DNA from: Nonomuraea typhae
Lineage (GTDB): Bacteria; Actinomycetota; Actinomycetes; Streptosporangiales; Streptosporangiaceae
NCBI RefSeq assembly: GCF_009760925.1
Contig: NZ_VRLV01000006.1
Coordinates: 248,001 to 312,000, forward strand
Length of the DNA stretch: 64,000 bases
Direction: 5' to 3'
Shown here: positions 1 to 64,000 of the stretch, piece after piece
Position numbering within the stretch: the first letter of the stretch is position 1
Layout of the letters: each line of letters starts with the position of its first letter
Program-made: the position numbers and the translations under genes
The notes under the pieces: generated by a model
The model's input: the letters and a program-made list of their open reading frames with translations, nothing else
What the model was told of the DNA's origin: nothing
Database searches by the model: none

Positions 1-234
1 GAGTGCGGCGGCCAGCACGAAGGCGGCGACGACGGCCACGAGCAGGGCCGTCCAGATGCCCAGATTCCACGTGAGCAGAAACCACACCAGATAGGTGGAA
101 AGAGTTGCCATCTCTCCCTGGGCGAAGTTGACCACGCCGCTGGTGCGGAAGACCAGCACGATGGCCAGGGCGAGTGCGGCGTACACGCAGCCGTTGCCGA
201 CGCCGTCGGCGACACGCTGGAGGAGAAGGTCCAT
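1..234 (-). CDS. livH: Branched-chain amino-acid ABC transporter permease, LivH-type (partial)
   Basis: This is the first 78 residues of an inner-membrane permease of the LivH/HisM-like family; the remainder lies beyond the left edge. The translation begins MDLLLQRVADGVGNGCVYAA and contains the hallmark NFAQGEM segment of LivH proteins, followed by hydrophobic membrane-spanning stretches. Its ATG overlaps the livF stop as TGATG, so the two are translationally coupled. With LivF and LivG it would form the channel of an importer for branched-chain amino acids, amides or urea; the substrate cannot be told from the fragment. Confidence 0.88.
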   Translation of the reverse strand, partial: MDLLLQRVADGVGNGCVYAALALAIVLVFRTSGVVNFAQGEMATLSTYLVWFLLTWNLGIWTALLVAVVAAFVLAAAL

Positions 235-944
235 CACACGGCTCCCAGGTACAGGCGGCGCAGAGCCTCGCGGTCGGCCAGGTCCGCCACGCCGACGGGT
301 TCCGACAGCACGCCCGCGGTGAGGGTGTAGGCCCGTGCGGCGATGCCCAGCGCCAGGTGGGCGGCCTGCTCGACGACCAGCATCGCCAGCGCGTCCGCGG
401 CGTTGAGCTCGGCCAGTTTGGCGAACAGGTCCCTGGCGGCCATCGGCGCCAGCCCGAGCGAGGGCTCGTCGAGCAGGAGCAGCTTCGGCCTGGACATCAG
501 GGCGCGGGCGACGGCCAGCATCTGCTGCTCGCCGCCGCTCATGCTGCCCGCCGGCTGGTTCCGCCGCTCGCCGAGCCGGGGAAAGAAGTCAAGCCATCTG
601 TCGAGGTCCGCCCGCATCTCGGCTTGCGGACGGGTGTAGCCGCCGACGCGGAGGTTCTCCTCCACGGTCATCTCGACGATCGTGCCCCGGCCCTGGGGAA
701 CGTGTGCCACGCCCAGCCGGGCGACCGTGTCGGCGCGCAGGCCGCCGACGGGCCTGCCGTACAGGAGGATCTCGCCGCGCGAGGGGATCATTCCCGACAG
801 GGCGCGCATGAGCGTGGTCTTTCCGGCGCCGTTGGCGCCGAGCAGCACGACCACCTCGCCGGGGCCGATGGTGAGGTCGGCGTCGCGCAGCACCTCGCCC
901 CGGCCGTAGCCGGCGCTCAGCTTCCTGGTCTCCAGCAACGTCAT
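234..944 (-). CDS. livF: ABC transporter ATP-binding protein LivF
   Basis: A 236-residue ATPase that energises the branched-chain amino-acid type importer at the cytoplasmic face. It has Walker A GANGAGKTT, the ABC signature SGGEQQML, and Walker B LLLLDEPSLGLAP, the last typical of LivF. Length matches the family (about 235 aa). The start ATG overlaps the livG stop (ATGA) and the stop overlaps the livH start, so livG-livF-livH are one cotranscribed block. The substrate of the transporter is not determined by the sequence, and the periplasmic-binding-protein gene is not in the window. Confidence 0.93.
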   Translation of the reverse strand: MTLLETRKLSAGYGRGEVLRDADLTIGPGEVVVLLGANGAGKTTLMRALSGMIPSRGEILLYGRPVGGLRADTVARLGVAHVPQGRGTIVEMTVEENLRVGGYTRPQAEMRADLDRWLDFFPRLGERRNQPAGSMSGGEQQMLAVARALMSRPKLLLLDEPSLGLAPMAARDLFAKLAELNAADALAMLVVEQAAHLALGIAARAYTLTAGVLSEPVGVADLADREALRRLYLGAV

Positions 945-1708
945 AGCGCCTCTCCCAGGTAGGCGTCGACCACCGCGGGGTTCGTGGTCACCTCGTCGGG
1001 GGCGCCTTCGGCGATCTTGCGGCCGAGGTCGAGCACCACCACGTGGTCCGACAGGCCCACCACCATGCCGATGTGGTGCTCGACCAGGAGGATGGTGAGG
1101 TCCAGCTCGGCCGCGATCGAGCGCAGCATCCGCGACAGCGCCCGCACCTCGTCCCCGTCGAGCCCGTTGGCCGGCTCGTCCAGCAGCAGCAGACGGGGGT
1201 TCGCCATGATCGCGCGCGCCAGCTCGACACGCTTCTGCACGCCGAACGGCAGCAGCCCGGCCGGTGCGTCGGCGAGAGCCGTCAGGTCGGTGAGCGCCAG
1301 CGCGCGCTCGCACTCCTGCTCGAGCCGCCTCTCCTCCCGCCTGCACGCCGGCGTCCTGATCATCGCCGCGAACATGCCCGCTTTGGTACGGCCCTGCGCT
1401 CCGCACAGCACGTTCTCCCGGACCGAGAGCGTGGGGAAGAGCGCCAGATTCTGGAACGTTCTCGCCACCCCGTATCGGACGGCCTCGTGCGGCCTGATGG
1501 AGGTGATCTCCCGGCCGTCCACGAAGATCCGGCCGGCTGCCGGTCGGTACAGCCGGCTCACGCAGTTGAACAGCGAGGTCTTGCCCGCGCCATTGGGGCC
1601 GATCAGGGCGCAGACGCTGCCCGGACGCACCGAGAAGCTCAACCCGTCCAGCACCTGGAGCCCGCCGAAGCGCAGGGACAGATCCTCCACCTGGAGCATG
1701 GCGGTCAC
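941..1708 (-). CDS. livG: ABC transporter ATP-binding protein LivG
   Basis: The second ATPase subunit of the Liv-type importer, about 255 residues. It shows Walker A GPNGAGKTS, a diverged signature LPFGVQKRVELARA, Walker B LLLLDEPANGLDGDE and the switch histidine in LLVEHH. The GTG start chosen overlaps the stop of the upstream monooxygenase gene as GTGA; an ATG three codons downstream (1699) would give the canonical MLQVEDLSL. Tight coupling on both sides places it in one operon with the LLM oxygenase and livF/livH. Confidence 0.92.
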   Translation of the reverse strand: MTAMLQVEDLSLRFGGLQVLDGLSFSVRPGSVCALIGPNGAGKTSLFNCVSRLYRPAAGRIFVDGREITSIRPHEAVRYGVARTFQNLALFPTLSVRENVLCGAQGRTKAGMFAAMIRTPACRREERRLEQECERALALTDLTALADAPAGLLPFGVQKRVELARAIMANPRLLLLDEPANGLDGDEVRALSRMLRSIAAELDLTILLVEHHIGMVVGLSDHVVVLDLGRKIAEGAPDEVTTNPAVVDAYLGEAL

Positions 1709-2838
1709 CACGACCAACCCCGATCCGAGGGCGGCAGCCACACACCGGCCTTGCGCAGATGACCGAAGATCTCGCCGTACGCCTCGATCTCCGGCGGCGC
1801 CCACAGGAACGGCAGCAGCAGGAAGTGGCGCATGCCCGTCGCCCGGGACAACTCGATGAACTGCTCGGCGACCTGCTCGGCCGTGCCGCCGAGCACGGTG
1901 TTGCCCACGCCGAAGCCGATCTTGCGGGCCACGGTCTCGGTGTCCTGCCCCTTGAACAACTCCTGGTAGGTCTGACTGCTGCGCATGAAGAACTCCGCGA
2001 AGCCGGCGGCGGCGGGCAGGTCGACGTTGGCCTCGAACCACGCCCGCTTGTCCTCGGCCTCGGCCGCGCTGCTGCCCAGGACCACACCGATCGAGCCGAC
2101 CAGCGCCACCTCGCCGTCGGGCCGGCCGGCGGTGGCGGCCCGCTCGGCCAGGCGGCCGACGGCGGAGCGCACCTCCGCCTGGTCGTCCACCACGGCGGAG
2201 AAGCCGTAGTCGCACTCCGTGGCGATCAGGTCCAGGCCCGCGGGCGACACGCCAGGGTTGAAAATCACCGGGTGGGGCCGCTGCACCGGCGCGGGACCGG
2301 CCATCGAGGCGGCGCCCGCGGACCACAGCGCCTTGACCGCGCCGAGTGTCTGCCCGGCCTGGTCGTAGCGGCGCTCGTGCGCCAGTTCGCCCTCCAGGCC
2401 GAACAACGCCACCTCGGCGGGCTTGACCCCGGGCACCATGTTCCAGCCCCAGCGGCCCTTGCTCATGGCGTCGAGGTTGGCGCCCAGGCGGGCGATCACC
2501 GGTGCGGGCAGGTACCGGGTGTGCAGGGTGGTCACGACCCCGAGGCGCCGGGTCGCCGCGATCACCGCGACCGCCCAGATCGGCGCGTACAGGCGCGGCT
2601 CGCCGTGCCCGGCCGCGACGCCGGCCGGGCCGTTGACGGTGTAGCTGTCGGCGAAGAAGGCGAAGTCGAGCCCGATGCGCTCGCAGGTCCTCGCCAGCTC
2701 CATGTGCACGTCGAGGTCCAGGACGTCGGGGTTGCGATCGGCCACGACGCGGGACATCACGTTCTGGGACGGGGTATTCGGCCACATGATGCCGAAGCGC
2801 ATCAGGCCGTCGTTCAGTCGCGGCTTTCCGGTTGCCAC
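1705..2838 (-). CDS. LLM class flavin-dependent oxygenase (luciferase-like)
   Basis: A 377-residue protein of the bacterial luciferase-like monooxygenase family, which uses reduced FMN or F420 as cofactor. Family features include the N-terminal beta-strand MRFGIMWPN, the motif FFADSYTVNG, RLGVVTTLHTRY, and KGRWGWNMVPG. The GTG start follows GGGAGG with 4-5 bases of spacing. It heads the liv-type transporter operon, which suggests (inference) that it oxidises a compound imported by that transporter, such as a sulfonate, amine or heterocycle. The exact substrate cannot be read from sequence. Confidence 0.88.
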   Translation of the reverse strand: MATGKPRLNDGLMRFGIMWPNTPSQNVMSRVVADRNPDVLDLDVHMELARTCERIGLDFAFFADSYTVNGPAGVAAGHGEPRLYAPIWAVAVIAATRRLGVVTTLHTRYLPAPVIARLGANLDAMSKGRWGWNMVPGVKPAEVALFGLEGELAHERRYDQAGQTLGAVKALWSAGAASMAGPAPVQRPHPVIFNPGVSPAGLDLIATECDYGFSAVVDDQAEVRSAVGRLAERAATAGRPDGEVALVGSIGVVLGSSAAEAEDKRAWFEANVDLPAAAGFAEFFMRSSQTYQELFKGQDTETVARKIGFGVGNTVLGGTAEQVAEQFIELSRATGMRHFLLLPFLWAPPEIEAYGEIFGHLRKAGVWLPPSDRGWSW

Positions 2839-3119
2839 TTATCCTCCCGGGGTGAGAGTCCAAGAATGCATCCGATTTCTGCACAGCGACTATCACATTC
2901 TGCTATCCAGAAATCGCGCTTAAGTCATCGTCCTGAGGGCCTGCGGATCACGGCGCGGTGTGAATCCACAGTCCGGGCTGTGCCGGTAGCCGTGGTCAGT
3001 GGTGTAAGGCGTACGAACGCGCACGTCGAACAGGCTGACAACACCGATCTTCTTGCGGACGCCCGGGCGATCCCGCGACCTTGAAGGCGCCACCCCACCC
3101 CCGCCTCAGGGAGCTCGCC

Positions 3120-3935
3120 ATGAACCTGTCCGTACTCGCCGCTGCCCTCATGACGGCGGCCGCGGTCGCCTCGCCGGCGGAGGCGGGCACGACGGCGCCG
3201 CCGGTGAGCATGGAACTCGCGGTCAAGGCGGCGCAGATCGATCCGAGGCGCTCGGACACCACCCTGACGCCAGGCGCCAAGGCCGGCGTGTTGCTCGTCG
3301 AGCGGGCGTTGCGCGACGAGGGGCTGCTGGACGGCAGGTGGGTGGACGGGTACTTCGGCACCACGACGGTGGCGGCCTACACGAGGTTCCAGCGGTCGCT
3401 GGGATTCACGGGGGCGGCAGCCAACGGCCTGCCCGGTAAGGCGTCGCTGCGGCGGCTGGGCGCGGGGCGGTTCAGCGTGACCGGCCTCGTCGAGGCGGGC
3501 GCGCGGACGTCGTACGCGGGCGGGGTGGTCAACCGCCGGACCAGAGACATGCTGGCCGAGGCACGGCGGTCGCTGGGGCGTGAGCTCGTGCTGGAGCAGG
3601 GGTCGTACAACCCGGGGGGCGATCCCACGTCGGCGGGCACACACGACGGCGGCGGCGTGGTCGATGTGTCGGTGAAGGGGATGGATGCCGCCACCCGTAC
3701 CGAGCTGGTCCGGGTGTTGCGCCACGTGGGGTTCGCCGCGTGGCTGCGTGGTCCCCGGCAGGGCGACTGGCCGTGGCACGTCCACGCCGTCGCCATCAGC
3801 GATCCGGATCTGTCCGTGCCGGCCCAGAACCAGGTCGGTGACTACTACCTGGGCCGGGACGGGCTCTCGGGGCGCGGGCCCGACGACGGTCCGAAGGTGA
3901 CCGTCCGCACCTGGGAGGAGTACCAGCGCCGCTGA
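3120..3935 (+). CDS. Secreted peptidoglycan-binding protein with M15-like peptidase domain
   Basis: A 271-residue exported protein. A signal peptide occupies residues 1-22 (MNLSVLAAALMTAAAVASPA, cleavage near AEA). Residues 40-115 resemble a PG_binding_1 domain (YFGTTTVAAYTRFQ). The C-terminal half carries the M15/VanX-type zinc signature: S171-x-x-H175 ... D182 in SAGTHDGGGVVDV and H220-V-H222 in WPWHVHAV. It is therefore probably a D-Ala-D-Ala type carboxypeptidase or endopeptidase acting on the cell wall. The start was chosen for the GGGAG upstream and the signal peptide. It lies 29 bp before two further wall-active secreted proteins on the same strand, so a shared transcript is likely. 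Confidence 0.78.
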   Translation: MNLSVLAAALMTAAAVASPAEAGTTAPPVSMELAVKAAQIDPRRSDTTLTPGAKAGVLLVERALRDEGLLDGRWVDGYFGTTTVAAYTRFQRSLGFTGAAANGLPGKASLRRLGAGRFSVTGLVEAGARTSYAGGVVNRRTRDMLAEARRSLGRELVLEQGSYNPGGDPTSAGTHDGGGVVDVSVKGMDAATRTELVRVLRHVGFAAWLRGPRQGDWPWHVHAVAISDPDLSVPAQNQVGDYYLGRDGLSGRGPDDGPKVTVRTWEEYQRR

Positions 3936-3954
3936 CTCCTCCGAACACACCAAA

Positions 3955-4363
3955 GGAGACGAACATGAGCATGTCCAGAAGGATCTTGGCCGGGGCGAGC
4001 GTGGTGCTGGCGCTGGGCGCGATGGTGGTGGCGGCTTCGCCGGCGGTCGCGGGTGGCCGGGACGGTGTCTGTGACGACGGTGAGTTCTGTTACTACTTCA
4101 ACAGCGGCAATCAGGGGTCGGTGTCGGACTTCGCGGGGTCGGTCAGCAACTACGCGAGCACGCAGCCGTCGTGTTACGACTTCAAGGGTCCGGGCGCGGG
4201 TCAGGGCACGTGCGTCAAGAACGCGGCGGCGTCGGTGTGGAACCGGAGCCGGCAGGTGGTCCGGGTGTTCTACAACAGCGGTCATGCCGGTACGCACCAG
4301 GACTTCGGCCCCGGGGTCAAGGGCAACCTGATACCCGCGCTCAAGAACCAGAACGCCTCACAC
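3955..4363 (+). repeat. Direct repeat copy 1: I36-domain cassette
   Basis: A 409-bp segment repeated 917 bp downstream with no gaps and only three base differences, all in the first 21 bases of the coding part. It spans the ribosome binding site, the signal peptide and the whole I36-type domain, and similarity stops abruptly inside the codons following NASH. Synonymous sites are identical too, so the copies are either a very recent duplication or maintained by gene conversion. Confidence 0.97.
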
Positions 4364-4858
4364 GAGTTCAACCCGGGGGCCACGCCCGCCCGCGGCCGGA
4401 TGTCGTACGCGTTGTACGCCGCTCACGGCTCGATCAGCTGCCCGTTCGACGGCTACACCACCAGGCCGGGCAGCAGGCACGAGGGCATCGACCTGGTTCG
4501 CCGGCTGGGCGCCGAGGTGCGCTCGCTGGTGGACGGGGAGATCGTCAACGTCCAGCGTGGCCGTACCGGATCGGGCGGGTTGTCCACGATCGCCATCTAC
4601 GTCGCCGCGGCGAACAAGACGGTGATCTACCTGCACTCGAGTCCGTCGCCGTCGCTGCGGGCGGGCCAGCGGGTGAGCCGCGGTCAGATCATCGCGACCG
4701 AGTCCTGGCGCGGGGTGGGCGAGTCCTCGTCGGCGCACACCCACGTCGAGATGCGGCCCGGACGGCATCTGCGCGCGGCCAAGAGCATCGGTGACCGGAA
4801 CCTTGAGAACCCGGACCCCACCTCGTTCTGGAACTCCCAGGGCTACCAGGTCCGCTGA
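3965..4858 (+). CDS. Secreted I36-type domain protein fused to M23 (LytM-like) peptidase domain
   Basis: A 297-residue exported protein. Residues 1-30 are a signal peptide ending SPAVAG. Residues 31-133 form a four-cysteine domain resembling the peptidase inhibitor I36 family (GVCDDGEFCYYFNSG; cysteines 36, 42, 70, 83). Residues about 145-290 are an M23 metallopeptidase domain with H172-x-x-x-D176 (RHEGIDL) and H258-x-H260 (AHTHVEM), so it should cut peptidoglycan cross-bridges or stems if the zinc site is intact. The I36 cassette is almost base-identical to that of the next gene, only 23 bp downstream. The domain may act as a wall-targeting or inhibitory propeptide module; that role is inference. 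Confidence 0.85.
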   Translation: MSMSRRILAGASVVLALGAMVVAASPAVAGGRDGVCDDGEFCYYFNSGNQGSVSDFAGSVSNYASTQPSCYDFKGPGAGQGTCVKNAAASVWNRSRQVVRVFYNSGHAGTHQDFGPGVKGNLIPALKNQNASHEFNPGATPARGRMSYALYAAHGSISCPFDGYTTRPGSRHEGIDLVRRLGAEVRSLVDGEIVNVQRGRTGSGGLSTIAIYVAAANKTVIYLHSSPSPSLRAGQRVSRGQIIATESWRGVGESSSAHTHVEMRPGRHLRAAKSIGDRNLENPDPTSFWNSQGYQVR

Positions 4859-4871
4859 AGCCCGGAAGAAC

Positions 4872-5280
4872 GGAGACGAACATGGGCAAGTCCAGAAGGA
4901 TCCTGGCCGGGGCGAGCGTGGTGCTGGCGCTGGGCGCGATGGTGGTGGCGGCTTCGCCGGCGGTCGCGGGTGGCCGGGACGGTGTCTGTGACGACGGTGA
5001 GTTCTGTTACTACTTCAACAGCGGCAATCAGGGGTCGGTGTCGGACTTCGCGGGGTCGGTCAGCAACTACGCGAGCACGCAGCCGTCGTGTTACGACTTC
5101 AAGGGTCCGGGCGCGGGTCAGGGCACGTGCGTCAAGAACGCGGCGGCGTCGGTGTGGAACCGGAGCCGGCAGGTGGTCCGGGTGTTCTACAACAGCGGTC
5201 ATGCCGGTACGCACCAGGACTTCGGCCCCGGGGTCAAGGGCAACCTGATACCCGCGCTCAAGAACCAGAACGCCTCACAC
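4872..5280 (+). repeat. Direct repeat copy 2: I36-domain cassette
   Basis: The second copy of the 409-bp cassette, starting at the identical ribosome binding site (GGAGACGAAC). It differs from copy 1 by three bases near the start codon, giving MGKS instead of MSMS and one synonymous change. The sequences downstream encode unrelated domains. Confidence 0.97.
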
Positions 5281-5808
5281 CGGTTCCAGGGCACGGGAAC
5301 GCCGACGGGCTGCAAGACCGACGGCACCGACACCCGGATGCCCACGACGATCCTGGTGTACCTGCGCGCCAGGAACGAGGTGGTGCGGGTGGGATTCAAG
5401 GACTACGTCAAGAACGTCCTGCCCAACGAGTGGATGGCGCACTGGCCGGAGGAGTCGCTCAGGGCGGGGGCGGTGGCCGCCAAGAACTTCGGCTGGTACT
5501 GGGCGCTGCACTCCAACAAGAAGAAGAACGGCATGTGCTACGACGTTGAGGACAACACCAACAGCCAGGTCTACAGGCCGGGCTCGGCCAGGGCGAGCAC
5601 GAACGCCGCGGTCGACGCGACGTGGGGCGATCGCCTCACGCGCGGCGGAAGGATCTTCAACGCCCAGTACTGCCGGACGCACACGGAATGCGGTCACTGG
5701 CGGGACGGCGCCTGGATGTCGCAGATGGGCTCACGCGACATGGCCAACCAGGGGCGTACCTACCGGGAGATCCTCGCGCGCTATTACAAGGGCGTCGTTC
5801 TCCAGTAG
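4882..5808 (+). CDS. Secreted I36-type domain protein fused to SpoIID/LytB-like domain
   Basis: A 308-residue exported protein with the same signal peptide and I36-type domain (residues 1-133) as its upstream neighbour. From about residue 155 it has a SpoIID-like domain (VGFKDYVKNVLPNEW then EESLRAGAVAAKNFGWY). SpoIID proteins are lytic transglycosylases acting on denuded glycan strands; E183 in LPNEW occupies the place of the catalytic glutamate. Extra cysteines (219, 264, 270) suggest disulfides. Here the domain serves a non-sporulation-specific wall function, probably growth or differentiation related. It is followed by a strong inverted repeat terminator. Confidence 0.84.
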   Translation: MGKSRRILAGASVVLALGAMVVAASPAVAGGRDGVCDDGEFCYYFNSGNQGSVSDFAGSVSNYASTQPSCYDFKGPGAGQGTCVKNAAASVWNRSRQVVRVFYNSGHAGTHQDFGPGVKGNLIPALKNQNASHRFQGTGTPTGCKTDGTDTRMPTTILVYLRARNEVVRVGFKDYVKNVLPNEWMAHWPEESLRAGAVAAKNFGWYWALHSNKKKNGMCYDVEDNTNSQVYRPGSARASTNAAVDATWGDRLTRGGRIFNAQYCRTHTECGHWRDGAWMSQMGSRDMANQGRTYREILARYYKGVVLQ

Positions 5809-5817
5809 AAGGGGATG

Positions 5818-5842
5818 GCCCGCCGTGCCACGCACGGCGGGC
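5818..5842. terminator. Hairpin terminator between convergent genes
   Basis: A perfect 10-bp stem (GCCCGCCGTG / CACGGCGGGC) with a 5-base loop lies 9 bp after the SpoIID-protein stop and directly before the stop of the convergent XRE/NBR1 gene. It can serve both strands; no long U tract is present, as usual in high-GC actinomycetes. Confidence 0.7.
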
Positions 5843-5843
5843 G

Positions 5844-6728
5844 TCACCATGCGTTGACGATGATCTGGAAGTTGATGGGTCGGCTCCCGGGGAACAGGAC
5901 CGCTCCGGAGGCGTCCACCATCTTGAAGCGCACGTAGCACAGGCCGGGCTTGCCGGGCGTGGTGACGTCGGTGCGGATGTCGACCAGTTCGCCGGGCCCG
6001 GTGTCGGCGATGGGCACGTCCTCGGCGGTCCGGCACTGGTCGGGGTGTTGCGGGAGGTCGAGGCGGCGCAGTTTGTACCCCTTCCAGGGCAGCGCACCGG
6101 CGTTCTTGATCCGCCAGACCTTGGTCATGGTCTGGCCGGGGCCGACGTGGGTGCAGTCGCTCAGGGTGACGTCCTCGACGAACTCGGTGGCGTCACCCTT
6201 GCGTAAGGGCGGCGCCGAGGGCGGGTTGCTGGGCCGTACCGGACAGACGACGGGGGTGGGCGCGGCGGCGCCGGGCGAGAGGCCGGACGACGTCTGGGCG
6301 GGGCCGGTGCCGCGGTCGGTGAGGACCGCGACGAGGACGGCGGCGCCCGCGACCAGGGCCAGTGCCGCCGCGACGAGGACCGGCCGCCTGCCGCGGGCGG
6401 CCGGGGCGGCGTCCTCGACCGGGGCAGGCTCCTCGACCGGGGGAGGCTCCTCGACAGGGCGGTCCGCCGAACGGACCGCCCGGCTGGCACTCTCCCAGCG
6501 TTCGCGGTACGCGGCCGGGTCACCCCCGCACGCCTTGACGAACTCGACGGTGGTTTCCCAACTCGGCAGCCGGTTGCCCTTCGCCGCCTCGTGCAACGTC
6601 GTGTGCGAGATCGCCTTCGACCGGCCCGACATTTCGCGGAAGGACGGGTTTCCGGCTTCACCGCGTAGTTGACGCAGGGCAGCGGCGAAGTCCTCGATGG
6701 CCGCGATACGTGCACGATTGTCGTCCAC
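5844..6728 (-). CDS. XRE-type HTH, transmembrane, NBR1-Ig-like domain protein
   Basis: A 294-residue protein in three parts. Residues 1-75 resemble the actinomycete XRE-like helix-turn-helix module (FAAALRQLRGEAGNPSFREM, then SHTTLHEAAKGNRLPSWETT). A Pro/Glu-rich linker and one membrane segment follow (about 113-138, PVLVAAALALVAGAAVLVAV). The outside part, about 185-294, is an Ig-like domain of the NBR1 type (GQTMTKVWRIKNAGALPW, Trp and Asn-x-Gly landmarks). The layout implies a membrane-tethered DNA-binding or adaptor protein that senses something outside the cell. Function is unknown; the eukaryote-like Ig fold is known from bacterial surface proteins. Confidence 0.8.
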   Translation of the reverse strand: MDDNRARIAAIEDFAAALRQLRGEAGNPSFREMSGRSKAISHTTLHEAAKGNRLPSWETTVEFVKACGGDPAAYRERWESASRAVRSADRPVEEPPPVEEPAPVEDAAPAARGRRPVLVAAALALVAGAAVLVAVLTDRGTGPAQTSSGLSPGAAAPTPVVCPVRPSNPPSAPPLRKGDATEFVEDVTLSDCTHVGPGQTMTKVWRIKNAGALPWKGYKLRRLDLPQHPDQCRTAEDVPIADTGPGELVDIRTDVTTPGKPGLCYVRFKMVDASGAVLFPGSRPINFQIIVNAW

Positions 6729-6880
6729 CGTGTGAAGCTAACAGCACCATGGTCCGCGCTCAACCGGAACCCGTGCCTCGTCATCGAGGGCAGCCGAGCC
6801 GCGCGATCTAGCGGCAGCCGGCCTTGCCTCAGGGTTCGATCTGCTCGGCTACCCCTGGAAGGCGTGCCTTCCTGCTCGCG

Positions 6881-6910
6881 TCGCGTCCGGCTCCGGGAGG
6901 CCGGACGCGA
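6881..6910. terminator. Hairpin terminator downstream of SGNH hydrolase gene
   Basis: A perfect 11-bp stem (TCGCGTCCGGC / GCCGGACGCGA) with an 8-base loop lies 14 bp beyond the stop of the leftward SGNH hydrolase gene. There is no convincing U tract; the call rests on stem strength and position. Confidence 0.65.
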
Positions 6911-6923
6911 GGCCGGGGAGACG

Positions 6924-8177
6924 TCAGGAGACGGTGAGCGTGCCGTCCGCGTTACGGGCGCACGTGACGCTCGCGCGGGGCGCCGCGGTGGAGGCGCCGG
7001 TCAGGCACTGGCCGAGGACCGCGTGGCCGGCGGCGTTGGGGTGCCACGACTCCTGGCAGGTCTGGAAGTAGGTGACGCATGTGTTCGCCGCGCGCTGGAT
7101 ATCGATCTTGTCCCAGCCGGACAGACTGGTGATGAACGTGCCGGACGGGCCGTCCTGTACGCGGACCGGTGTCGCGAGCGCGTTCGCCGGGCTGTCGGGG
7201 GTCTCGCAGAGCCTGGCCCCGTCGAAAGCCCGCTGGACGTCCAGTACGCGCAGGTCGGCCGCCGGGCGTTCGGCCGCCAGCGTGCTGTGCGCGTTCTTGA
7301 CCAGGGAGCCGAGGTTCTGGGAGAACACGTGCCCGGGTCCGAGGCTCGCGCGATGGATCGGGCATCCGGCGGCGTAGCGCTCGGCGCCGAGGGCGCGGAA
7401 CTTGTCGCGGGTGTCGGTGCGGTTGTCCTCGTCGTGGTAGCGCGAGGCGACGTCGGGGGGCAGCGGGTTGGTGTAGGTCTGCAGAATCACCTGGTGAGTG
7501 CCGTCGGCGTCGACCTGGGCGAGGGTGTCGAGGATCTGGCGCAGAGCTGCGGTGGTCTCGGCAGTGGCAGCGGCCACCTCGGCGTCGGTGGCCAGGTCCG
7601 AGGCGGAGCAGGGCCTCTGCGGCACCGGGCCCTTCAGATAGGCCCAGAACTCCCACCAGCCTGTCCAGGCGTCGGCGATGAAGCGGTTGGCGCACAGCGT
7701 GGCCACGTCGCCGAAGGTGAACTGGGTGTTGTTGGAGCCGAGGCCGACGAGGACGACGTCGATATCGTGCGTCTGGGCGACGGCGCGCAGCTGATCGAGT
7801 TGCGAGGCGACGGAGCGGCCCTCGGGCCGGGCGCTTGAGGGGGTGGCGATGTCGCCCGGCTGGCCGCCGGAGCACGCGAGGTTGAAGCGCTGCTGGATAC
7901 CCGGGAGCGCCGCCGTGAACACCGAGGCGTTCGCCGACCGGTGGCAGAAGTAGGCGTTGCTGTTGGCCGCCGCCCAGCCGGGGAAGCCCTGCGCCGTACC
8001 GGAGGCGTCGACGACGGGCTGGTAGTTCCCCGCGCCCTCTCCGCTGACGAAGCTGTCGCCGAGGGCGACGGCGGCGGTGGGCAGAGCTGCCTGCGCTGGT
8101 CCGCCCATCAGGACGTGGATCCCCGCCGCGCTCACCAGAAGCACGACAACCGCGGCGGCGCGCGGTAATAACCTCAT
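6924..8177 (-). CDS. Secreted SGNH/GDSL-type hydrolase
   Basis: A 417-residue exported esterase-like protein. The signal peptide covers residues 1-30 (ending GGPAQAA). Block I is ALGDSFVSGEGAG with the nucleophilic serine, block III is LVGLGSNNTQF, and block V is ESWHPNAAGHAVLG with the catalytic histidine, all characteristic of SGNH hydrolases. Actinomycete homologues cleave lipids or acylated glycans outside the cell. It is monocistronic: a hairpin terminator follows and the upstream 370 bp hold no clear gene. The specific substrate cannot be inferred. Confidence 0.87.
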   Translation of the reverse strand: MRLLPRAAAVVVLLVSAAGIHVLMGGPAQAALPTAAVALGDSFVSGEGAGNYQPVVDASGTAQGFPGWAAANSNAYFCHRSANASVFTAALPGIQQRFNLACSGGQPGDIATPSSARPEGRSVASQLDQLRAVAQTHDIDVVLVGLGSNNTQFTFGDVATLCANRFIADAWTGWWEFWAYLKGPVPQRPCSASDLATDAEVAAATAETTAALRQILDTLAQVDADGTHQVILQTYTNPLPPDVASRYHDEDNRTDTRDKFRALGAERYAAGCPIHRASLGPGHVFSQNLGSLVKNAHSTLAAERPAADLRVLDVQRAFDGARLCETPDSPANALATPVRVQDGPSGTFITSLSGWDKIDIQRAANTCVTYFQTCQESWHPNAAGHAVLGQCLTGASTAAPRASVTCARNADGTLTVS

Positions 8178-8545
8178 AACCGCCTCATTTCCTACTAAAT
8201 CAGTACGAAATAGCGCATGTGTGGATCACAACATGCCGCATCTACGGCGTCAACATCTTCGAGGGGCACGGGGCGAGAGTGGTGGTGCGGGAAACCGTCA
8301 GGCAGTTCCGGTCTGCCGACCCCGCCAAACCTCACGAGGCCGCGCATCGGTTCATCCCACTGCGAGGGCGTGGTCGGTGCCCGAGATGCTGAGCGGTGCG
8401 GAAGAGGCCGGCACGGTGCCGGCGGCGTCCATGGCACGCTCGCCGGGGATGGCCGCCGCGCGGAACCGGGGGGCCGCCCCGGCCGAGGTTCTCGTGGGTA
8501 GACGGGATCGCGGGTCTGCGATTCGCAGACGAGGAACTGGCCGGG
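8178..8545. other. Gene-poor interval; possible short ORF 8219-8392 (+)
   Basis: No recognised gene lies here. A 57-codon open frame from GTG 8219 to TGA 8392 has G/C-rich third positions and a protein-like middle (IYGVNIFEGHGARVVV), but it has no ribosome binding site, ends in a low-complexity Arg/Cys tail and matches no family known to me. It may be a gene fragment. The rest presumably holds the promoter of the SGNH hydrolase gene. Confidence 0.3.
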
Positions 8546-8938
8546 TCAGCCTCCGGCCAGGGGGACGAGCCTGACGAAGGACACCACCGGGTCGGCGGTC
8601 AGGTCGATCTCGGTGTCCAGGTCCTCGATCTGGCGGTCGCCGACCAGGAGCAGGAAGCCGTTGCGGGTGAAGGCGGCTTCGGCGGCGTCGGCGTGCTTTT
8701 CCCAGTTCAGCTTGCGGGCGGTGCGCATGCGGTAGCCGTTCAGTTCGGCCTCGGCGTCGGTGGGTCTGATCAGGCCGCGGAAGTGGAGGGACGGGGCGGC
8801 GTTGTGGCGGGCCACCTCTTCGCGGACGCGCAGCCGTACCAGGTCCCGGGCCGAGATCCGCTCCGGGAGGCCGGGCAGGGAGAACTCGGTCAGCGCCCGG
8901 CCGGTGGCCGTTTCATCGCGGAACACTACAGATGCCAT
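8546..8938 (-). CDS. Small conserved-looking protein with C-terminal Gly-Gly
   Basis: A 130-residue soluble protein of unknown function. The start MASVVFRDE was preferred to an upstream in-frame ATG because the added N-terminal residues look non-coding. The sequence reads as alternating strands and helices, with SARDLVRLRVREEVARHN, RGLIRPTDAEAELNGYR, GFLLLVGDRQIEDLDTEIDL and the extreme C-terminus VRLVPLAGG. I recall similar uncharacterised actinomycete proteins ending in -GG, from memory only. The terminal diglycine on a small, probably beta-rich protein invites comparison with ubiquitin-like modifiers, but no activating-enzyme gene is nearby. Confidence 0.7.
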   Translation of the reverse strand: MASVVFRDETATGRALTEFSLPGLPERISARDLVRLRVREEVARHNAAPSLHFRGLIRPTDAEAELNGYRMRTARKLNWEKHADAAEAAFTRNGFLLLVGDRQIEDLDTEIDLTADPVVSFVRLVPLAGG

Positions 8939-9029
8939 CGAGCGCCCTGTTCTCGTGAAATTTCGGGTGATGGCGTTATCTGTAGCAGCGGGGGGTGACA
9001 AAACCGTTCATGGTGTCTAAGGTAAGTGC

Positions 9030-9048
9030 CTGTGTCCGGCGGACACAG
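9030..9048. promoter_or_regulatory. Perfect 19-bp palindrome, probable TetR operator
   Basis: CTGTGTCCG-G-CGGACACAG is a perfect 9-bp inverted repeat around one base, 38 bp before the VOC gene. Parts of the surrounding sequence (GGTGTCT..GGTAAG and GACACAG) recur just before the tetR gene at 9471-9507, consistent with autoregulation of both promoters by the encoded TetR protein. Confidence 0.6.
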
Positions 9049-9086
9049 AGTATCCACCGGATGTCCTACTGATACAGGAGACACTC

Positions 9087-9470
9087 ATGTCGCTCTTCGT
9101 CAACCTGCACGTCAAGAACCTCCCGGCCAGCCTCGGCTTCTTCGAGAAGCTCGGCTACACCGTCGACGAGCAGCTCACCAGCGACGAGGCCGGATGCCTG
9201 CACCTCGGCCCCGGCGCCTCGCTGCTGCTGGTCACCGAGCCGTTCTTCACCTCCATCACCGGCACCCGGATCCCGGACACCGCGGCGGTCAACGAAGTCG
9301 CCCTCGCGCTGCAGGTGGAGGGCGGGCGCACCCGGGTAGACGAGCTGATCGGCATCGTCGTGGCCAACGGCGGCACCCTGCAGGGCGAGCCGGAGGACAA
9401 CGAGTTCATGTACAGCCGCAGCTTCCGGGACTTGGACGGGCACCTCTGGAGCGTCCTTCACATGGGCTGA
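9087..9470 (+). CDS. VOC family (glyoxalase/bleomycin resistance) protein
   Basis: A 127-residue single-module vicinal oxygen chelate protein starting MSLFVNLHVKNLPASLGFFE, with the second half ending SRSFRDLDGHLWSVLHM, the typical D-x-x-G-H/N-x-W/F closing motif. Such proteins bind metals or sequester small toxic molecules as dimers. AGGAG precedes the ATG. A perfect palindrome lies upstream and a TetR gene lies 60 bp downstream, so it is probably the regulated target of that repressor. The ligand is unknown. Confidence 0.88.
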   Translation: MSLFVNLHVKNLPASLGFFEKLGYTVDEQLTSDEAGCLHLGPGASLLLVTEPFFTSITGTRIPDTAAVNEVALALQVEGGRTRVDELIGIVVANGGTLQGEPEDNEFMYSRSFRDLDGHLWSVLHMG

Positions 9471-9530
9471 GGTGTCTGTGGTAAGCAGGAGTATCCTCGA
9501 GACACAGCATCCCGACTTGAGGAGGAGCGC

Positions 9531-10226
9531 ATGGCGGCCGGAAGCAAGATCGAGAATCTGCTCTGGGAGCAGCCACCGCCCACCCGGCCGTCGCTCAGCC
9601 TGCCCACGATCGCCACGGCGGCCATCGCCATCGCCGACGCCGACGGCATCGACGCGGTCTCCATGCAACGGGTGGCCGGCGATCTGGGCTTCACCAAGAT
9701 GTCGCTCTACCGGTACGTCTCCAGCAAATCCGACCTGGTCGCCGTCATGATCGAGCGAGCGGTGGGCGACCCGCCCGATCTGTCGGCCGTCCAGGGCTGG
9801 CGGCCCAAGCTGGAGGAGCTCGCCCGGCTCGTGGCCGAGGTGTGGGCCCGGCACCCGTGGCTGCCCTGGGTGACGATGGGCGACCGGATGATGGGGCCAC
9901 GCGAGATCGGCTGGTCCGAGGCGGCCGTGGGGGCGCTGGCGGGCACCGGACTCACCGGAGGCGAACGCCTGGACGCGGCGCTGCTGCTCTTCGGCCACCT
10001 GCGCAACACCCAGTCGCTGGCGACCGCAGGCACCCAGCCGTGGGCCGAGGACCGCGGGGCCAGCCCGGCCCTCGCCCAATTGCTGGACCGCCACGCCAGC
10101 CGCTTCCCCTCCCTGGTCGACGCGCTGGCCGACGCCAAGGACGCGCCTGCCGACAGCGGGCGCGCGTTCGGACTGGCCTGCGTGCTGGACGGCCTGGCCG
10201 CCCGCATCAACGCGCGCGCCTCCTGA
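9531..10226 (+). CDS. TetR/AcrR family transcriptional regulator
   Basis: A 231-residue repressor. The N-terminal HTH occupies residues about 22-70 (IATAAIAIADADGIDAVSMQ, then LGFTKMSLYRYVSSKSDL), and the larger ligand-binding part is helical and resembles the TetR_C class with WxxxLEELARLV. A GAGGAGG site precedes the ATG. It follows the VOC gene in the same direction and has its own partly repeated operator-like sequence upstream, so it likely represses both genes and is induced by the VOC protein's substrate. Confidence 0.9.
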   Translation: MAAGSKIENLLWEQPPPTRPSLSLPTIATAAIAIADADGIDAVSMQRVAGDLGFTKMSLYRYVSSKSDLVAVMIERAVGDPPDLSAVQGWRPKLEELARLVAEVWARHPWLPWVTMGDRMMGPREIGWSEAAVGALAGTGLTGGERLDAALLLFGHLRNTQSLATAGTQPWAEDRGASPALAQLLDRHASRFPSLVDALADAKDAPADSGRAFGLACVLDGLAARINARAS

Positions 10227-10319
10227 ACCCGGTCTTCACCTGCGCCGACCGTCCCGTGTCAGCGGCCGTGTCAGTACGGCAACGGCACGGTGTCAGGATG
10301 GTCGGCGACCGTGGTCGCC

Positions 10320-11543
10320 ATGAACGCATCACCGAACACGATCACGCTCAAGGGCAGGCGAGTCTTCCGGCGATTGGGAGGTACGGCAGCCCTGCTGGCC
10401 GGGACGGCCACAGCGGGGGCGGCCGCCGCGGACAGCAGGCCGGCCTCCGCCGGGCAGGATCGCCCGGAGCTGCAGAAGGCCATCCAGGCGTTCGTCGATT
10501 CCGGCCTGGCCGCCGGGATGCAGATTCGCGTGACCGACGAGCGGGGCGAGTGGGCGGGCAGCGCCGGGGTGCGCAAGCTGGGCGCGAGCGCCAAGCCGCC
10601 GACGAACGGCCGGTTCCGGATCGGCAGCACCACCAAGAACTTCGTCGCGACCCTGGTGCTCCAGCTGGTGGACGCCAGCGTGCTCGAACTGGACGCCCCG
10701 GTGGCCGGCTACCTTCCCCAGTTCAAGCTGGACCCGGAGATCACCGTCCGGATGCTGCTGCAGCACACCAGCGGACTGATCGACTACACCTACGACGTCG
10801 ACGCCGAGGGCAAGCCCGTCCAAGGGATCCCCTGGCAGGGCAAGGAGTGGGTGGCCAAGCGCTTCCACACCTACACCGACGAAGAGCTGGTACGGCTGTC
10901 GCTGGCCAAGGGGCCGAAGTTCGGGCCGGGGAAGCGCTGGAGCTACTCCAACACGAACTACGTGGTGGCCAAGCTGCTGATCAAGAAGGTCACCGGCTCC
11001 TACGAAAGGGCGATGAAGCAGCGGATCCTGCGGCCGCTCAAGCTGACGGGCACCGAGCTGCCGGGCGCCCGGACCGACATCCGCGGGCCGTACGCCCACG
11101 CCTACTACCGGTATGAGGACGCGCCCGGCCAGTGGAAGGTGATCGACGTCACCCGCCAGAACCCCACCTGGATCTCCGCCGCCGGCGACATGATCTCGAC
11201 CACCGAGGATCTGCAGACGTTCTTCTCCGCGCTCAACGGCGGCAAGCTCGTCTCGGCCGACCTGCTGGCCGAGATGCGCGAACCCCATCCCGAGAGCGCC
11301 GCCCTCTACGGCCGCTACGGCCTCGGGACCTGGATCCAGAACCTGAACGAGCGGCTGGGCTGCGGCGGCACCGTCTACAACCACAACGGCAGCAACAACG
11401 GCTACGCGGCGCTGATGTACAGCACCCCCGACGGCAAGAAGACCCTGACCGCCTCCATCACCAGCGGGGACGCCGAAGCCGACGTGGCCAAGGAGTTCCC
11501 GAAGGCGCTGGACAACCTCCTCAAGACGGAATTCTGCCGCTGA
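10320..11543 (+). CDS. Secreted serine hydrolase, class C beta-lactamase / DD-peptidase-like
   Basis: A 407-residue exported protein. The N-terminus has a twin-arginine-like signal (GRRVFRRLGG followed by a hydrophobic stretch and AAAADS), so Tat export is likely. The active-site serine lies in S103-T-T-K106 (IGSTTKNFV), the tyrosine in WSYSNTNY, and the third motif is HNGSNNG near residue 357, as in Streptomyces R61-type DD-carboxypeptidases and esterases of beta-lactamase family S12. An upstream in-frame GTG at 10290 exists, but the Tat signal supports the ATG. It may be a peptidoglycan carboxypeptidase, a D-aminopeptidase or an esterase. Confidence 0.88.
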   Translation: MNASPNTITLKGRRVFRRLGGTAALLAGTATAGAAAADSRPASAGQDRPELQKAIQAFVDSGLAAGMQIRVTDERGEWAGSAGVRKLGASAKPPTNGRFRIGSTTKNFVATLVLQLVDASVLELDAPVAGYLPQFKLDPEITVRMLLQHTSGLIDYTYDVDAEGKPVQGIPWQGKEWVAKRFHTYTDEELVRLSLAKGPKFGPGKRWSYSNTNYVVAKLLIKKVTGSYERAMKQRILRPLKLTGTELPGARTDIRGPYAHAYYRYEDAPGQWKVIDVTRQNPTWISAAGDMISTTEDLQTFFSALNGGKLVSADLLAEMREPHPESAALYGRYGLGTWIQNLNERLGCGGTVYNHNGSNNGYAALMYSTPDGKKTLTASITSGDAEADVAKEFPKALDNLLKTEFCR

Positions 11544-11559
11544 ATGAAGCGGCTGGGCG

Positions 11560-12357
11560 TCAGGCGTCGCCGAGGCCGGTGCAATGGACGATCGTGGCAT
11601 CGTCGGCCGCCACCGCGTGCCGCGCTTCCGCCCGCCGTACGCGATGGATGACGTCGGCGGGTCCGTGCGACGACAGGATGGCCAGGACACCCGGCCAGCC
11701 GGTGAGCTGGAAGCGGTCCACGATGCGGCTGGCGCCGTTGCTGAGCAGGGCGGCGCCGGTCAGGTCGGCGACGGGACAGGTTCCGGTGATCGCCTCCTCC
11801 GCCGCTCGCGGGTCGTCCTTGGCCACCCAGAAGCCGCCGGGCCGGTTGCGGTTGGCGCGCAGGTCGCCGAGGATGCGCCGGTACGCATCGGCGTCACCGG
11901 CGGCGGCCTCGAGCGCCGGCAGGTACGAACGGCTGATGACCACCTCCCGCGGGTCGGTGACGGCCAGCGGCGGGCCGGCCGTCCTGTCCAGCAGGACGGT
12001 CGCGTCGCCGAGCACCAGGTGGTCGGCCCGGCCACCGGACAGGCGCAGGAGGGCCACGGCCGCCGACGGGCTGAGGGGAGAGGCGACGTCGCAGGTGTCC
12101 CGGTGATCGTCCGTCACCAGTTCGACGGCCCGGGCGAGAAGTGCGGGGAGGCTGTGGTCGCGTTCGCGTGACAGCAGGCTCAGCAGTCCGCCGCCCAGGC
12201 GGTTGGCGTACCAGGCCACGCCGTGCCTGCACGTCGCCTCGCCGCCGGGGATGCCGGCACCGTCGATCAGGACCGCCGCTGTGGGTACGGCGCCGCCGAA
12301 ATCCTCATTCGCGCGGCCGGGTCGTCCCGCTGCCACGCTGGACATCGCCACCCGCAT
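11560..12357 (-). CDS. PP2C (PPM)-like phosphatase domain protein
   Basis: A 265-residue soluble protein with the PPM fold landmarks: NEDFGG (motif 1), AAVLIDGAG (motif 2) and a late DDATIVHC. In the position of the usual S-D-G metal motif it has LLSNGAS, replacing the aspartate by asparagine, so catalytic competence is uncertain. The start at MRVAMSS gives the family-like opening; longer in-frame starts add low-complexity residues. It converges on the serine hydrolase gene with 16 bp between stops and is divergent from a GNAT gene. Confidence 0.72.
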   Translation of the reverse strand: MRVAMSSVAAGRPGRANEDFGGAVPTAAVLIDGAGIPGGEATCRHGVAWYANRLGGGLLSLLSRERDHSLPALLARAVELVTDDHRDTCDVASPLSPSAAVALLRLSGGRADHLVLGDATVLLDRTAGPPLAVTDPREVVISRSYLPALEAAAGDADAYRRILGDLRANRNRPGGFWVAKDDPRAAEEAITGTCPVADLTGAALLSNGASRIVDRFQLTGWPGVLAILSSHGPADVIHRVRRAEARHAVAADDATIVHCTGLGDA

Positions 12358-12493
12358 GCCTGTCCCATCACTCAGTCGGCGTGCACGGTTCGAGGAGGCG
12401 TCTGGTCTCGGTGTTCGGAAGGCTGTGGAAGCGGCCCCGGCGCTATCCCGTGCCACGTCACCGGGTCAGGGTAGTCGCTGGCATTATGCGCTC

Positions 12494-13042
12494 ATGGGCG
12501 ATGTGGGGAAGGTTCCGGTGCTTTCGGCCGGAGACGGGGTACGGCTGCGGCCGTGGCGGCTGGATGACATCCGGGTGGTGGAGGAGGCGGCTGGGGATGC
12601 CTACATTCCGCTGATCACCAGCGTGCCGACGACGTACTCGGATGCCGAGGGTGTCGCGTTCATCCGGCAGCAGTGGCAGCGGAATGCCGACGGGCTCGGC
12701 TATTCGTTCGCGATCGCGGACGCCGGTGACGATCGGGCCTTGGGGCAGATCGGGCTGTGGCCCAAGGAGTACGGGCGGGCGAGCGTCGGGTACTGGGTCG
12801 CGGGGCCGGTCAGGGGGCGGGGTGTCGCGGGTACGGCGTTGCGGGCGGTTTCCCGCTGGGGGCTTGGCGAGCTGGCGATTCCTCGGCTGGAGCTGCACGT
12901 GGAACCGTGGAACACGGCTTCGTGGAAGGCGGCGGAGCGGGCGGGGTTCGTCCGTGAGGGGCTGCTGCGGAGCTGGCAGGAGATCGGTGGGGAGCGGCGG
13001 GACATGTACGTCTATTCCAAGCTCTTGGCGGACCTTGACTAG
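12494..13042 (+). CDS. GNAT family N-acetyltransferase (RimJ/RimL-like)
   Basis: A 182-residue acetyltransferase. The opening VRLRPWRLDDI, the middle ASVGYWVAGPVRGRGVAGTA (the acetyl-CoA pyrophosphate-binding Q/R-x-x-G-x-G/A-type loop) and the late NTASWKAAERAGFVREGLLR fit the RimJ/RimL-type subfamily that acetylates protein N-termini or small molecules. The ATG is one of several nearby possible starts and gives the usual family length. The substrate cannot be deduced. Confidence 0.88.
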   Translation: MGDVGKVPVLSAGDGVRLRPWRLDDIRVVEEAAGDAYIPLITSVPTTYSDAEGVAFIRQQWQRNADGLGYSFAIADAGDDRALGQIGLWPKEYGRASVGYWVAGPVRGRGVAGTALRAVSRWGLGELAIPRLELHVEPWNTASWKAAERAGFVREGLLRSWQEIGGERRDMYVYSKLLADLD

Positions 13043-13305
13043 CCCCAACCGGTGGCGAAATTACTCAGATGCGTAGCGGTGATGTGAAGCCAGGGTGAAT
13101 GCTGTGTTTCTACCTGGTAAGTGCACAAACCACTCATCGATCATCATGGTAAGAACTCCGCATGTCGCCCGAATCCGCATCCCGTTCGGCCATGCTCAGC
13201 CCTTGCCCGCACACGCCTCCGTGCCCGCCGCCCTCGTGTCTTCCGCCTTCTGTGCTTGCCGCGTCTTCCGCGCAGCCGGTTGCCTATCAGGCGTCGCCGG
13301 CGCGG

Positions 13306-13632
13306 ATGCCTGATCCTCCTGGTGGGCCCGGTTATGACGCCCATACCGTATATATCAGGGAATTTGCTGGCACTATGGATGGCTCGGCCCGTGGTGTGAA
13401 CACGCTCAAGGAGCACACCCCGGTGTTCGAAGGCTGGAACCTCGTGCCGCTGGCCGGGGTCCCCATCATCGGGCTGGCCTTCGTCGGCAGGTTCAACAAC
13501 ATTTCCAGCATCTGGAAGGACAGCGCCGGCATCCTGGGCAGGACGCTCACCGAGGACAGCGGCAAGATGCACCGGGCCGCCGACATCTACGCCGCCGCCG
13601 ACCAGGCCTCGACCGTCAAGTCGGCGAAGTGA
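13306..13632 (+). CDS. Small WXG-like protein at the head of a YbaB-associated operon
   Basis: A 108-residue helical protein with GWNLVPLAG around the middle, then a predicted amphipathic C-terminal helix (DIYAAADQASTVK). It is of the size and pattern of type VII (ESX) secreted WXG100/EspC-like proteins, but I do not recognise a specific family. The start is uncertain: an ATG at 13162 in the same frame would add a Pro/Cys-rich segment with poorer codon bias, and an ATG at 13375 would shorten it. No start has a good ribosome binding site. It lies 7 bp before the next gene, with which it is clearly cotranscribed. Confidence 0.6.
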   Translation: MPDPPGGPGYDAHTVYIREFAGTMDGSARGVNTLKEHTPVFEGWNLVPLAGVPIIGLAFVGRFNNISSIWKDSAGILGRTLTEDSGKMHRAADIYAAADQASTVKSAK

Positions 13633-13639
13633 CGCGGCG

Positions 13640-14497
13640 ATGACCACTCCCAGCCAGCCCGGCTCCGGCAAGTTCTTCCTGGCCGACTCCCACGGCAGGG
13701 TCACCGGTAGCGTCAACGTGCCCGCCAAGCCCGCCGTACCGCCCAAGCCCGCCACGCCGCCGCCGACGCCCGCCGTACGGACCGACCCGGGGTGGTTCAA
13801 ACGGCTCATCACCAACCTCAACCCCCTGCGGCAGAACAACAGAACCGCCATGGCCATGTCCGGCCTCGGGGTGGCCGCGCTCGCGCTCGACGTGGCGGCG
13901 ACCCTCAACCTCGGCAACCCCTTCCTCTTCTACGACCGCCGCGAGCAGTGGAAGGACATGGGCAGCCTGCTCTCGGGCAACAGAGCCGACCTGTGGCGCT
14001 CCTACTTCGACGTCATCTCGCCCAACTGGAAGGGGCAGGCCGTCGAGACCCTTCAGCAGTACGTCCGCTTCAACATCAACGGCCTCTACAGCGAACTCGG
14101 CAAGATGACCGGCGAGATGAGCGGCACCATGCACCGGCAGTTCAAGGAGGTGGGGGAGTACGACCTGTCGGTTTTCGGGCTGTACGCGACCTCGGCTCCG
14201 ATCCTGCGCACGCTGGCCTCGGCGAGCTTTCACCCCGTTGGCAGGGTCGCCCTCATGACCCAGGCCGGCATCTTCATGAGCGCCCTGGGCAACCTCGTCA
14301 AGCAGTTCGCCGACGTCTACTACACCTACGAAGGCGACCTCAACACCATCGAACTCAAGCTGAACGAGCTCAGAGGCGCCTTCTACAAATCGGGCAACCC
14401 CGACCTGGGTCCCCGAAGCCTCAACCTCACGCCGTCCATCGAAGACCCCGCCCTCGTCTCCCAGAACTGGATCCCCTTCACCAAGGAGACCTCATGA
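13640..14497 (+). CDS. Large WXG-like protein, putative type VII secretion substrate
   Basis: A 285-residue protein with a Pro/Ala-rich N-terminal segment (28-48), a hydrophobic stretch at about 71-90 and a long helical region. W130-K-G132 (SPNWKGQAVETLQQYVRFN) resembles the WXG turn of ESX substrates, followed by helix-rich sequence and a second hydrophobic patch near 200-215. It overlaps the next gene by ATGA. Pairing of WXG-type proteins with YbaB-like proteins is recurrent in actinomycetes (from memory), suggesting an effector or chaperone arrangement. The function itself is unknown, and no EccC or EccD secretion machinery is in the window. Confidence 0.68.
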   Translation: MTTPSQPGSGKFFLADSHGRVTGSVNVPAKPAVPPKPATPPPTPAVRTDPGWFKRLITNLNPLRQNNRTAMAMSGLGVAALALDVAATLNLGNPFLFYDRREQWKDMGSLLSGNRADLWRSYFDVISPNWKGQAVETLQQYVRFNINGLYSELGKMTGEMSGTMHRQFKEVGEYDLSVFGLYATSAPILRTLASASFHPVGRVALMTQAGIFMSALGNLVKQFADVYYTYEGDLNTIELKLNELRGAFYKSGNPDLGPRSLNLTPSIEDPALVSQNWIPFTKETS

Positions 14498-14877
14498 AGG
14501 AGGCCGAAGCCTTCGGCCAGGGCCGGATCGGCGACCTCGACGGCCTGATCCGCGAGCTGGACGGCTGGACCGGCACCCTCAACCAGGCCCTGGCGGAACT
14601 GGCCGACTCCAGTCTCGAGGGCACCGACCCCGGCGAGATCGTCCGCGCCCGGGTCTCCGGCGCCGGCCGGTTGCAGTCCTTGACCATCGATACCCGGAAA
14701 TATCGGGACCTCGATCACCTTGCCCTGTCGCAGGCCGTCCAGGAGGCGATCACCGCCGCCAAGCTGGCCATCGGCGACCGGCTCACCGAACTCACCGCCG
14801 GCCTGGCCCTCGCCACGGACGATCCGGGCGCCGACCCCCTCGCGCCGTATGTCGACAACGTCCTGAGAGGGGAGTGA
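14494..14877 (+). CDS. YbaB/EbfC-like family protein (first of two)
   Basis: A 127-residue protein with the YbaB/EbfC arrangement: an N-terminal helix, a beta segment (VRARVSGAGRLQSLTIDTRK) and a C-terminal helix (LSQAVQEAITAAKLAIGDRL). YbaB proteins are nucleoid-associated dimers; relatives in ESX clusters (EspL-like) stabilise secreted substrates. The start overlaps the preceding gene by ATGA and the stop overlaps the next by GTGA, so its product is made in a fixed ratio with neighbours. The second role is more likely here by context (inference). Confidence 0.75.
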   Translation: MKEAEAFGQGRIGDLDGLIRELDGWTGTLNQALAELADSSLEGTDPGEIVRARVSGAGRLQSLTIDTRKYRDLDHLALSQAVQEAITAAKLAIGDRLTELTAGLALATDDPGADPLAPYVDNVLRGE

Positions 14878-15179
14878 CGAACGTGGACGACATGCAGCTC
14901 ATGCAGGCCCGCCTGGACGAACTCATCGCCGCGGGGGAACGTGCCGAGGCGCTGGTGGAGGAGTGGAACACCCGCCGGCACACCGCCACCGCCGACCACG
15001 GCCGCATCGTCGCCGCCACCGACGCCCTCGGCACCCTGGTCAGCCTGGACATCAGCCCGCTGAGCAGGCGGAACCTGGACGCCGTCCAGATGGCCGACGC
15101 GCTGATGACGGCCATCTCGGGCGCGGAGGAGGCCGCCGCGGCCGCCCACGCCGACCTCATGGACGACCTGCGCCCCTGA
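14874..15179 (+). CDS. YbaB/EbfC-like family protein (second)
   Basis: A 101-residue companion with the same topology as the upstream protein: an N-terminal coiled helix (LMQARLDELIAAGERAEALV), a central strand pair (GTLVSLDISPLSRRNLDA) and a C-terminal Ala-rich helix. It begins at a GTG overlapping the preceding stop; a second GTG three codons later is possible. Two adjacent YbaB-like genes suggest a heterodimer. It is the last gene of the WXG/YbaB operon. Confidence 0.72.
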   Translation: MTNVDDMQLMQARLDELIAAGERAEALVEEWNTRRHTATADHGRIVAATDALGTLVSLDISPLSRRNLDAVQMADALMTAISGAEEAAAAAHADLMDDLRP

Positions 15180-15374
15180 GGCTCTCCAGGGCCTTGAACC
15201 CGGGCGACGGCCCGAGCCCGAGATACTCGCCCACGCGCGCCGGCCCGGCACCACCCGTTCCGCGAGGTAATCCCGGACGGCATTACCCCCGGCGAAAAGA
15301 TGGGCCTCGGAACCTTCTGGATTTGCGGGTTGTATCAAGGCGGAAGGTCCACGATCACCCAGGAGGGTTCGGTA

Positions 15375-15830
15375 ATGGTCCGAATTCGGTGTTGGATCGG
15401 CGTGACTTGGCTGGTGGCGCTTCTTGCCACGCTGATGGTCGCGCCGGCCCCGGCGGCGAGCGCTCAGGCGGCGCCGCGAAACGTCTCGCAGGCGGCTCAG
15501 GCCGACGACGTTTACCTGCTGTACCTCATCCGGCTCAACTGCGATGACGAGGCGGAGCAGTTCTCCGACGAAGTCGAGCTCATCGTCGACGGCGTTTACC
15601 GCGGCGGCCGGAACAACATGGACGGCGGCGACTGGTGGGACATCAACCAGTCGTATCCGTTCCAGGGCTCCATTCACGTCAAGATCAGGGAGAACGACGG
15701 CTGGGCCATCGGTGAGGTCACGATCGGCCCTGGGGACGCCGGTCGGGGGCTGATAGTGGTGCCCATGAACGGGTTCCACGGCACGCAATACAGGTATCGG
15801 CTGACGTATAGCGTCGAAGGCCCGATCTAG
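15375..15830 (+). CDS. Secreted small beta-rich protein, function unknown
   Basis: A 151-residue protein preceded by a strong AGGAGG. The signal peptide covers residues 1-33 (WLVALLATLMVAPAPAASAQ). The mature part (from about 45) is acidic and predicted as a beta-sandwich: YLLYLIRLNCDDEAEQFSDE, VELIVDGVYRGG, GSIHVKIREND. It resembles stand-alone calcium- or surface-associated C2-like domains seen in secreted actinomycete proteins, but I cannot assign a family. It has its own terminator hairpin immediately downstream. Confidence 0.7.
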   Translation: MVRIRCWIGVTWLVALLATLMVAPAPAASAQAAPRNVSQAAQADDVYLLYLIRLNCDDEAEQFSDEVELIVDGVYRGGRNNMDGGDWWDINQSYPFQGSIHVKIRENDGWAIGEVTIGPGDAGRGLIVVPMNGFHGTQYRYRLTYSVEGPI

Positions 15831-15841
15831 GAACAGAGAGG

Positions 15842-15875
15842 TGCGCGGGCGATGCCATGGGTGATCGCCCGCGCA
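15842..15875 (+). terminator. Hairpin terminator with 12-bp perfect stem
   Basis: TGCGCGGGCGAT pairs perfectly with ATCGCCCGCGCA across a 10-base loop and is followed by TTATC, 11 bp after the secreted protein's stop. This is a convincing intrinsic-type terminator separating that gene from the following one. Confidence 0.8.
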
Positions 15876-15888
15876 TTATCGTCGGGGG

Positions 15889-16272
15889 ATGGATGAGACG
15901 ACGCCTCCCGTGGCGGGGATGGTCATCAGCGTCCGGACGCGGCGGGACGTGGTGATCATGGATCCGGAGAAGTTCCTGGCGGCGGCCAGGGCGGCCTACA
16001 AGGAACTCCACGGTGGTGAGGAAGCGGACATTGCCGACGTCGTCGAGGCGGTGCACGTGCTGCTGGACCGGTTCGGGCGGCTGGCCGGCGACGCTGGGGA
16101 GATGCCCCTCGGACGCGGTGGACCGCGGCCCGGGGAGCGTGTGCAGGGGCGGGCCGACGGGGTTTCGCCGGCGGGGCAGGTTTCGCAGATCGTGCTCGGC
16201 GATCCGCAGCCGCTTCAGGATTACGGGTGCTTCGTTCCGGAGGATCCGTTCAAGCTGCCCTCCGTGGGCTGA
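15889..16272 (+). CDS. Hypothetical small soluble protein
   Basis: A 127-residue protein I do not recognise. Residues 1-25 form strands (VAGMVISVRTRRDVVIMD), 26-65 a helical region (PEKFLAAARAAYKELHGG), and the C-terminal half is Gly/Pro-rich and probably unstructured. The start is an ATG directly after a terminator hairpin with no clear ribosome binding site, so the N-terminus or even leaderless expression is uncertain. Codon bias is consistent with a real gene. Confidence 0.5.
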   Translation: MDETTPPVAGMVISVRTRRDVVIMDPEKFLAAARAAYKELHGGEEADIADVVEAVHVLLDRFGRLAGDAGEMPLGRGGPRPGERVQGRADGVSPAGQVSQIVLGDPQPLQDYGCFVPEDPFKLPSVG

Positions 16273-16329
16273 CGCCTATTGACGGAGGGGATCCGCGCAT
16301 TCACGATACGGCGAGCGAGAGGAGACTCC

Positions 16330-16773
16330 GTGACCGAAAGCGCGGATCGTTCCCAGCGGACGATAACCCAGGCCATCGACACGTTCACCACTTTTGACTT
16401 CGGCTCGTGGGTCTTCGAGTCGCTGCGGATCGCCGCGGGGAAGACGCGGACCGACGGCGGCAGTGGGGTGCAGTCGTTCCTGGAGGGGCTCGAGTTCAGA
16501 ATCGGCGACAAATGGTACGGCGGGCACGTCACGCTCAGCCCGGTGAAGTCGGAGAGCGACAGCTTCTATTTCGACAGCGCGCACCTCACCATTACGGGTG
16601 GGCCGTACAAGGGAAACTGGTTCTTCCAGATCAACGAAACCCAGGCCGTGCCGTCGGCGCCGCCCAAGAACTACACGGGGCAGTATTCGAGGAACGGCAA
16701 CAACCTGCCGTCGCCGCTCAAGGAAGAGATCGTCAAGCTGCTGGAGATCATCGGCATATTCGACAGCGACTGA
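16330..16773 (+). CDS. Hypothetical protein with N-terminal helix and beta domain
   Basis: A 147-residue protein of unknown function. GTG was chosen as start because GAGAGGAGA precedes it at ideal spacing. The sequence contains aromatic beta strands (GLEFRIGDKWYGGHVTL, FYFDSAHLTITGG, GNWFFQIN) and ends in a helix with acidic tail (EIVKLLEIIGIFDSD). No signal peptide or membrane segment is seen. It differs from the host average by lower GC in some codons, a mild hint of accessory status. Confidence 0.6.
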   Translation: MTESADRSQRTITQAIDTFTTFDFGSWVFESLRIAAGKTRTDGGSGVQSFLEGLEFRIGDKWYGGHVTLSPVKSESDSFYFDSAHLTITGGPYKGNWFFQINETQAVPSAPPKNYTGQYSRNGNNLPSPLKEEIVKLLEIIGIFDSD

Positions 16774-16847
16774 AACCCGGCGACGAAACCAGCGGCGAAA
16801 ACCGGTGGCGTGCCAAGATCGGGCCATGCCACGCTCCACGGGTGAAG

Positions 16848-17750
16848 ATGCACGCCGATGAACTGACCGTGACCGTGGACACCGCGCGTGCTTTGGTGGC
16901 CGAGCAGTTTCCCGAAGGGCGGGGCCGGCCCGTCGAGCGGGTCGCCGGGCAGGGCACCGTGAATGCCATCTTCCGCATCGGCGACCGGTTCGCCGCGCGG
17001 TTCCCGCTTGAGCCGCGGGAGGCGGCGGCGACGCGGCGGTGGCTGGAGGCCGAGGCCGAGGCGGCGCGGGAGATCGCGGCCGCCACCCGGTTCCCGACGC
17101 CGGAACCGGTCATGATCGGCGAGCCCGGGGACGGGTACCCGCTGCCGTGGTCGGTGCAGACGTGGGTGCCCGGGGCCGTGGCCGCCGACGAGGACCCGGG
17201 GGAGTCGGTGGCGTTCGCCCGGGATCTGGCCGAGCTCATCGGTGATCTCCGGGCCGCCGGCACGCGGGGCCGTACCTTTGCCGGCAAGGGGCGCGGCGGG
17301 GACCTTCGGACCCACGACGGGTGGATGGAGAGGTGTTTCCGGGAGAGCGAGCGGCTTCTGGATGTTCCCCGGCTTCGCCGGATGTGGGCGGTCATGCGGG
17401 AGTTGCCGCGTGGCGGGGCTGATGTGATGAACCACGGTGATCTCATCCCGGGCAACGTGCTCGTGTCCGGGGGACGGCTGGCCGGGGTGCTGGACGTGGG
17501 CGGGTTCGGGCCCGCCGATCCGGCGCTGGATCTGGTGAGCGCCTGGCATCTGCTGGAGGCCGGGCCACGGCGGGTGCTGCGGGACGGCCTCGGGTGTGAC
17601 GACGTGGAGTGGGCGCGGGGCAGGGCGTGGGCGTTCGCGCAGGCGCTCGGGCTGGTCTGGTACTACCTCGACAGCAACCCGGGCATGGCGCGGATGGGCC
17701 GGCGCACCGTGGACCGCATTCTGGACGACGAACGTCGCACTCCCCACTAA
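16848..17750 (+). CDS. Aminoglycoside phosphotransferase (APH)-family kinase
   Basis: A 300-residue kinase-like protein. Residues 25-50 make the ATP-binding strands (VERVAGQGTVNAIFRIG), and the catalytic loop is MNHGDLIPGNVLV, followed by the metal-binding D-x-G equivalent in AGVLDVGGFGPADPALDL. Such enzymes phosphorylate aminoglycosides, homoserine, choline or macrolides; the family alone does not prove antibiotic resistance. The start at MHADELTVTV fits the family length. It is separated from neighbours by short gaps and may be expressed alone. Confidence 0.87.
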   Translation: MHADELTVTVDTARALVAEQFPEGRGRPVERVAGQGTVNAIFRIGDRFAARFPLEPREAAATRRWLEAEAEAAREIAAATRFPTPEPVMIGEPGDGYPLPWSVQTWVPGAVAADEDPGESVAFARDLAELIGDLRAAGTRGRTFAGKGRGGDLRTHDGWMERCFRESERLLDVPRLRRMWAVMRELPRGGADVMNHGDLIPGNVLVSGGRLAGVLDVGGFGPADPALDLVSAWHLLEAGPRRVLRDGLGCDDVEWARGRAWAFAQALGLVWYYLDSNPGMARMGRRTVDRILDDERRTPH

Positions 17751-17788
17751 TCAGGCAGAATCTGGGGAAACTGCCGAAGGGGAGAAGC

Positions 17789-18028
17789 GTGTCGCTCTGG
17801 AAGAAGATCGGGTTAGGGCTGCTGGCCGCTTTCGTGATGGTGATCGTCGGCCTGCTGGCGTTGATCTTCATTCCGGGGGCGTGGAAGGTCTTGCTGATCT
17901 TCGTCGCCGTCGTGGGGGTGATCGTCTTCGGCTTCTTCGTCTGGCTGGAGAACAGTCATCCCCGAGACGAGGCCAAGCGGAGGGCCGACGAGGACGCCCG
18001 CTGGCGCAGGCCGGGGGACGACTACTAG
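17789..18028 (+). CDS. Small two-segment membrane protein
   Basis: A 79-residue protein with two closely spaced membrane helices (about 6-28 and 31-53, [20 protein letters not shown] and [20 protein letters not shown]) and a charged, basic/acidic tail. The GTG start has AGGGGAG at good spacing. Function unknown. It ends one base before the stop of the convergent XRE-TPR gene. Confidence 0.72.
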
Positions 18029-19000
18029 TCAGCCGGCGGACACGGCGGCGACGCCGAACCAGGCCGCCGCGGGGTCTTCCTCCTCGCGGCGCCTGCGGTG
18101 CAGGGCGAGCTGGTAGGCGGCCTCGGCGTGACCGTGCGCCGCGGCCAGGCGGAAGAAGAACATCGCCACGCTGACCCGCCCGGCGGGCGGCACCAGGTAC
18201 TCGCGGCCGTAGCGGTAGGCGAGCTCGGCCGCCACCAACTGCGGCGCCGCCGCGTCGGACAGCCGCACCGCCTCGGCCTGCCCGGTGCCGGCCAGCGGGC
18301 GCAGCCAGGCGCGGGCTTCGTCCTCGTGGCCGCGCAGCAGCGCGATGACCGCCATGCGCAGCAGGTCGTGCGCGTCGTTCGGGTCCAGCTGGCTCAGCAG
18401 CCGCGCCCCGGTCCGGCCGTAGATCTCCGCCTGCCGTTCCCACTGCCGTTGCTCGTCACCGGCGACCTCCAGCGGCTGGTCGTCCAGAGACGGGTAGTCC
18501 AGGGACGGGTGGTCCAGGGACGGGTGGTCCAGGGACGGGTGGTCCAGGGACAGCGAGGCCCACTCCAAGGACGCCCGCTCCCTGGGCGCCGGCTCCCAAG
18601 GAGCCGGCTCGTGGTGGAGGGGTTCGCGGGCGCGGGGGTGCGGCTGCGTGGTCTCCGGGTACGGCGGAGCCGGCAGGCAGGCACGGGCGGCACGCCACCG
18701 GGCGTTCCAGTCGTCCAGGTTGCCCAGCGGCTCCTGCTGCAGGTGATGGTGCTCGGCGGCAAGGTGGCAGGCGCCGACGAACAGGGACACCCACCACCAC
18801 TCGGGCAGACGCTTGCGTTTGTGCGTGAGGATGTCGTGGGTGGTGCTCTTGGCCAGTTCACGGTACTGGCCGTCGCGGCCGCCGATGCGCTGGGAGAGCC
18901 GCTGCAGCTCGTGGAGCGTGGGATTGCCCGACCGCAAGCGTAGTTCGTTGAGCTGCTCGATGAAGTCGCTGCGTGTTGCCGCGCTGAGGTCCTGGATCAT
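18029..19000 (-). CDS. XRE-like HTH regulator with LDHPS repeats and TPR/Sel1-like domain
   Basis: A 323-residue protein. Residues 1-75 match the actinomycete XRE-like module ([20 protein letters not shown], then [20 protein letters not shown]). A proline-rich linker contains a five-fold pentapeptide repeat (LDHPS with LDYPS and LDDQP variants, about 150-175) encoded by a 15-bp tandem repeat. The C-terminal part (180-320) has helical Sel1/TPR-like repeats ([20 protein letters not shown]). Likely a DNA-binding or adaptor protein of the class common beside signalling genes in this group; targets unknown. Confidence 0.76.
18480..18554. repeat. In-frame 15-bp minisatellite (5 units)
   Basis: Five tandem units of tggtccagggacggg, three of them identical and the outer ones differing by 1-3 bases, lie inside the XRE-TPR gene and encode the pentapeptide repeat on the minus strand. 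Because the unit is a multiple of three, copy-number change would alter linker length without a frameshift. Confidence 0.95.
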
Positions 19001-19333
19001 GTCCGTCTTTGCTGGTGTCGTCCCTATGTCGAGGTGATCAGCACTGCTCTACCAGGAGTAACGGGAGTCATTTTGACACCACAGATGGTCAACTCGGGGC
19101 GAGATCTCCATATCTCACATTTCCGGATGTGTACGGATTAGAACCCCGCTCAACTCCGGACGAGCCCGGAAATATCCGGAAAACGTAGTCACCCCTCGGG
19201 AATGCACCGGAAAAACCAGGAAAACGGGCAGTCGATCCGAGGTTTTCCGGAGCCGTACGACCCGGTGGCCGACCCGCCGGCCGGCCTCGCATGGTTGATC
19301 CCACACCCCGGCACCTCTTGGAGACGAGACCTC
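19001..19333. promoter_or_regulatory. Divergent intergenic region rich in CCGGAAA/TCCGGA motifs
   Basis: No gene is evident in these 333 bp. The centre is comparatively AT-rich and carries six copies of a TCCGGA/CCGGAAA-type word within about 130 bp (near 19121, 19154, 19166, 19175, 19206, 19244), in both orientations. It lies upstream of both the leftward XRE-TPR regulator and the rightward small gene, so clustered operator sites are plausible. Confidence 0.4.
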
Positions 19334-19633
19334 ATGCCCGCCTTCCACCCGATCGTCCGTGACCCTCCGTGGTCGTGGATGAACGACGACGACCAGCTCC
19401 TGCTCATGCTGGTGACGACCTGGGCCCTGTGCAGCGGCCGCATCCCCCTGCGCCTGCCGATGGACGCGCACACCGAGGCCGAGCTCATCGCGTTCTGGGC
19501 CGACGACCTCACCGCCAACCCGCCCTGCGCCCCGCCGCCCCCCAAGCCGCCGGCGCCCAAGCCCCCGCCCCCCAGCCCGGCGCCGCCCAAACCCCACAGA
19601 AGCCGCCGTAGGGATGTCGTAGGAACTCCTTAA
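19334..19633 (+). CDS. Small hypothetical protein with proline-rich tail
   Basis: A 99-residue protein. Residues 10-60 look conserved-protein-like (DPPWSWMNDDDQLLLMLV, then LPMDAHTEAELIAFWADDL) and are followed by a 35-residue Pro/Lys-rich tail. The ATG is preceded by GAGACGAGA; an upstream in-frame ATG at 19202 would add a segment overlapping the presumed regulatory region. I have a vague memory of similar small actinomycete proteins but no functional assignment. Confidence 0.5.
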   Translation: MPAFHPIVRDPPWSWMNDDDQLLLMLVTTWALCSGRIPLRLPMDAHTEAELIAFWADDLTANPPCAPPPPKPPAPKPPPPSPAPPKPHRSRRRDVVGTP

Positions 19634-19691
19634 GCCCGCCCGGCCAAGCTGGGACCAACAAAGCGACGGCAGCACGAAGAGGAGCGAGAAG

Positions 19692-20300
19692 ATGGCGAGC
19701 AAACTGGTGGTCGGGACCTTCCTGTCGCTCGACGGCGTCATGCAGGGCCCCGGCGGCCCCGGTGAGGACGACTCGAACGGCTTCACGCACGGCGGCTGGC
19801 TGCCGCCCCACGTGGACGAGGACTTCAACCAGATCATGGCAGACGTGCTCGAGCGGGCCGACGGCATGCTCCTGGGCCGCACGTCCTACGACATCCTGTC
19901 CTCGTACTGGCCCGGCGTGCCCGACGAGGAGGGCGGGGCCAAGATCAACAGCATGCCGAAGTACGTCACGACGCGCTCTCCCAAGGAGGCCACGTGGCGC
20001 AACAGCGAGGTGCTGGTCGGCGAGGCCGCCGAGACGGTCGCCGAGCTGAAGCGGCGCACCGACGGCGTCATCCTGGTCCAGGGCAGCAGCGACCTGGTGC
20101 GCACGCTCCAGGCCGCCGGGCTGGTCGACGAGTACCACCTGCTGGTCTTCCCGGTCGTCATCGGCGAAGGCAAGCGGCTGTTCGCCGAGGGTACGGCCGC
20201 CGCCGGGCTCAAGCTCACCGGCTCCCGGACCACGAGCACCGGCGTGCTGCACCTCACCTACGACGTGACCGGCAAGCCGTCGTACGGAATCGTCGAGTAG
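19692..20300 (+). CDS. Dihydrofolate reductase-like (RibD C-terminal domain) protein
   Basis: A 202-residue protein of the bacterial RibD C-terminal/DHFR-like family, starting SKLVVGTFLSLDGVMQGPGG, which is diagnostic, with LLGRTSYDILSSYWP and the NADPH-site region VQGSSDLVRTLQAAGLVDEY. Members are NADPH-dependent reductases of unknown physiological substrate, not the essential folate enzyme. AGAGGAG precedes the ATG. It is monocistronic and faces a convergent hydrolase gene. Confidence 0.9.
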   Translation: MASKLVVGTFLSLDGVMQGPGGPGEDDSNGFTHGGWLPPHVDEDFNQIMADVLERADGMLLGRTSYDILSSYWPGVPDEEGGAKINSMPKYVTTRSPKEATWRNSEVLVGEAAETVAELKRRTDGVILVQGSSDLVRTLQAAGLVDEYHLLVFPVVIGEGKRLFAEGTAAAGLKLTGSRTTSTGVLHLTYDVTGKPSYGIVE

Positions 20301-20457
20301 CCGGGAATGCATCAGGGGGCGGGCTCGTTACACAAGCCGTAGCCGGTGTGTCCAGTGTCCCCGGGCCTCACCTACCGCCTTCGCGGACTACCGTTCGGCT
20401 GGAGCCGCGTTGTGCCTTTCGCCGAGAGGCGACCTGCACACCGTCTACACCTACGTG

Positions 20458-20492
20458 GAAAGGGCTCGCACCTGTTGGTGCGGGCCCTTTTC
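20458..20492. terminator. Strong bidirectional hairpin terminator
   Basis: GAAAGGGCTCGCACC pairs with GGTGCGGGCCCTTTT across a TGTT loop: a 14-15 bp stem with one G-T wobble, flanked by A and T runs on opposite sides. It abuts the stop of the leftward hydrolase gene and also lies downstream of the rightward reductase gene. A smaller stem (TCGCC/GGCGA) precedes it at 20419-20432, so a small RNA ending here is possible. Confidence 0.85.
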
Positions 20493-21264
20493 ACATGAGG
20501 ACGTCCAGGATCTCCGGCCAGGCCGTGGCCCCCAGTTCGGCGTCGGCCTCCGGCGCCCCGCCGTACAGATAGGAAGGCGACGGCGCGGCCGGCGTCTCGC
20601 CGGGCAGGACCGGGCGGTGGCCCGCCGACGGATGGGTGATCAGCCGCACCGGCCGCCGCGCGGCCAGGGCGCGGGCGAAGGCGGCGGACGGCCACATCTG
20701 ATCGTCCTCCCCGGCCACGAGCAGCACGTCGGCGCGGGAGCGTTCCAGGGGGATGGCCGCGGCGGCGGGCGCCGCCGCGAGGCCGCGGGCGTAGAAGTCG
20801 CGGAAGGCCGTGGGCGGGCCGTGGTCCGGCCAGTCGGCGGGATAGGGCGCGAAGGGGAGCGGACGGCCGCGCCAGGTCCACGACGAGCGGTAGGGCTCGG
20901 TGACGCCGTCGCGCCCTGGGCCGACGTTGGGCCAGACGACCGAGGACGGCGACAGGGCGACGACGGCGCGGACGCGGGGCTCGACGCAGGCCAGCGCGAG
21001 CGCGGCCTCGGCGCCCTTGGACAGCCCGAGGACGGTCAGCCGCTTCGCCCCCGCGGCGGTGAGCCGGTCCAGGCAGGTGACGAAGGTCTCCAGCGGGATC
21101 TCGCAGATGCCGGGCGATTGGCCGGGGCCGCCGAACCATCGGGGCGACAGCGCCGTCAGACCGTGTGCGGCCAGCAGGTCACAGCGGGCGGCGTCGATCC
21201 GGCCGCTGGAACCGGCGAGCACGAGGACACCGGTCTCGCCGCCGACTGCCAGGTGGCTTTCCAT
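20491..21264 (-). CDS. Alpha/beta hydrolase, BAAT C-terminal/acyl-CoA thioesterase-like
   Basis: A 257-residue hydrolase. The nucleophile elbow is LGLSKGAEAAL (G-x-S-x-G), followed by VVALSPSSVVWPNVGPGRDG typical of BAAT-type thioesterases; the acid lies in VAGEDDQMWPS and the histidine in SAGHRPVLPG. The BAAT family acts on acyl-CoA thioesters; bacterial members are poorly defined. The start ATG gives the family-like MESHLAVGG opening. It is divergent from the winged-helix gene with a 57-bp spacer. Confidence 0.83.
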   Translation of the reverse strand: MESHLAVGGETGVLVLAGSSGRIDAARCDLLAAHGLTALSPRWFGGPGQSPGICEIPLETFVTCLDRLTAAGAKRLTVLGLSKGAEAALALACVEPRVRAVVALSPSSVVWPNVGPGRDGVTEPYRSSWTWRGRPLPFAPYPADWPDHGPPTAFRDFYARGLAAAPAAAAIPLERSRADVLLVAGEDDQMWPSAAFARALAARRPVRLITHPSAGHRPVLPGETPAAPSPSYLYGGAPEADAELGATAWPEILDVLM

Positions 21265-21321
21265 GGTTGTGGATCTTATGGGGTGGATAGTGTCGGTTCG
21301 GGAAGAAAGGATGCGCGCGTT

Positions 21322-22413
21322 GTGATCAACGTCGGACGAGAGCAGGTCATCGCCTTCCGGCTGCGCCGGCACCGGCTCGACGAGCGGGGCACGCTGGCCG
21401 AGGCCGCCGCGACGGCGCCGCAGGACACCCCGCCGGGCTCGGCAGAGCTGGCGCTCCGGGCCAGGGCGGAGGCGGACGCCGAGGAGGTGGCCGCGGCGCT
21501 CGCCACGCGGCGCACGCTGGTGCGGGTGTGGAGCCTGCGCGGCGCGCCCTGCCTGGTCAACGCCGCCGACCTGCCGCTCTTCACGCGCGGGCTGCTGCCG
21601 GACGACGAGGAGTCGTGGCGGGCGCGGATGGCCGGGTTCCTGCCGATGCTGGATCGGATGGGCAGGAGCGCCAGCGCCACGATGGAGCTGGTCATCGAGG
21701 CCACCAGGGACGCGCTCAACGGGCGGACCCTGACCACGCGCGAGCTGGGCAGCGCGCTGGCGCCCCGCTTACCCGCCGAGTTCGCGCCGTGGATGGGGCC
21801 GGACACGTTCTCGTCCTTCAGCGAGATCCTCATCCGGGCCGCCTCGCTGACCGGGGAGTTCGCGATCGCGCCCGGCGCCGGGACGGCGTTCCAGCGGGTG
21901 GATCAGTGGCTGCCCGCGATGCCGACGGACAAGAAGGCCCGGCAGGGGCTGGTGCGGCGGTATCTGAGCCTGTACGGGCCGAGCACGGTCGAGGAGTTCG
22001 CCGCCTGGGCGGGGGTGAGCCCGCACTACGCGGCACGCTCGTGGGCCCGGGCCGAGGCGGAGCTGGTCCCGGTGGGAGCCGGATTCGTGCTGGCCGAGGA
22101 CGTGGACGAGCTGAAGCGGGCCGCGCTGCCCAAAGGGGTGCGCCTGCTGCCGCCGGACGAGCCGTATCTGCAGGGGCGCGACCGGGCCACGCTGGCGCCG
22201 GACGCGAGCCTGCACCCGCGCATCTGGGCGCGCAGCGGCCGGCCGGGCGTCATCCTCGGCGACGGCGAACTGGCCGGGCTGTGGCGGCATCAGCAGAAGG
22301 ACACGACCCTCCTGCTCACCGTGGAGGGCACGGCGGACCGGGACGCGGTCCTGGCCGAGGCCGAGCCGTACGCCGAGTTCCTGGGCTGTCAGGCCGTGCG
22401 GTTCAACCATTGA
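21322..22413 (+). CDS. Winged-helix DNA-binding domain protein (HTH_42/YcaQ-like)
   Basis: A 363-residue protein of the HTH_42 family, to which the DNA glycosylases YcaQ/AlkX and AZL belong. Landmarks are VIAFRLRRHRL at the start, TRRTLVRVWSLRGAPCLV (the R-x-W-x-x-R-G-x-x-x segment), LVRRYLSLYGPSTVEEFAAW in the middle and LLPPDEPYLQGRDR. A glycosylase removing alkylated or cross-linked bases is plausible, but the catalytic Q-x-Q motif of AlkX is not obvious, so activity is uncertain. A GTG start was chosen after GGAAGAAAGG. Confidence 0.82.
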   Translation: MINVGREQVIAFRLRRHRLDERGTLAEAAATAPQDTPPGSAELALRARAEADAEEVAAALATRRTLVRVWSLRGAPCLVNAADLPLFTRGLLPDDEESWRARMAGFLPMLDRMGRSASATMELVIEATRDALNGRTLTTRELGSALAPRLPAEFAPWMGPDTFSSFSEILIRAASLTGEFAIAPGAGTAFQRVDQWLPAMPTDKKARQGLVRRYLSLYGPSTVEEFAAWAGVSPHYAARSWARAEAELVPVGAGFVLAEDVDELKRAALPKGVRLLPPDEPYLQGRDRATLAPDASLHPRIWARSGRPGVILGDGELAGLWRHQQKDTTLLLTVEGTADRDAVLAEAEPYAEFLGCQAVRFNH

Positions 22414-22458
22414 CCGTTGTTTGCCCTGGCCAGGGCGAGCTTCGGGCACATAGCGGAC

Positions 22459-22890
22459 GTGCGCCTGCTCTTCACAACATTCTTCGCCTCCGGTGCGGTG
22501 TTCCTGAGCGCGCCCACCGGAGACATCACCGTCGCGCCGGAGCGGGTCGAGCCGGGTGGCCTCGTCACCGTCAAGCTCGCCTGCGACGTCTTCAGCGAGG
22601 CGTCGGCCGACTCCGACGCGTTCGGCAAACTGGCCGTCCCCGGCAAACGCGGCGCCTCCATCCAGGTCACCACCGAGCCCGGCAAGTACCGCGTCGAGGG
22701 CCGGTGCGCGCCCGACGCCAACCCGCTCAACGACGGCTGGCTGGTCGTCGAGGCCGCCTACCCCAGCGGCGGCGCCGGCACCGGTGACGGCTCCACCCAT
22801 CTGCGCGCGGTCGGCCCGGCGTTCAGCCTGGGCGTCGGCGTGCTCGCCGCCGCCGTGCTGCTGCTCCTGGTGAGGCGTGCCCGCCGGTAG
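22459..22890 (+). CDS. Exported protein with C-terminal membrane anchor, sortase-adjacent
   Basis: A 143-residue protein with a signal peptide (VRLLFTTFFASGAVFLSAP) and a beta-rich mature domain with two cysteines (LACDV, GRCAP). It ends in a C-terminal hydrophobic segment with a basic tail (LGVGVLAAAVLLLLVRRARR). This is the topology of sortase substrates, but no LPxTG-like motif is visible before the anchor. It overlaps the class F sortase gene by 14 bp. An upstream TTG (22417) would extend the frame; the GTG gives a clean signal peptide. Confidence 0.68.
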   Translation: MRLLFTTFFASGAVFLSAPTGDITVAPERVEPGGLVTVKLACDVFSEASADSDAFGKLAVPGKRGASIQVTTEPGKYRVEGRCAPDANPLNDGWLVVEAAYPSGGAGTGDGSTHLRAVGPAFSLGVGVLAAAVLLLLVRRARR

Positions 22891-23488
22891 GGCCGCCAGG
22901 GTCCTGGCCGCGATCGCGGTCGGCGCCGCCGTCGCGATCGCCGTCGACGGCCTCGCCAACCGCGGCTTCGCGCCACCGCCGCGCCCCGGCGCGCAGGGCA
23001 CCCTCTCCAGGTACGGCCCGGCCGCCCCGATGCCGCCCAGCGAGCCGGTCACGCTCGGTATCGCGGCCATCGGCGTCCACGCCGAGGTCGTCGGCGTCGG
23101 CAAGGCCCCCGACGGCACCGCTGAGGTTCCGCCGGTCGACCGGCCGGAGCTGATCGGCTGGTACGCGCCCGGCCCCACCCCGGGCGAGCGCGGGGCGGCC
23201 GTCGTCTTCGGGCACGTGGACTCCAGGACCAGCGGCCCGGCCGTCTTCTACCGCCTGGGCGCGCTCCAGGCGGGCGACGAGATCGTCGTCGGGCGCCGGG
23301 ACGGCAGCGCCGCCGTCTTCGCCGTCGAGTCGGTCGAGGAGTTCGCCAAGGACGCCTTCCCCACCCAGGCCGTCTACGGGCCGACGGGTGAACCCGAGCT
23401 CCGGCTCGTCACCTGCGGCGGCAGGTACGATCCGGCGCTCGGCTACCTGGACAACGTGATCGCTTTCGCCCGGCTCATCCCGGGCTGA
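22877..23488 (+). CDS. Class F sortase
   Basis: A 203-residue membrane-anchored transpeptidase. The N-terminal hydrophobic segment (AARVLAAIAVGAAVAIAV) anchors it. The catalytic histidine lies in VVFGHVDSRTSGPAVFYRLG, which is typical of class F, and the catalytic cysteine in LRLVTCGGRYD, with an arginine following. Class F sortases are widespread in actinomycetes and attach proteins to the wall, but most substrates are unknown. The gene starts with GTG inside the preceding exported-protein gene, suggesting that protein as its partner. Confidence 0.9.
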   Translation: MPAGRAARVLAAIAVGAAVAIAVDGLANRGFAPPPRPGAQGTLSRYGPAAPMPPSEPVTLGIAAIGVHAEVVGVGKAPDGTAEVPPVDRPELIGWYAPGPTPGERGAAVVFGHVDSRTSGPAVFYRLGALQAGDEIVVGRRDGSAAVFAVESVEEFAKDAFPTQAVYGPTGEPELRLVTCGGRYDPALGYLDNVIAFARLIPG

Positions 23489-24656
23489 CGTACTGCCGGG
23501 GCCGCAGGGCGTGGGCGCGCAGCGCGGCCAGGGCCGCCAGATGGCCCGCGGGCGTCAGCCGTACCACGAGGTCGTCGCCGAAGGCCAGGTCGAGCGCGGT
23601 GAGCTGGCCCACCAGGCCGGTCAGCGGGCGGGCGACGTTCTCGCGGCCGGTCGCCGGCTGCCAGCCCTCGCCGCCGACGATCTCCGCCACCCGGGTGTGC
23701 AGCTCCCGCGGCGACATCACGCTGCCGTCGGCCAGCAGTATGAGTGCGGCCTCGCGCACCGAGACGTCGAACTCGTGCTCGGGGCGGGCCAGCAGCAGCC
23801 CGGTGGCCGCCGCCCACAGTTCCTCGGGGGAGTCCAGCAGGCGGCGTCCCTCGTCGGTGATGGTCAGCCTGGCGCCGTCGCGCAGCAGCGCGCCGAGGTC
23901 GAGCTCGGCCAGCTCGCGCAGGTGCAGCGCCTCTGGCGAGGGCGCCAGGCGCAGCGGCAGGCTCTCGGAGGCGGCCAGGCTGAGGAGCCGGTGCAGCGCG
24001 GGCAGCGGCTGGGGGGCGATCGGCGCGTGCAGGCGCACCTCGAACGGCTGGGCCAGCTCGCGCCGGGCCGGGCCGCGGCCGAGCACCCAGCGGTTGAGCC
24101 GTTCGCCGTGCACGCGGTTGAGCCAGCTGTCGCCGCCCAGCTCGGTGCGTGGCTCGGTGAGCCAGCGGCGGGTCAGGGCGACACGGTCGATGTCCTCGCC
24201 GGACAGGATCGCCAGTTCGAGCGCGGCCGAGCAGGCCACGTGCGCGCCCAGCTCCTCCGGCCCCATGATCATGCTCCAGCGCAGGTCCGCGACGTCCGGC
24301 GGGAGCACGCCGGTGGCCTCCAGCGCCTCCTGGTAGGCGGCGGTGCCGGCGTCCTCGCCGTCGCGGGCGTAGGCCCGGAGGATCTGGAGCGTGGTGGCCG
24401 ACTCGCAGAGCGCGGCGTAGCGGTCGAGGCCGCCCAGCGTCAGGAGCTTGCCAAGGGCGCGGGCCAGGCGCTCGTGGTCGCCGCCGACCTTCAGCGGCAG
24501 CGTGTACCAGAGGAACTCGCACACGTCGAGTTGTGTCACCGTTTCCAGCGGTTCGCCGCCGGTCAGCCACTCGACCGCGGTCCTGGCATCGTCGGCCAGG
24601 TCCGGCTCGGAGCGCTCCAACTCGGTGAGCAGCGCTGTCACATCCGGTGCACTCAT
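23475..24656 (-). CDS. Uncharacterised 393-residue protein
   Basis: I do not recognise this protein. It is soluble and largely helical, opening MSAPDVTALLTELERSEPD, with TVEWLTGGEPLETVTQLDVC near residues 25-45 and a C-terminal winged-helix-like stretch (LRDGARLTITDEGRRLL around 270-290, then LLLARPEHEFDVSVREAALI). The ATG was chosen over an upstream in-frame GTG because the upstream residues look non-coding. It converges on the sortase gene with a 14-bp overlap. Confidence 0.65.
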   Translation of the reverse strand: MSAPDVTALLTELERSEPDLADDARTAVEWLTGGEPLETVTQLDVCEFLWYTLPLKVGGDHERLARALGKLLTLGGLDRYAALCESATTLQILRAYARDGEDAGTAAYQEALEATGVLPPDVADLRWSMIMGPEELGAHVACSAALELAILSGEDIDRVALTRRWLTEPRTELGGDSWLNRVHGERLNRWVLGRGPARRELAQPFEVRLHAPIAPQPLPALHRLLSLAASESLPLRLAPSPEALHLRELAELDLGALLRDGARLTITDEGRRLLDSPEELWAAATGLLLARPEHEFDVSVREAALILLADGSVMSPRELHTRVAEIVGGEGWQPATGRENVARPLTGLVGQLTALDLAFGDDLVVRLTPAGHLAALAALRAHALRPRQYVSPG

Positions 24657-24770
24657 GCCTCGAAGTTTGCCGTATGGACCCCAGGCCTGACGATGACCGA
24701 ATCCTGTGCGTATTGGGTCGTGCACTGCGACTACCCTACGAAATCATCCTATAGCGGTTAGTGGTCAAGG

Positions 24771-26387
24771 TCAGATCCAACGCTTGTCGAAAAGCATGCG
24801 TGCTTTCCACTCCGCATAGGTAATCAGTTCGCCGGTCAAAATGGGATACAACCACCAGAAATTCACCAAAGCCAGCAAAGCGAAGGCGCCGACCACGGCG
24901 GCTCCGACCGTCCGCCGCATCGGCGGCGCAGCCCCTTCCCGTACGGCGGGGCCGATCAGCCACCCGGCGCACAACGTGATGGCCAGCACCATGAACGGCA
25001 CCATCGGGATCGCGTAGAACAGGAACATCGTCCGGTTGTCGGCGATCGCGTAGTAGAACCACGGCAGCCAGCCCACGGCGTACGCCAGCAGCACCGCGCC
25101 CGCCCGCCAGTCACGCGCGGCGACGTACCAGGCGATCAGCGCGACCAGGGCGGCCAGCGCCCCGAACCAGATCACCGGCGTGCCCACCCCGAGCACCGCC
25201 TCCGAGCAGTCCTTGGCCGCGCAGCCGCTCTGCTTGCCCTCGTAGTAGAAGGCCACCGGGCGCAGCAGCAGCGGCCACTGCCACGGCTCGGACTGGTAGG
25301 GGTGCGTGGACTCCAGCCCGGTGTGGAAGCCGAGCACCTGCACCTGGTAGCCGAGCCACGACTTGAAGGAGTCGACGACGAAGAACAACGGCCCGGAGGA
25401 GGTCGCCTGCGCCCAGTTGCGGCCGTAGCCGCCGGCGTTGGCGAACCAGCCGGCCCAGGAGGCGATGTAGGTCAGTGCGGGCGCCAGCGTGACCGCCCCC
25501 AGCCACGTCGGCAGGTCCTTGCCGAACGTGCCCGAGTACGGCTTGCGCAGCCCGATCGCCTTGCGTGCGCCCATGTCCCAGATCAGCGACATGATCCCGA
25601 ACGCGATCAGGAAGAAGACGCCCGACCACTTGACCGCGCAGGCCGCGCCCAGGCAGACGCCGGCCGCCAGCCGCCACGGCCGCCAGCCCAGCCAGGGGCC
25701 CTCCGGCGTCAGCGGCGAGGTCTCGTACCAGTCGACCAGCCGGCCGCGCATTCTGTCCCGGTCGACGACCAGGCAGGCGAACCCGGCCAGCACCCAGAAC
25801 ATGAGGAAGATGTCCAGCAGCGCGGTGCGCGAGAGCACGAAGTGCAGGCCGTCGAGGGCCAGCAGCAGCCCGGCGAAGCAGCCGAGCAGCGTCGAGCGAG
25901 TCATCCTGCGCGCCAGGCGGGCGATGATCAGGATCGACAGCGTGCCGAAGACGGCGGCCGCCACGCGCCAGCCGTACGGCGTCACCCCCGCCACCCACTC
26001 GCCGAGGCCGATCATCCACTTGCCGAGCGGCGGGTGCACCACGTAGGAGGCGCACTTGTCGAGCGCGTCCTGGGCGCACTTCTGCCAGATGTCGGTGTTG
26101 CCGGCGATCAGCGCCTTGTCGGCGTCCTTGATCGCGACCTTCTCGACACCCCAGGTGATCAGCGAGTAGGCGTCCTTGGCGTAATAGGTCTCGTCGAAGA
26201 CGACGGCCTTCGGATGGCCGAGGTTGACGAAGCGCAGCACGCCGCCGAACAAGGCGATCAGCAGCGGGCCCGCCCAGCCCCAGAGCAGGCTGCCGCGCAT
26301 CGGCGGGACCAGGCGGTCGCGCACCGATCGCGGTCCGGGCTGCTTGTGATCGTCCACGGCCTGGTACTGAAAATCGGTCACGGCCAT
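24771..26387 (-). CDS. Protein O-mannosyltransferase (PMT, GT39), paralogue 1
   Basis: A 538-residue polytopic membrane glycosyltransferase that transfers mannose from polyprenyl-phosphate-mannose to secreted proteins. The first extracellular loop holds the catalytic acidic pair in VVFDETYYAKDAYSL, followed by CASYVVHPPLGKWMIGLGEW and about ten hydrophobic helices, ending FNWWLYP-like (NFWWLYPILTGE). Actinobacterial PMT genes are typically next to rsmI, as here. It is divergent from rsmI with a 78-bp spacer. A second paralogue lies on the other side of rsmI. Confidence 0.92.
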   Translation of the reverse strand: MAVTDFQYQAVDDHKQPGPRSVRDRLVPPMRGSLLWGWAGPLLIALFGGVLRFVNLGHPKAVVFDETYYAKDAYSLITWGVEKVAIKDADKALIAGNTDIWQKCAQDALDKCASYVVHPPLGKWMIGLGEWVAGVTPYGWRVAAAVFGTLSILIIARLARRMTRSTLLGCFAGLLLALDGLHFVLSRTALLDIFLMFWVLAGFACLVVDRDRMRGRLVDWYETSPLTPEGPWLGWRPWRLAAGVCLGAACAVKWSGVFFLIAFGIMSLIWDMGARKAIGLRKPYSGTFGKDLPTWLGAVTLAPALTYIASWAGWFANAGGYGRNWAQATSSGPLFFVVDSFKSWLGYQVQVLGFHTGLESTHPYQSEPWQWPLLLRPVAFYYEGKQSGCAAKDCSEAVLGVGTPVIWFGALAALVALIAWYVAARDWRAGAVLLAYAVGWLPWFYYAIADNRTMFLFYAIPMVPFMVLAITLCAGWLIGPAVREGAAPPMRRTVGAAVVGAFALLALVNFWWLYPILTGELITYAEWKARMLFDKRWI

Positions 26388-26465
26388 TCGGACATCGTAC
26401 GGGCCCCAAGGCGTTGAATAGATAAGAAACACGGTGCAATTGGGGTGCCCTGCCACAATGGCTGG

Positions 26466-27314
26466 GTGACTCAAGACGGCAAGTTGGTGCTGGCAGGAGC
26501 ACCTATCGGGCAAGTGGGAGATGTTTCCCCGCGGCTGCGGCAGGTTCTGGAGAGCGCCGACGTGATCGCGGCGGAGGACACCAGGCGGCTGCGCCGGCTC
26601 GCCACCGAGCTCGGCGCGGAGATCACCGGCCGGGTCGTGTCCTACTACGACAACAACGAGGCGGGCCGCGCCCAGGAACTCGTCGAGACCCTCAAAGACG
26701 GGCGCACCGTCGTGATCATCACCGACGCGGGCATGCCCGGCGTCTCCGATCCCGGCTACCGCCTCACCCATCTGGCCGTCGAGGCGGGCATCACCGTCAC
26801 CGCGCTGCCCGGCCCGTCCGCGGTCACCACCGCGCTGGCCATCTCGGGCCTGCCCAGCGACCGCTTCTGCTTCGAGGGCTTCCCGCCCCGCAAGCCCGGC
26901 GAGCGCGCCCGCCGCCTGGGCGCGCTGGCCGCCGAGGAGCGCACCATGGTCTTCTTCGAGGCGCCGCACCGCCTGGCCAGTTCCCTGGCCGCCATGGCCG
27001 AGGCGTTCGGCGCCACCCGCCCGGCCGCGGTCTGCCGCGAACTCACCAAAACCTACGAGGAGGTACGGCGGGGCGGCCTGGCCGAACTGGCCGCGTGGGC
27101 GGAGGCGGGCGTCAAGGGCGAGATCACGGTCGTGGTGGCCGGGCACACCGCCGCGGCCGGCGAGCCCGACATCGAGGACCTGGTGGCCGAGGTCGACCGG
27201 CGGACCGAGGCGGGCACCCAACGTAAGCAGGCTGTCGCGGACGTCGCCAAGGAGGCCGGGATCCCCAAACGCGAGCTGTACGACGCGGTTCACAGGAGAT
27301 CTCTCACGCCATAG
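26466..27314 (+). CDS. rsmI: 16S rRNA (cytidine1402-2'-O)-methyltransferase RsmI
   Basis: A 282-residue SAM-dependent methyltransferase of the tetrapyrrole-methylase fold that 2'-O-methylates C1402 in the ribosomal P site. Motifs include LVLAGAPIGQVGDVSPR, VIAAEDTRRLRRL, ITDAGMPGVSDPGYRL and LPGPSAVTTALAISGLP, and the C-terminal tail RKQAVADVAKEAGIPKRELY is diagnostic. The GTG start (MTQDGKLVLAG) was chosen because the extra upstream codons look non-coding. Its stop is one base before the GTG of the downstream PMT gene, implying cotranscription. Confidence 0.95.
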   Translation: MTQDGKLVLAGAPIGQVGDVSPRLRQVLESADVIAAEDTRRLRRLATELGAEITGRVVSYYDNNEAGRAQELVETLKDGRTVVIITDAGMPGVSDPGYRLTHLAVEAGITVTALPGPSAVTTALAISGLPSDRFCFEGFPPRKPGERARRLGALAAEERTMVFFEAPHRLASSLAAMAEAFGATRPAAVCRELTKTYEEVRRGGLAELAAWAEAGVKGEITVVVAGHTAAAGEPDIEDLVAEVDRRTEAGTQRKQAVADVAKEAGIPKRELYDAVHRRSLTP

Positions 27315-27315
27315 G

Positions 27316-28896
27316 GTGCGCATCGTGAAGAACTGGGGGGTTTCCGCACAGCGGCTGGTTCCGCCGATGCAGGAAGGAGCGCTCTGGGGCTGGCTGGGGC
27401 CGCTCCTGGTCGCCGTCTTCGGGGGAATCCTGCGCTTCACCCGGCTGGGTCAGCCGCACAGCGTCGTCTTCGACGAGACGTACTACGCCAAGGACGCCTA
27501 CTCGCTGCTCAAGTACGGCGTCGAGCGGACCTTCCTCGGCGACTCCAAAAACCCCATCGCCGACCAGCGGCTCATCACCGGCAACCTCGACATCTTCAAG
27601 AAGTGCACAGAATCCTCGGAATGCGCCAGCTACGTCGCCCACCCGCCGCTCGGCAAGTGGATGATCGGCCTCGGCGAATGGATGTTCGGCATGAACCCGT
27701 TCGGCTGGCGCTTCATGGCCGCCGTCGTGGGCACGCTGTCCATCCTCATCCTGGCCAGGGTCGTGCGCAGGATGACCCGCTCGACACTGCTCGGCGGGCT
27801 GGCCGGACTGCTGCTGGCCCTCGACGGCCTGCACTTCGTGCTCTCGCGCACCGCGCTGCTCGACATCTTCGTCGGATTCTGGGTGCTGGCCGGGTTCGCC
27901 TGCCTCGTCGCCGACCGCGACCACGCCCGGCAGCGGCTGGCCGACTGGTACGAACGCTCGCCCCTGTCCGGCGAAGGGCCGCGCCTCGGGTGGCGGCCCT
28001 GGCGCATCGCCGCCGGCGCCTGCCTCGGCGCGGCCTGCGCGGTCAAATGGTCGGGATTGCCGTTCCTGGTGGCCTTCGCCCTGCTGACGCTGGCCTGGGA
28101 CCTCGGCGCCCGGCGGGCCGTCGGGCTGCGCCGGCCGTACAAGGGGGTCTTCACCCTCGACCTGACCCCGGCGCTCGGCGCGCTGGCCGCGGTCCCGGCG
28201 GCGGTCTTCACGCTCTCCTGGAGCGGCTGGTTCGCCTCCGCCCACGGATGGGGGCGCAACTGGGAACAGGCCACCTCGTCCGGGCCGCTCTTCTTCGTGC
28301 TCGACTCCGTGCGCTCCTGGGTCAAGTACAACCTCGAGGTGCTCGGCTACCACACCGGGCTCAGCGACGGGCACACCTACCAGTCCAAGCCCTGGGAGTG
28401 GCTGGTGCTCAGCCGGCCCGTCTCCTTCCACTACGAGGGCGACCTGCCGCCGTCGGCGTGCGGGGCCGACAAGTGCTCCCAGGCCGTGCTCGGAGTCGGC
28501 ACGCCCGCCCTGTGGTACGCCGCGCTGTTCGCGCTGCTCGCCCTCGTCGTCTGGTACGTCGCCACCCGCGACTGGCGGGCCGGGGCCGTGCTGCTCACCT
28601 ACGCCGCCGGGTGGCTGCCCTGGCTGTACTACTGGCTGGCCGACAAGCGCACCATGTACCTGTTCTACATGGTGCCGCTGGTGCCGTTCATGGCCATGGC
28701 GCTCGCCCTCGCCGCCGGGCTCGTCCTGGGCAAACAGGACGCCACGCCCACGCGCCGGGCCGGTGGCGGCGCCGCCGTCGGAGCCTTCGCGCTGATCGTG
28801 CTGATCAACTTCTGGTGGTTGTACCCGATCCTGTCCTCGGAGACGATCACGCACGCGCAGTGGTGGGCTCGGATGCTGATGCGCTCGTGGGTGTGA
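27316..28896 (+). CDS. Protein O-mannosyltransferase (PMT, GT39), paralogue 2
   Basis: A 526-residue polytopic enzyme homologous to the PMT on the other side of rsmI: SVVFDETYYAKDAYSLLKYG, CASYVAHPPLGKWMIGLGEW and NFWWLYPILSSE are shared. The divergence is broad enough (for example in the first loop and the end) to indicate an old duplication with possible specialisation. The GTG start directly follows the rsmI stop; a GTG three codons later is also possible. Its end overlaps the convergent GT39-like gene by 50 bp. Confidence 0.91.
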   Translation: MRIVKNWGVSAQRLVPPMQEGALWGWLGPLLVAVFGGILRFTRLGQPHSVVFDETYYAKDAYSLLKYGVERTFLGDSKNPIADQRLITGNLDIFKKCTESSECASYVAHPPLGKWMIGLGEWMFGMNPFGWRFMAAVVGTLSILILARVVRRMTRSTLLGGLAGLLLALDGLHFVLSRTALLDIFVGFWVLAGFACLVADRDHARQRLADWYERSPLSGEGPRLGWRPWRIAAGACLGAACAVKWSGLPFLVAFALLTLAWDLGARRAVGLRRPYKGVFTLDLTPALGALAAVPAAVFTLSWSGWFASAHGWGRNWEQATSSGPLFFVLDSVRSWVKYNLEVLGYHTGLSDGHTYQSKPWEWLVLSRPVSFHYEGDLPPSACGADKCSQAVLGVGTPALWYAALFALLALVVWYVATRDWRAGAVLLTYAAGWLPWLYYWLADKRTMYLFYMVPLVPFMAMALALAAGLVLGKQDATPTRRAGGGAAVGAFALIVLINFWWLYPILSSETITHAQWWARMLMRSWV

Positions 28897-30367
28897 CCTT
28901 CTTGCGCCTGACGCCGTGGCGCAGCGTGATCGCCGCCGCGACACAGGCCAGAGGTACGGCCGGCAGCACGTACCGGTAGTCGAACTCCGCCGTCGCCGCC
29001 GGAGCCAGGAGCAGCCCGAACGAGGCCAGCCAGGGCAGCGCCACCGGGCCGCCCCACCTACGCCAGCGCACGGCCACGCCGTACAGGCCGATCAGCAGAA
29101 TGCCGCCGAGCATGATGCCGCGCAGATAGAACACCTTCTGATAGCCGCTCATGATCTCCGCCCACGGGCTGACGATCTTGGTCTCCGGCGGGCCCTGCTC
29201 GTAGGCGTAGGCGTCGGTGTCGGTGCGGCCCTGGTACGACGGCCAGGTGGGCAGGCGTTTCGGCGCCCCGTCGACGAGCTGGTAGTACGGGCGGAACTCG
29301 TACATGTTGAACGTGGCGGGATCGGGGAAGGTCGGCCGGCCCCAGTGGAAGGAACGCATGAAGTCGCGGGCCACGATCTGGAAGTAGTCGCCGGGCTGCG
29401 ACAGGATCGCGCGCTGGGCGAACTTGCTGGCCGCGTCGTTCTTGACCGACTCGAACGTCTTGCCGCCCAGGCGGTGGAGCGGCTGGCCGTACTCCGACCG
29501 CCACAGATACCACTGGGCGTACTCGGGGCGCTGGTCCACCGGCTCCTCGATGCACAGGAGGGCGAGCTCGAGTTCCTTGCGCGGGTCGATCTTCATCTTG
29601 GCGCAGTCGGCGAAGATGGCGGTGCGCATGTAGAGGATGAGCCCGTCGCTGTTGGTCATCGCGAATTTACCGAAGTTTGTGGAGAACCAGGCCATATAGC
29701 CGAGCACCGGAATCGCGCACGCCGTGATCATCGCCACGATCGGCCGCCACCCCACCCGCTTCACCAGCATGTAGGCCACGACCAGCGCCAGGATCGGCAA
29801 CCCGATCGACCGCGTCAGCCACGTGAGCGCCAGCAGCAGCCCCACCACCGCGCCGACCTTCCACGACATCCGCCGGTGCCACAACACCAGCGTGATCACG
29901 CCCACGACCAGCAGCGTGAACATCGCATCCGACATGATCAGCTGCTCGAGCTGGATCTGGTAGGCGTCGAACAACATCGGCGCCGCCGCCAGCGTCGCCC
30001 CCCACGTCGGCAGGCCGAACTTTCTCCGCAGAAGCGCGTAGATCAGTACCGCCGCGGCCAAACCCATGAGATGCTGCGTGAACGTCACGAGCGCGAAACT
30101 GTGGAACGGCTTCAACGCCAGCAGCCAGAAGCCGTAGCCATCCGGCCGGATCGGGTGCGGCCGCGGGTGCAGCGCCACCGAGACGTATTCGTAGGAGTCG
30201 TTGAACCACATCGCCGGGCCGTACCCGAGCATGGTGATCAGCCGCAGCAACCCGCCCACGGCGAACGCTGCGGCGAACACCCGATGACGGCGCAAAAACG
30301 AGCGAAGACGCGCGGTCCGGCCTGGGGCGGAGTGGTCCACAGGGGTTATCTCCGCGACGCTCACCAT
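28847..30367 (-). CDS. GT39-like membrane glycosyltransferase
   Basis: A 506-residue polytopic membrane protein of the ArnT/PMT-like GT-C fold. After a charged N-terminus come a first helix (VFAAAFAVGGLLRLITML) and an extracellular loop with an acidic residue in WFNDSYEYVSVALHPRPHP, followed by eight or more hydrophobic segments and a long C-terminal luminal domain with a transmembrane close. Likely uses a polyprenyl-phosphate sugar to glycosylate a wall polymer, lipid or protein; the acceptor is unknown. It is divergent from the GT2 gene, whose product could supply its lipid-linked donor. Confidence 0.8.
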   Translation of the reverse strand: MVSVAEITPVDHSAPGRTARLRSFLRRHRVFAAAFAVGGLLRLITMLGYGPAMWFNDSYEYVSVALHPRPHPIRPDGYGFWLLALKPFHSFALVTFTQHLMGLAAAVLIYALLRRKFGLPTWGATLAAAPMLFDAYQIQLEQLIMSDAMFTLLVVGVITLVLWHRRMSWKVGAVVGLLLALTWLTRSIGLPILALVVAYMLVKRVGWRPIVAMITACAIPVLGYMAWFSTNFGKFAMTNSDGLILYMRTAIFADCAKMKIDPRKELELALLCIEEPVDQRPEYAQWYLWRSEYGQPLHRLGGKTFESVKNDAASKFAQRAILSQPGDYFQIVARDFMRSFHWGRPTFPDPATFNMYEFRPYYQLVDGAPKRLPTWPSYQGRTDTDAYAYEQGPPETKIVSPWAEIMSGYQKVFYLRGIMLGGILLIGLYGVAVRWRRWGGPVALPWLASFGLLLAPAATAEFDYRYVLPAVPLACVAAAITLRHGVRRKKVTPTSASASEPTTARA

Positions 30368-30467
30368 GGCATCAAGGATGCCAGGCGTTTTTCGGACTTG
30401 ACCCGAGCATGGGTGGGCAGACGGCATGATGGTGTGCTGGACGTGCCATGACTGGAAGGGTTGTGAC

Positions 30468-31691
30468 GTGGAACTGACGGTGGTCATGCCCTGCCTCAAT
30501 GAGGCGGAGACCGTGGAAGTCTGTGTCCGCAAGGCGCTTGCGTGCATGGAGGAGCACGGAATCGAGGGCGAGGTGCTCATCGCCGACAACGGCAGCACCG
30601 ACGGTTCCCAGCAGCTCGCCCGCGACGCCGGCGCCCGCGTGGTCCACGTTGACGCGAAGGGATACGGCAACGCCCTGATAGGCGGCATCCGGGCGGCCCG
30701 TGGCAAGTACGTCATCATGGGCGACGCCGACGACTCCTATGACTTCACCGGCCTGCTGCCCTTCGTCGAGCAACTGCGTGACGGCGCCGACCTCGTGATG
30801 GGCAACCGCTTCAAGGGCGGCATCGCCCCCGGCGCCATGCCGCCGCTGCACCGCTACCTCGGCAACCCCGTCCTGTCCTTCGTCGGGCGCCTGTTCTTCC
30901 CCAGCGCCATCGGCGACTTCCACTGCGGCCTGCGCGGGTTCCGCCGTGACTCCATCCTGCGGCTCGGGCTGCAGACCGGCGGCATGGAGTTCGCCAGCGA
31001 GATGGTCGTCAAATCCACCCTGCAGGGGCTGGACGTGCGCGAGGTGCCCACCACCCTCTCGCCCGACGGCCGCTCCCGCCCGCCGCACCTGCGCTCCTGG
31101 CGCGACGGCTGGCGCCACCTGCGGTTCCTGCTGCTGTACAGCCCCAAGTGGCTGTTCTTCATCCCCGGCCTCGCGCTCATGCTGGTCGGCCTGATCGCCG
31201 GCACCGCCCTGACCTTCGGCCCCGTCCGCATCGGGCAGCTCGCCTTCGACGTCGACACCCTCGTAGGGGCGTCGGCCATGGTGGTCATCGGATTCCAGGC
31301 GGCGCTGTTCGCGCTGTTCACCAAGGTGTACGCGGCAGAGGAAGGCTTCCTGCCCGAGTCGCCCCGGGTGCGGAAACTCATCAGCATCGTGACCCTGGAA
31401 AAGGGGCTCGTCGTCGGCGGCCTGCTGGCCCTGGCGGGCCTCATCGGCCTGGTCATGTCGCTGGTGCACTGGCAGGTACGCAGCTTCGGCGAACTGGACC
31501 CGCGCGAATCCCTGCGCCTCGTGGTGCCGGCGGCGACGGCGTTCGTCATGAGCTTCCAGACCATCTTCGCCTCGCTGTTCATCAGCATCCTGGGGATCCG
31601 GCGCACCCGCGAGAACCCGATCGACCACGCGGCCATCGTGGCCGAGGAAGCGGCCGAGGCGGTTTCCCGCGAGGACTCCAAGACGCACTAA
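30468..31691 (+). CDS. Family 2 glycosyltransferase with C-terminal membrane helices (DPM synthase-like)
   Basis: A 407-residue protein. Residues 1-230 form a GT-A glycosyltransferase: VVMPCLNEAETVEVCVRKAL, IADNGSTDGSQ, the metal-binding GDADDSYDF and GNRFKGGIAPG. The remainder has about four to five membrane helices (FIPGLALMLVGLIAGTAL and later). Such enzymes transfer sugar to polyprenyl phosphate; it may make the donor used by the PMT and GT39-like enzymes nearby (inference). The GTG start was chosen for AAGGG at good spacing and the beta-strand MELTVVMPC. It is the last gene before an IS remnant. Confidence 0.9.
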   Translation: MELTVVMPCLNEAETVEVCVRKALACMEEHGIEGEVLIADNGSTDGSQQLARDAGARVVHVDAKGYGNALIGGIRAARGKYVIMGDADDSYDFTGLLPFVEQLRDGADLVMGNRFKGGIAPGAMPPLHRYLGNPVLSFVGRLFFPSAIGDFHCGLRGFRRDSILRLGLQTGGMEFASEMVVKSTLQGLDVREVPTTLSPDGRSRPPHLRSWRDGWRHLRFLLLYSPKWLFFIPGLALMLVGLIAGTALTFGPVRIGQLAFDVDTLVGASAMVVIGFQAALFALFTKVYAAEEGFLPESPRVRKLISIVTLEKGLVVGGLLALAGLIGLVMSLVHWQVRSFGELDPRESLRLVVPAATAFVMSFQTIFASLFISILGIRRTRENPIDHAAIVAEEAAEAVSREDSKTH

Positions 31692-31732
31692 GGGCCAGCC
31701 GCTCCGCTCCGCGCGCGCCTGCGGCTAGGACG

Positions 31733-32150
31733 TGTCTCAAAGACGATCAACGGCGTGTCGTAGCCGGGTAAGCAGAGAGGTCTCCGATGGGCGCGGCCGG
31801 AGCCGCTGCTGCCCACGCCCAAGGGCCCGGGCCGGCCCTCGCGGTGGAGCAAGCGCCGGCTGATCGACGGGATCCGCTAGGCGGGACGTGCCCGAGTGCT
31901 ACGACACCTGGCAGGCGGTCTACAGCCTGTTTCGCCGCTGGCAGCGCGCGGGGAGTCGAGCCTGCCGACCATGCACTGGGTCGTTCACGGGGCGGCTGGC
32001 CGACCAAGCTGCACCTGGCGTGTGAGCAGCATCAGCGGATACTGGCGCTGGTGCTGACGGCCGGTCGGCGCGGGGACGCGCCGTAGTTCCTGGCGGTGAT
32101 GGCCGCCATCCGGGTGCCACGGCCAGGTCGGGGCCGGCACACGGACCTAT
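31733..32150 (+). pseudogene. Decayed IS5-family transposase remnant
   Basis: Pieces of an IS5/IS427-type DDE transposase are recognisable in three reading frames: RWSKRRLIDGIR followed by a stop, then DVPECYDTWQAVYSLFRRWQ in the next frame, then EPADHALGRSRGGWPTKLHL continuing to LALVLTAGRRGDAP, a stop, and AAIRVPRPGRGRH. The signature segments are in order but shortened by deletions and frameshifts, so the element is dead. The left boundary may be near GGACGTGTCTCAAAG; no clear terminal inverted repeat or target duplication could be found. Confidence 0.85.
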
Positions 32151-32160
32151 GCTCTTCCCC

Positions 32161-32805
32161 ATGCCGATCACTGCCATCCCCGCGTCCCTGCCCTATGCCG
32201 ATGCCGATGCCCGCCTGGGTGGCGCGTTGTCCGCGGTGTTCGAGGGTGCGGGAGCGTCGCCTGGCTACGCCGAGGTGCTGTTCTTCGACGGCGACCTCAC
32301 CCTCGATGGGGATTTCCTGGACGCCGTCAACGAACTGCGCGGCGGCGACGTCGAGTTGATCGTGGTCACCGGCGATCTGACGGTCAACGGCCCGATCGCG
32401 CTCTATGCGGACCGGCCCGGCCTGTACGTCGGCGGTTACACCAAGGCCGAGACCCTGGAGGGCGGCGAAGCGGAGATCTACATCCACGACGGCGCCTTCA
32501 CCCACCTGGTCTACGGCTGGTACAACCACGGCTCTTTGCGGACCGGGATCGTCGATACCCCTTGGGTGATCGACTACGACCACGCCATGGACGTGTACGC
32601 CCCCGGCGGGCGCTGGGTGAACAATTACGACGATGACGACGACGCCGACTTCGCCGTCGGGGACAGCATCGCCGAGGCGTTCGTGCCCGAGGTCGTCGAC
32701 GCGGAGGACCGCTGCCTGAACGTCGACGAGTTCCTGGACCGGTTGCGGGCCGGGCTGCCGGTCCTGCGGTCCGGAGCCCTGGACGGTGGCCGAGTCGGCG
32801 AGTGA
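32161..32805 (+). CDS. Polymer-forming/bactofilin-like beta-helix protein
   Basis: A 214-residue acidic protein. The middle contains successive short beta-strand turns (FFDGDLTLDGDFLDAV, GGDVELIVVTGDLTVNGPIA, GLYVGGYTKAETLEGG) of the kind found in polymer-forming cytoskeletal and bactofilin-like right-handed beta-helices. Asp-rich stretches (NYDDDDDADF) may bind cations. It starts just after the IS remnant; an in-frame ATG four codons upstream (32149) is possible. Its end overlaps the next gene by 20 bp. Function unknown. Confidence 0.65.
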   Translation: MPITAIPASLPYADADARLGGALSAVFEGAGASPGYAEVLFFDGDLTLDGDFLDAVNELRGGDVELIVVTGDLTVNGPIALYADRPGLYVGGYTKAETLEGGEAEIYIHDGAFTHLVYGWYNHGSLRTGIVDTPWVIDYDHAMDVYAPGGRWVNNYDDDDDADFAVGDSIAEAFVPEVVDAEDRCLNVDEFLDRLRAGLPVLRSGALDGGRVGE

Positions 32806-33094
32806 TCACGTGTCCCGGGCTCTGGCCGACCGGGCAGCGCACTTCGACCTGACCGGGCGCAAACTCCAGGCGTTCCCCGCCGAGGTGCTCCGGATGCCGT
32901 GGCTGCGCACCCTGATCCCGGACGGCAACCTGATCGACGAGCTGGAACTGCGAGACGCGCGCTACCGCGAGCACGAGCTGACCGTCCAGCACGACCTCGG
33001 CCGCATCGCCTGGGAAGTCACGATCTGGCTGGCTGCCTGCTACGGCGCCAGCCCTCGCGCGACTTCTGAACACCCTTTAGGCGTATGGACCTGA
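32786..33094 (+). CDS. Short LRR-like protein, possibly truncated
   Basis: A 102-residue product whose first half resembles one or two leucine-rich repeats (HFDLTGRKLQAFPAEVLRMP, then LRTLIPDGNLIDELELRD), while the second half is helical and unrelated. It begins with GTG inside the preceding gene, so the two are coupled. Full LRR proteins are longer, so it may be a remnant, in keeping with the neighbouring transposase fossil. Confidence 0.5.
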   Translation: MAESASDHVSRALADRAAHFDLTGRKLQAFPAEVLRMPWLRTLIPDGNLIDELELRDARYREHELTVQHDLGRIAWEVTIWLAACYGASPRATSEHPLGVWT

Positions 33095-33247
33095 GAGGTG
33101 GGATACGACGCGGCTGGCGGATGGGTGGCCTGCGTGTGCCGTGGGTGCCCGATGGCGATGGCAGGTGTGGAGCCAGAGGCTGAATGCGCAGCGATCGACA
33201 ACTGGCTCACCCGACCACGAGACGCGCCCCCAGGCAGGCCCGTCGGG

Positions 33248-34048
33248 TCAAGACAGGTGGGTGAGCAGCAGCCCGGCGAGGTGGTCCGGGGTGCGTAGCG
33301 GAAGGTAGTGGTCGGCGTCCGGAACGGCTTGGCCGTGGGCGTCGGGGATGCCGGTGACGAGGCGTTCGGCGATCACCGTGATCTCCGGGTGGTCGCGGTC
33401 GCCGTGGACGACCAGGGTGGGCGCGGTGATGTGGCCGAGCCGGGATGCGGCCTCGCGCTCCGGGAAGTACGCGAGGTGGCGTTCGCTGGTGATGCGCCGG
33501 GTCGCGTTGTGTTCGACCATCGTCTCGATGAGCGCTCCGCCCGGGGCCGAACGTCCCATGGGTGCCCAGATCGACAGTTCCAGTTCGGCCAGCGCCGTGG
33601 CGTTCTCCTGCCGGCGGGCGGCGGCATAGGCGGTGGTCTGGGCGTCGGCCGGCCAGGTGTGGCCGCTGACGGAGGTGCCGATCAGGGCCAGCGCGGTGAC
33701 GCGTCCGGGGTGGGTGAGGGTGAAGTCCAGTGCGGTCTCGCCGCCCATGCTGAGGCCCACCAGCGCGGCCTGGGGCAGGCCAAAGTGGTCCAGGACGGTG
33801 CGCAGGTCGTCGAGGTCGTCGAACGGCTTGTCGGGTGGGGTGGATTGTCCCAGGCCGCGGGCGTCGTAGCGGATGACGTCGTGGTGGCGGCTCAGTTCGG
33901 GGACGATGGCATCCCACAGGCGGGAGTCCATGCCGGCACCGTGGAGCAGCACCACCGGACTGCCGGCGCCCCTGCGCTCCGCCCACAGCAGGCCACCGCC
34001 GGGCGCGGGGATGTGGACGGTGGAGTGGGTGCCGGTGTTCACTTTCAT
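33248..34048 (-). CDS. Alpha/beta hydrolase
   Basis: A 266-residue hydrolase with the oxyanion motif LLHGAGMDSRLWD, RYDARGLGQS, the nucleophile elbow LVGLSMGGETAL (Ser about 97), the acid in VVHGDRDHPE and the histidine in DADHYLPLR. The fold matches esterase/lactonase/dienelactone-like enzymes, but the substrate cannot be inferred. The ATG start (MKVNTGTHSTVHIPAPGG) is well supported. Flanked by small genes; probably monocistronic. Confidence 0.88.
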   Translation of the reverse strand: MKVNTGTHSTVHIPAPGGGLLWAERRGAGSPVVLLHGAGMDSRLWDAIVPELSRHHDVIRYDARGLGQSTPPDKPFDDLDDLRTVLDHFGLPQAALVGLSMGGETALDFTLTHPGRVTALALIGTSVSGHTWPADAQTTAYAAARRQENATALAELELSIWAPMGRSAPGGALIETMVEHNATRRITSERHLAYFPEREAASRLGHITAPTLVVHGDRDHPEITVIAERLVTGIPDAHGQAVPDADHYLPLRTPDHLAGLLLTHLS

Positions 34049-34223
34049 GCCGTCATCGTTTCAGGGCGGGCGATGGGCAGAATGCGCGGGTCAGGTCGTG
34101 TACGGCAGGGCCGGCGTCACCGTTCAGCGCCGGAGGCCACGGTTTTGGCCGCGGCGCCGGCCCGGGGAATCCCTCTGATCCCCGTCGTGCATGCTGGAGA
34201 CATCGATCATGAGGAGATCAACC

Positions 34224-34484
34224 ATGACCCACGAACCGGCCTTCCGCCGTACCCCTCTCACTGCGGACGAACAGGTGCGCGGCCAGGCGAGCATGGCTCC
34301 CCACATCGCCCAGCAGCTCCTCGCCACCGGACGATGGAGGGTGAGCGCCGACACCCCGGACGTGGTCGAGCTCTTCCAGGGCGCGGCCCGTCTCGCCGGC
34401 GAGATGCTCCAGCGGCCCGTGGTCAGCTACGCCAACGGCAGGGACATCGTGATCACCTTTGGCGATGAGGGGCCGGCCGACTGA
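34224..34484 (+). CDS. Small hypothetical protein
   Basis: An 86-residue protein preceded by GAGGAGA. It opens MTHEPAFRRTPLTADEQV and reads as helix (MAPHIAQQLLATGRWRV) then strands (VVSYANGRDIVITFGDE). I do not recognise it. It has normal codon bias and a good ribosome binding site, so it is probably expressed. Confidence 0.6.
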   Translation: MTHEPAFRRTPLTADEQVRGQASMAPHIAQQLLATGRWRVSADTPDVVELFQGAARLAGEMLQRPVVSYANGRDIVITFGDEGPAD

Positions 34485-34571
34485 GGCGCCGGCCCGGGTG
34501 CTTGACGGGGCGGCGCCGGAGTTGTTCGGTGGAGGCGTCAAATTTGCCCCCTTTGATAGGCGGTGGCGGTT

Positions 34572-36200
34572 ATGCGATCGCAACGGGCGGCGGCTTTATC
34601 GGCGAGCGTTCTGCTGACCGTGGCACTGGCCGGCGCGACACCGGCCCACCAGCAGCGGCTCGACCTGGAGACGCCCACCATCCCCGAGCTCCAGCGCGAG
34701 ATGAACGCCGGCAGGCTCACCTCCGTCGAACTGACCGGCGCGTACCTGGACAGGATCGAGCGCCTCGACGGCAAGCTGCACGCTGTCATCACGGTCAACC
34801 CCGACGCGCTGGCGCAGGCGCGGCAGAGTGACCAGCGCCGGCGCGAGCGGCGGCTCCTGGGTCCGATGGACGGGATCCCGATGCTGCTGAAGGACAACGT
34901 CGGCACCGGCGACCGGCAGCCGACCACCGCGGGTTCGCTGGCGCTGCGCGCGGCCAAGCCCAGGGACGCCTTCATCGTCGGCCGCCTGCGGGCGGGTGGC
35001 GCGGTTCTCCTGGGCAAGGCGAACCTGTCGGAGTGGGCGAACTTCCGCTCCACGCAGTCGGCGAGCGGCTGGAGCGCCGTGGGCGGCCAGACCGCCAACC
35101 CGTACGTGCTCGACCGCAATCCCTGCGGATCGAGCTCGGGATCCGGTACGGCGGTGGCCGCACAGCTGGCCGCGGTCGCCATCGGAACCGAGACCGACGG
35201 TTCCATCGTCTGCCCCAGCGGGGCCAACGCCCTGGTCGGGCTCAAACCCACGATCGGACGCGTGAGCCGTACCGGAATCGTGCCGATCTCCGCGGCGCAG
35301 GACACCGCGGGCCCGATGACCCGCAACGTGACCGACACCGCGGTCCTGCTGGCCGCGATCCAGGGCGCCGACCCCGCGGACCCGCCGACGCAGCAGGCGC
35401 AGAACCCCGCCGACTACACGCGCTTCCTGGACCGGGGCGCGCTGCGCGGAGCACGCGTCGGGGTGTGGCGTGAGGGCAACGTCGGGGTGAGCAACGAGAC
35501 CGACGCCGTCTTCGACCGCGCCGTCGCCAAGCTGCGCGAGCTCGGGGCCACCGTCGTGGATCCCGCGGACCTGCCGGGGATCGGCGGGGTGTCCGGACCG
35601 GAGTTCACGGCGCTGCTGTGCGAGTTCAAGCGCGACATCAACGCCTATCTCGCCGCCACCCCCGGCGAGCACCCGAGAACGCTGGCCGGACTCATCGCCT
35701 TCAACCGCGCCAACGCCGGGCGCGAAATGCCGTTCTTCGGACAAGAGTTGTTCGAGACGGCCGAGGCGACCAGCGACGACGCCGCGTGCGCGCAGGCTCG
35801 CACGACCGCCACCACGCTCGCGCGCAAGGCCATCGACGACACGCTGCGGGCGCATCGCCTGGACGCGATCATCGCGCCCACCGGCAGCCCCGCCTGGCCG
35901 ACCGACGTGATCAACGGCGACCACTTCGTCCTCGGCACCTCCACGCCCGCCGCCGTCTCGGGCTACCCGAGCATCACGGTTCCCGCGGGGTTCGCCTTCG
36001 AGCTGCCCATCGGGGTGTCGTTCATCGGGGCGCGCTGGTCGGAGCCGAGACTCATCGGCCTCGCCTACGCCTACGAGCAGGCGACCCGGGTCCGCAAACC
36101 GCCACGCTTCCTTCCCGTCGCACCGCTGCACTCGGGGGTCACCACGACAACCGCCCAGCAGGGTACGGCCGGCGGAGAGCCGAACGGAGCCGCCCGCTAG
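34572..36200 (+). CDS. Secreted amidase-signature enzyme
   Basis: A 542-residue exported amidase. The signal peptide spans about residues 1-27 (SASVLLTVALAGATPAHQ). Catalytic triad elements of the amidase-signature family are visible: the lysine in IPMLLKDNVG, and the cis-serine and nucleophile in the glycine/serine stretch CGSSSGSGTAVAAQLA, followed by ETDGSIVCPS and the end motif GLKPTIGRVSRTGIVP. Members hydrolyse amides such as nicotinamide, peptide amides or fatty acid amides. GTG 34563 is an alternative start three codons upstream. Confidence 0.88.
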   Translation: MRSQRAAALSASVLLTVALAGATPAHQQRLDLETPTIPELQREMNAGRLTSVELTGAYLDRIERLDGKLHAVITVNPDALAQARQSDQRRRERRLLGPMDGIPMLLKDNVGTGDRQPTTAGSLALRAAKPRDAFIVGRLRAGGAVLLGKANLSEWANFRSTQSASGWSAVGGQTANPYVLDRNPCGSSSGSGTAVAAQLAAVAIGTETDGSIVCPSGANALVGLKPTIGRVSRTGIVPISAAQDTAGPMTRNVTDTAVLLAAIQGADPADPPTQQAQNPADYTRFLDRGALRGARVGVWREGNVGVSNETDAVFDRAVAKLRELGATVVDPADLPGIGGVSGPEFTALLCEFKRDINAYLAATPGEHPRTLAGLIAFNRANAGREMPFFGQELFETAEATSDDAACAQARTTATTLARKAIDDTLRAHRLDAIIAPTGSPAWPTDVINGDHFVLGTSTPAAVSGYPSITVPAGFAFELPIGVSFIGARWSEPRLIGLAYAYEQATRVRKPPRFLPVAPLHSGVTTTTAQQGTAGGEPNGAAR

Positions 36201-36216
36201 ACAGGTCGCTCGAGGG

Positions 36217-36651
36217 TCACATCGAGGTGGCGAGCCGTCGCTCTGGCTGACCGGTCACCTGGGCGATCAGTGAATAGTCCTTGTCCACGTGCAGGACGGT
36301 CGCCCCGGCACGCTCGGCGCAGGCGGCGATCATCAGGTCCGTCACGGGCCTGCGCCATTCTCCGGTTTCGGTCAGGAGCCGCTGCACTTCCATGGCCCGA
36401 TCCATCACCCATGCCATGTCTGCTTCATAGGTGCCGGCGGATGGGTCTGGCAGTTGGGCGAGCGATGCCCAGCGGAATCGCAGTCGTTCATACTCCTCGG
36501 GGCTGCGGGCCGAATAGAGGACCTCCATCGTGGCCACATGACAGGTGGCGGTGATTCCCTCGCCGACGATGTGGGTGAAGTCGGCGCGTGCGACCGGGTC
36601 TCGCCGAGCCCACTCCCATGCGGATTTGTCGACGAGATAGACGGTGCTCAC
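36217..36651 (-). CDS. vapC: VapC-type PIN-domain toxin
   Basis: A 144-residue PIN-domain ribonuclease, the toxin of a type II toxin-antitoxin pair. Acidic metal ligands are visible: D8 in YLVDKSAWEWA, E43 in ATMEVLYSA, D105 in PVTDLMIAA and D123/D125 in LHVDKDYSLIA. The order and spacing fit VapC. It starts with GTG overlapping the vapB stop (GTGA), ensuring coupled translation. VapC toxins cleave tRNA or 23S rRNA; the target cannot be inferred. Confidence 0.93.
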   Translation of the reverse strand: MSTVYLVDKSAWEWARRDPVARADFTHIVGEGITATCHVATMEVLYSARSPEEYERLRFRWASLAQLPDPSAGTYEADMAWVMDRAMEVQRLLTETGEWRRPVTDLMIAACAERAGATVLHVDKDYSLIAQVTGQPERRLATSM

Positions 36652-36869
36652 GCCTCGTCTCCGGGATGGGTCTTGTGCCGAATCTGCCAGGCGTCCTCGG
36701 ACAGGTCGATCGCGAGTTCATCCAGCAGCGCGAGCGCGTTCTTGGCGGCACGCCGGTTGGCGATCGCTCGCAGTGCGGCGTTCACGGTGTCGCGCTTGGT
36801 AGATGTGCCGAGCTCTTCGGCGGCGAGTGCGAGGGCGTCGTCGTCCAAATCGATCACGGTCTTGGCCAA
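36648..36869 (-). CDS. vapB: VapB-type antitoxin
   Basis: A 73-residue antitoxin of the VapB (DUF2191) type beginning MAKTVIDLDDDALALAAEEL, with a ribbon-helix-helix-like N-terminal part (TSTKRDTVNAALRAIANRRA) and a C-terminal toxin-wrapping tail. It starts with TTG, fixed by the family's typical MAKTVIDL opening and by GGGAGGTGG just upstream. It should bind the promoter together with VapC. Confidence 0.9.
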   Translation of the reverse strand: MAKTVIDLDDDALALAAEELGTSTKRDTVNAALRAIANRRAAKNALALLDELAIDLSEDAWQIRHKTHPGDEA

Positions 36870-36973
36870 GGGCCACCTCCCTTGCTTGAGTATATATCCT
36901 ATCGCGTTGACGACTAGATCAATATAGCCCTCTGGTATATCCCCTTCCTGGCCGCGCTGATATACGAAACAGC
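36870..36973 (-). promoter_or_regulatory. vapBC promoter region with repeated GGATATA(T)AC motifs
   Basis: An AT-rich island of about 100 bp between vapB and the MFS gene. On the minus strand it holds GGATATACC, CTATATTGATC and GGATATATACTC, the last immediately before the vapB ribosome binding site. Similar ATAC-containing words at intervals suggest a VapB operator overlapping the promoter; the exact -35/-10 pair is not clear. Confidence 0.4.
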
Positions 36974-38173
36974 CTAACGCGTGGTTGCGACCGGCACCCG
37001 GGCCGAAGCGGACGTCGTGGCGGAGGTACGGCGGTGCAGTGCGTGGGCCAGGGCTCCCAAGGCCAGGGCGCCCAGGGCCATGGCGGCGCCCACCCAGCCC
37101 ACGGACGGGTACCCGAATCCGGCGCTGATCGCCAGCCCGGCCAGCCAGGGTGCGAGGGTGTTGCCGATGTTGAACGCAGAGACGGTGACGGACCCGGCGA
37201 GGGTGGCCGCGGATCCGGCCAGCGCGTACACGCGGACGTTGACGGCCGGGTTCGTGGCCATTCCGGCCACGCCCATCAACAGGACGAGCACGATCACGGC
37301 CACGGGGGAGGAGGCGGTGAGCGCGAGGGCGGCGGAGGTGAGGACGACTCCGGTCATGCCGACGTAGAAGGTGGTGAACGGCCTGGCGTCCGCCGTACGA
37401 CCGCCGAGGGTGATGCCGATCAGGCTGCCCAGCCCGAACAGGGCGAGCACGGCGGAGACCCAGCCGCCGGACAGGCCGGTGGTGTCCTCGAGCAGGGCGC
37501 CGAGGTAGCTGAAGCTGGCCATCATGGAGCTGAAGCTCAGCGAGACGGCGCCGTAGGTGATCCAGAGCCGCACGTTGGCCATGGCCCGCAGTTCGTCGCG
37601 CAGGCGCGGCGGCCGCTGGGGGTCGGTGCGGACGGCGGGGACGCGGGCCAGGATCCCGGCGAAGGCGACGGCGGTGAGGGCGGCGACGGTCCAGAAGGCG
37701 GCGCGCCAGTCGGCGTACTGGCTGATGAGGGTGCCGGCGGGGACGCCGAGGACGGTGGAGAGCGTGATGCCGCCGACCACGATCGCCAGGGCCCTGGCGC
37801 GGACGTCGGGGGAGACCATGCTGGTGGCGGTCGCGGCGGCGACGCCGAAGAAGCCCGCGTAGACGAAGGCGCCGACGACCCGGGTGGCGAACAGCACCTC
37901 GTATCCGGGTGCGAGGGCGCCGACGACGTGGGTCGCGATGAAGATCGCGAGAAAGGCCAAGAGGGTACGGCGGCGCGGCCAGCGCAGGGTGAGGGCGGCG
38001 AGCAAGGGGGCGCCGACGACCATGCCGACGGCGAAGGCCGAGATCAGCAGGCCCGCGTCGGGGACGGTCACGCCGAGGTCGTGGGCCATGGCCGGGAGGA
38101 GCCCGGCGAGCATGAACTCCGAGGTTCCCATGGCGAAGATCGCCAATCCGAGCACGTAGACGGCGAAAGGCAT
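36974..38173 (-). CDS. MFS drug-efflux type transporter (DHA1-like)
   Basis: A 399-residue 12-helix major facilitator of the AraJ/Cmx-like drug:H+ antiporter branch. It opens MPFAVYVLGLAIFAMGTSEF, with the motif A region LLISAFAVGMVVGAPLLAAL and cytoplasmic loop RWPRRRTLLAF, and motif C-like GGITLSTVLGVPAG. It probably exports small toxic molecules or metabolites. An AAGGAGGAC site precedes the ATG and an operator-like sequence 19-40 bp upstream matches one before the adjacent tetR gene, which likely controls it. Confidence 0.9.
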   Translation of the reverse strand: MPFAVYVLGLAIFAMGTSEFMLAGLLPAMAHDLGVTVPDAGLLISAFAVGMVVGAPLLAALTLRWPRRRTLLAFLAIFIATHVVGALAPGYEVLFATRVVGAFVYAGFFGVAAATATSMVSPDVRARALAIVVGGITLSTVLGVPAGTLISQYADWRAAFWTVAALTAVAFAGILARVPAVRTDPQRPPRLRDELRAMANVRLWITYGAVSLSFSSMMASFSYLGALLEDTTGLSGGWVSAVLALFGLGSLIGITLGGRTADARPFTTFYVGMTGVVLTSAALALTASSPVAVIVLVLLMGVAGMATNPAVNVRVYALAGSAATLAGSVTVSAFNIGNTLAPWLAGLAISAGFGYPSVGWVGAAMALGALALGALAHALHRRTSATTSASARVPVATTR

Positions 38174-38191
38174 GGGGGCCGTCCTCCTTGT

Positions 38192-38213
38192 TTTAGATAG
38201 TTCAGTTCAAAAT
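38192..38213. promoter_or_regulatory. Operator-like site in the MFS promoter
   Basis: On the minus strand, ATTTTGAACTGAACTATCTA lies just upstream of the MFS ribosome binding site. It matches the site before the tetR gene at TTTTG-ACTG-ACT-TCTA positions. It is quasi-palindromic and well placed for repression by the neighbouring TetR protein. Confidence 0.6.
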
Positions 38214-38229
38214 GTGGGCAGGGAAAAGC

Positions 38230-38802
38230 TCAGAGGGCCTGCAGGACCGTCTGCGCGATCGAGCGGACCGTGTCCGGCGTGGCGCCGCCGCGCAGCGCGA
38301 CCTGCATGCCGCCGATCGAGGAGATGACGAAGTGGGCGAGCGCGCCCGGGTCCTTGTCCGGTGAGATCTCGCCCGCGGCCTGAGCGGCGGCGAGGGCGGT
38401 CCTGATGGCGGCGAAGCGGCGGTCGTAGTCGCGCTTGAGGAGCTTGGCCACCTCGGCGTCGTGCGGCGCCAGTTCGATCATGGAGTTCACGACCAGGCAG
38501 CCCGGCGGGAGGCCGTCCTTCGGCTCGAGGAGCATGCGGAACAACGTGTCGATGCGCTCGTGGACGGGCACCTCGCTCTCCAGGGTCGCGATGATGGTCG
38601 CGGTCCTGACGTCCATGTAGTAGCGCAGCGCCTTGGTGAACAGCTCGTGCTTGCTGGTGAAGGTGTTGTAGATGCTGCTGCGGCCGAGCCCGGTGGCCTC
38701 GCAGAGGTCCTGGGTGGAGGTGGCCTCGTAGCCGGAGCGGATGAACGCCCGCATGGCCGCGTCCACCGCCCGCTCCTCGTCGAACTGCCTCGGTCGTGCC
38801 AT
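38230..38802 (-). CDS. TetR/AcrR family transcriptional regulator
   Basis: A 190-residue repressor: the HTH lies at residues 7-50 (FDEERAVDAAMRAFIRSGYE, then CEATGLGRSSIYNTFTSKHE), with a TetR_C-type sensor domain behind it (PGCLVVNSMIELAPHDAEVA). ATG preferred over upstream in-frame codons because MARPRQF is a typical opening. The gene is 56 bp downstream of the MFS start codon, in the same direction; shared operators point to coordinated, autoregulated control. Confidence 0.9.
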   Translation of the reverse strand: MARPRQFDEERAVDAAMRAFIRSGYEATSTQDLCEATGLGRSSIYNTFTSKHELFTKALRYYMDVRTATIIATLESEVPVHERIDTLFRMLLEPKDGLPPGCLVVNSMIELAPHDAEVAKLLKRDYDRRFAAIRTALAAAQAAGEISPDKDPGALAHFVISSIGGMQVALRGGATPDTVRSIAQTVLQAL

Positions 38803-38820
38803 GCGATCACGGTAGCACGT

Positions 38821-38842
38821 TTTTGGACTGTACTGTCTATAA
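38821..38842. promoter_or_regulatory. Operator-like palindrome upstream of tetR
   Basis: TTTTGGACTGTACTGTCTAT contains the imperfect 16-bp palindrome TGGACTGTACTGTCTA (central GTAC, 12 of 16 positions symmetric). It overlaps the likely tetR promoter and sits 34 bp from the metG start on the other strand. Confidence 0.6.
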
Positions 38843-38875
38843 CTCCGGGTGGCGGAAAGCCGTAGGCTTAGGGTC

Positions 38876-40666
38876 ATGTCCCAGCACATCTTGACCGCCG
38901 TCGCGTGGCCGTACGCCAACGGCCCCCGCCACATCGGGCACGTCTCCGGGTTCGGCGTGCCGTCCGACGTCTTCAGTCGCTACCAGCGCATGGCGGGCAA
39001 CAAGGTGCTGATGGTCTCCGGCACCGACGAGCACGGCACCCCGATCCAGGTCCAGGCGGACAAGGAAGGGGTCACCGCCCGGGAGCTGGCCGACCGCTAC
39101 AACCGGGTCATCGCCGAGGACCTCACCGGCCTCGGCCTCTCCTACGACCTGTTCACCCGGACCACGACCCAGAACCACTACGCCGTCACGCAGGAGATCT
39201 TCAAGGGTCTCTTCGACAACGGCTACATCTTCCCGAAGACCACGATGGGCGCCATCTCCCCATCGACCGGGCGCACCCTTCCCGACCGCTACATCGAGGG
39301 CACCTGCCCCATCTGCGGCTACGACGGGGCCCGTGGCGACCAGTGCGACAACTGCGGCAACCAGCTCGACCCGATCCAGCTGATCAACCCCAAGAGCCGC
39401 ATCAACGGCGAGACCCCGGTCTTCGTCGAGACCGAGCACTTCATGCTCGACCTGCCCGCCTTCGCCGAGGTGCTCGGCACCTACCTGCAGGCCAAGCAGG
39501 GCGACTGGCGGCCCAACGTGCTCAAGTTCGCCCTCAACCTGCTCGGCGACCTGCAGCCCCGGGCCATCAGCCGTGACCTCGACTGGGGCGTGCCGATCCC
39601 GCTCGACGGCTGGAGCGAGCAGGCCAACAAGCGGCTCTACGTCTGGTTCGACGCGGTCATCGGCTACCTCAGCGCCAGCGTCGAGTGGGCCAGGCGCAGC
39701 GGCGACCCCGAAGCCTGGCGCCAGTGGTGGCAGAACCCCGACGCCAAGAGCTACTACTTCATGGGCAAGGACAACATCGTCTTCCACGCCGAGATCTGGC
39801 CGGCGATGTTGTTCGGCTACAGCGGCATCGGCGCCAGGGGCGGCCAGGCCGGCTCGCTGGGCGCGCTCAACGTGCCCTCCGAGGTGGTCTCGAGCGAGTT
39901 CCTGACGATGGAGGGCAAGAAGTTCTCCTCCTCGCGCCAGGTCGTCATCTACGTGCGCGACTTCCTGGCCCGCTACGACGCCGACGCCCTGCGCTACTAC
40001 ATCGCCGTGGCCGGGCCGGAGAACCAGGACACCGACTTCACCTGGCAGGAGTTCGTCAACCGCAACAACGGCGAGCTGGTCGCCGCCTGGGGCAACCTGG
40101 TCAACCGGTCGATCTCGATGGCGGCCAAGAACTTCGGCGCCATCCCCGAGGCTGGCGACCTGACCGACGCCGACCGGGCGCTGCTGGAGCGCTCGCGCAG
40201 GGCCTTCGCCCCGGTGGGCGCGGAGCTGGGCCGCTCGCGATTCAAGAACGCCATCACCGAGGCGTTCGACGTGGTCCGTGAGGCCAACAAGTACCTCGCC
40301 GAGCAGGAGCCCTGGAAGCTCAAGGACGACCCCGAGCGGCAGAAGTCGATCCTGTTCACCGCTCTGCAGGTGGTCGACGACGCCAAGACGATGCTCACGC
40401 CGTTCCTGCCCGCCTCCTCCAACAAGGTCCACGCCATGCTCGGCGGCGAGGGCGTCTGGTCGGGCATGCCGGAGATCCGGGAGGTGGACGAGGACGGCGG
40501 CCGGCCGTACCCCGTCATCACCGGCGACTACGACGACGGCGCGCGCTGGGAGCACCGGCCGATCAAGCCGGGCACCCCGCTCGCGCCGCCGGTGCCGCTG
40601 TTCAAGAAGCTCGATCCGAAGGTCGTCGACGAGGAACTGGCGCGGCTGGATAATCCGGAAGGCTGA
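38876..40666 (+). CDS. metG: Methionyl-tRNA synthetase
   Basis: A 596-residue class I aminoacyl-tRNA synthetase that charges tRNA-Met. The HIGH-type motif is [11 protein letters not shown], the Rossmann domain continues [16 protein letters not shown], and a zinc knuckle has CPICG and CDNCG. The second signature reads KFSSSRQ instead of KMSKS, a variant I believe to be common in actinomycete MetRS. An anticodon-binding helical domain follows ([20 protein letters not shown]). There is no C-terminal tRNA-binding dimer domain. The start ATG is at 74 bp from the divergent tetR; its end overlaps a convergent gene. Confidence 0.96.
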
Positions 40667-41813
40667 CCGCCTCGGCGGTCCTCCTGATGGACCTGGCCAT
40701 GGCGCCCTTCCACGGCAGGTAGGGCAGGAGCCGGTAGCTCAGGTTCATGAGGTGGGTCATCACCCGCGTCTTCGGGACCATGAATCCGGCCACGCCTTCG
40801 GCGGATTTCTGCGCCCCTGCCACGTAGGGGCGCATGATCTGCTCGTAGCGGGCGAACGCCTCGGGGAAGCCCGCGGTGGCGAGTTCGCCGGCCAGCACGT
40901 ACGCGCCCACCGCCGCCAGGCCGGTGCCCATGCCCGACAGCGGCGAGGCGCACCAGGCGGCATCGCCGAGCAGCACCACCCGGCCGCGTGACCAGTGGTC
41001 GAGGCGGATCTGGCTGATCGAGTCGAAGTACAGGTCGTCGGCCTCGCGCAGGTCGGCGAGGAGCCGGGGCACGATCCAGCCGGCGTCGGAGAAGACGTCG
41101 GTGAGGATGCGCCGCTGCTGCTCGACGTCGTGCCGGTCGTAGGTGAGCGGCTCGCTGCCGAAGGAGAACACCGCCTTGGCCTCCCGGTTGCCGCGAGCGC
41201 TGTAGGTGGCGGCCATCCGGCCTCTGGGCAGGCTCAGGCTCAGGCCCGTGTGGTCGAGGTTCAGGTGGTTGGGCGTGGTGAACACCGCGTTGTACAGGCC
41301 CAGGTAGGAGGCGTAACGCTCCTCCGGGCCGAAGGCCAGCCTGCGCACCGCGGAGTGCAGGCCGTCGGCGCCGACGACCAGGTCGAAGCGGCGTGTCGGG
41401 CCGCGCTCGAAGGTGACGGCCACGCCGTGGGCGTCCTCGTCCAGGGAGGCGATGGAGTCGCCGAAGACGTACTCGGTCTCCCCGCGCGTCGCCTCGTACA
41501 GGATGCGGGCCAGGTCGCCGCGCAGGATCTCCACGTCGCCGGCGAAGATGTCGTCCGGCATCTTGACCAGCTTCTTGCCGGACTCGTTCACGTTCCACAT
41601 CGCGCCCATGTTCGTCTGCTCGCGCTCGATGGCGGCCAGCACGCCCATCTCACGCAGCACCCGCAGGTGCGCCCGGCCGCGGAAGTCGACCGCGTAGCCG
41701 CCGTCACGCGGTCCGGGCGCCCGCTCCACGATCGTGACCCGGAAGCCGTACCGGGTCAGCATGAGGGCCAGGGCGGGGCCGGCGACGCTCGCGCCGGAGA
41801 TCAGGATGTCCAT
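40602..41813 (-). CDS. FAD-dependent aromatic-type monooxygenase
   Basis: A 403-residue flavoprotein of the PHBH/UbiH-like group A monooxygenases. It has the N-terminal dinucleotide fold [20 protein letters not shown] with E/R closing ([14 protein letters not shown]), the DG motif [13 protein letters not shown] and the FAD ribityl motif [20 protein letters not shown]. Substrates are phenolics, polyketides or tetracycline-like compounds; no biosynthetic cluster is nearby, so detoxification is possible. It overlaps the metG end by 65 bp on the opposite strand. The ATG nearest the Rossmann strand was chosen. Confidence 0.88.
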
Positions 41814-41848
41814 GGCGGCCACGCTCGCGGGCAGCGCTCACCGATGGC

Positions 41849-44848
41849 TCACCGGCCGCTCACCAGGAGCGGTGAGGCGCTGACGACCTCCTCCGGGACA
41901 CCTGCGAGCGCCAGCGCCTGCGCCCTGGTCAGCCGCGCGCCCGCCGCGTGCGCCGCCGCGAACGTCTCCTCTCCCAGCGCCGCGCGGAGCCGTGCCGTGG
42001 TCGCGGCCCGCTCCCCACGATCGGGTACGGCGCAGCCGCGCAGGGCCGTCGCGGCGCCGAGGAGACGGGCGGCCTCCTCGGGCGGGGCCAGGTCGGCCAG
42101 GGCCTCGACGGCACGGGCGCACTCCGGGACGGCGCCGGTCACCACCGCCTGCGTGATCGCCCGGTGGTAGGCGGAGGCGGCCGCCGCGGGGTCGCCCTCC
42201 GCCGCGGCCAGCCGTCCCAGGCCGGTGAGCAGGCGGGCGTGGTTGCCCGCGCTCTTGATCCAGACGGCGTCGGTCCCGGCCAGCGCCTTTTCGTAGAGTT
42301 CCCGGGCCTCCGGGAGGTTTCCCGCCAGCCTGGCCAGGTCGCCGAGACCCCGCTGGGCGGCGGCCAGGTAGGTCGGGATGCCGGAGCGCCTGGCCACCTC
42401 CAGCGCCCGCTCGTAGTCGGCGCGGGCGGCGGCCGGGTCGTCGAGCTGGTGGAGGTCACCCCGGTTGCACAGCAGGTCGGCGTGGTCCTCGTCGGCGCCG
42501 AGGTGCTCGGCCAGCGTCAGCGCCTCGCTGGTGCAGGCCAGCGCCGTCGTGCGGTCGCCGGTGGTGGCGGCCAGCCAGCCGAGCGCGTCGAGGGCCAGCG
42601 CGGCGCCCCAGCGGTCGCCCAGGGCGCGGAAGTCGTTCAGGGCGCCGGTGAGCGCTTCCCGGGCCTGGCCGAACCGGGCGTCGGCCATCTGAGGGTAGGC
42701 CAGGATGAGCCGGGCCATCGCGCGCTGCCATGGGTCGGTGCCGCTCTCGGCCCTCGCGAGCAGAGTGAGAACGCTGCCGGGGCCCAGGAGGTTGGCGGCC
42801 ATCAGCGGCCACAGGAAGGCGAGGAGGGGGTGGCGGTGTCCCCTCTCGACGAGGGCCGCGGCGCGGCGCAGGTGGTCGGGGTCGCCGGCGATCAGGGCGC
42901 ACAGGACGTAGTCGTCGCCTTCCTCCTCCGCGTGCTCCAGCAGGGCGCGGGCCTCCGGGGCGGCGGCACTGCGCAGGCCGCGCATCCACAGGTACTGCGC
43001 CTGGGCTCCCAGCAGGCGCATGCCCAGGTCGTGGGCGCCTGACTCGACCGTCCAGCGCAGGGCCCGGCGCAGGTCGGCGTGCTCTTCTGCCAGGGCGTTC
43101 AGCCAGGTGAGCTGGTCGCCGGTGCGCAGGTGGGGGTCGGCCGTCGTGGCCACGTCCAGGTAATGGCTCGCGTGGGCCAGCCGTACCGTGGCGGGGTCGT
43201 CGAGGTGGTCGGCGCAGAAGTCGCGGATGGTGGCGAGCATGCGGTAGCGGCCGTTCGCGACGTCGGCGAACGACTTGTCGGCCAGGCTGTCGAGCAGCGA
43301 CTCGGCGTCCGGCAGGCCGCTGACCCGCCGCGCGGCCGCGGCGGTGGCGCCGCCCGCGAAGACGGTCAGCCTGGCGGCCATCGTCTGTTCGTCGGGGGTG
43401 AGCAGGTCCCAGCTCCAGGCCACGACGGCGTGCAGCGTGCGGTGGCGCTCGGCGGCGGTACGGCTGCCGCGTGACAGCAGCCCGAACCGCTCGGACTCCA
43501 GGCGGGCGGCCAGTTCCTCCGGCTCGTGCGTGCGCACGCGGGCGGCGGCCAGTTCGATGGCCAGGGGGAGGCCGTCGAGGTTCGCGCAGATCGCCGCGAT
43601 CGCCGGGGTGGCGGCCAGGCCGGGGCGGACGGCCTTGGCGCGGTCGGTGAACAGGGCGACCGCCTGGTCGAGGGGGAGCGGGCGGACGGGCCAGAGGTGT
43701 TCGGGGGTGATGGCCAGGGGCTCGCGGCTGGTGGCCAGGATGCGGACGCCCGGGCAGTCCCGCAGGAGGCGTTCGGAGAGGGCGGCCGCCTCTTCGACGA
43801 TCTGCTCGCAGTTGTCGAGGACGAGGAGGAGGTCGCGGCCTTTCAGGGCGGTGACGAGCCGGGCGGCGGGCTGCTCGGCGTGGGCGGTCGTGCCCATGAG
43901 GTCGCCGTCGCGGATGCCCAGGGCGCTGGTGATCGTCTGGGGGAGGTCGGAGCCGTCGCGGAGGTGGGCGAGTTCGATGAGCCGCGTGTCCGGAAATTTC
44001 TGGATTGTTTCGGTGGCCAGGCGGGTTTTGCCGACACCGCCCGGGCCGACCAGCGTCACGAGCCTGGCCCGGGACAGCAGCTCCGCCACCCGGGCGGCGT
44101 CCTCGTCGCGGCCGACGAAGCTGGTGAGGGGCTGATGGGCGGGCGGGCGCGTGATCGTGGGCTCGCCGCGCAGGAGCTCCTGGTGGAGCGCGGCCAGCCC
44201 GGGCGAGGGGTCGGCGCCCAGTTCCTCGGCCAGCAGCCGCCGGGTGCGTTCGTAGACCAGCAGGGCCTCGACGGGTCGGCCGGCCGCCCTGAGGGCGCGC
44301 ATCTGCTGCTCGCGCGGGCGTTCGCGGAGCGGATGGCGTTCGACCAGCTCGCCGAGCGTGGCCAGGGCGGCGTCGTGGGCGCCGCGCCGCAGGTCGGCCT
44401 CGGCCAGGTCCTCGAGCGCGGCGAGGTGCCGCTCCTCCAGATGTACGGTGGGCGCGGGCGCGGCCCACCAGCCGAGCGCCTCGCGCAGCAGCTCAGCCGC
44501 CCGGACCGGGTCGTCGCGGGACAGCGCCTCCCCGCCCTCGGCGGCCAGGCGCAGGAACCGGTGCACGTCCACGTCGTCGGGGTCCACCCGGAGCAGGTAT
44601 CCGGCGCCCGCCCGCTCGATCGCGATCCCGTCGCGGCGCAACCTGGACACCTGGGACTGAATCGCGTGGTGCGCGTCCTTCGGGGGACGCTCGCCGTACA
44701 CCTCGTCGATGAGGCGCTCGGCGGGGACCGGGCGGCCGGGACGCAGCAGGAGCGCGGCCAGCAGGGCGCGCCGGGCGGGACCGCCGAGCGGCACCTCGCC
44801 GCCGTCCGCACGCCAGGCGCGGACCGCCCCGAGCACGCCGAACCGCAT
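41849..44848 (-). CDS. AfsR/SARP-type regulator: BTAD, NB-ARC-like ATPase and TPR
   Basis: A 999-residue regulator. Residues 1-90 form an OmpR-like winged helix (MRFGVLGAVRAWRADGGEVP, then LIDEVYGERPPKDAHHAIQS), 95-240 the bacterial transcriptional activation domain (TPR-like), 265-500 an AP-ATPase with Walker A LVGPGGVGKTRLATE and Walker B LLLVLDNCEQIVEE, and 620-999 TPR-like repeats. AfsR-family proteins activate secondary metabolism in response to phosphorylation or ligands. No biosynthetic cluster lies in the window, so its targets may be elsewhere. It diverges from tatD with a 25-bp gap. Confidence 0.92.
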   Translation of the reverse strand: MRFGVLGAVRAWRADGGEVPLGGPARRALLAALLLRPGRPVPAERLIDEVYGERPPKDAHHAIQSQVSRLRRDGIAIERAGAGYLLRVDPDDVDVHRFLRLAAEGGEALSRDDPVRAAELLREALGWWAAPAPTVHLEERHLAALEDLAEADLRRGAHDAALATLGELVERHPLRERPREQQMRALRAAGRPVEALLVYERTRRLLAEELGADPSPGLAALHQELLRGEPTITRPPAHQPLTSFVGRDEDAARVAELLSRARLVTLVGPGGVGKTRLATETIQKFPDTRLIELAHLRDGSDLPQTITSALGIRDGDLMGTTAHAEQPAARLVTALKGRDLLLVLDNCEQIVEEAAALSERLLRDCPGVRILATSREPLAITPEHLWPVRPLPLDQAVALFTDRAKAVRPGLAATPAIAAICANLDGLPLAIELAAARVRTHEPEELAARLESERFGLLSRGSRTAAERHRTLHAVVAWSWDLLTPDEQTMAARLTVFAGGATAAAARRVSGLPDAESLLDSLADKSFADVANGRYRMLATIRDFCADHLDDPATVRLAHASHYLDVATTADPHLRTGDQLTWLNALAEEHADLRRALRWTVESGAHDLGMRLLGAQAQYLWMRGLRSAAAPEARALLEHAEEEGDDYVLCALIAGDPDHLRRAAALVERGHRHPLLAFLWPLMAANLLGPGSVLTLLARAESGTDPWQRAMARLILAYPQMADARFGQAREALTGALNDFRALGDRWGAALALDALGWLAATTGDRTTALACTSEALTLAEHLGADEDHADLLCNRGDLHQLDDPAAARADYERALEVARRSGIPTYLAAAQRGLGDLARLAGNLPEARELYEKALAGTDAVWIKSAGNHARLLTGLGRLAAAEGDPAAAASAYHRAITQAVVTGAVPECARAVEALADLAPPEEAARLLGAATALRGCAVPDRGERAATTARLRAALGEETFAAAHAAGARLTRAQALALAGVPEEVVSASPLLVSGR

Positions 44849-44873
44849 GGCAGCCACTATAGGGTTGGGTCGC

Positions 44874-45728
44874 GTGAGCAAGAGTCCCGCCGTTCCCGAA
44901 CCCCTGGCCGCCGAGGTCTTCGACAGCCACTGCCACCTCGACATCATGGTCGGCGACCGGCAGGCGTCCTCGGGCGACCCGGTGGCGCAGGCCGCGCAGG
45001 CGGCGTCCGCCTCGGTGGAGAGCATCCTGGCCGACGCGCGTTCTGTGGGGGTGACCCGGCTGGTGACGATCGGGTATGACCTGCCCTCCTCGCAGTGGAA
45101 CGCGGAGGTGGCCGCCGCGCACGAGGGGGTCTACGCGGGGGTGGCGATCCACCCGAACGAGGCGCACGCGGCTACGCCCGAGGTGCTGGCCGAGATCGAG
45201 CGGCTGGCCCGGCGTGCCGAGGTGCGGGCCGTGGGGGAGACCGGGCTCGACTACTACCGCGACTGGGCGTCCAAGGACGACCAGCACGCCAGTTTCGCGG
45301 CGCACATCGAGATCGCCAAGCGCACCGGCAAGGCGCTGGTGATCCACGACCGTGACGCGCACGACGACGTGCTGAAGGTGCTGGCCGCCGAGGGGGCGCC
45401 GGAGGTGGTGGTCTTCCACAGCTTCTCCGGGGACGCGGAGATGGCCGAGAAGTGCGCGAGCGCCGGATATTTCATGTCTTTCTCGGGTCCGGTCACCTAC
45501 AAGAACGCCGGATACCTGCGCGCGGCCGCGGCCGTCGCGCCCGCGGAGCTGATGCTGGTCGAGACCGACGCGCCCTACCTGCCGCCGGTGCCCCACCGCG
45601 GCAAGCCCAACGCCCCCTACCTCATCCCGCTCACGCTGCGCTGCCTGGCGGAGGTCAAGGGCGTCCAGCCGGAGGCGTTGTGCGAGGCGATCAGCGCCAA
45701 CGGCGTCACCGCGTTCGGCCGGTGGTAA
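44874..45728 (+). CDS. tatD: TatD family metal-dependent deoxyribonuclease
   Basis: A 284-residue TIM-barrel metallo-hydrolase. Conserved metal ligands appear in EVFDSHCHLDI, GVAIHPNEAH, VGETGLDYYRDW, LVIHDRDAHDDV, VVFHSFSGDAEM and VETDAPYLPPVPHRGKPN, exactly as in TatD. TatD is a 3'-5' exonuclease in DNA repair and degradation. The GTG start was chosen after GGTTGGGTCGC context. In many actinomycetes the order metG-tatD-rpfB-ksgA-ispE is conserved, as it is here in broken form. Confidence 0.95.
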   Translation: MSKSPAVPEPLAAEVFDSHCHLDIMVGDRQASSGDPVAQAAQAASASVESILADARSVGVTRLVTIGYDLPSSQWNAEVAAAHEGVYAGVAIHPNEAHAATPEVLAEIERLARRAEVRAVGETGLDYYRDWASKDDQHASFAAHIEIAKRTGKALVIHDRDAHDDVLKVLAAEGAPEVVVFHSFSGDAEMAEKCASAGYFMSFSGPVTYKNAGYLRAAAAVAPAELMLVETDAPYLPPVPHRGKPNAPYLIPLTLRCLAEVKGVQPEALCEAISANGVTAFGRW

Positions 45729-45808
45729 CCATCTTTCCGTGAACCGGTGGAGGCGGGCCCGCCCCCACCGCTAGCGTCGGGCGCCCGAACCCATCCGGAG
45801 GTCCGCCC

Positions 45809-46738
45809 GTGCGAGGCAGAAGGCGTGCGCCGCGTCCGCAGGTTCCCTGGCGTTCGCCGTGGGCGCTGGTCGTCGGCCTGAGCGCGGTGGCGGTCGCGGG
45901 CGCGCTGGTCGCCGTCACGAGCATGGCCAAGGACATCCGGCTCGTCGTGGACGGCGAGGCCATCGTGGTGCGCAGCTTCGCCGGGTCGGTGTACGAGCTG
46001 CTGTCGGAGGCCGACGTCTCCGTGGGCCTGGGCGACTACGTCTCGCTCGGCGGACACGACGAGCCCGCCGACGGCGGCACGATCGTGGTACGGCACGCCC
46101 GCCCGCTCCGGCTGACCATCGACGGGCGCACCACCAACCGGATGGTGACCGCGGCCAACGTGGCCGACGCCCTGGCCGAGCTGGAGATCGACCACGCCGG
46201 AGGGCGGCTGTCGGAGCCTCCTCACGAGGTGGTGCCCCTGTCGGGGATGTCGCTGACCATGTTCACCCAGCGGCGGGTCCAGGTGATCGCCGGGGACATC
46301 CGCAGATGGACGCGGACCACCGCTGGAACGGTCCGGGAGGTGCTGCGGCAGGAGCGGATCCGGACGCCGAACGGGCACAAGGTCACGCCGCCGCTCGACA
46401 GCTTCCCGCGGGACGGGACGGTGATCCGGGTGGTGCCGCCCGGGCCCGTGCTGCCGCCGCGGACCGTTCCGGTGCAGCCGGCCGTGGCCGGGCTGAACTG
46501 GGCCGGGCTGGCCGCCTGCGAGTCGCACGGGAACCCCAAGGCGCTCAACCCGGCCGGGCCCTACTACGGCATGTACCAGTTCAGCCTGGCCAGCTGGCAG
46601 GCCGTCGGCGGGACGGGGACACCGGTCATGTGGCCGGCCGAGGAGCAGACGTACCGGGCCCAGCTGCTCTACCAGCGCGTCCAGGGACGGTGGCAGGGGC
46701 AGTGGCCGCATTGCGGGGCCCGGTTGTTCACCCGGTGA
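45809..46738 (+). CDS. rpfB: Resuscitation-promoting factor, RpfB-like
   Basis: A 309-residue secreted muralytic enzyme that stimulates growth of dormant cells. The N-terminal membrane segment (WALVVGLSAVAVAGALVAVT) is followed by three ubiquitin-like DUF348 domains (for example IRLVVDGEAIVVRSFAGSVY, LRLTIDGRTTNRMVTAANVA). The C-terminal Rpf domain has the catalytic glutamate in LAACESHGNPKALNPAGPYY and GMYQFSLASWQAVGG. No G5 domain lies between them, unlike mycobacterial RpfB. GTG start preceded by CGGAGG. Its stop overlaps the convergent FG-GAP gene by 11 bp. Confidence 0.93.
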   Translation: MRGRRRAPRPQVPWRSPWALVVGLSAVAVAGALVAVTSMAKDIRLVVDGEAIVVRSFAGSVYELLSEADVSVGLGDYVSLGGHDEPADGGTIVVRHARPLRLTIDGRTTNRMVTAANVADALAELEIDHAGGRLSEPPHEVVPLSGMSLTMFTQRRVQVIAGDIRRWTRTTAGTVREVLRQERIRTPNGHKVTPPLDSFPRDGTVIRVVPPGPVLPPRTVPVQPAVAGLNWAGLAACESHGNPKALNPAGPYYGMYQFSLASWQAVGGTGTPVMWPAEEQTYRAQLLYQRVQGRWQGQWPHCGARLFTR

Positions 46739-47918
46739 GACTCGACCCGAAGTCGGCTCCGGCCGGTGGTTCCAGGAGCTGGGGCGCGCCGGCGTTGCGG
46801 CCCAGGATCGCCACCTGGCCGCCGCGTCCGGCGTCGGGCTGACCGGCCAGCAGGCGGTTGCCGCTGAACGCCACCGACCAGCCGTCCAGGCTCAGCCGCT
46901 GGTCCCGGGCATCGGCGCCGAAGCCGGTCAGCAGGACGCCGCCGCCGTACGGGGTGCCCACGGCCAGGCGGCCGTCCTGGGCGGCGGCCAGGGAGAAGCC
47001 GAAGCCCTCGGTGCCCTGGCGGATCGTCCTGGCGGGGCGCAGGGCAGGGGTGTACACCTGCACGTATCCGGGGCCGGGCGCGCTCACCGCCAGGCCGGCG
47101 CCGTCGGCGTAGGCGACCTGGAAGCCGAAGCGGTCTCCGGCCTTCTGGGTGGGGGAGTCCCACTTCTGGCCGGTCAGCTCGGGGGCGGTGGCGTCGGTGA
47201 TGATGGTGACCTGGCCTGCGTGCACCTTGCCGGCGCCGACCTGACGGCCCGCTCCGTCGTCGTTCTCGTACGGCACGCCGACGAACAGCTTGCGGTCGCG
47301 GGACAACGCCACCGAGTAGCCGAACTGGTCGCCGACTTCGCTGTTGCCGGGGACTTCGGACGATTCCTGATTTATCCGTCTTAGCTGGGTGCTGGTGGAC
47401 TTTATGTAGACAGTTCCGGTGTCGGCGATTTGTGCCTCGTCTTCGTGGGGGGCGCCTATGGCCAGGAGGCCGCCGTTCGCCGCCAGGGACCAGCCGAAGT
47501 GGGCGCCCTGCTGGGGCTGGGGTGCCGTCAGGACGCGGGCGGGTTCGGCGGCTCCGCCGTACAGGATGTGGACGGCGCCCGCGTCGCGCACCCCCTGCAC
47601 ATCCGCGTACGGCGCGCCCACCACCAGGTCGGCACAGCCGTCGCCGTTCACGTTGGCCAGTTTCACCGACCAGCCGAACGCGTCGCCCTCGGCCAGGGGC
47701 GGCGAGGGGAGGGGGGTCACCTTGGTGCCGGTGATCAGGTGGACCGCGCCCTTGCCGCCGCCGGCGAACGGGTCGCCCACCGCCGCGTCGTCCTGGCCGT
47801 CGCCGTCGAAGTCGGCGGGTGCGGCCTGGGCCGTGCATGCCTTCTGCGCTGGGTGAAGGGCCGGGGTGGTGGTGAGGGCGGCGGTGGTCAACGTCGCGAG
47901 CAGGATCTTGGTGATCAT
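46728..47918 (-). CDS. Secreted FG-GAP/VCBS repeat beta-propeller protein
   Basis: A 396-residue exported protein. The signal peptide is residues 1-24 (ILLATLTTAALTTTPALHP). At least six FG-GAP repeats follow, with Ca-binding-like DFDGDGQDDAAVGDP and NVNGDGCADLVVGAPY, plus repeated FGWSV/FGYSV units, forming an integrin-alpha-like beta-propeller. It starts inside the stop of the upstream Ser/Thr kinase gene (ATGA), so it is cotranslated with it and may be its extracellular partner (inference). Ligand unknown. Confidence 0.86.
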   Translation of the reverse strand: MITKILLATLTTAALTTTPALHPAQKACTAQAAPADFDGDGQDDAAVGDPFAGGGKGAVHLITGTKVTPLPSPPLAEGDAFGWSVKLANVNGDGCADLVVGAPYADVQGVRDAGAVHILYGGAAEPARVLTAPQPQQGAHFGWSLAANGGLLAIGAPHEDEAQIADTGTVYIKSTSTQLRRINQESSEVPGNSEVGDQFGYSVALSRDRKLFVGVPYENDDGAGRQVGAGKVHAGQVTIITDATAPELTGQKWDSPTQKAGDRFGFQVAYADGAGLAVSAPGPGYVQVYTPALRPARTIRQGTEGFGFSLAAAQDGRLAVGTPYGGGVLLTGFGADARDQRLSLDGWSVAFSGNRLLAGQPDAGRGGQVAILGRNAGAPQLLEPPAGADFGSSLTG

Positions 47919-49762
47919 GACAGGCGCGCCTCGATCTGCTTGCCGCCGGGGAACATCGTGCCGGACAGGCGGGCGGGCTTCCTGATCGGCGGCAGGTCGA
48001 AGACAAACACGCCGTCGAAGCGCCCGCCGGCGGTCAGGGCGGCCGGCAGCTGGGAGGAGGTCGAGAGCGGGTCGTGGCGGCCGTTGCGGTCGTCGATCAG
48101 GGTGAGCGTGGGGGAGCCGACGGTGCTCAGTTCACCGCCCGGGTTGAGCAGGGTCCAGCGCAGCAGGCAGAGCTGGCCGTTGGCCGCACTGGCGCCCTGG
48201 TATTCGGGGACGCCGCATTCCGGGGCGGACGCGATGATCAACTGGGGGCCGTCGAAGGCGCGGGTGAGCTGGAACCTCTTTCCTATGTCCGTGACCGCCG
48301 GCTGGTCGGCCGATTGGGGGGTGGTGGCGGAGGTGGTCCGGGGGTCGCGGCTCTGCAGGACCAGGACGGCCGTGGTCAGGGCCAGCGCCAGGATCGCGGC
48401 CGCGGCGGCGATCAGCCAGCGGGTGCCGCGGGTTCTGGGGCGCGGCTCCTCCTGGGCGTACTCGACCGGGGGCAGGTCCTGGCCTATCCGGGTGTCTTGG
48501 GATGCGGGCGGGCGGGTGGTCTCGGCAGAGGAGGGCAGGCTCGACGGCAGGCTGCCCTGGGGGTTTCCTCCGGGAGGCAGGCTTACGTGAGGGTTTGCTC
48601 CCGCAGGCGGGCTGCCCTGAGGGCTCTGGCCCTGGAGCTGAGGATTTCCGGTCTGGGGCAGGTTTGGCCCAGGGCTTTCCTCTCGCGGCGCGCCTCCCTG
48701 AGGGCCTTCTCTCCGGGGTGGGCTTCCTTGGGGGCTTTCGCCCCGGGTGAGCCCTTCCTGCATCGTGGCCTCCGCCCCCGAGGCGGCTTCCTGGTGTCCG
48801 CCCAGGGGGAGGACCGGGGGTGGGGTGGGGGTGATGGAGAAGATGGCGGTGATGTCGGGTTCGTCCACGACGTTGCGCGGGGGCTCCCAGTCGCGCAGCA
48901 GCTCGGTCCCGGCGGTCAGGGTGGGCGGGTCCTGAGGGGCGCCGCTGCTGACCAGGGCGAGGAGGAGGTCCTGGGCGCTGGGCCGCTGGGCGGGGTCCAT
49001 CGCGGTGGCCCGCCGTACCAACTGGTCGAGCGGCGCGGGCAGGCGGCCGATGTCCGGCGGCGAGTTGAGGACCCGGGTGGCCAGCGTGATCACGTCGCCG
49101 CGCCCGAACGGGTGGCGGCCGGTGCCCGCGTAGGCGACCAGGCAGCCCCACGCGAAGATGTCGGCGGCGGGGGTGACCTGCTCGCCGCGTACCTGCTCGG
49201 GTGCCCACCAGCCGGGGCTGCCGAGGAGTTCGCCGGAGAGCGTGAAGCCGGTGTCGCGGTCGAGGGCGCGGGCGATGCCGAAGTCGATCACGCGGGGGCC
49301 GGAGAGGCTGAGGATGACGTTGGCCGGTTTGAGGTCACGATGGACGAGTTCGGCCACGTGGATCGCCGCCAGCGCGGCGGCCACGCCGAGGGCGACGCCG
49401 TGCAGGGGGCCGGACTCCAAGGCGCCAAATTTTGCGATTTGTTCAGACAAAGGGGTGCCTGCGATGAATTCCGTCACCATGAAGGGGCGGCCGTCATCGC
49501 TGTTGCCGTTGTCCAGAACCTGGGCAGTGCAGAAGGAGGCCACCCGCCGGGCGTTGTCCACCTCGGCGTGGAAGCGGGCCGCGAAGCCCTCCTGGTTCGC
49601 GAACTCCGACTTCACTACCTTGAGCGCGACAAATCGCCCAGCTGGTGCCCGTGCCAGGAAAACCGTGCCCATGCCGCCCTCGCCGAGACGGCCGAGCAGC
49701 CGATAGGGGCCGATATCCCGGGGATCCGCTGGGCGGAGTGGCGCGGCGCCCGTTGGCTCCAT
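47915..49762 (-). CDS. Membrane Ser/Thr protein kinase with extracellular domain
   Basis: A 615-residue Hanks-type kinase. The glycine loop is [20 protein letters not shown], the lysine lies in [10 protein letters not shown], the catalytic loop is [11 protein letters not shown] and the metal motif is [12 protein letters not shown] low-complexity Pro/Gly/Ser linker (about 310-460, repeated NPQGSLP- and ESPQGSPP-like units) leads to one membrane helix ([20 protein letters not shown]) and an extracellular beta domain. No PASTA repeats are present. It is the first gene of an operon with the FG-GAP protein. A GTG at 49786, with GGGAGG upstream, is an alternative start. Confidence 0.91.
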
Positions 49763-49851
49763 CAGGGATGTCCCTTCGTTCTTCACTCCATCCTCCCGTG
49801 TGGTGCCCCCCGTCCGCTATCCCAGGTACTTCGGTGCGGGAGACTAGTTGG

Positions 49852-50694
49852 ATGATGGACCTGCTAGGCCCGGTAGAAATACGTAATTTGGCGGACAAGC
49901 TCGACCTTCGTCCGACCAAGAGACTCGGGCAGAACTTCGTGATCGACGGGGGGACCGTCCGGCGCATCGTGCGTGTGGCCGAGGTCGCGCCGGACGACGT
50001 CGTGATCGAGGTCGGGCCGGGGCTCGGGTCCCTCACACTGGCCCTGCTGTCCACGGCGGCGCACGTGGTCGCCGTGGAGATCGACCCCGTCCTTGCCCGC
50101 CAGCTCCCCGAGACGGTGGCCGCGCGCGGCCTGGCCGCCAAGCTGACGGTGGTGGGGGCTGACGCGTTGCGCATCGGTGCCGATGACTTGTCCGGATATT
50201 TGCCGACAGCCCTTGTGGCCAACCTGCCTTACAACGTGGCTGTCCCCGTGGTACTCCACCTGCTGGAGGCCCTGCCGTCCCTGCGCAAGGCCCTGGTGAT
50301 GGTCCAGTCCGAGGTGGCCGACCGTCTCGCGGCCGCGCCGGGCTCCAAGGTGTACGGCGTGCCCTCCGTGAAGGCCGCCTGGTACGCGGATGTCCGAAGG
50401 GCCGGGCCGGTGGGCCGTACCGTCTTCTGGCCCGTGCCGAACGTCGACTCCGGCCTCGTCTCCCTGACCCGCCGCGAGCCCCCGAAGACCACGGCGACGC
50501 GCGAGCAGGTGTTCGCCGTCATCGACGCCGCCTTCGCCCAGCGCCGCAAGACCCTGCGCGCCGCCCTGGCAACGTGGGCCGGCAGCCCCGCCCAGGCCGA
50601 AGCCGCCCTCCGCGCCGCGGACGTGGACCCGTCAGCCAGGGGAGAACAACTGGACATCACCGCGTTCACCCGTATCGCCGAGCACAAGCCATAG
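49852..50694 (+). CDS. rsmA: 16S rRNA dimethyladenosine transferase RsmA (KsgA)
   Basis: A 280-residue SAM-dependent methyltransferase that dimethylates A1518 and A1519 of 16S rRNA during 30S assembly. Motifs: [45 protein letters not shown], the catalytic [12 protein letters not shown] and the C-terminal [12 protein letters not shown]. Two adjacent in-frame ATGs compete as start (49852 and 49855); both lack a strong ribosome binding site. It is divergent from the kinase operon and followed by an NlpC/P60 gene. Confidence 0.95.
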
Positions 50695-50819
50695 GCTTTT
50701 CCACAGCCCCCGCCCCCGCCTGGACCCTTCGTCCCCAGAACCGCGTTCGGCCCCAAAACCGGACGCCCATCCGCACGATCCTGGGCCTGCCATCCAACTC
50801 ACCGGCCCAGGAGACACCC

Positions 50820-51560
50820 ATGATGTGGCTCACGCTCGGCGGCGGCTTCCTCGCCACCCTGACCACCGTCCCCACCCCCGCCCCGGGATGCGAGGTGGTA
50901 GTCACGCTCCCAGCCACCCACGCACCGGCTCTCGCCCCGGGCAAACCCCCACAAGCCAACGCCGGAGAGGCCAGCCTGGTCATCAGACTCCCCAAGGCAG
51001 CCTGCTGGACCAGCCCCATCCCCCACCCCCGACATCCCACCCCCATAACCATCAAACCCACCCCCATACCTGAAGCGCCCCCGTCACCCACCCCCAAACC
51101 TGAAACGCCTCCGTCACCCGCTCCGAAACCGAAACCCGCGCCCACCCGCACCAAGGGAGAAATCGCCGCCGCAGCCGCCCTGGCCAAGCTCGGCACCCCG
51201 TTCTCCTGGGGCGGAGGCGCCCCGTCCGGCCCGACCCGAGGCGTGGGCCGGGGCGCGAACACCACCGGCTTCGACTGCAGCGGCCTGGCCCTCTACGCCT
51301 GGTCGAGAGCCGGAGTGAAGCTGACCCACTACACCGGCGCCCAATTCCGCCAAGGCCGCCGCATACCCCTGTCCGGCCTGCGCAAAGGCGACCTGGTCTT
51401 CTTCGGCGGCGGCACCGGCGACCCCACCCACGTGGGCCTCTACCTGGGCAGCGGCATCATGATCCATGCCCCGAAGACCGGGGATGTGGTGAGGAAGAGC
51501 CAGTTCCTCAACTCGTCGTATTACCGCTCCGTCTACCGAGGCGCAGTCCGCCCCGGCTAG
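50820..51560 (+). CDS. Secreted NlpC/P60 peptidoglycan endopeptidase
   Basis: A 246-residue exported protein. A hydrophobic N-terminal stretch (MMWLTLGGGFLATLTTVPTP) serves for export. Residues 60-115 are a Pro/Lys linker with repeated PTPKPETPPSPAPKPKP-like units. The NlpC/P60 domain has the catalytic cysteine in FDCSGLALYAW, histidine in DPTHVGLYLG and a third polar residue in MIHAPKTG. Such enzymes cleave D-Glu to diamino-acid bonds in wall peptides. AGGAGACACC precedes the ATG. It may be cotranscribed with rsmA, 125 bp upstream, or have its own promoter. Confidence 0.9.
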   Translation: MMWLTLGGGFLATLTTVPTPAPGCEVVVTLPATHAPALAPGKPPQANAGEASLVIRLPKAACWTSPIPHPRHPTPITIKPTPIPEAPPSPTPKPETPPSPAPKPKPAPTRTKGEIAAAAALAKLGTPFSWGGGAPSGPTRGVGRGANTTGFDCSGLALYAWSRAGVKLTHYTGAQFRQGRRIPLSGLRKGDLVFFGGGTGDPTHVGLYLGSGIMIHAPKTGDVVRKSQFLNSSYYRSVYRGAVRPG

Positions 51561-51614
51561 CACGTCGCCAGCCAGGTGGGGACGTTATGGCCGTACCCCG
51601 CCCGCAGAAACCAT

Positions 51615-51652
51615 GGCGCCCTTGACTTGTACCCGCACGGGTCGAGGGCGCC
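51615..51652. terminator. Two-tier hairpin terminator
   Basis: GGCGCCCT pairs with AGGGCGCC, and an inner stem ACCCG/CGGGT forms within the loop. It lies between the NlpC/P60 stop and the stop of the convergent arginase-like gene, so it can act on both. Confidence 0.6.
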
Positions 51653-51711
51653 CTGCGCAAGGTACGGCGAGGCCAGGCCGTTGACAGGGGTGCGCACGGA
51701 GTGCGGCGGGA

Positions 51712-52557
51712 TCAGAGGGTTGAGGCCGGTGCGCAAGCCTGCACGAGGGCGGCGACCAGTGGCGCCAGAAGCCCACGATCCTCAACCCGGTGCGGCTCGT
51801 ACTCCATGATCCCCAGTCCGGCAATCTCATACCGGCCGGCCACAGCCTCCACCAGCCCCAGCAACTGCCCAGCCCGTACGCCACCCGCAGCAGGCGTCCC
51901 CACAGACGCGAACTCAGCAGGATCCAGCACATCCAGATCGATATGCACGTACACGGCAACCGCCCCATCCCCACCCCCCGCCTGGGAAACGGCCGCCAGC
52001 AGCGCCTCCGAATCAGCCAGCTCCCCGACACTCACATGCCGAACCCCGGCCCGCTCGATGAACTCAACCTCGGCCACATCCAAATCCCGCGCCCCCGCAA
52101 GGACGATCCGCCGCGGATCCACCGGCACCGTCGGCACCAGCTCACGATGTCCCTCGCCGGTGAGCGCCCGAAGCACCATCCCGTGAAAAGCCCCGGAAGG
52201 AGAGGACTCAGGGGTGTTCAGATCCCCGTGGGCATCGAACCACACCACCACCAGCCGATCCCCGTACTCACGCACCGCCGCGGCGATCGGCTCAAGGTCT
52301 ACCGCGCAGTCGCCGCCCACGGTGACCGGAAACCCGTCCACACCTTCCCACGCAGACCGAACCCGAGCCGCGGTGACCGCAAGCTCACCTGGATTGCTCC
52401 CATCGGCCACGTCCACCCGCAGCCGCTCGTCAACCTGTATCCGCTCGCCGCCTGCCACCATCCCGGCCAGCAGATCGGCCCCTTCTACGAGCCGCTCCGC
52501 CGTACGAGAACCCGACGACCGCCATTGCGGCACTTCAATGACCGTTACTGAGGACAT
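51712..52557 (-). CDS. Arginase/agmatinase family protein with altered metal motif
   Basis: A 281-residue ureohydrolase-fold protein. Mn-binding motifs VVWFDAHGDLNT and YVHIDLDVLDPAEF are intact, but the first motif reads VTVGGDCAVDL where arginases have GGDHS, so the histidine ligand is a cysteine. The enzyme may bind metal differently or act on another amidine, guanidine or amide. I believe GGDC variants occur in other actinomycetes. The ATG chosen (MSSVTVIEVPQW) matches the usual start. It is flanked by a 1-kb non-coding repeat region upstream. Confidence 0.82.
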   Translation of the reverse strand: MSSVTVIEVPQWRSSGSRTAERLVEGADLLAGMVAGGERIQVDERLRVDVADGSNPGELAVTAARVRSAWEGVDGFPVTVGGDCAVDLEPIAAAVREYGDRLVVVWFDAHGDLNTPESSPSGAFHGMVLRALTGEGHRELVPTVPVDPRRIVLAGARDLDVAEVEFIERAGVRHVSVGELADSEALLAAVSQAGGGDGAVAVYVHIDLDVLDPAEFASVGTPAAGGVRAGQLLGLVEAVAGRYEIAGLGIMEYEPHRVEDRGLLAPLVAALVQACAPASTL

Positions 52558-53584
52558 GTGACCACAATGCCTCATCCCCCACCACGCATCTCCCCAGGAT
52601 CGGGGAGCAGCGGGCCGCGAGAAGGCAATTTCGGCCAGCCCCCTTGAACCGACCCACCAAACCCCCAGCCCTACGGACTCCCGCCCCTTCCACACGGACC
52701 ACCTCCGAGGCATCTCGTGCCCACACCCCCTCCCACCCGCCTCGCGCGTCGGCCACCTCGTGTGTCGGCCACCTTTCCTCTGTGGACCGCCTCCGAGGTG
52801 TCCTTGACCACGCCCTGCTACCCACCTCTCTGGGCGTCCACCTCCCCGGGTGCCCGCTGCTGCCTTGGGCCGTACTGGGGTTGCCCGTGCCCGGGGCTGT
52901 CCGGGATTGCCCGCGCCCGGGGCTGCCCGGGGTTGCCCGCGCCCGGGGCTGCCCGGGGTTGCCCGCGCCCGGGGCTGCCCGGGGTTGCCCGCGCCCGGGG
53001 TTGCCCGGGGTTGCCCGCGCCCGGGGTTGCCCGTGCCCAGGGTTGCCGAGGCGGCCTGCGCCCCGGACGGTCCGTCTGCCGCGTCCCGGGTCGGCCACCT
53101 TCAGCGCCGTCATCTCCGGGTCGCCCCGCCTCCAGCGCCGCCACCTTCCGGTGCATCCGCCTCCCACGGGCTTTCTCATGCCGTGTCTTGTCGTCCACCC
53201 TCGCGACCCTGCGCTGGCCTTGCGACCCTGCGCTGGCCTCGCGGCCCTGGGCCACCCTCGCGACCCTGCGCCGGCCTCGGTGTTGCTCTGCGTTGCCTCG
53301 TGTTGGCCTCCGGTGCTGGTCACGTCTGGTGTTGGCCGCCTCCGACGTGGCTCGTGGCCCCGTGTCCTGCCAACCCCTGCCCGGGCTGCCTTCCAGGGGC
53401 ACGATGCGGTCCCGGATGTGGCGTCCAGATCACGGCTGGGAAGGGTGCCGAACATCACACAAGGTGCGAGCTGACAGTTTGTTGGGCGGGGATGACGGGG
53501 TTGTGCGGTATGGGGGTGCGGTGGCGGTTGGGCCGCTACGATCGAGGGTCCTGACTCCGAGGCGATGAGAGTGGCGGCAGAGCG
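52558..53584. other. 1-kb non-coding interval with minisatellites
   Basis: No credible gene was found: the open frames here are Pro/Gly/Arg low-complexity products of the repeats and lack family similarity. The interval separates the leftward arginase-like gene from ispE. Besides the 26-bp array it contains an 18-bp-type repeat around 53202-53280 (gcgaccctgcgctggcct), and repeated cgtgtcggccacct words near 52750-52775. The ispE promoter presumably lies in the last 150 bp. Confidence 0.7.
52880..53035. repeat. 26-bp tandem minisatellite, six copies
   Basis: Six head-to-tail 26-bp units beginning gttgcccgcgcccggggctg and ending cccggg; two central copies are identical, and the others differ by 1-3 bases. 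The unit is not a multiple of three, which explains why all frames read similar low-complexity peptides, and shows that the array is not coding. Each unit can fold into a GC hairpin (CCCGGGGCTGCCCGGG-type). Confidence 0.95.
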
Positions 53585-54490
53585 ATGAATGCGTCGGTGA
53601 CCGTGCGGGTGCCTGCCAAGGTCAACGTCCAGCTTTCCGTTGGTCCCCTGCGTGACGACGGCTACCACGATCTTGTGAACGTCTTCCACGCGGTCTCCAT
53701 TTTCGACGAGGTGGAGGCGAAGGAATCCGAGTCGGTCAAGGTGAGCGTGGAGGGGGAGTGGGCCGATCAGGTTCCGCTTGATGAGGGGAACCTGGCTGTT
53801 CAGGCCGCCCGGGCGCTGGCCAAGCACGCTGGGCGGAGCTATGGGGTGGAGCTGGTCATCCGCAAGACGATTCCGGTGGCGGGCGGGATGGCCGGGGGGA
53901 GCGCGGACGCCGCCGGGGCGTTGCTCGCCTGTAATGAGCTTTGGGGGCTTGGGCTGCCCCTCGAGGATCTGATGGAGATCGCCGGGGACCTGGGGAGTGA
54001 CGTGCCCTTTTCCCTTCTCGGGGGTACGGCCGTCGGGACCGGTCGTGGGGAACGGCTGAGCCAGGTGGAGACGGGCGGGACGTTCCACTGGGTGTTCGCG
54101 GTGGCGGATGGGGGGTTGTCGACGGCCAAGGTGTACGCGGAGTGCGATCGGCTGCGTGAGGTTGGCGCGGAGCACGTTCCTGAGCTGCAGGCCAACCAGT
54201 CGCTTCTGGACGCCCTGCGCACCGGTGATGCCGTTGCCCTGGGCGCCGAGCTCACGAACGATCTTCAGGCGGCGGCGTTGTCGCTTCGTCCCAGCCTGGC
54301 GCAGACGCTGGCCGTCGGCACCGAGTTGGGCGCTCTGGGGGCGATCGTCTCCGGTTCCGGTCCTACCTGCGCTTTCCTGGCCACCGATGCGGAGCATGCG
54401 CGTGCTCTCGCCGATGCGCTTGCTGCCGCCGATGTGTGCCGCACCGCCGTACCCACTTCCGGTCCTGCGCTCGGCGCTCATCTCATCTGA
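53585..54490 (+). CDS. ispE: 4-diphosphocytidyl-2-C-methyl-D-erythritol kinase IspE
   Basis: A 301-residue GHMP kinase of the MEP isoprenoid pathway that phosphorylates CDP-methylerythritol with ATP. Motifs: VRVPAKVNVQLSVGPLRDDG (substrate site), the GHMP ATP loop PVAGGMAGGSADAAGAL, DVPFSLLGGTAVGTGRG and the C-terminal IVSGSGPTCAFLA. AGAG precedes the ATG weakly. It is followed after 89 bp by an ABC-F gene in the same direction, a conserved actinomycete pairing. Confidence 0.95.
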   Translation: MNASVTVRVPAKVNVQLSVGPLRDDGYHDLVNVFHAVSIFDEVEAKESESVKVSVEGEWADQVPLDEGNLAVQAARALAKHAGRSYGVELVIRKTIPVAGGMAGGSADAAGALLACNELWGLGLPLEDLMEIAGDLGSDVPFSLLGGTAVGTGRGERLSQVETGGTFHWVFAVADGGLSTAKVYAECDRLREVGAEHVPELQANQSLLDALRTGDAVALGAELTNDLQAAALSLRPSLAQTLAVGTELGALGAIVSGSGPTCAFLATDAEHARALADALAAADVCRTAVPTSGPALGAHLI

Positions 54491-54579
54491 CCGCGAGCGG
54501 CGCCTCCCGGGGTTCTGCGGCCTGCCGTACCGAAGCCCCCCGGAAAACGGGGGCGGGGAGCCAGTACCCTGGGACGGCC

Positions 54580-56379
<1,800 letters not shown>

Positions 56380-56391
56380 CCCGCCTCACCT

Positions 56392-56423
56392 GGCGGCCCC
56401 GGGCATGAAGGCATGGGGCCGCC
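56392..56423. terminator. Hairpin terminator between ABC-F and marR
   Basis: A perfect 9-bp stem GGCGGCCCC / GGGGCCGCC with a 14-base loop lies between the stop codons of two convergent genes; bidirectional termination is likely. Confidence 0.65.
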
Positions 56424-56441
56424 TGCCGTACGCCAAAGCCC

Positions 56442-56963
56442 TCAGGACGGTGTGTCGAAGGGCATGAGGAGGGTGCGGAGGAGGGAGGCGAGGGCGCGTT
56501 GGTCGGTGTCGCCGAGGCCGGCCAGGAGGTCGTGTTCGCGGCGCAGCAGGTCGGCGAAGGCGGCGTCCACGCGTTCGAGCCCGGTGTCGGTGAGGGAGAC
56601 CAGGACGCCGCGCCGGTCCTCGGGGTCGGGGCGGCGGCGGACGAGGCCGGCCTGGGTGAGGCGGTCGATGCGGTTCGTCATCGTGCCGGAGGTGACGAGC
56701 GTGGCGCGCAGGAGTGCGCCGGGGGAGAGTTCGTAGGGTTTGCCCGCCCGCCGCAGCGCGGTGAGGACGTCGAACTCCCAGGTTTCGAGGTCGTGTTCGG
56801 CGAAGGCGGCGCGGCGGGCCCGGTCGAGGTGCTTGGCCAGGCGGGAGACGCGCGAGAGCACCTGGAGTGGTTCGACGTCGAGGTCAGGCCGCTCGATGCG
56901 CCAGGCGGCGACGAGCCGGTCGACCTCGTCGAGATTGTCCTGGGGGTCCTGCGCATCCGTCAT
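56442..56963 (-). CDS. MarR family transcriptional regulator
   Basis: A 173-residue winged-helix regulator. The HTH is at about 75-110 (TLVTSGTMTNRIDRLTQAGL) with the wing RRRPDPEDRRGVLVSLTDTG, diagnostic of MarR. The N- and C-terminal helices form the dimer interface. ATG at MTDAQDPQ was preferred to an upstream in-frame ATG because the latter would lie across the divergent operator region. Its target is most likely the divergent methyltransferase gene and its own promoter, since two palindromes lie between them. Confidence 0.92.
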   Translation of the reverse strand: MTDAQDPQDNLDEVDRLVAAWRIERPDLDVEPLQVLSRVSRLAKHLDRARRAAFAEHDLETWEFDVLTALRRAGKPYELSPGALLRATLVTSGTMTNRIDRLTQAGLVRRRPDPEDRRGVLVSLTDTGLERVDAAFADLLRREHDLLAGLGDTDQRALASLLRTLLMPFDTPS

Positions 56964-56980
56964 GGATGCAGTGTACTGTC

Positions 56981-57032
56981 TTGACATCGAGATACATCTC
57001 TCGATATCAAATATCTCTATGTCGAGAGATAT
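56981..57032. promoter_or_regulatory. Divergent promoter with two MarR-type palindromes
   Basis: Palindrome 1 is ATCGAGA-TACATC-TCTCGAT (56986-57005) and palindrome 2 is ATATCTCT-ATGTCG-AGAGATAT (57011-57032), their centres 26 bp apart. TTGACA (56981) and ATATCA (57004) with 17-bp spacing form a likely rightward promoter whose transcript would start at about the methyltransferase ATG at 57019. Repressor bound to these sites would block it. Confidence 0.7.
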
Positions 57033-57786
57033 CTGGGACCCGTCCACGTACGCGCGGTACGCAGACGAACGGTCACGGCCGTTCGTCGAGCTGACCGCCA
57101 GAATCCATGCCGACAATCCCGATTATGTCGTCGATGCCGGCTGTGGCACCGGCGAACTCACCATGACCCTCGCCGACCGCTGGCCCGAGGCCACGGTCGA
57201 GGGCTTCGACTCCTCGCCCGCGATGATCGCCAAGGCGCGCGAGACCGGCGGCCGGTTCGCCGTCGCCGACCTCACCCTGTGGCGTCCCGACCGGCCGGTC
57301 GACGTCCTGGTCTCCAACGCCGTGCTGCAATGGGTGCCCGCCCATCGCGACCTGCTCGGACACTGGGTGAATGCGCTGGTGAAGCCCGACGGCTGGCTGG
57401 CCGTCCAGATGCCGGGCAACTTCGCGGCCCCGAGCCACGTGCTGATCCGCGAGCTGTGCCGCAGCGCGACCTGGCGGGACCGGCTGGGCGAGTTCGACCG
57501 CGGCTCCCCGGTCGGCGACCCCATGGAGTACATGGAACTGCTGACCGCCATGGGCACCCGGGTGGACGCCTGGGAGACCACCTACGTGCAGGTTCTCCAG
57601 GGTGAGGACGCGGTGCTCACCTGGGTCTCCGGCACCGCGCTGCGCCCCATCCTCGACCGGCTCGACGAAGGCGAGCGATCCGCCTTCAAGCGCGACCTCA
57701 AGAAGCTCCTGGACGAGGCGTATCCTCCCAAGGAGTACGGCACGGCCTTCCCCTTCCGGCGCGTCTTCGTGGTGGCACACACATGA
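57019..57786 (+). CDS. tam: SAM-dependent methyltransferase, trans-aconitate type
   Basis: A 255-residue class I methyltransferase close to trans-aconitate 2-methyltransferase. It opens MSRDIWDPSTYARYADERSR, as Tam proteins do, with the SAM motif VVDAGCGTGELTMTLADRW, then VEGFDSSPAMIAKA and VSNAVLQWVPAHRDLL. Tam esterifies trans-aconitate, a spontaneous toxic by-product of aconitase. There is no ribosome binding site in front of the ATG and the promoter predicts transcription start at it, so it is probably leaderless. Confidence 0.9.
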   Translation: MSRDIWDPSTYARYADERSRPFVELTARIHADNPDYVVDAGCGTGELTMTLADRWPEATVEGFDSSPAMIAKARETGGRFAVADLTLWRPDRPVDVLVSNAVLQWVPAHRDLLGHWVNALVKPDGWLAVQMPGNFAAPSHVLIRELCRSATWRDRLGEFDRGSPVGDPMEYMELLTAMGTRVDAWETTYVQVLQGEDAVLTWVSGTALRPILDRLDEGERSAFKRDLKKLLDEAYPPKEYGTAFPFRRVFVVAHT

Positions 57787-58112
57787 GAATCACCGGCATG
57801 CACCATGTCCAGCTGGCCGCCCCCGCGGGCAGTGAACCGCAACTCCGGGAGTTCTACGCGGGCTTCCTCGGTCTCACGGAGGTGCCGAAGCCGCCGGAGC
57901 TGGCCGCGCGCGGCGGCGCCTGGTTCCGCGGAGAAGGGGTGGAGGTGCACCTGGGCATCGAGGAGGACTTCCGCCCGGCCCGCAAGGCCCATCCTGCCTT
58001 CCTGGTCGACGAACTGCCCGAGGGCGAGGTGGACCTGCTCTTCCCCGGATACCGCCGCGTCTACGTCACCGATCCGGCCGGGAACAGAATCGAGCTTCTG
58101 CAGGTCGTGTGA
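57783..58112 (+). CDS. VOC family (glyoxalase-like) protein
   Basis: A 109-residue protein starting MRITGMHHVQLAAPAGSEPQ, with FYAGFLGLTEVPKPPELAAR, the metal ligand region VEVHLGIEEDFRP and closing RVYVTDPAGNRIELLQVV, classical for the VOC superfamily. It overlaps the methyltransferase gene by ATGA, so they are translated together; it may process or bind the same metabolite. Substrate unknown. Confidence 0.9.
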   Translation: MRITGMHHVQLAAPAGSEPQLREFYAGFLGLTEVPKPPELAARGGAWFRGEGVEVHLGIEEDFRPARKAHPAFLVDELPEGEVDLLFPGYRRVYVTDPAGNRIELLQVV

Positions 58113-58164
58113 AGTTCATCTTGCAGTGGCATGATGTTCCGAAATCGGACACTTGTGAGGTGCT

Positions 58165-59622
58165 GTGGGCATCGAGATCGAGGACAAGTTCGACGTATCT
58201 GACGACTACACCGTGCCGGATTTGAGCAAGATCGGGGAGGTCGAGGGCCCGAGGAGCTACCAGCTCGTCGCGCTGTACTACGACACCCCCGATCTGCGCC
58301 TGGCCGCACGCGGCGTCACTCTCCGGCGAAGGCGAGGTGGTTCCGATCCCGGCTGGCACCTGAAGCTCCCCAAGGCCAAAGGAGTGCGCCAGGAGATCAC
58401 CCATCCGCTGACCAGGAGCACGAAGGTCGTCCCCGCCGAACTGGAGCAGCTCGTGCGCGCCTACACCCGAGGCGCCGAGCTGACCCCCGTGGCCGAGCTC
58501 GACACGCGCAGGAGCGTCATCGTCGTCAGCGCCGGTGAGACGCGCCTGGTGGAGATCTCCGACGACCGGGTCAAGGGCACGGTCTTCGGCGAGGACTCCC
58601 GCGTGGAACGCTGGCGGGAGGTCGAGGCCGAGTTGCTGGACGGCGAGGCCGCCCACCTGGCCAAGGTCGGCAAGCGGCTGAAAAAGGCGGGCGCCAGCCC
58701 GGCCGCGTCGGCCAGCAAACTGGCCAGGCTGCTGGCCCGGCCGCCGCGCCCCGGCGCCCCCACCCAGGAGGGCTCCGCGGGTGAGGTGGTCATGGACTAC
58801 CTCGCCGGCCAGGTCGCCGCGCTGCTGTCCCAAGATCCCCGGGTACGGCGGGCCGAGGACGACGCCGTGCATCAGATGCGCGTGGCGGCCCGGCGCATGC
58901 GCAGCGCGCTGAAGGCGTTCAAGAGCATCGTCGCCGGCACCGGTCAGGTCCAGGAGGAGCTGCGCTGGATCGGCGCCGTGCTCGGCGTGGTCCGCGATCT
59001 GGAGGTGACCAGGGCCAGGTTCGCCCGCCTGCTGAAGTCGCTGGCGCCCGAGCTGGTCCACGGCCCGATCGCCGCCCGCCTCGGCGACGACCTGCTGAAG
59101 CGCGAGCACGAGGGGTACAACCGGATCCGGGAGGCGCTCAGCAGTGATCGCTACTACGCGCTGCTGAACGACCTGGACGCGCTGGTCACCGATCCGGAGC
59201 TGACGTCGGCCGCGGGGAAGGCGGCCGAGGCGACGCTGAAGGGCGTGGCGGCCAAGAACTGGAAGCGGGTCACCGACGCCTACGACCACGCCCAGGCCAT
59301 CGAGGACGAGGAGCGCCGCGAGATCGCCATGCACGACGTGCGCAAGGCGGCCAAGCGGGCACGGTACACCGCCGAGGCGCTCGGCATGGGCAAACTGGCC
59401 AAGCACGCGGAAGCCGTACAAGAGGTGCTGGGCTCGTACCAGGACGGCGTGGTGGCGCAGGAGACGCTGGCCAAGGAGGCCGAGGTCGCGCGGCAGGCGG
59501 GCGAGGACACCTTCACGTACGGCCTGCTGATCGGCATCGAGAAAACCACCGCAGAACGGGCACACGCCGAATTTCCGACAGTCTGGGATAACACTGTGGA
59601 GGCTGTTAGAAAGATCCTATGA
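58165..59622 (+). CDS. CYTH and CHAD domain protein
   Basis: A 485-residue protein with a CYTH phosphohydrolase domain (1-200) opening with the ExExK-type GIEIEDKFDV and later RRRRGGSDPGWHLKLPKAKG, and a CHAD helical domain (210-485) with conserved histidines in DDAVHQMRVAARRMRSALKA and IAMHDVRKAAKRARYTAEAL. CYTH domains hydrolyse or bind triphosphates and CHAD domains bind polyphosphate; the protein sits two genes from ppk. A GTG start is used. It overlaps the P450 gene by ATGA. Confidence 0.92.
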   Translation: MGIEIEDKFDVSDDYTVPDLSKIGEVEGPRSYQLVALYYDTPDLRLAARGVTLRRRRGGSDPGWHLKLPKAKGVRQEITHPLTRSTKVVPAELEQLVRAYTRGAELTPVAELDTRRSVIVVSAGETRLVEISDDRVKGTVFGEDSRVERWREVEAELLDGEAAHLAKVGKRLKKAGASPAASASKLARLLARPPRPGAPTQEGSAGEVVMDYLAGQVAALLSQDPRVRRAEDDAVHQMRVAARRMRSALKAFKSIVAGTGQVQEELRWIGAVLGVVRDLEVTRARFARLLKSLAPELVHGPIAARLGDDLLKREHEGYNRIREALSSDRYYALLNDLDALVTDPELTSAAGKAAEATLKGVAAKNWKRVTDAYDHAQAIEDEERREIAMHDVRKAAKRARYTAEALGMGKLAKHAEAVQEVLGSYQDGVVAQETLAKEAEVARQAGEDTFTYGLLIGIEKTTAERAHAEFPTVWDNTVEAVRKIL

Positions 59623-60809
59623 GTGAGCTCCCCGTAATCCCGTTCGAGCGCACGACTCCCTTGGACGTCCCGGTCGCCTATCGCGAGCTGCGCGTCCGGG
59701 AGGGCATCGCCAGGGTCCGCACCCGGACCGGCGACGAGATCTGGCTGGTCAGCGGCTATGAGGACGCGCGCAAACTGTTCGCGGAGCCGCTGCTCGGCCG
59801 ATCGCACCCCGAGCCGGAGAAGGCGCCACGCGTCTCCGGCTCGGTGCTGCTCGGCGGCCCGAGCGGCGACTTCGACACCGAGAAGGCCGACCACGAACGC
59901 ATGCGGCGGTTGTTCCAGCCGTCGTTCTCGGCACGCCGGATGAAGGCGCTGACCGAGCACGTCGGAGGGCTGGTCGAGGACCGGCTGGACCACATGGCCG
60001 GGCTGACCCCGCCGATCGACCTGCACGCCGAACTCTCCTTCCCGCTGCCCGTGCTGGTCATCTGCCAGCTGCTCGGCGTGCCGTTCGAGGACAGGGACTA
60101 CTTCGGCGAGATCTCCAACCGCATGGGAGACCTGTACGACCCGGACAAGGGCGAGGCGGCCCGCCAGGAGATGGCCGGCTACATGGCCCGCCTGATCGAC
60201 CGCAAACGCCACGAACCCGGCGAGGACGTGCTGACCGACCTGGCCAAGGTCATCGACGACGACGGCACGGTCGCCCGGCTGGCCGGCGGCCTGCTGTTCG
60301 CCGGCCACGAGACGACCGTCGGCCGCATCGACTACGGCGTGCTGCTCCTGCTGCAGCATCCCGACCAGCGCGCCGCGCTGGAGGCCGACCCCTCGCTGGC
60401 CGCCGCGGCCGTCGAGGAGATCCTGCGCATGGCGGTGCCCAGCCTGCACGGCATCCCGCGCTGGGCGCGCGAGGACTTCGAGTACGGCGGGCTGACCATC
60501 CGCAAGGGCGAGGCGGTGCTGATCTCCACCGACGCCGCCAACCGGGACGAGCGCGTCTTCCCCGACCCCGACGTCTTCGACCTGCGCCGCAAGCCCGGCG
60601 ACCCGCACATCGGCTTCGGGTACGGCCCGCGCTTCTGCCTGGGCGCCAGCCTGGCCAGGGTCGAGCTGGAGGCGGTCTTCAGCCGGCTCTTCCAGCGCTT
60701 CGCCGGGCTACGGCTGGCGGTGCCGCTGGAGGAACTGCCGATCAACACCCACCGGCTGACCCAGGGTTTCGCGAAGCTGCCGGTCACGTGGGATAGCGTT
60801 CGACGCTGA
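59619..60809 (+). CDS. Cytochrome P450
   Basis: A 396-residue soluble P450. The oxygen-activation helix has LLFAGHETTVGRIDYG, the K-helix E-x-x-R is in VEEILRMAVPS, and the heme cysteine lies in IGFGYGPRFCLGASLARVEL. The N-terminus lacks a membrane anchor, as in actinobacterial class I P450s needing ferredoxin partners, which are not present nearby. Overlap with the CYTH-CHAD gene by ATGA suggests cotranscription. Its substrate is unknown. The end overlaps the convergent NUDIX gene by 26 bp. Confidence 0.92.
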   Translation: MSELPVIPFERTTPLDVPVAYRELRVREGIARVRTRTGDEIWLVSGYEDARKLFAEPLLGRSHPEPEKAPRVSGSVLLGGPSGDFDTEKADHERMRRLFQPSFSARRMKALTEHVGGLVEDRLDHMAGLTPPIDLHAELSFPLPVLVICQLLGVPFEDRDYFGEISNRMGDLYDPDKGEAARQEMAGYMARLIDRKRHEPGEDVLTDLAKVIDDDGTVARLAGGLLFAGHETTVGRIDYGVLLLLQHPDQRAALEADPSLAAAAVEEILRMAVPSLHGIPRWAREDFEYGGLTIRKGEAVLISTDAANRDERVFPDPDVFDLRRKPGDPHIGFGYGPRFCLGASLARVELEAVFSRLFQRFAGLRLAVPLEELPINTHRLTQGFAKLPVTWDSVRR

Positions 60810-61614
60810 CCGTTCTGGTACCGATCCGGTGCAGCAGGGCGAAGGCTCCCTTGCGCAGGTGGACGTCGGCGCCGCTGAGCGTGGAGATCACGTGCGGCAG
60901 CACCTTGCCGTGGCTGGAGACGACCGCGGGCACGGCGAGGGCGTTCACCAGCGCGGGGGTCTTGTCCTGATCCTGTGACTCCTCGCTGAGCAGCGCGTCG
61001 GTGGCGATGTCGGCCGAGTACGCCTCCAGGGTCTGCACGCAGCGCCGGCTCGGCGAGCTGAGCAGCACCTCGGGGCGGTAGGCGGGCAGCACCTGGGCGA
61101 GCGTGGCCGCCTGCGCCAGGCCCTCGGCGTCGAGCGGGCGCTGGTCGTCGGGGCCCTGCCAGGTCTGCCGGGATCCGGCGGCGCCATGCCGTACCAGGAC
61201 TATCGGGACCGTGCGGAGGGGAAGCGCGGTCAGGGCGCGCAGAAGGCCGGCGTCCCAGGGGTAGGTGAGGCGGGCGCGGGCCTCGCCGATGGGCAGCCAG
61301 GCCATCTCGTCGACCTCGGCGTCGGGGACGAACGGCTCCTCCTCGGCGACCTGGGCCACCCAGTAGTCGACCCGCTTGAGCCGGCCGTTGACCAGGTAGT
61401 GGGTCGGGGGGAGGGCGCGGCCCAGGCGGACGGTGATGCCCGTCTCCTCGCGCACCTCCCGGACCGCGGCGGCGATCATGTGCTCGCCGGTTTTCAGCTT
61501 GCCCTTGGGGAAGGTCCAGTCGTCGTAGCGGTCCCGGCGGATCAAGGCGACTTCGGGGTCGGTGTCGTCACCTCGCCAGACCACCGCGCCGGCGGCCCGC
61601 ACGATATCAGTCAT
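60784..61614 (-). CDS. NUDIX hydrolase fused to histidine phosphatase (MutT1-like)
   Basis: A 276-residue two-domain protein. Residues 5-135 are a NUDIX domain with G-x5-E-x7-REVREETG ([15 protein letters not shown], then [12 protein letters not shown]). Residues 145-276 are a histidine-phosphatase (RHG) domain with [12 protein letters not shown]. This is the architecture of mycobacterial MutT1, which degrades oxidised guanine nucleotides and diadenosine polyphosphates. The start at MTDIVRAAG overlaps the ppk stop region by 8 bp, so it is in the ppk operon. Confidence 0.92.
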
Positions 61615-63667
61615 CAACAGTTCTCCAGCGACGGGTGCTGATGAGGTGGTTTTGCAGGTCTTCACCCTGGTGCCTGGACCAGGTGCCGTCGGCCTTCAGC
61701 CACCATGAGTTGGTGGTGTCGGCCATGGCCCGGTCCATGAGATCGATGAGGTACGCCTTGTGCTGCTGCCCGGTGACCTTGACCAGCGCCTCGACGCGGC
61801 GGTCCAGGTTGCGGCGCATGAGGTCGGCGCTGCCGATCCAGATCTCGGGCCGGCGGCCGAGCCCGAACTCGTAGACGCGGGAGTGCTCCAGGAAGCGCCC
61901 CAGGATCGAGCGCACCCGGATGTTCTCCGACAGGTCGGGAATGCCGGGGCGCAGCGTGCAGATGCCGCGCACCCACAGGTCCACCGGGACGCCCGCCCGC
62001 GAGGCGCGGTAGAGCGCGTCGATGGTCGGCTCGTCGACCAGCGAGTTCGTCTTGATGCGGATGCGGGCCGGGCGCCCGGCCTGCTGGTGGGCGATCTCCC
62101 GCTCGATCCTGGCCAGCAGGCCGCCGCGCAACGAGTGCGGGGCGACCAGGAGCCTGCGGTAGGCGGAGTGGTTGGAGTAGCCGGTCAGGTGGATGAACAG
62201 GTCGGTGACGTCCTCGCCGACCAGCGGGTCGGCCGTCAGCAGCCCAAAGTCCTCGTACTGCCGCGCGGTCTTGGGGTTGTAGTTGCCGGTGCCGATGTGG
62301 CAGTAGCGCCGCAGCTCCCCGGAAGGCTCCTGCCGTACCACGAGGGCGAGCTTGCAGTGGGTCTTCAGCCCCACGACGCCGTAGACGACGTGGCAGCCGG
62401 CACGCTCCAGCTTGCGTGCCCACGAGATGTTGGCGTGCTCGTCGAAGCGCGCCTTGATCTCCACCACGACCACGACCTGCTTGCCGGCCTCGGCCGCGTC
62501 GATGAGCGCGTCCACGATGGGGGAGTCGCCGCTGGTGCGGTACAGGGTCTGCTTGATGGCCAGCACCCTGGGGTCGGCCGCGGCGTCCTCGATGAAGCGC
62601 TGGACGCTGGTGCCGAAGGAGTCGTACGGGTGGTGCAGCAGCACGTCGCGCTCGCGCAGCACCGAGAAGATGTCGTCGTCGGCGTGCACGGCCTCCGCCG
62701 GCACGAACGGCCGGTAGCTGAGCTCACCCCGGTCCAGATCGGCGATGGCGTGCAGGCCGGTCAGGTCGAGCGGCCCGGCGATGCGGTAGATCTCGTGCGG
62801 CCCGACGCTGAGCTCCTCGACGATCAGGTCGAGGACCTCCGGCGTGATCGTCTCTTCGACCTCCAGCCGTACGGCGGGGCCGAACCTGCGCTGGCGCAGC
62901 TCGCGCTCCAGTGCCTTCATGAGGTTCTCGGTGATGTCCTCGTCCACGTCGAGGTCCTCGTTGCGGGTGACGCGGAAGACATGGTGCTGGACGATCTCCA
63001 TGCCCTTGAAGAGCTGCCCGAGATGGGCGGCGATGACATCCTCGAGCGGGACGAAGCGATCCTTGGAGGCGGTGACGAACCGGGGCAGCTGGGACGGCAC
63101 CTTGACCCGGGCGAAGACCGTGTGCCCGTTGGCCGGGTTCCGCACCACGACCGCCAGATTCAGGCTCAACCCCGAAATATACGGAAAAGGGTGGGCGGGA
63201 TCCACGGCCAGCGGCGTGAGCACCGGACGGATACGCTCCCTGAACAACTTGCGCAGCTCGGTGCGTTCCTCGCGGCCCAGGTCGTCCCAGCGGACGATCT
63301 CGATGCCCTCGCCGGCGAGCTGGGGCAGGATCCGCTCGTGGAAGATCCCGGCATGCCGTTTGGCCAGGTCGCCGGCGATGGCGGCGATTCTGGCCAGCTC
63401 CTCGCGGGGCTTCAGCCCGCTCTTGGTGCGAAGCAGCAGGCCGGTGGCCATCCGGCGTTTGAGCCCCGCCACCCGGACCCTGAAGAACTCGTCGAGGTTA
63501 CTCGCGAAGATCGCCAGGAAGCGCACCCGCTCCAGAAGGGGAAGCGAGGGGTCCTCAGCAAGTTCCAGCACCCGCTCGTTGAACTGAAGCCAGCTCTCTT
63601 CACGGTTGAGGAACCGCTCCTGGGGCAGGGGCAGGTCGTTTCCAGGTTGCAGCAGTTCCGCGGACAT
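61607..63667 (-). CDS. ppk: Polyphosphate kinase 1
   Basis: A 686-residue PPK1 that reversibly builds polyphosphate from ATP. It has the N-terminal domain ([20 protein letters not shown], head [15 protein letters not shown]), and the catalytic phosphohistidine in [32 protein letters not shown] supplies a second conserved histidine, and [16 protein letters not shown] ends the catalytic region. Length fits the family. A three-unit PhoP-box-like direct repeat lies 18-50 bp upstream of the ATG. It is followed by the NUDIX-phosphatase gene. Confidence 0.96.
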
Positions 63668-63684
63668 ATGAGCAATATGCCCTC

Positions 63685-63717
63685 TTTGATTGAACAGAAC
63701 GTTAACGAGACTTCAAC
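63685..63717 (-). promoter_or_regulatory. PhoP-box-like triple direct repeat upstream of ppk
   Basis: On the minus strand three contiguous 11-bp units read GTTGAAGTCTC, GTTAACGTTCT and GTTCAATCAAA. The Streptomyces PHO box is made of 11-bp direct repeats resembling GTTCACC followed by four bases, so the spacing fits exactly and the third unit is the closest match. The box would cover the promoter -35 region and implies phosphate-starvation control of ppk. Confidence 0.65.
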
Positions 63718-63720
63718 GGC

Positions 63721-64000
63721 TTACTCTGGCTGGTCGGACTGCTCGAGTTTCGCGGCCCGCTCGGCCAGGCGAGCCTCGCGCTGACGGATCCGCTCCTCCC
63801 GCTCGTGCACCTTCTCCGCCTCTTTGAGCAGCTTCTCGCGCTCCTTCAGCTCGCGCAGCCTGGCCTTCTCGGCCTCTTTCAGCTCGCGCTGGCGCACCTT
63901 CTCGGCCTCCTTGGCCTCGCGCTCCCGCACCTTCTCCAGCTCGCGCAGCTCCTTGTCGCTCGGCCGGGCGAGCGCCGCCACGGGCACGTCGGCGCCCTCA
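63721..64000 (-). CDS. Highly charged coiled-coil protein, partial at the right edge
   Basis: The visible C-terminal 90 or so residues are almost wholly Lys/Arg/Glu helix with heptad-like repeats (KVREREAKEAEKVRQREL, KEAEKARLRELKEREK), ending QSDQPE. The frame remains open to the window edge; a GTG at 63987 (VPVAALARPSD) could be a start, but continued coding upstream is equally possible. A coiled coil or acidic/basic scaffold is likely. No function can be assigned. It ends 3 bp from the ppk PhoP-box region, in the same orientation as ppk. Confidence 0.6.
   Translation of the reverse strand, partial: EGADVPVAALARPSDKELRELEKVREREAKEAEKVRQRELKEAEKARLRELKEREKLLKEAEKVHEREERIRQREARLAERAAKLEQSDQPE

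Follow-up and report, generated by a model that had tools for sequence, protein, structure and literature searches.

Evidence for concerted evolution of the I36 module shared by adjacent peptidoglycan hydrolase genes in Nonomuraea typhae and related actinomycetes

Two adjacent genes coding for secreted wall hydrolases, one with an M23 and the other with a SpoIID catalytic domain, carry I36 domains that, as judged from sequence comparison, evolve in concert by gene conversion in most of the genomes compared. The pair was analysed starting from a window of 64,000 nucleotides of Nonomuraea typhae (the whole stretch of DNA under study). In total, 123 loci were scanned (window included), 83 of which contain a complete pair of I36-M23 and I36-SpoIID genes; after merging identical SpoIID sequences, 68 non-redundant genomes were kept. 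The loci dropped are those in which the module is cut or gapped (e.g. L077, L078, L082 and L164), those at contig ends, one with a broken second gene (L079) and those with other partners or with one gene only. In the tree of the 136 I36 copies, the two copies of the same genome are sister tips in 45 of the 68 genomes and not in the remaining 23, and 1000 label shuffles give a mean of 0.66 and a maximum of 5 such genomes. A single clade grouping all the M23-side copies is rejected (p-AU 5e-35, from a quick search in which one set of identical rows was left free, so that the likelihood gap is not to be read at face value). Besides, the two copies of a genome are mutually nearest in 43/68 genomes, with a within-genome identity (over about 312 nt) whose median is 0.946 and which reaches at least 0.97 in 25/68.

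The cluster consists of three genes on the + strand, separated by gaps of 29 and 23 bp (Table 1). Both cassette proteins match Inhibitor_I36 from Pfam (38.6 and 39.8 bits, cut-off 21.1); the first one also matches Peptidase_M23 (39.4 bits, cut-off 28.7) and the second one SpoIID (51.9 bits, cut-off 23). The M23 domain of the window shows an M23 fold match as well as the HEGID-type, YLH and HTH motifs, presumably the metal ligands of Peptidase_M23, which are kept in 68/68 genomes. The second protein belongs to the SpoIID/LytB group by profile match, fold and conserved Glu of the PNEW motif, assumed here to be a functional residue of this group, and the catalytic motifs of the pair are intact in all 68 genomes. 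The gene upstream is named M15-like solely because of its H-x6-D...H-x-H pattern, presumably the M15 peptidase motif, whose residues are invariant in 19/19 aligned relatives. No M15 match was found for it in Pfam, where PG_binding_1 scores 19.9 bits (under the cut-off of 23), or by profile search against PDB sequences; the PDB sequence search gave only a muramoyl-pentapeptide carboxypeptidase (E 0.65, residues 74-113, before the H...D stretch). An upstream riboswitch was considered and rejected, as no Rfam match exists in window positions 2700-6000 at E up to 5 or at gathering score in 8 relatives. Next to the cluster, the protein encoded at 5844-6728 (- strand) matches N_BRCA1_IG (43.4 bits, cut-off 28) and, weakly, HTH_31 (22.8 bits, cut-off 27).

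Table 1. Features of the wall-enzyme cluster, in window positions.
Feature	Position	Strand	Remarks
First gene: M15-like protein that is also PG-binding-domain-like	3120..3935	+	start codon not certain; 3081 is the listed ORF start
Copy 1 of the 409-bp near-identical cassette (RBS, signal peptide, I36)	3955..4363	+	
I36-M23 protein, 297 aa, signal-peptide-like start	3965..4858	+	
Perfectly identical tract, 377 bp	3987..4363	+	partner 4904-5280
I36 module of copy 1, 104 codons	4058..4369	+	
M23 endopeptidase domain	4475..4762	+	Pfam residues 171-266
Copy 2 of the 409-bp cassette	4872..5280	+	
I36-SpoIID protein, 308 aa, signal-peptide-like start	4882..5808	+	
I36 module of copy 2	4975..5286	+	
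SpoIID domain with PNEW motif	5374..5640	+	Glu codon 5428-5430

The I36 module is highly conserved and its four cysteines are invariant in 22/22 module sequences. In models of the mature proteins the catalytic domains are good and the I36 domain is poor; the best fold matches listed for the latter are weak ones to crystallins, none being closer, and the module is perhaps crystallin-like. That I36 is a modular unit, as proposed in a sequence-only reading of the window, agrees with its presence before six kinds of hydrolase recognised by Pfam: M23, SpoIID, CHAP, NlpC/P60, GH25 and phage-lysozyme. Of 30 ORFs that contain the module but match neither M23 nor SpoIID, 20 were scanned with Pfam: twelve have partners above the cut-off, three have only sub-threshold NlpC/P60 matches and five show no partner match. 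All the partners above the cut-off, in these 12/12 proteins as in the window (M23 and SpoIID), are peptidoglycan-hydrolase domains. Moreover, eight proteins of Promicromonospora and Myceligenerans (L138, L141, L142, L143, L147, L148, L149 and L154) carry three I36 domains in a row, NlpC/P60 being confirmed by Pfam in the two that were scanned (L138 and L141). Because the module fronts many hydrolase domains, sometimes in three copies, I36 is likelier to be a putative wall-targeting unit, one of the two roles considered in that reading, than an inhibitor of the attached enzyme.

Alternatively, I36 could be a true peptidase inhibitor that shields the secreted enzymes from foreign proteases instead of targeting them. 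The place of the module within Pfam Inhibitor_I36 and its invariant cysteines are consistent with this role, and a shield would be indifferent to its partner. However, the partners above the cut-off are peptidoglycan-hydrolase domains without exception, and the triplication seen in eight proteins resembles multivalent binding, so that the shield is regarded as unlikely. The idea that I36 is a pro-inhibitor holding the attached M23 enzyme inactive until it is removed, also advanced from the sequence alone, is disfavoured. The family name, the N-terminal position and the metallopeptidase nature of M23 speak for it; nevertheless, a near-identical module precedes SpoIID in the same genome, related modules precede chemically unrelated enzymes (CHAP, NlpC/P60 and GH25, without an active site common to M23) and the module can be tripled, which makes a pro-inhibitor very improbable.

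The cassette sharing claimed in that first reading is confirmed: the two copies, at an offset of 917 bp, show 3 mismatches in 409 bp. These are located at 3968, 3972 and 3986, inside the first 32 bp; residues 2 and 3 are altered (S to G and M to K) and the third change (TTG/CTG) is synonymous. The identity ends at 4364/5281. The two I36 domains of the window are 0.994 identical and differ at 0 of 53 four-fold sites. BLASTN finds the cassette only twice in its own genome (11.39 Mb, a draft assembly of 54 contigs), the sole extra match being 31 bp long. Modules of the window type are likewise only two there (E up to 0.01), and three more matches elsewhere in this genome are distant ones to the general I36 family.

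In a draft assembly, such a repeat might have been collapsed to a single consensus. Two relatives have N gaps inside the repeat (G040:C26, L077; G052:C21, L078), and in two others (G203:C15 and G248:C161) the matches start at contig ends. Nevertheless, the window copies retain their three differences, divergent copies have been resolved in other genomes, and the six one-contig genomes among the 68 have pairs with identities of 0.997, 0.990, 0.990, 0.981, 0.946 and 0.939. An assembly artefact is therefore highly improbable. Because of the gaps and contig ends inside the repeat in assemblies of relatives, draft genomes may yield too low a count of near-identical pairs, and it should be kept in mind that repeats of this kind can break draft assemblies.

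The pair itself is old. Gene order (M15-like, M23, SpoIID) is the same in 67 of the 68 genomes, which supports the wall-enzyme cluster suggested from the sequence, the M15-like gene being the first one in all 67. In the sole exception (L134) the order is interrupted by a further I36 gene, whose partner scores 18.3 bits to NLPC_P60, under the cut-off of 23. Within the genus sample 54 genomes were searched and 19 matched, 17 of them with the locus (14 complete pairs, two N-gapped at the repeat, G040 and G052, and one with a broken second gene, G026) and the remaining two with weak matches only. In the family sample 63/250 genomes match the SpoIID protein, some of them weakly; the module is found in 76/297 genomes of the order sample and in 2/396 of the phylum sample, one of the latter being the window's own genome. 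The carriers include Actinomadura, Microbispora, Acrocarpospora, Spongiactinospora and Micromonospora. Of the two origins first proposed for the repeat, ongoing gene conversion is borne out by the sister copies together with this synteny, and recent duplication is ruled out by the age and synteny of the two architectures. A recent tandem duplication in the lineage of the window, followed by replacement of one C-terminal domain, would explain why the two cassettes are so alike in this genome; however, both architectures occur in the same order across the family and beyond, and each lineage would need a separate duplication and domain swap, which makes this explanation negligible.

As side observations on the window locus (3120-5808), its catalytic domains share no more than 77% DNA identity with any genome in the set, genus-mates included, its I36 is nearest to another genus of the family, and the GC3 of this I36 is 0.87 (median 0.94). 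Because of the distance to the genus-mates, the affinity of I36 and the GC3, the locus may stem from a donor of another genus.

Silent sites give the same picture of conversion within genomes. Among copies of equal length, the median fraction of four-fold sites that differ is 0.118 within genomes (46 pairs) and 0.324 between them (1183 comparisons). The closest M23-side copy outside the window genome has an identity of 0.798 to the window I36 and differs from it at 20 of 41 four-fold sites. Purifying selection and codon bias alone could be thought to keep the copies alike, given that the module is highly conserved and its GC3 is high. However, a median of 0.625 of the four-fold sites separates the window copy from those of other genomes, and in each of nine Micromonospora genomes the two members of the pair differ at 12-17 of 38-42 such sites; selection and bias alone are thus extremely improbable as the cause. 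GC-biased conversion was also considered and rejected: the GC3 of I36 (medians 0.942/0.933) is not raised with respect to the catalytic domains (0.952/0.957), nor is it higher in the strongly converting genomes (0.933/0.923 vs 0.943/0.933). A tract test by longest identical run gave p<0.05 in 19/57 genomes, including 6/9 Micromonospora without ongoing homogenisation; this test is uninformative, probably due to the clustering of conserved sites.

With regard to the extent of the homogenised stretch, the identity between paralogues in the 68 genomes has medians of 0.93-0.97 in six blocks within I36, of 0.77 and 0.71 in the pair of 35-bp blocks that precede the domain, and of 0.40 downstream, from which it follows that chiefly the I36 domain is kept alike. 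In the window, unusually, near-identity extends as far as the RBS. In the block located 70-105 bp upstream of I36 the median is 0.34 and the window reaches 0.89, the highest value of the 68, followed by Micromonospora (0.69-0.83). The view of RBS, signal peptide and I36 as one cassette holds, then, for the window, but in general it has to be restricted mainly to I36. The signal peptides of the window score higher to the signals of M23 genes than to those of SpoIID genes in 10/13 (copy 1) and 8/13 (copy 2) genomes of the same genus, and across all 67 other genomes they are nearer to the M23-gene type in 47 (copy 1) and 45 (copy 2); the controls were correctly assigned in 13/13 and 13/13 cases. 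Because the window signals are somewhat more M23-gene-like, copying from the M23 gene to the SpoIID gene would be the likelier direction in the window, with modest support.

Genomes with several clusters tell whether homogenisation depends on the genome, the partner or the neighbourhood. There are 8 genomes with at least three modules, six of which, from the family, were compared (G702 and G709, with cut modules, were left out); this set overlaps the set of 68, as L225, L221 and L227 are probably the same as L096, L113 and L094. Identity is 0.89-0.96 in 11 of the 12 adjacent pairs and 0.778 in the other one. Between modules with the same partner type in different clusters, all 15 comparisons fall within 0.75-0.85, and different partner types between clusters reach up to 0.907. 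Homogenisation is consequently tied to proximity, and not to genome or partner. Two of the genomes with several clusters (G695 and G691; L221-L226, L236 and L237) hold seven modules each, arranged as three two-gene clusters and one gene, and each has one cluster where a CHAP-like gene (identified by eye) occupies the usual place of M23.

Homogenisation is not uniform across lineages and partners. In the nine Micromonospora genomes the identity of the pair is 0.81-0.86, against 0.97-0.98 for the closest M23-side copy from a different genome; these pairs have escaped homogenisation. Among adjacent pairs with other partners, the one of Nakamurella (other-type M23 and a sub-threshold NLPC_P60 of 19.3 bits) is a second homogenised system, with an identity of 0.994 and 0 of 49 four-fold differences, six are intermediate (0.89-0.92; L123, L129, L130, L131, L132 and L137), and L159 (0.79) and the three L134 genes (0.85-0.86) are diverged. 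The tandem I36 domains inside the eight single proteins of Promicromonospora and Myceligenerans are 0.76-0.87 identical, without homogenisation. In Actinomadura geliboluensis (L118; coverage 5.8) the M15-like gene is directly followed by I36-SpoIID without M23 gene, an arrangement that either a deletion between the repeats or a collapsed assembly would be expected to give.

Taken as one account, a locally converted I36 in a wall-enzyme cluster, with a module inferred to target the wall, is the best explanation and is considered probable. According to this account, the three genes encode secreted peptidoglycan enzymes, namely a peptidase (M15-like), an endopeptidase (M23) and a lytic transglycosylase of SpoIID type, the last two with the same N-terminal I36 module. 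The sequences show I36 domains that evolve in concert in most of the genomes compared, which is what repeated gene conversion between two direct repeats of one cluster, some 0.9 kb from each other, should give; in the window genome the homogenised stretch covers the signal peptide and the RBS as well. The catalytic domains meanwhile evolve as ordinary orthologues. I36 would bring the peptide cutters (M15-like and M23) and the glycan cutter (SpoIID) to one site, probably serving secreted lysis or the remodelling of the wall, depending on the niche. More tentatively, as a possibility short of an expectation, the I36 type of each cluster might act as a shared address label updated by conversion on both enzymes, and might double as a recombination handle. 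If the former were true, both enzymes would keep binding the same changing wall target; if the latter, catalytic domains would be exchanged (in sister clusters M23, CHAP, NlpC/P60 and SpoIID all follow a single kind of module).

The locus constitutes a natural experiment, in which a single domain is homogenised between adjacent genes and the unrelated catalytic domains serve as internal clocks; it offers converting and escaped lineages as well as genomes with several clusters. The question that arises is whether conversion is merely tolerated or is selected to hold two enzymes on one target. Besides, the annotation "peptidase inhibitor" may hide a wall-targeting module of secreted lytic enzymes, in which case annotations would change.

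The type member of Inhibitor_I36 (PF03995) is SMPI of Streptomyces. The domain described here resembles this family in its Pfam match and its cysteines and differs from the SMPI type in being a module of multidomain wall hydrolases. Compared with the SpoIID/LytB lytic transglycosylases of known entries (5i1t, 4rwr and SleC, 9h68), SpoIID lies here behind I36 and beside M23 and M15-like genes. The homogenisation of domains is, as a process, already known; an instance in which wall hydrolases with unrelated catalytic domains share the homogenised accessory domain did not turn up in the open-licence literature searched, where absence is weak evidence. As in the prokaryotic cases compiled in PMC6053082, comprising 26 genes (tuf, psbA, amo and others) and with two tables free of wall hydrolases, paralogues are closer within than between genomes, judged together with synteny. 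TLR1/TLR6 of mammals, tandem paralogues for which PMC2077338 describes partial gene conversion, are alike in that only one region is homogenised, independently in each species, and the remainder diverges; they differ in being mammalian receptors whose diverging parts are still homologous. Finally, for the PKS/NRPS domains of biosynthetic gene clusters, concerted evolution by internal recombination is presented in PMC4256081. As there, domains are homogenised inside one gene cluster, although the PKS/NRPS repeats are modules of one assembly line and I36 is an accessory domain common to two unrelated enzymes; the cycle of homogenisation and later escape given in the same source fits the converting Nonomuraea and Microbispora and the escaped Micromonospora.
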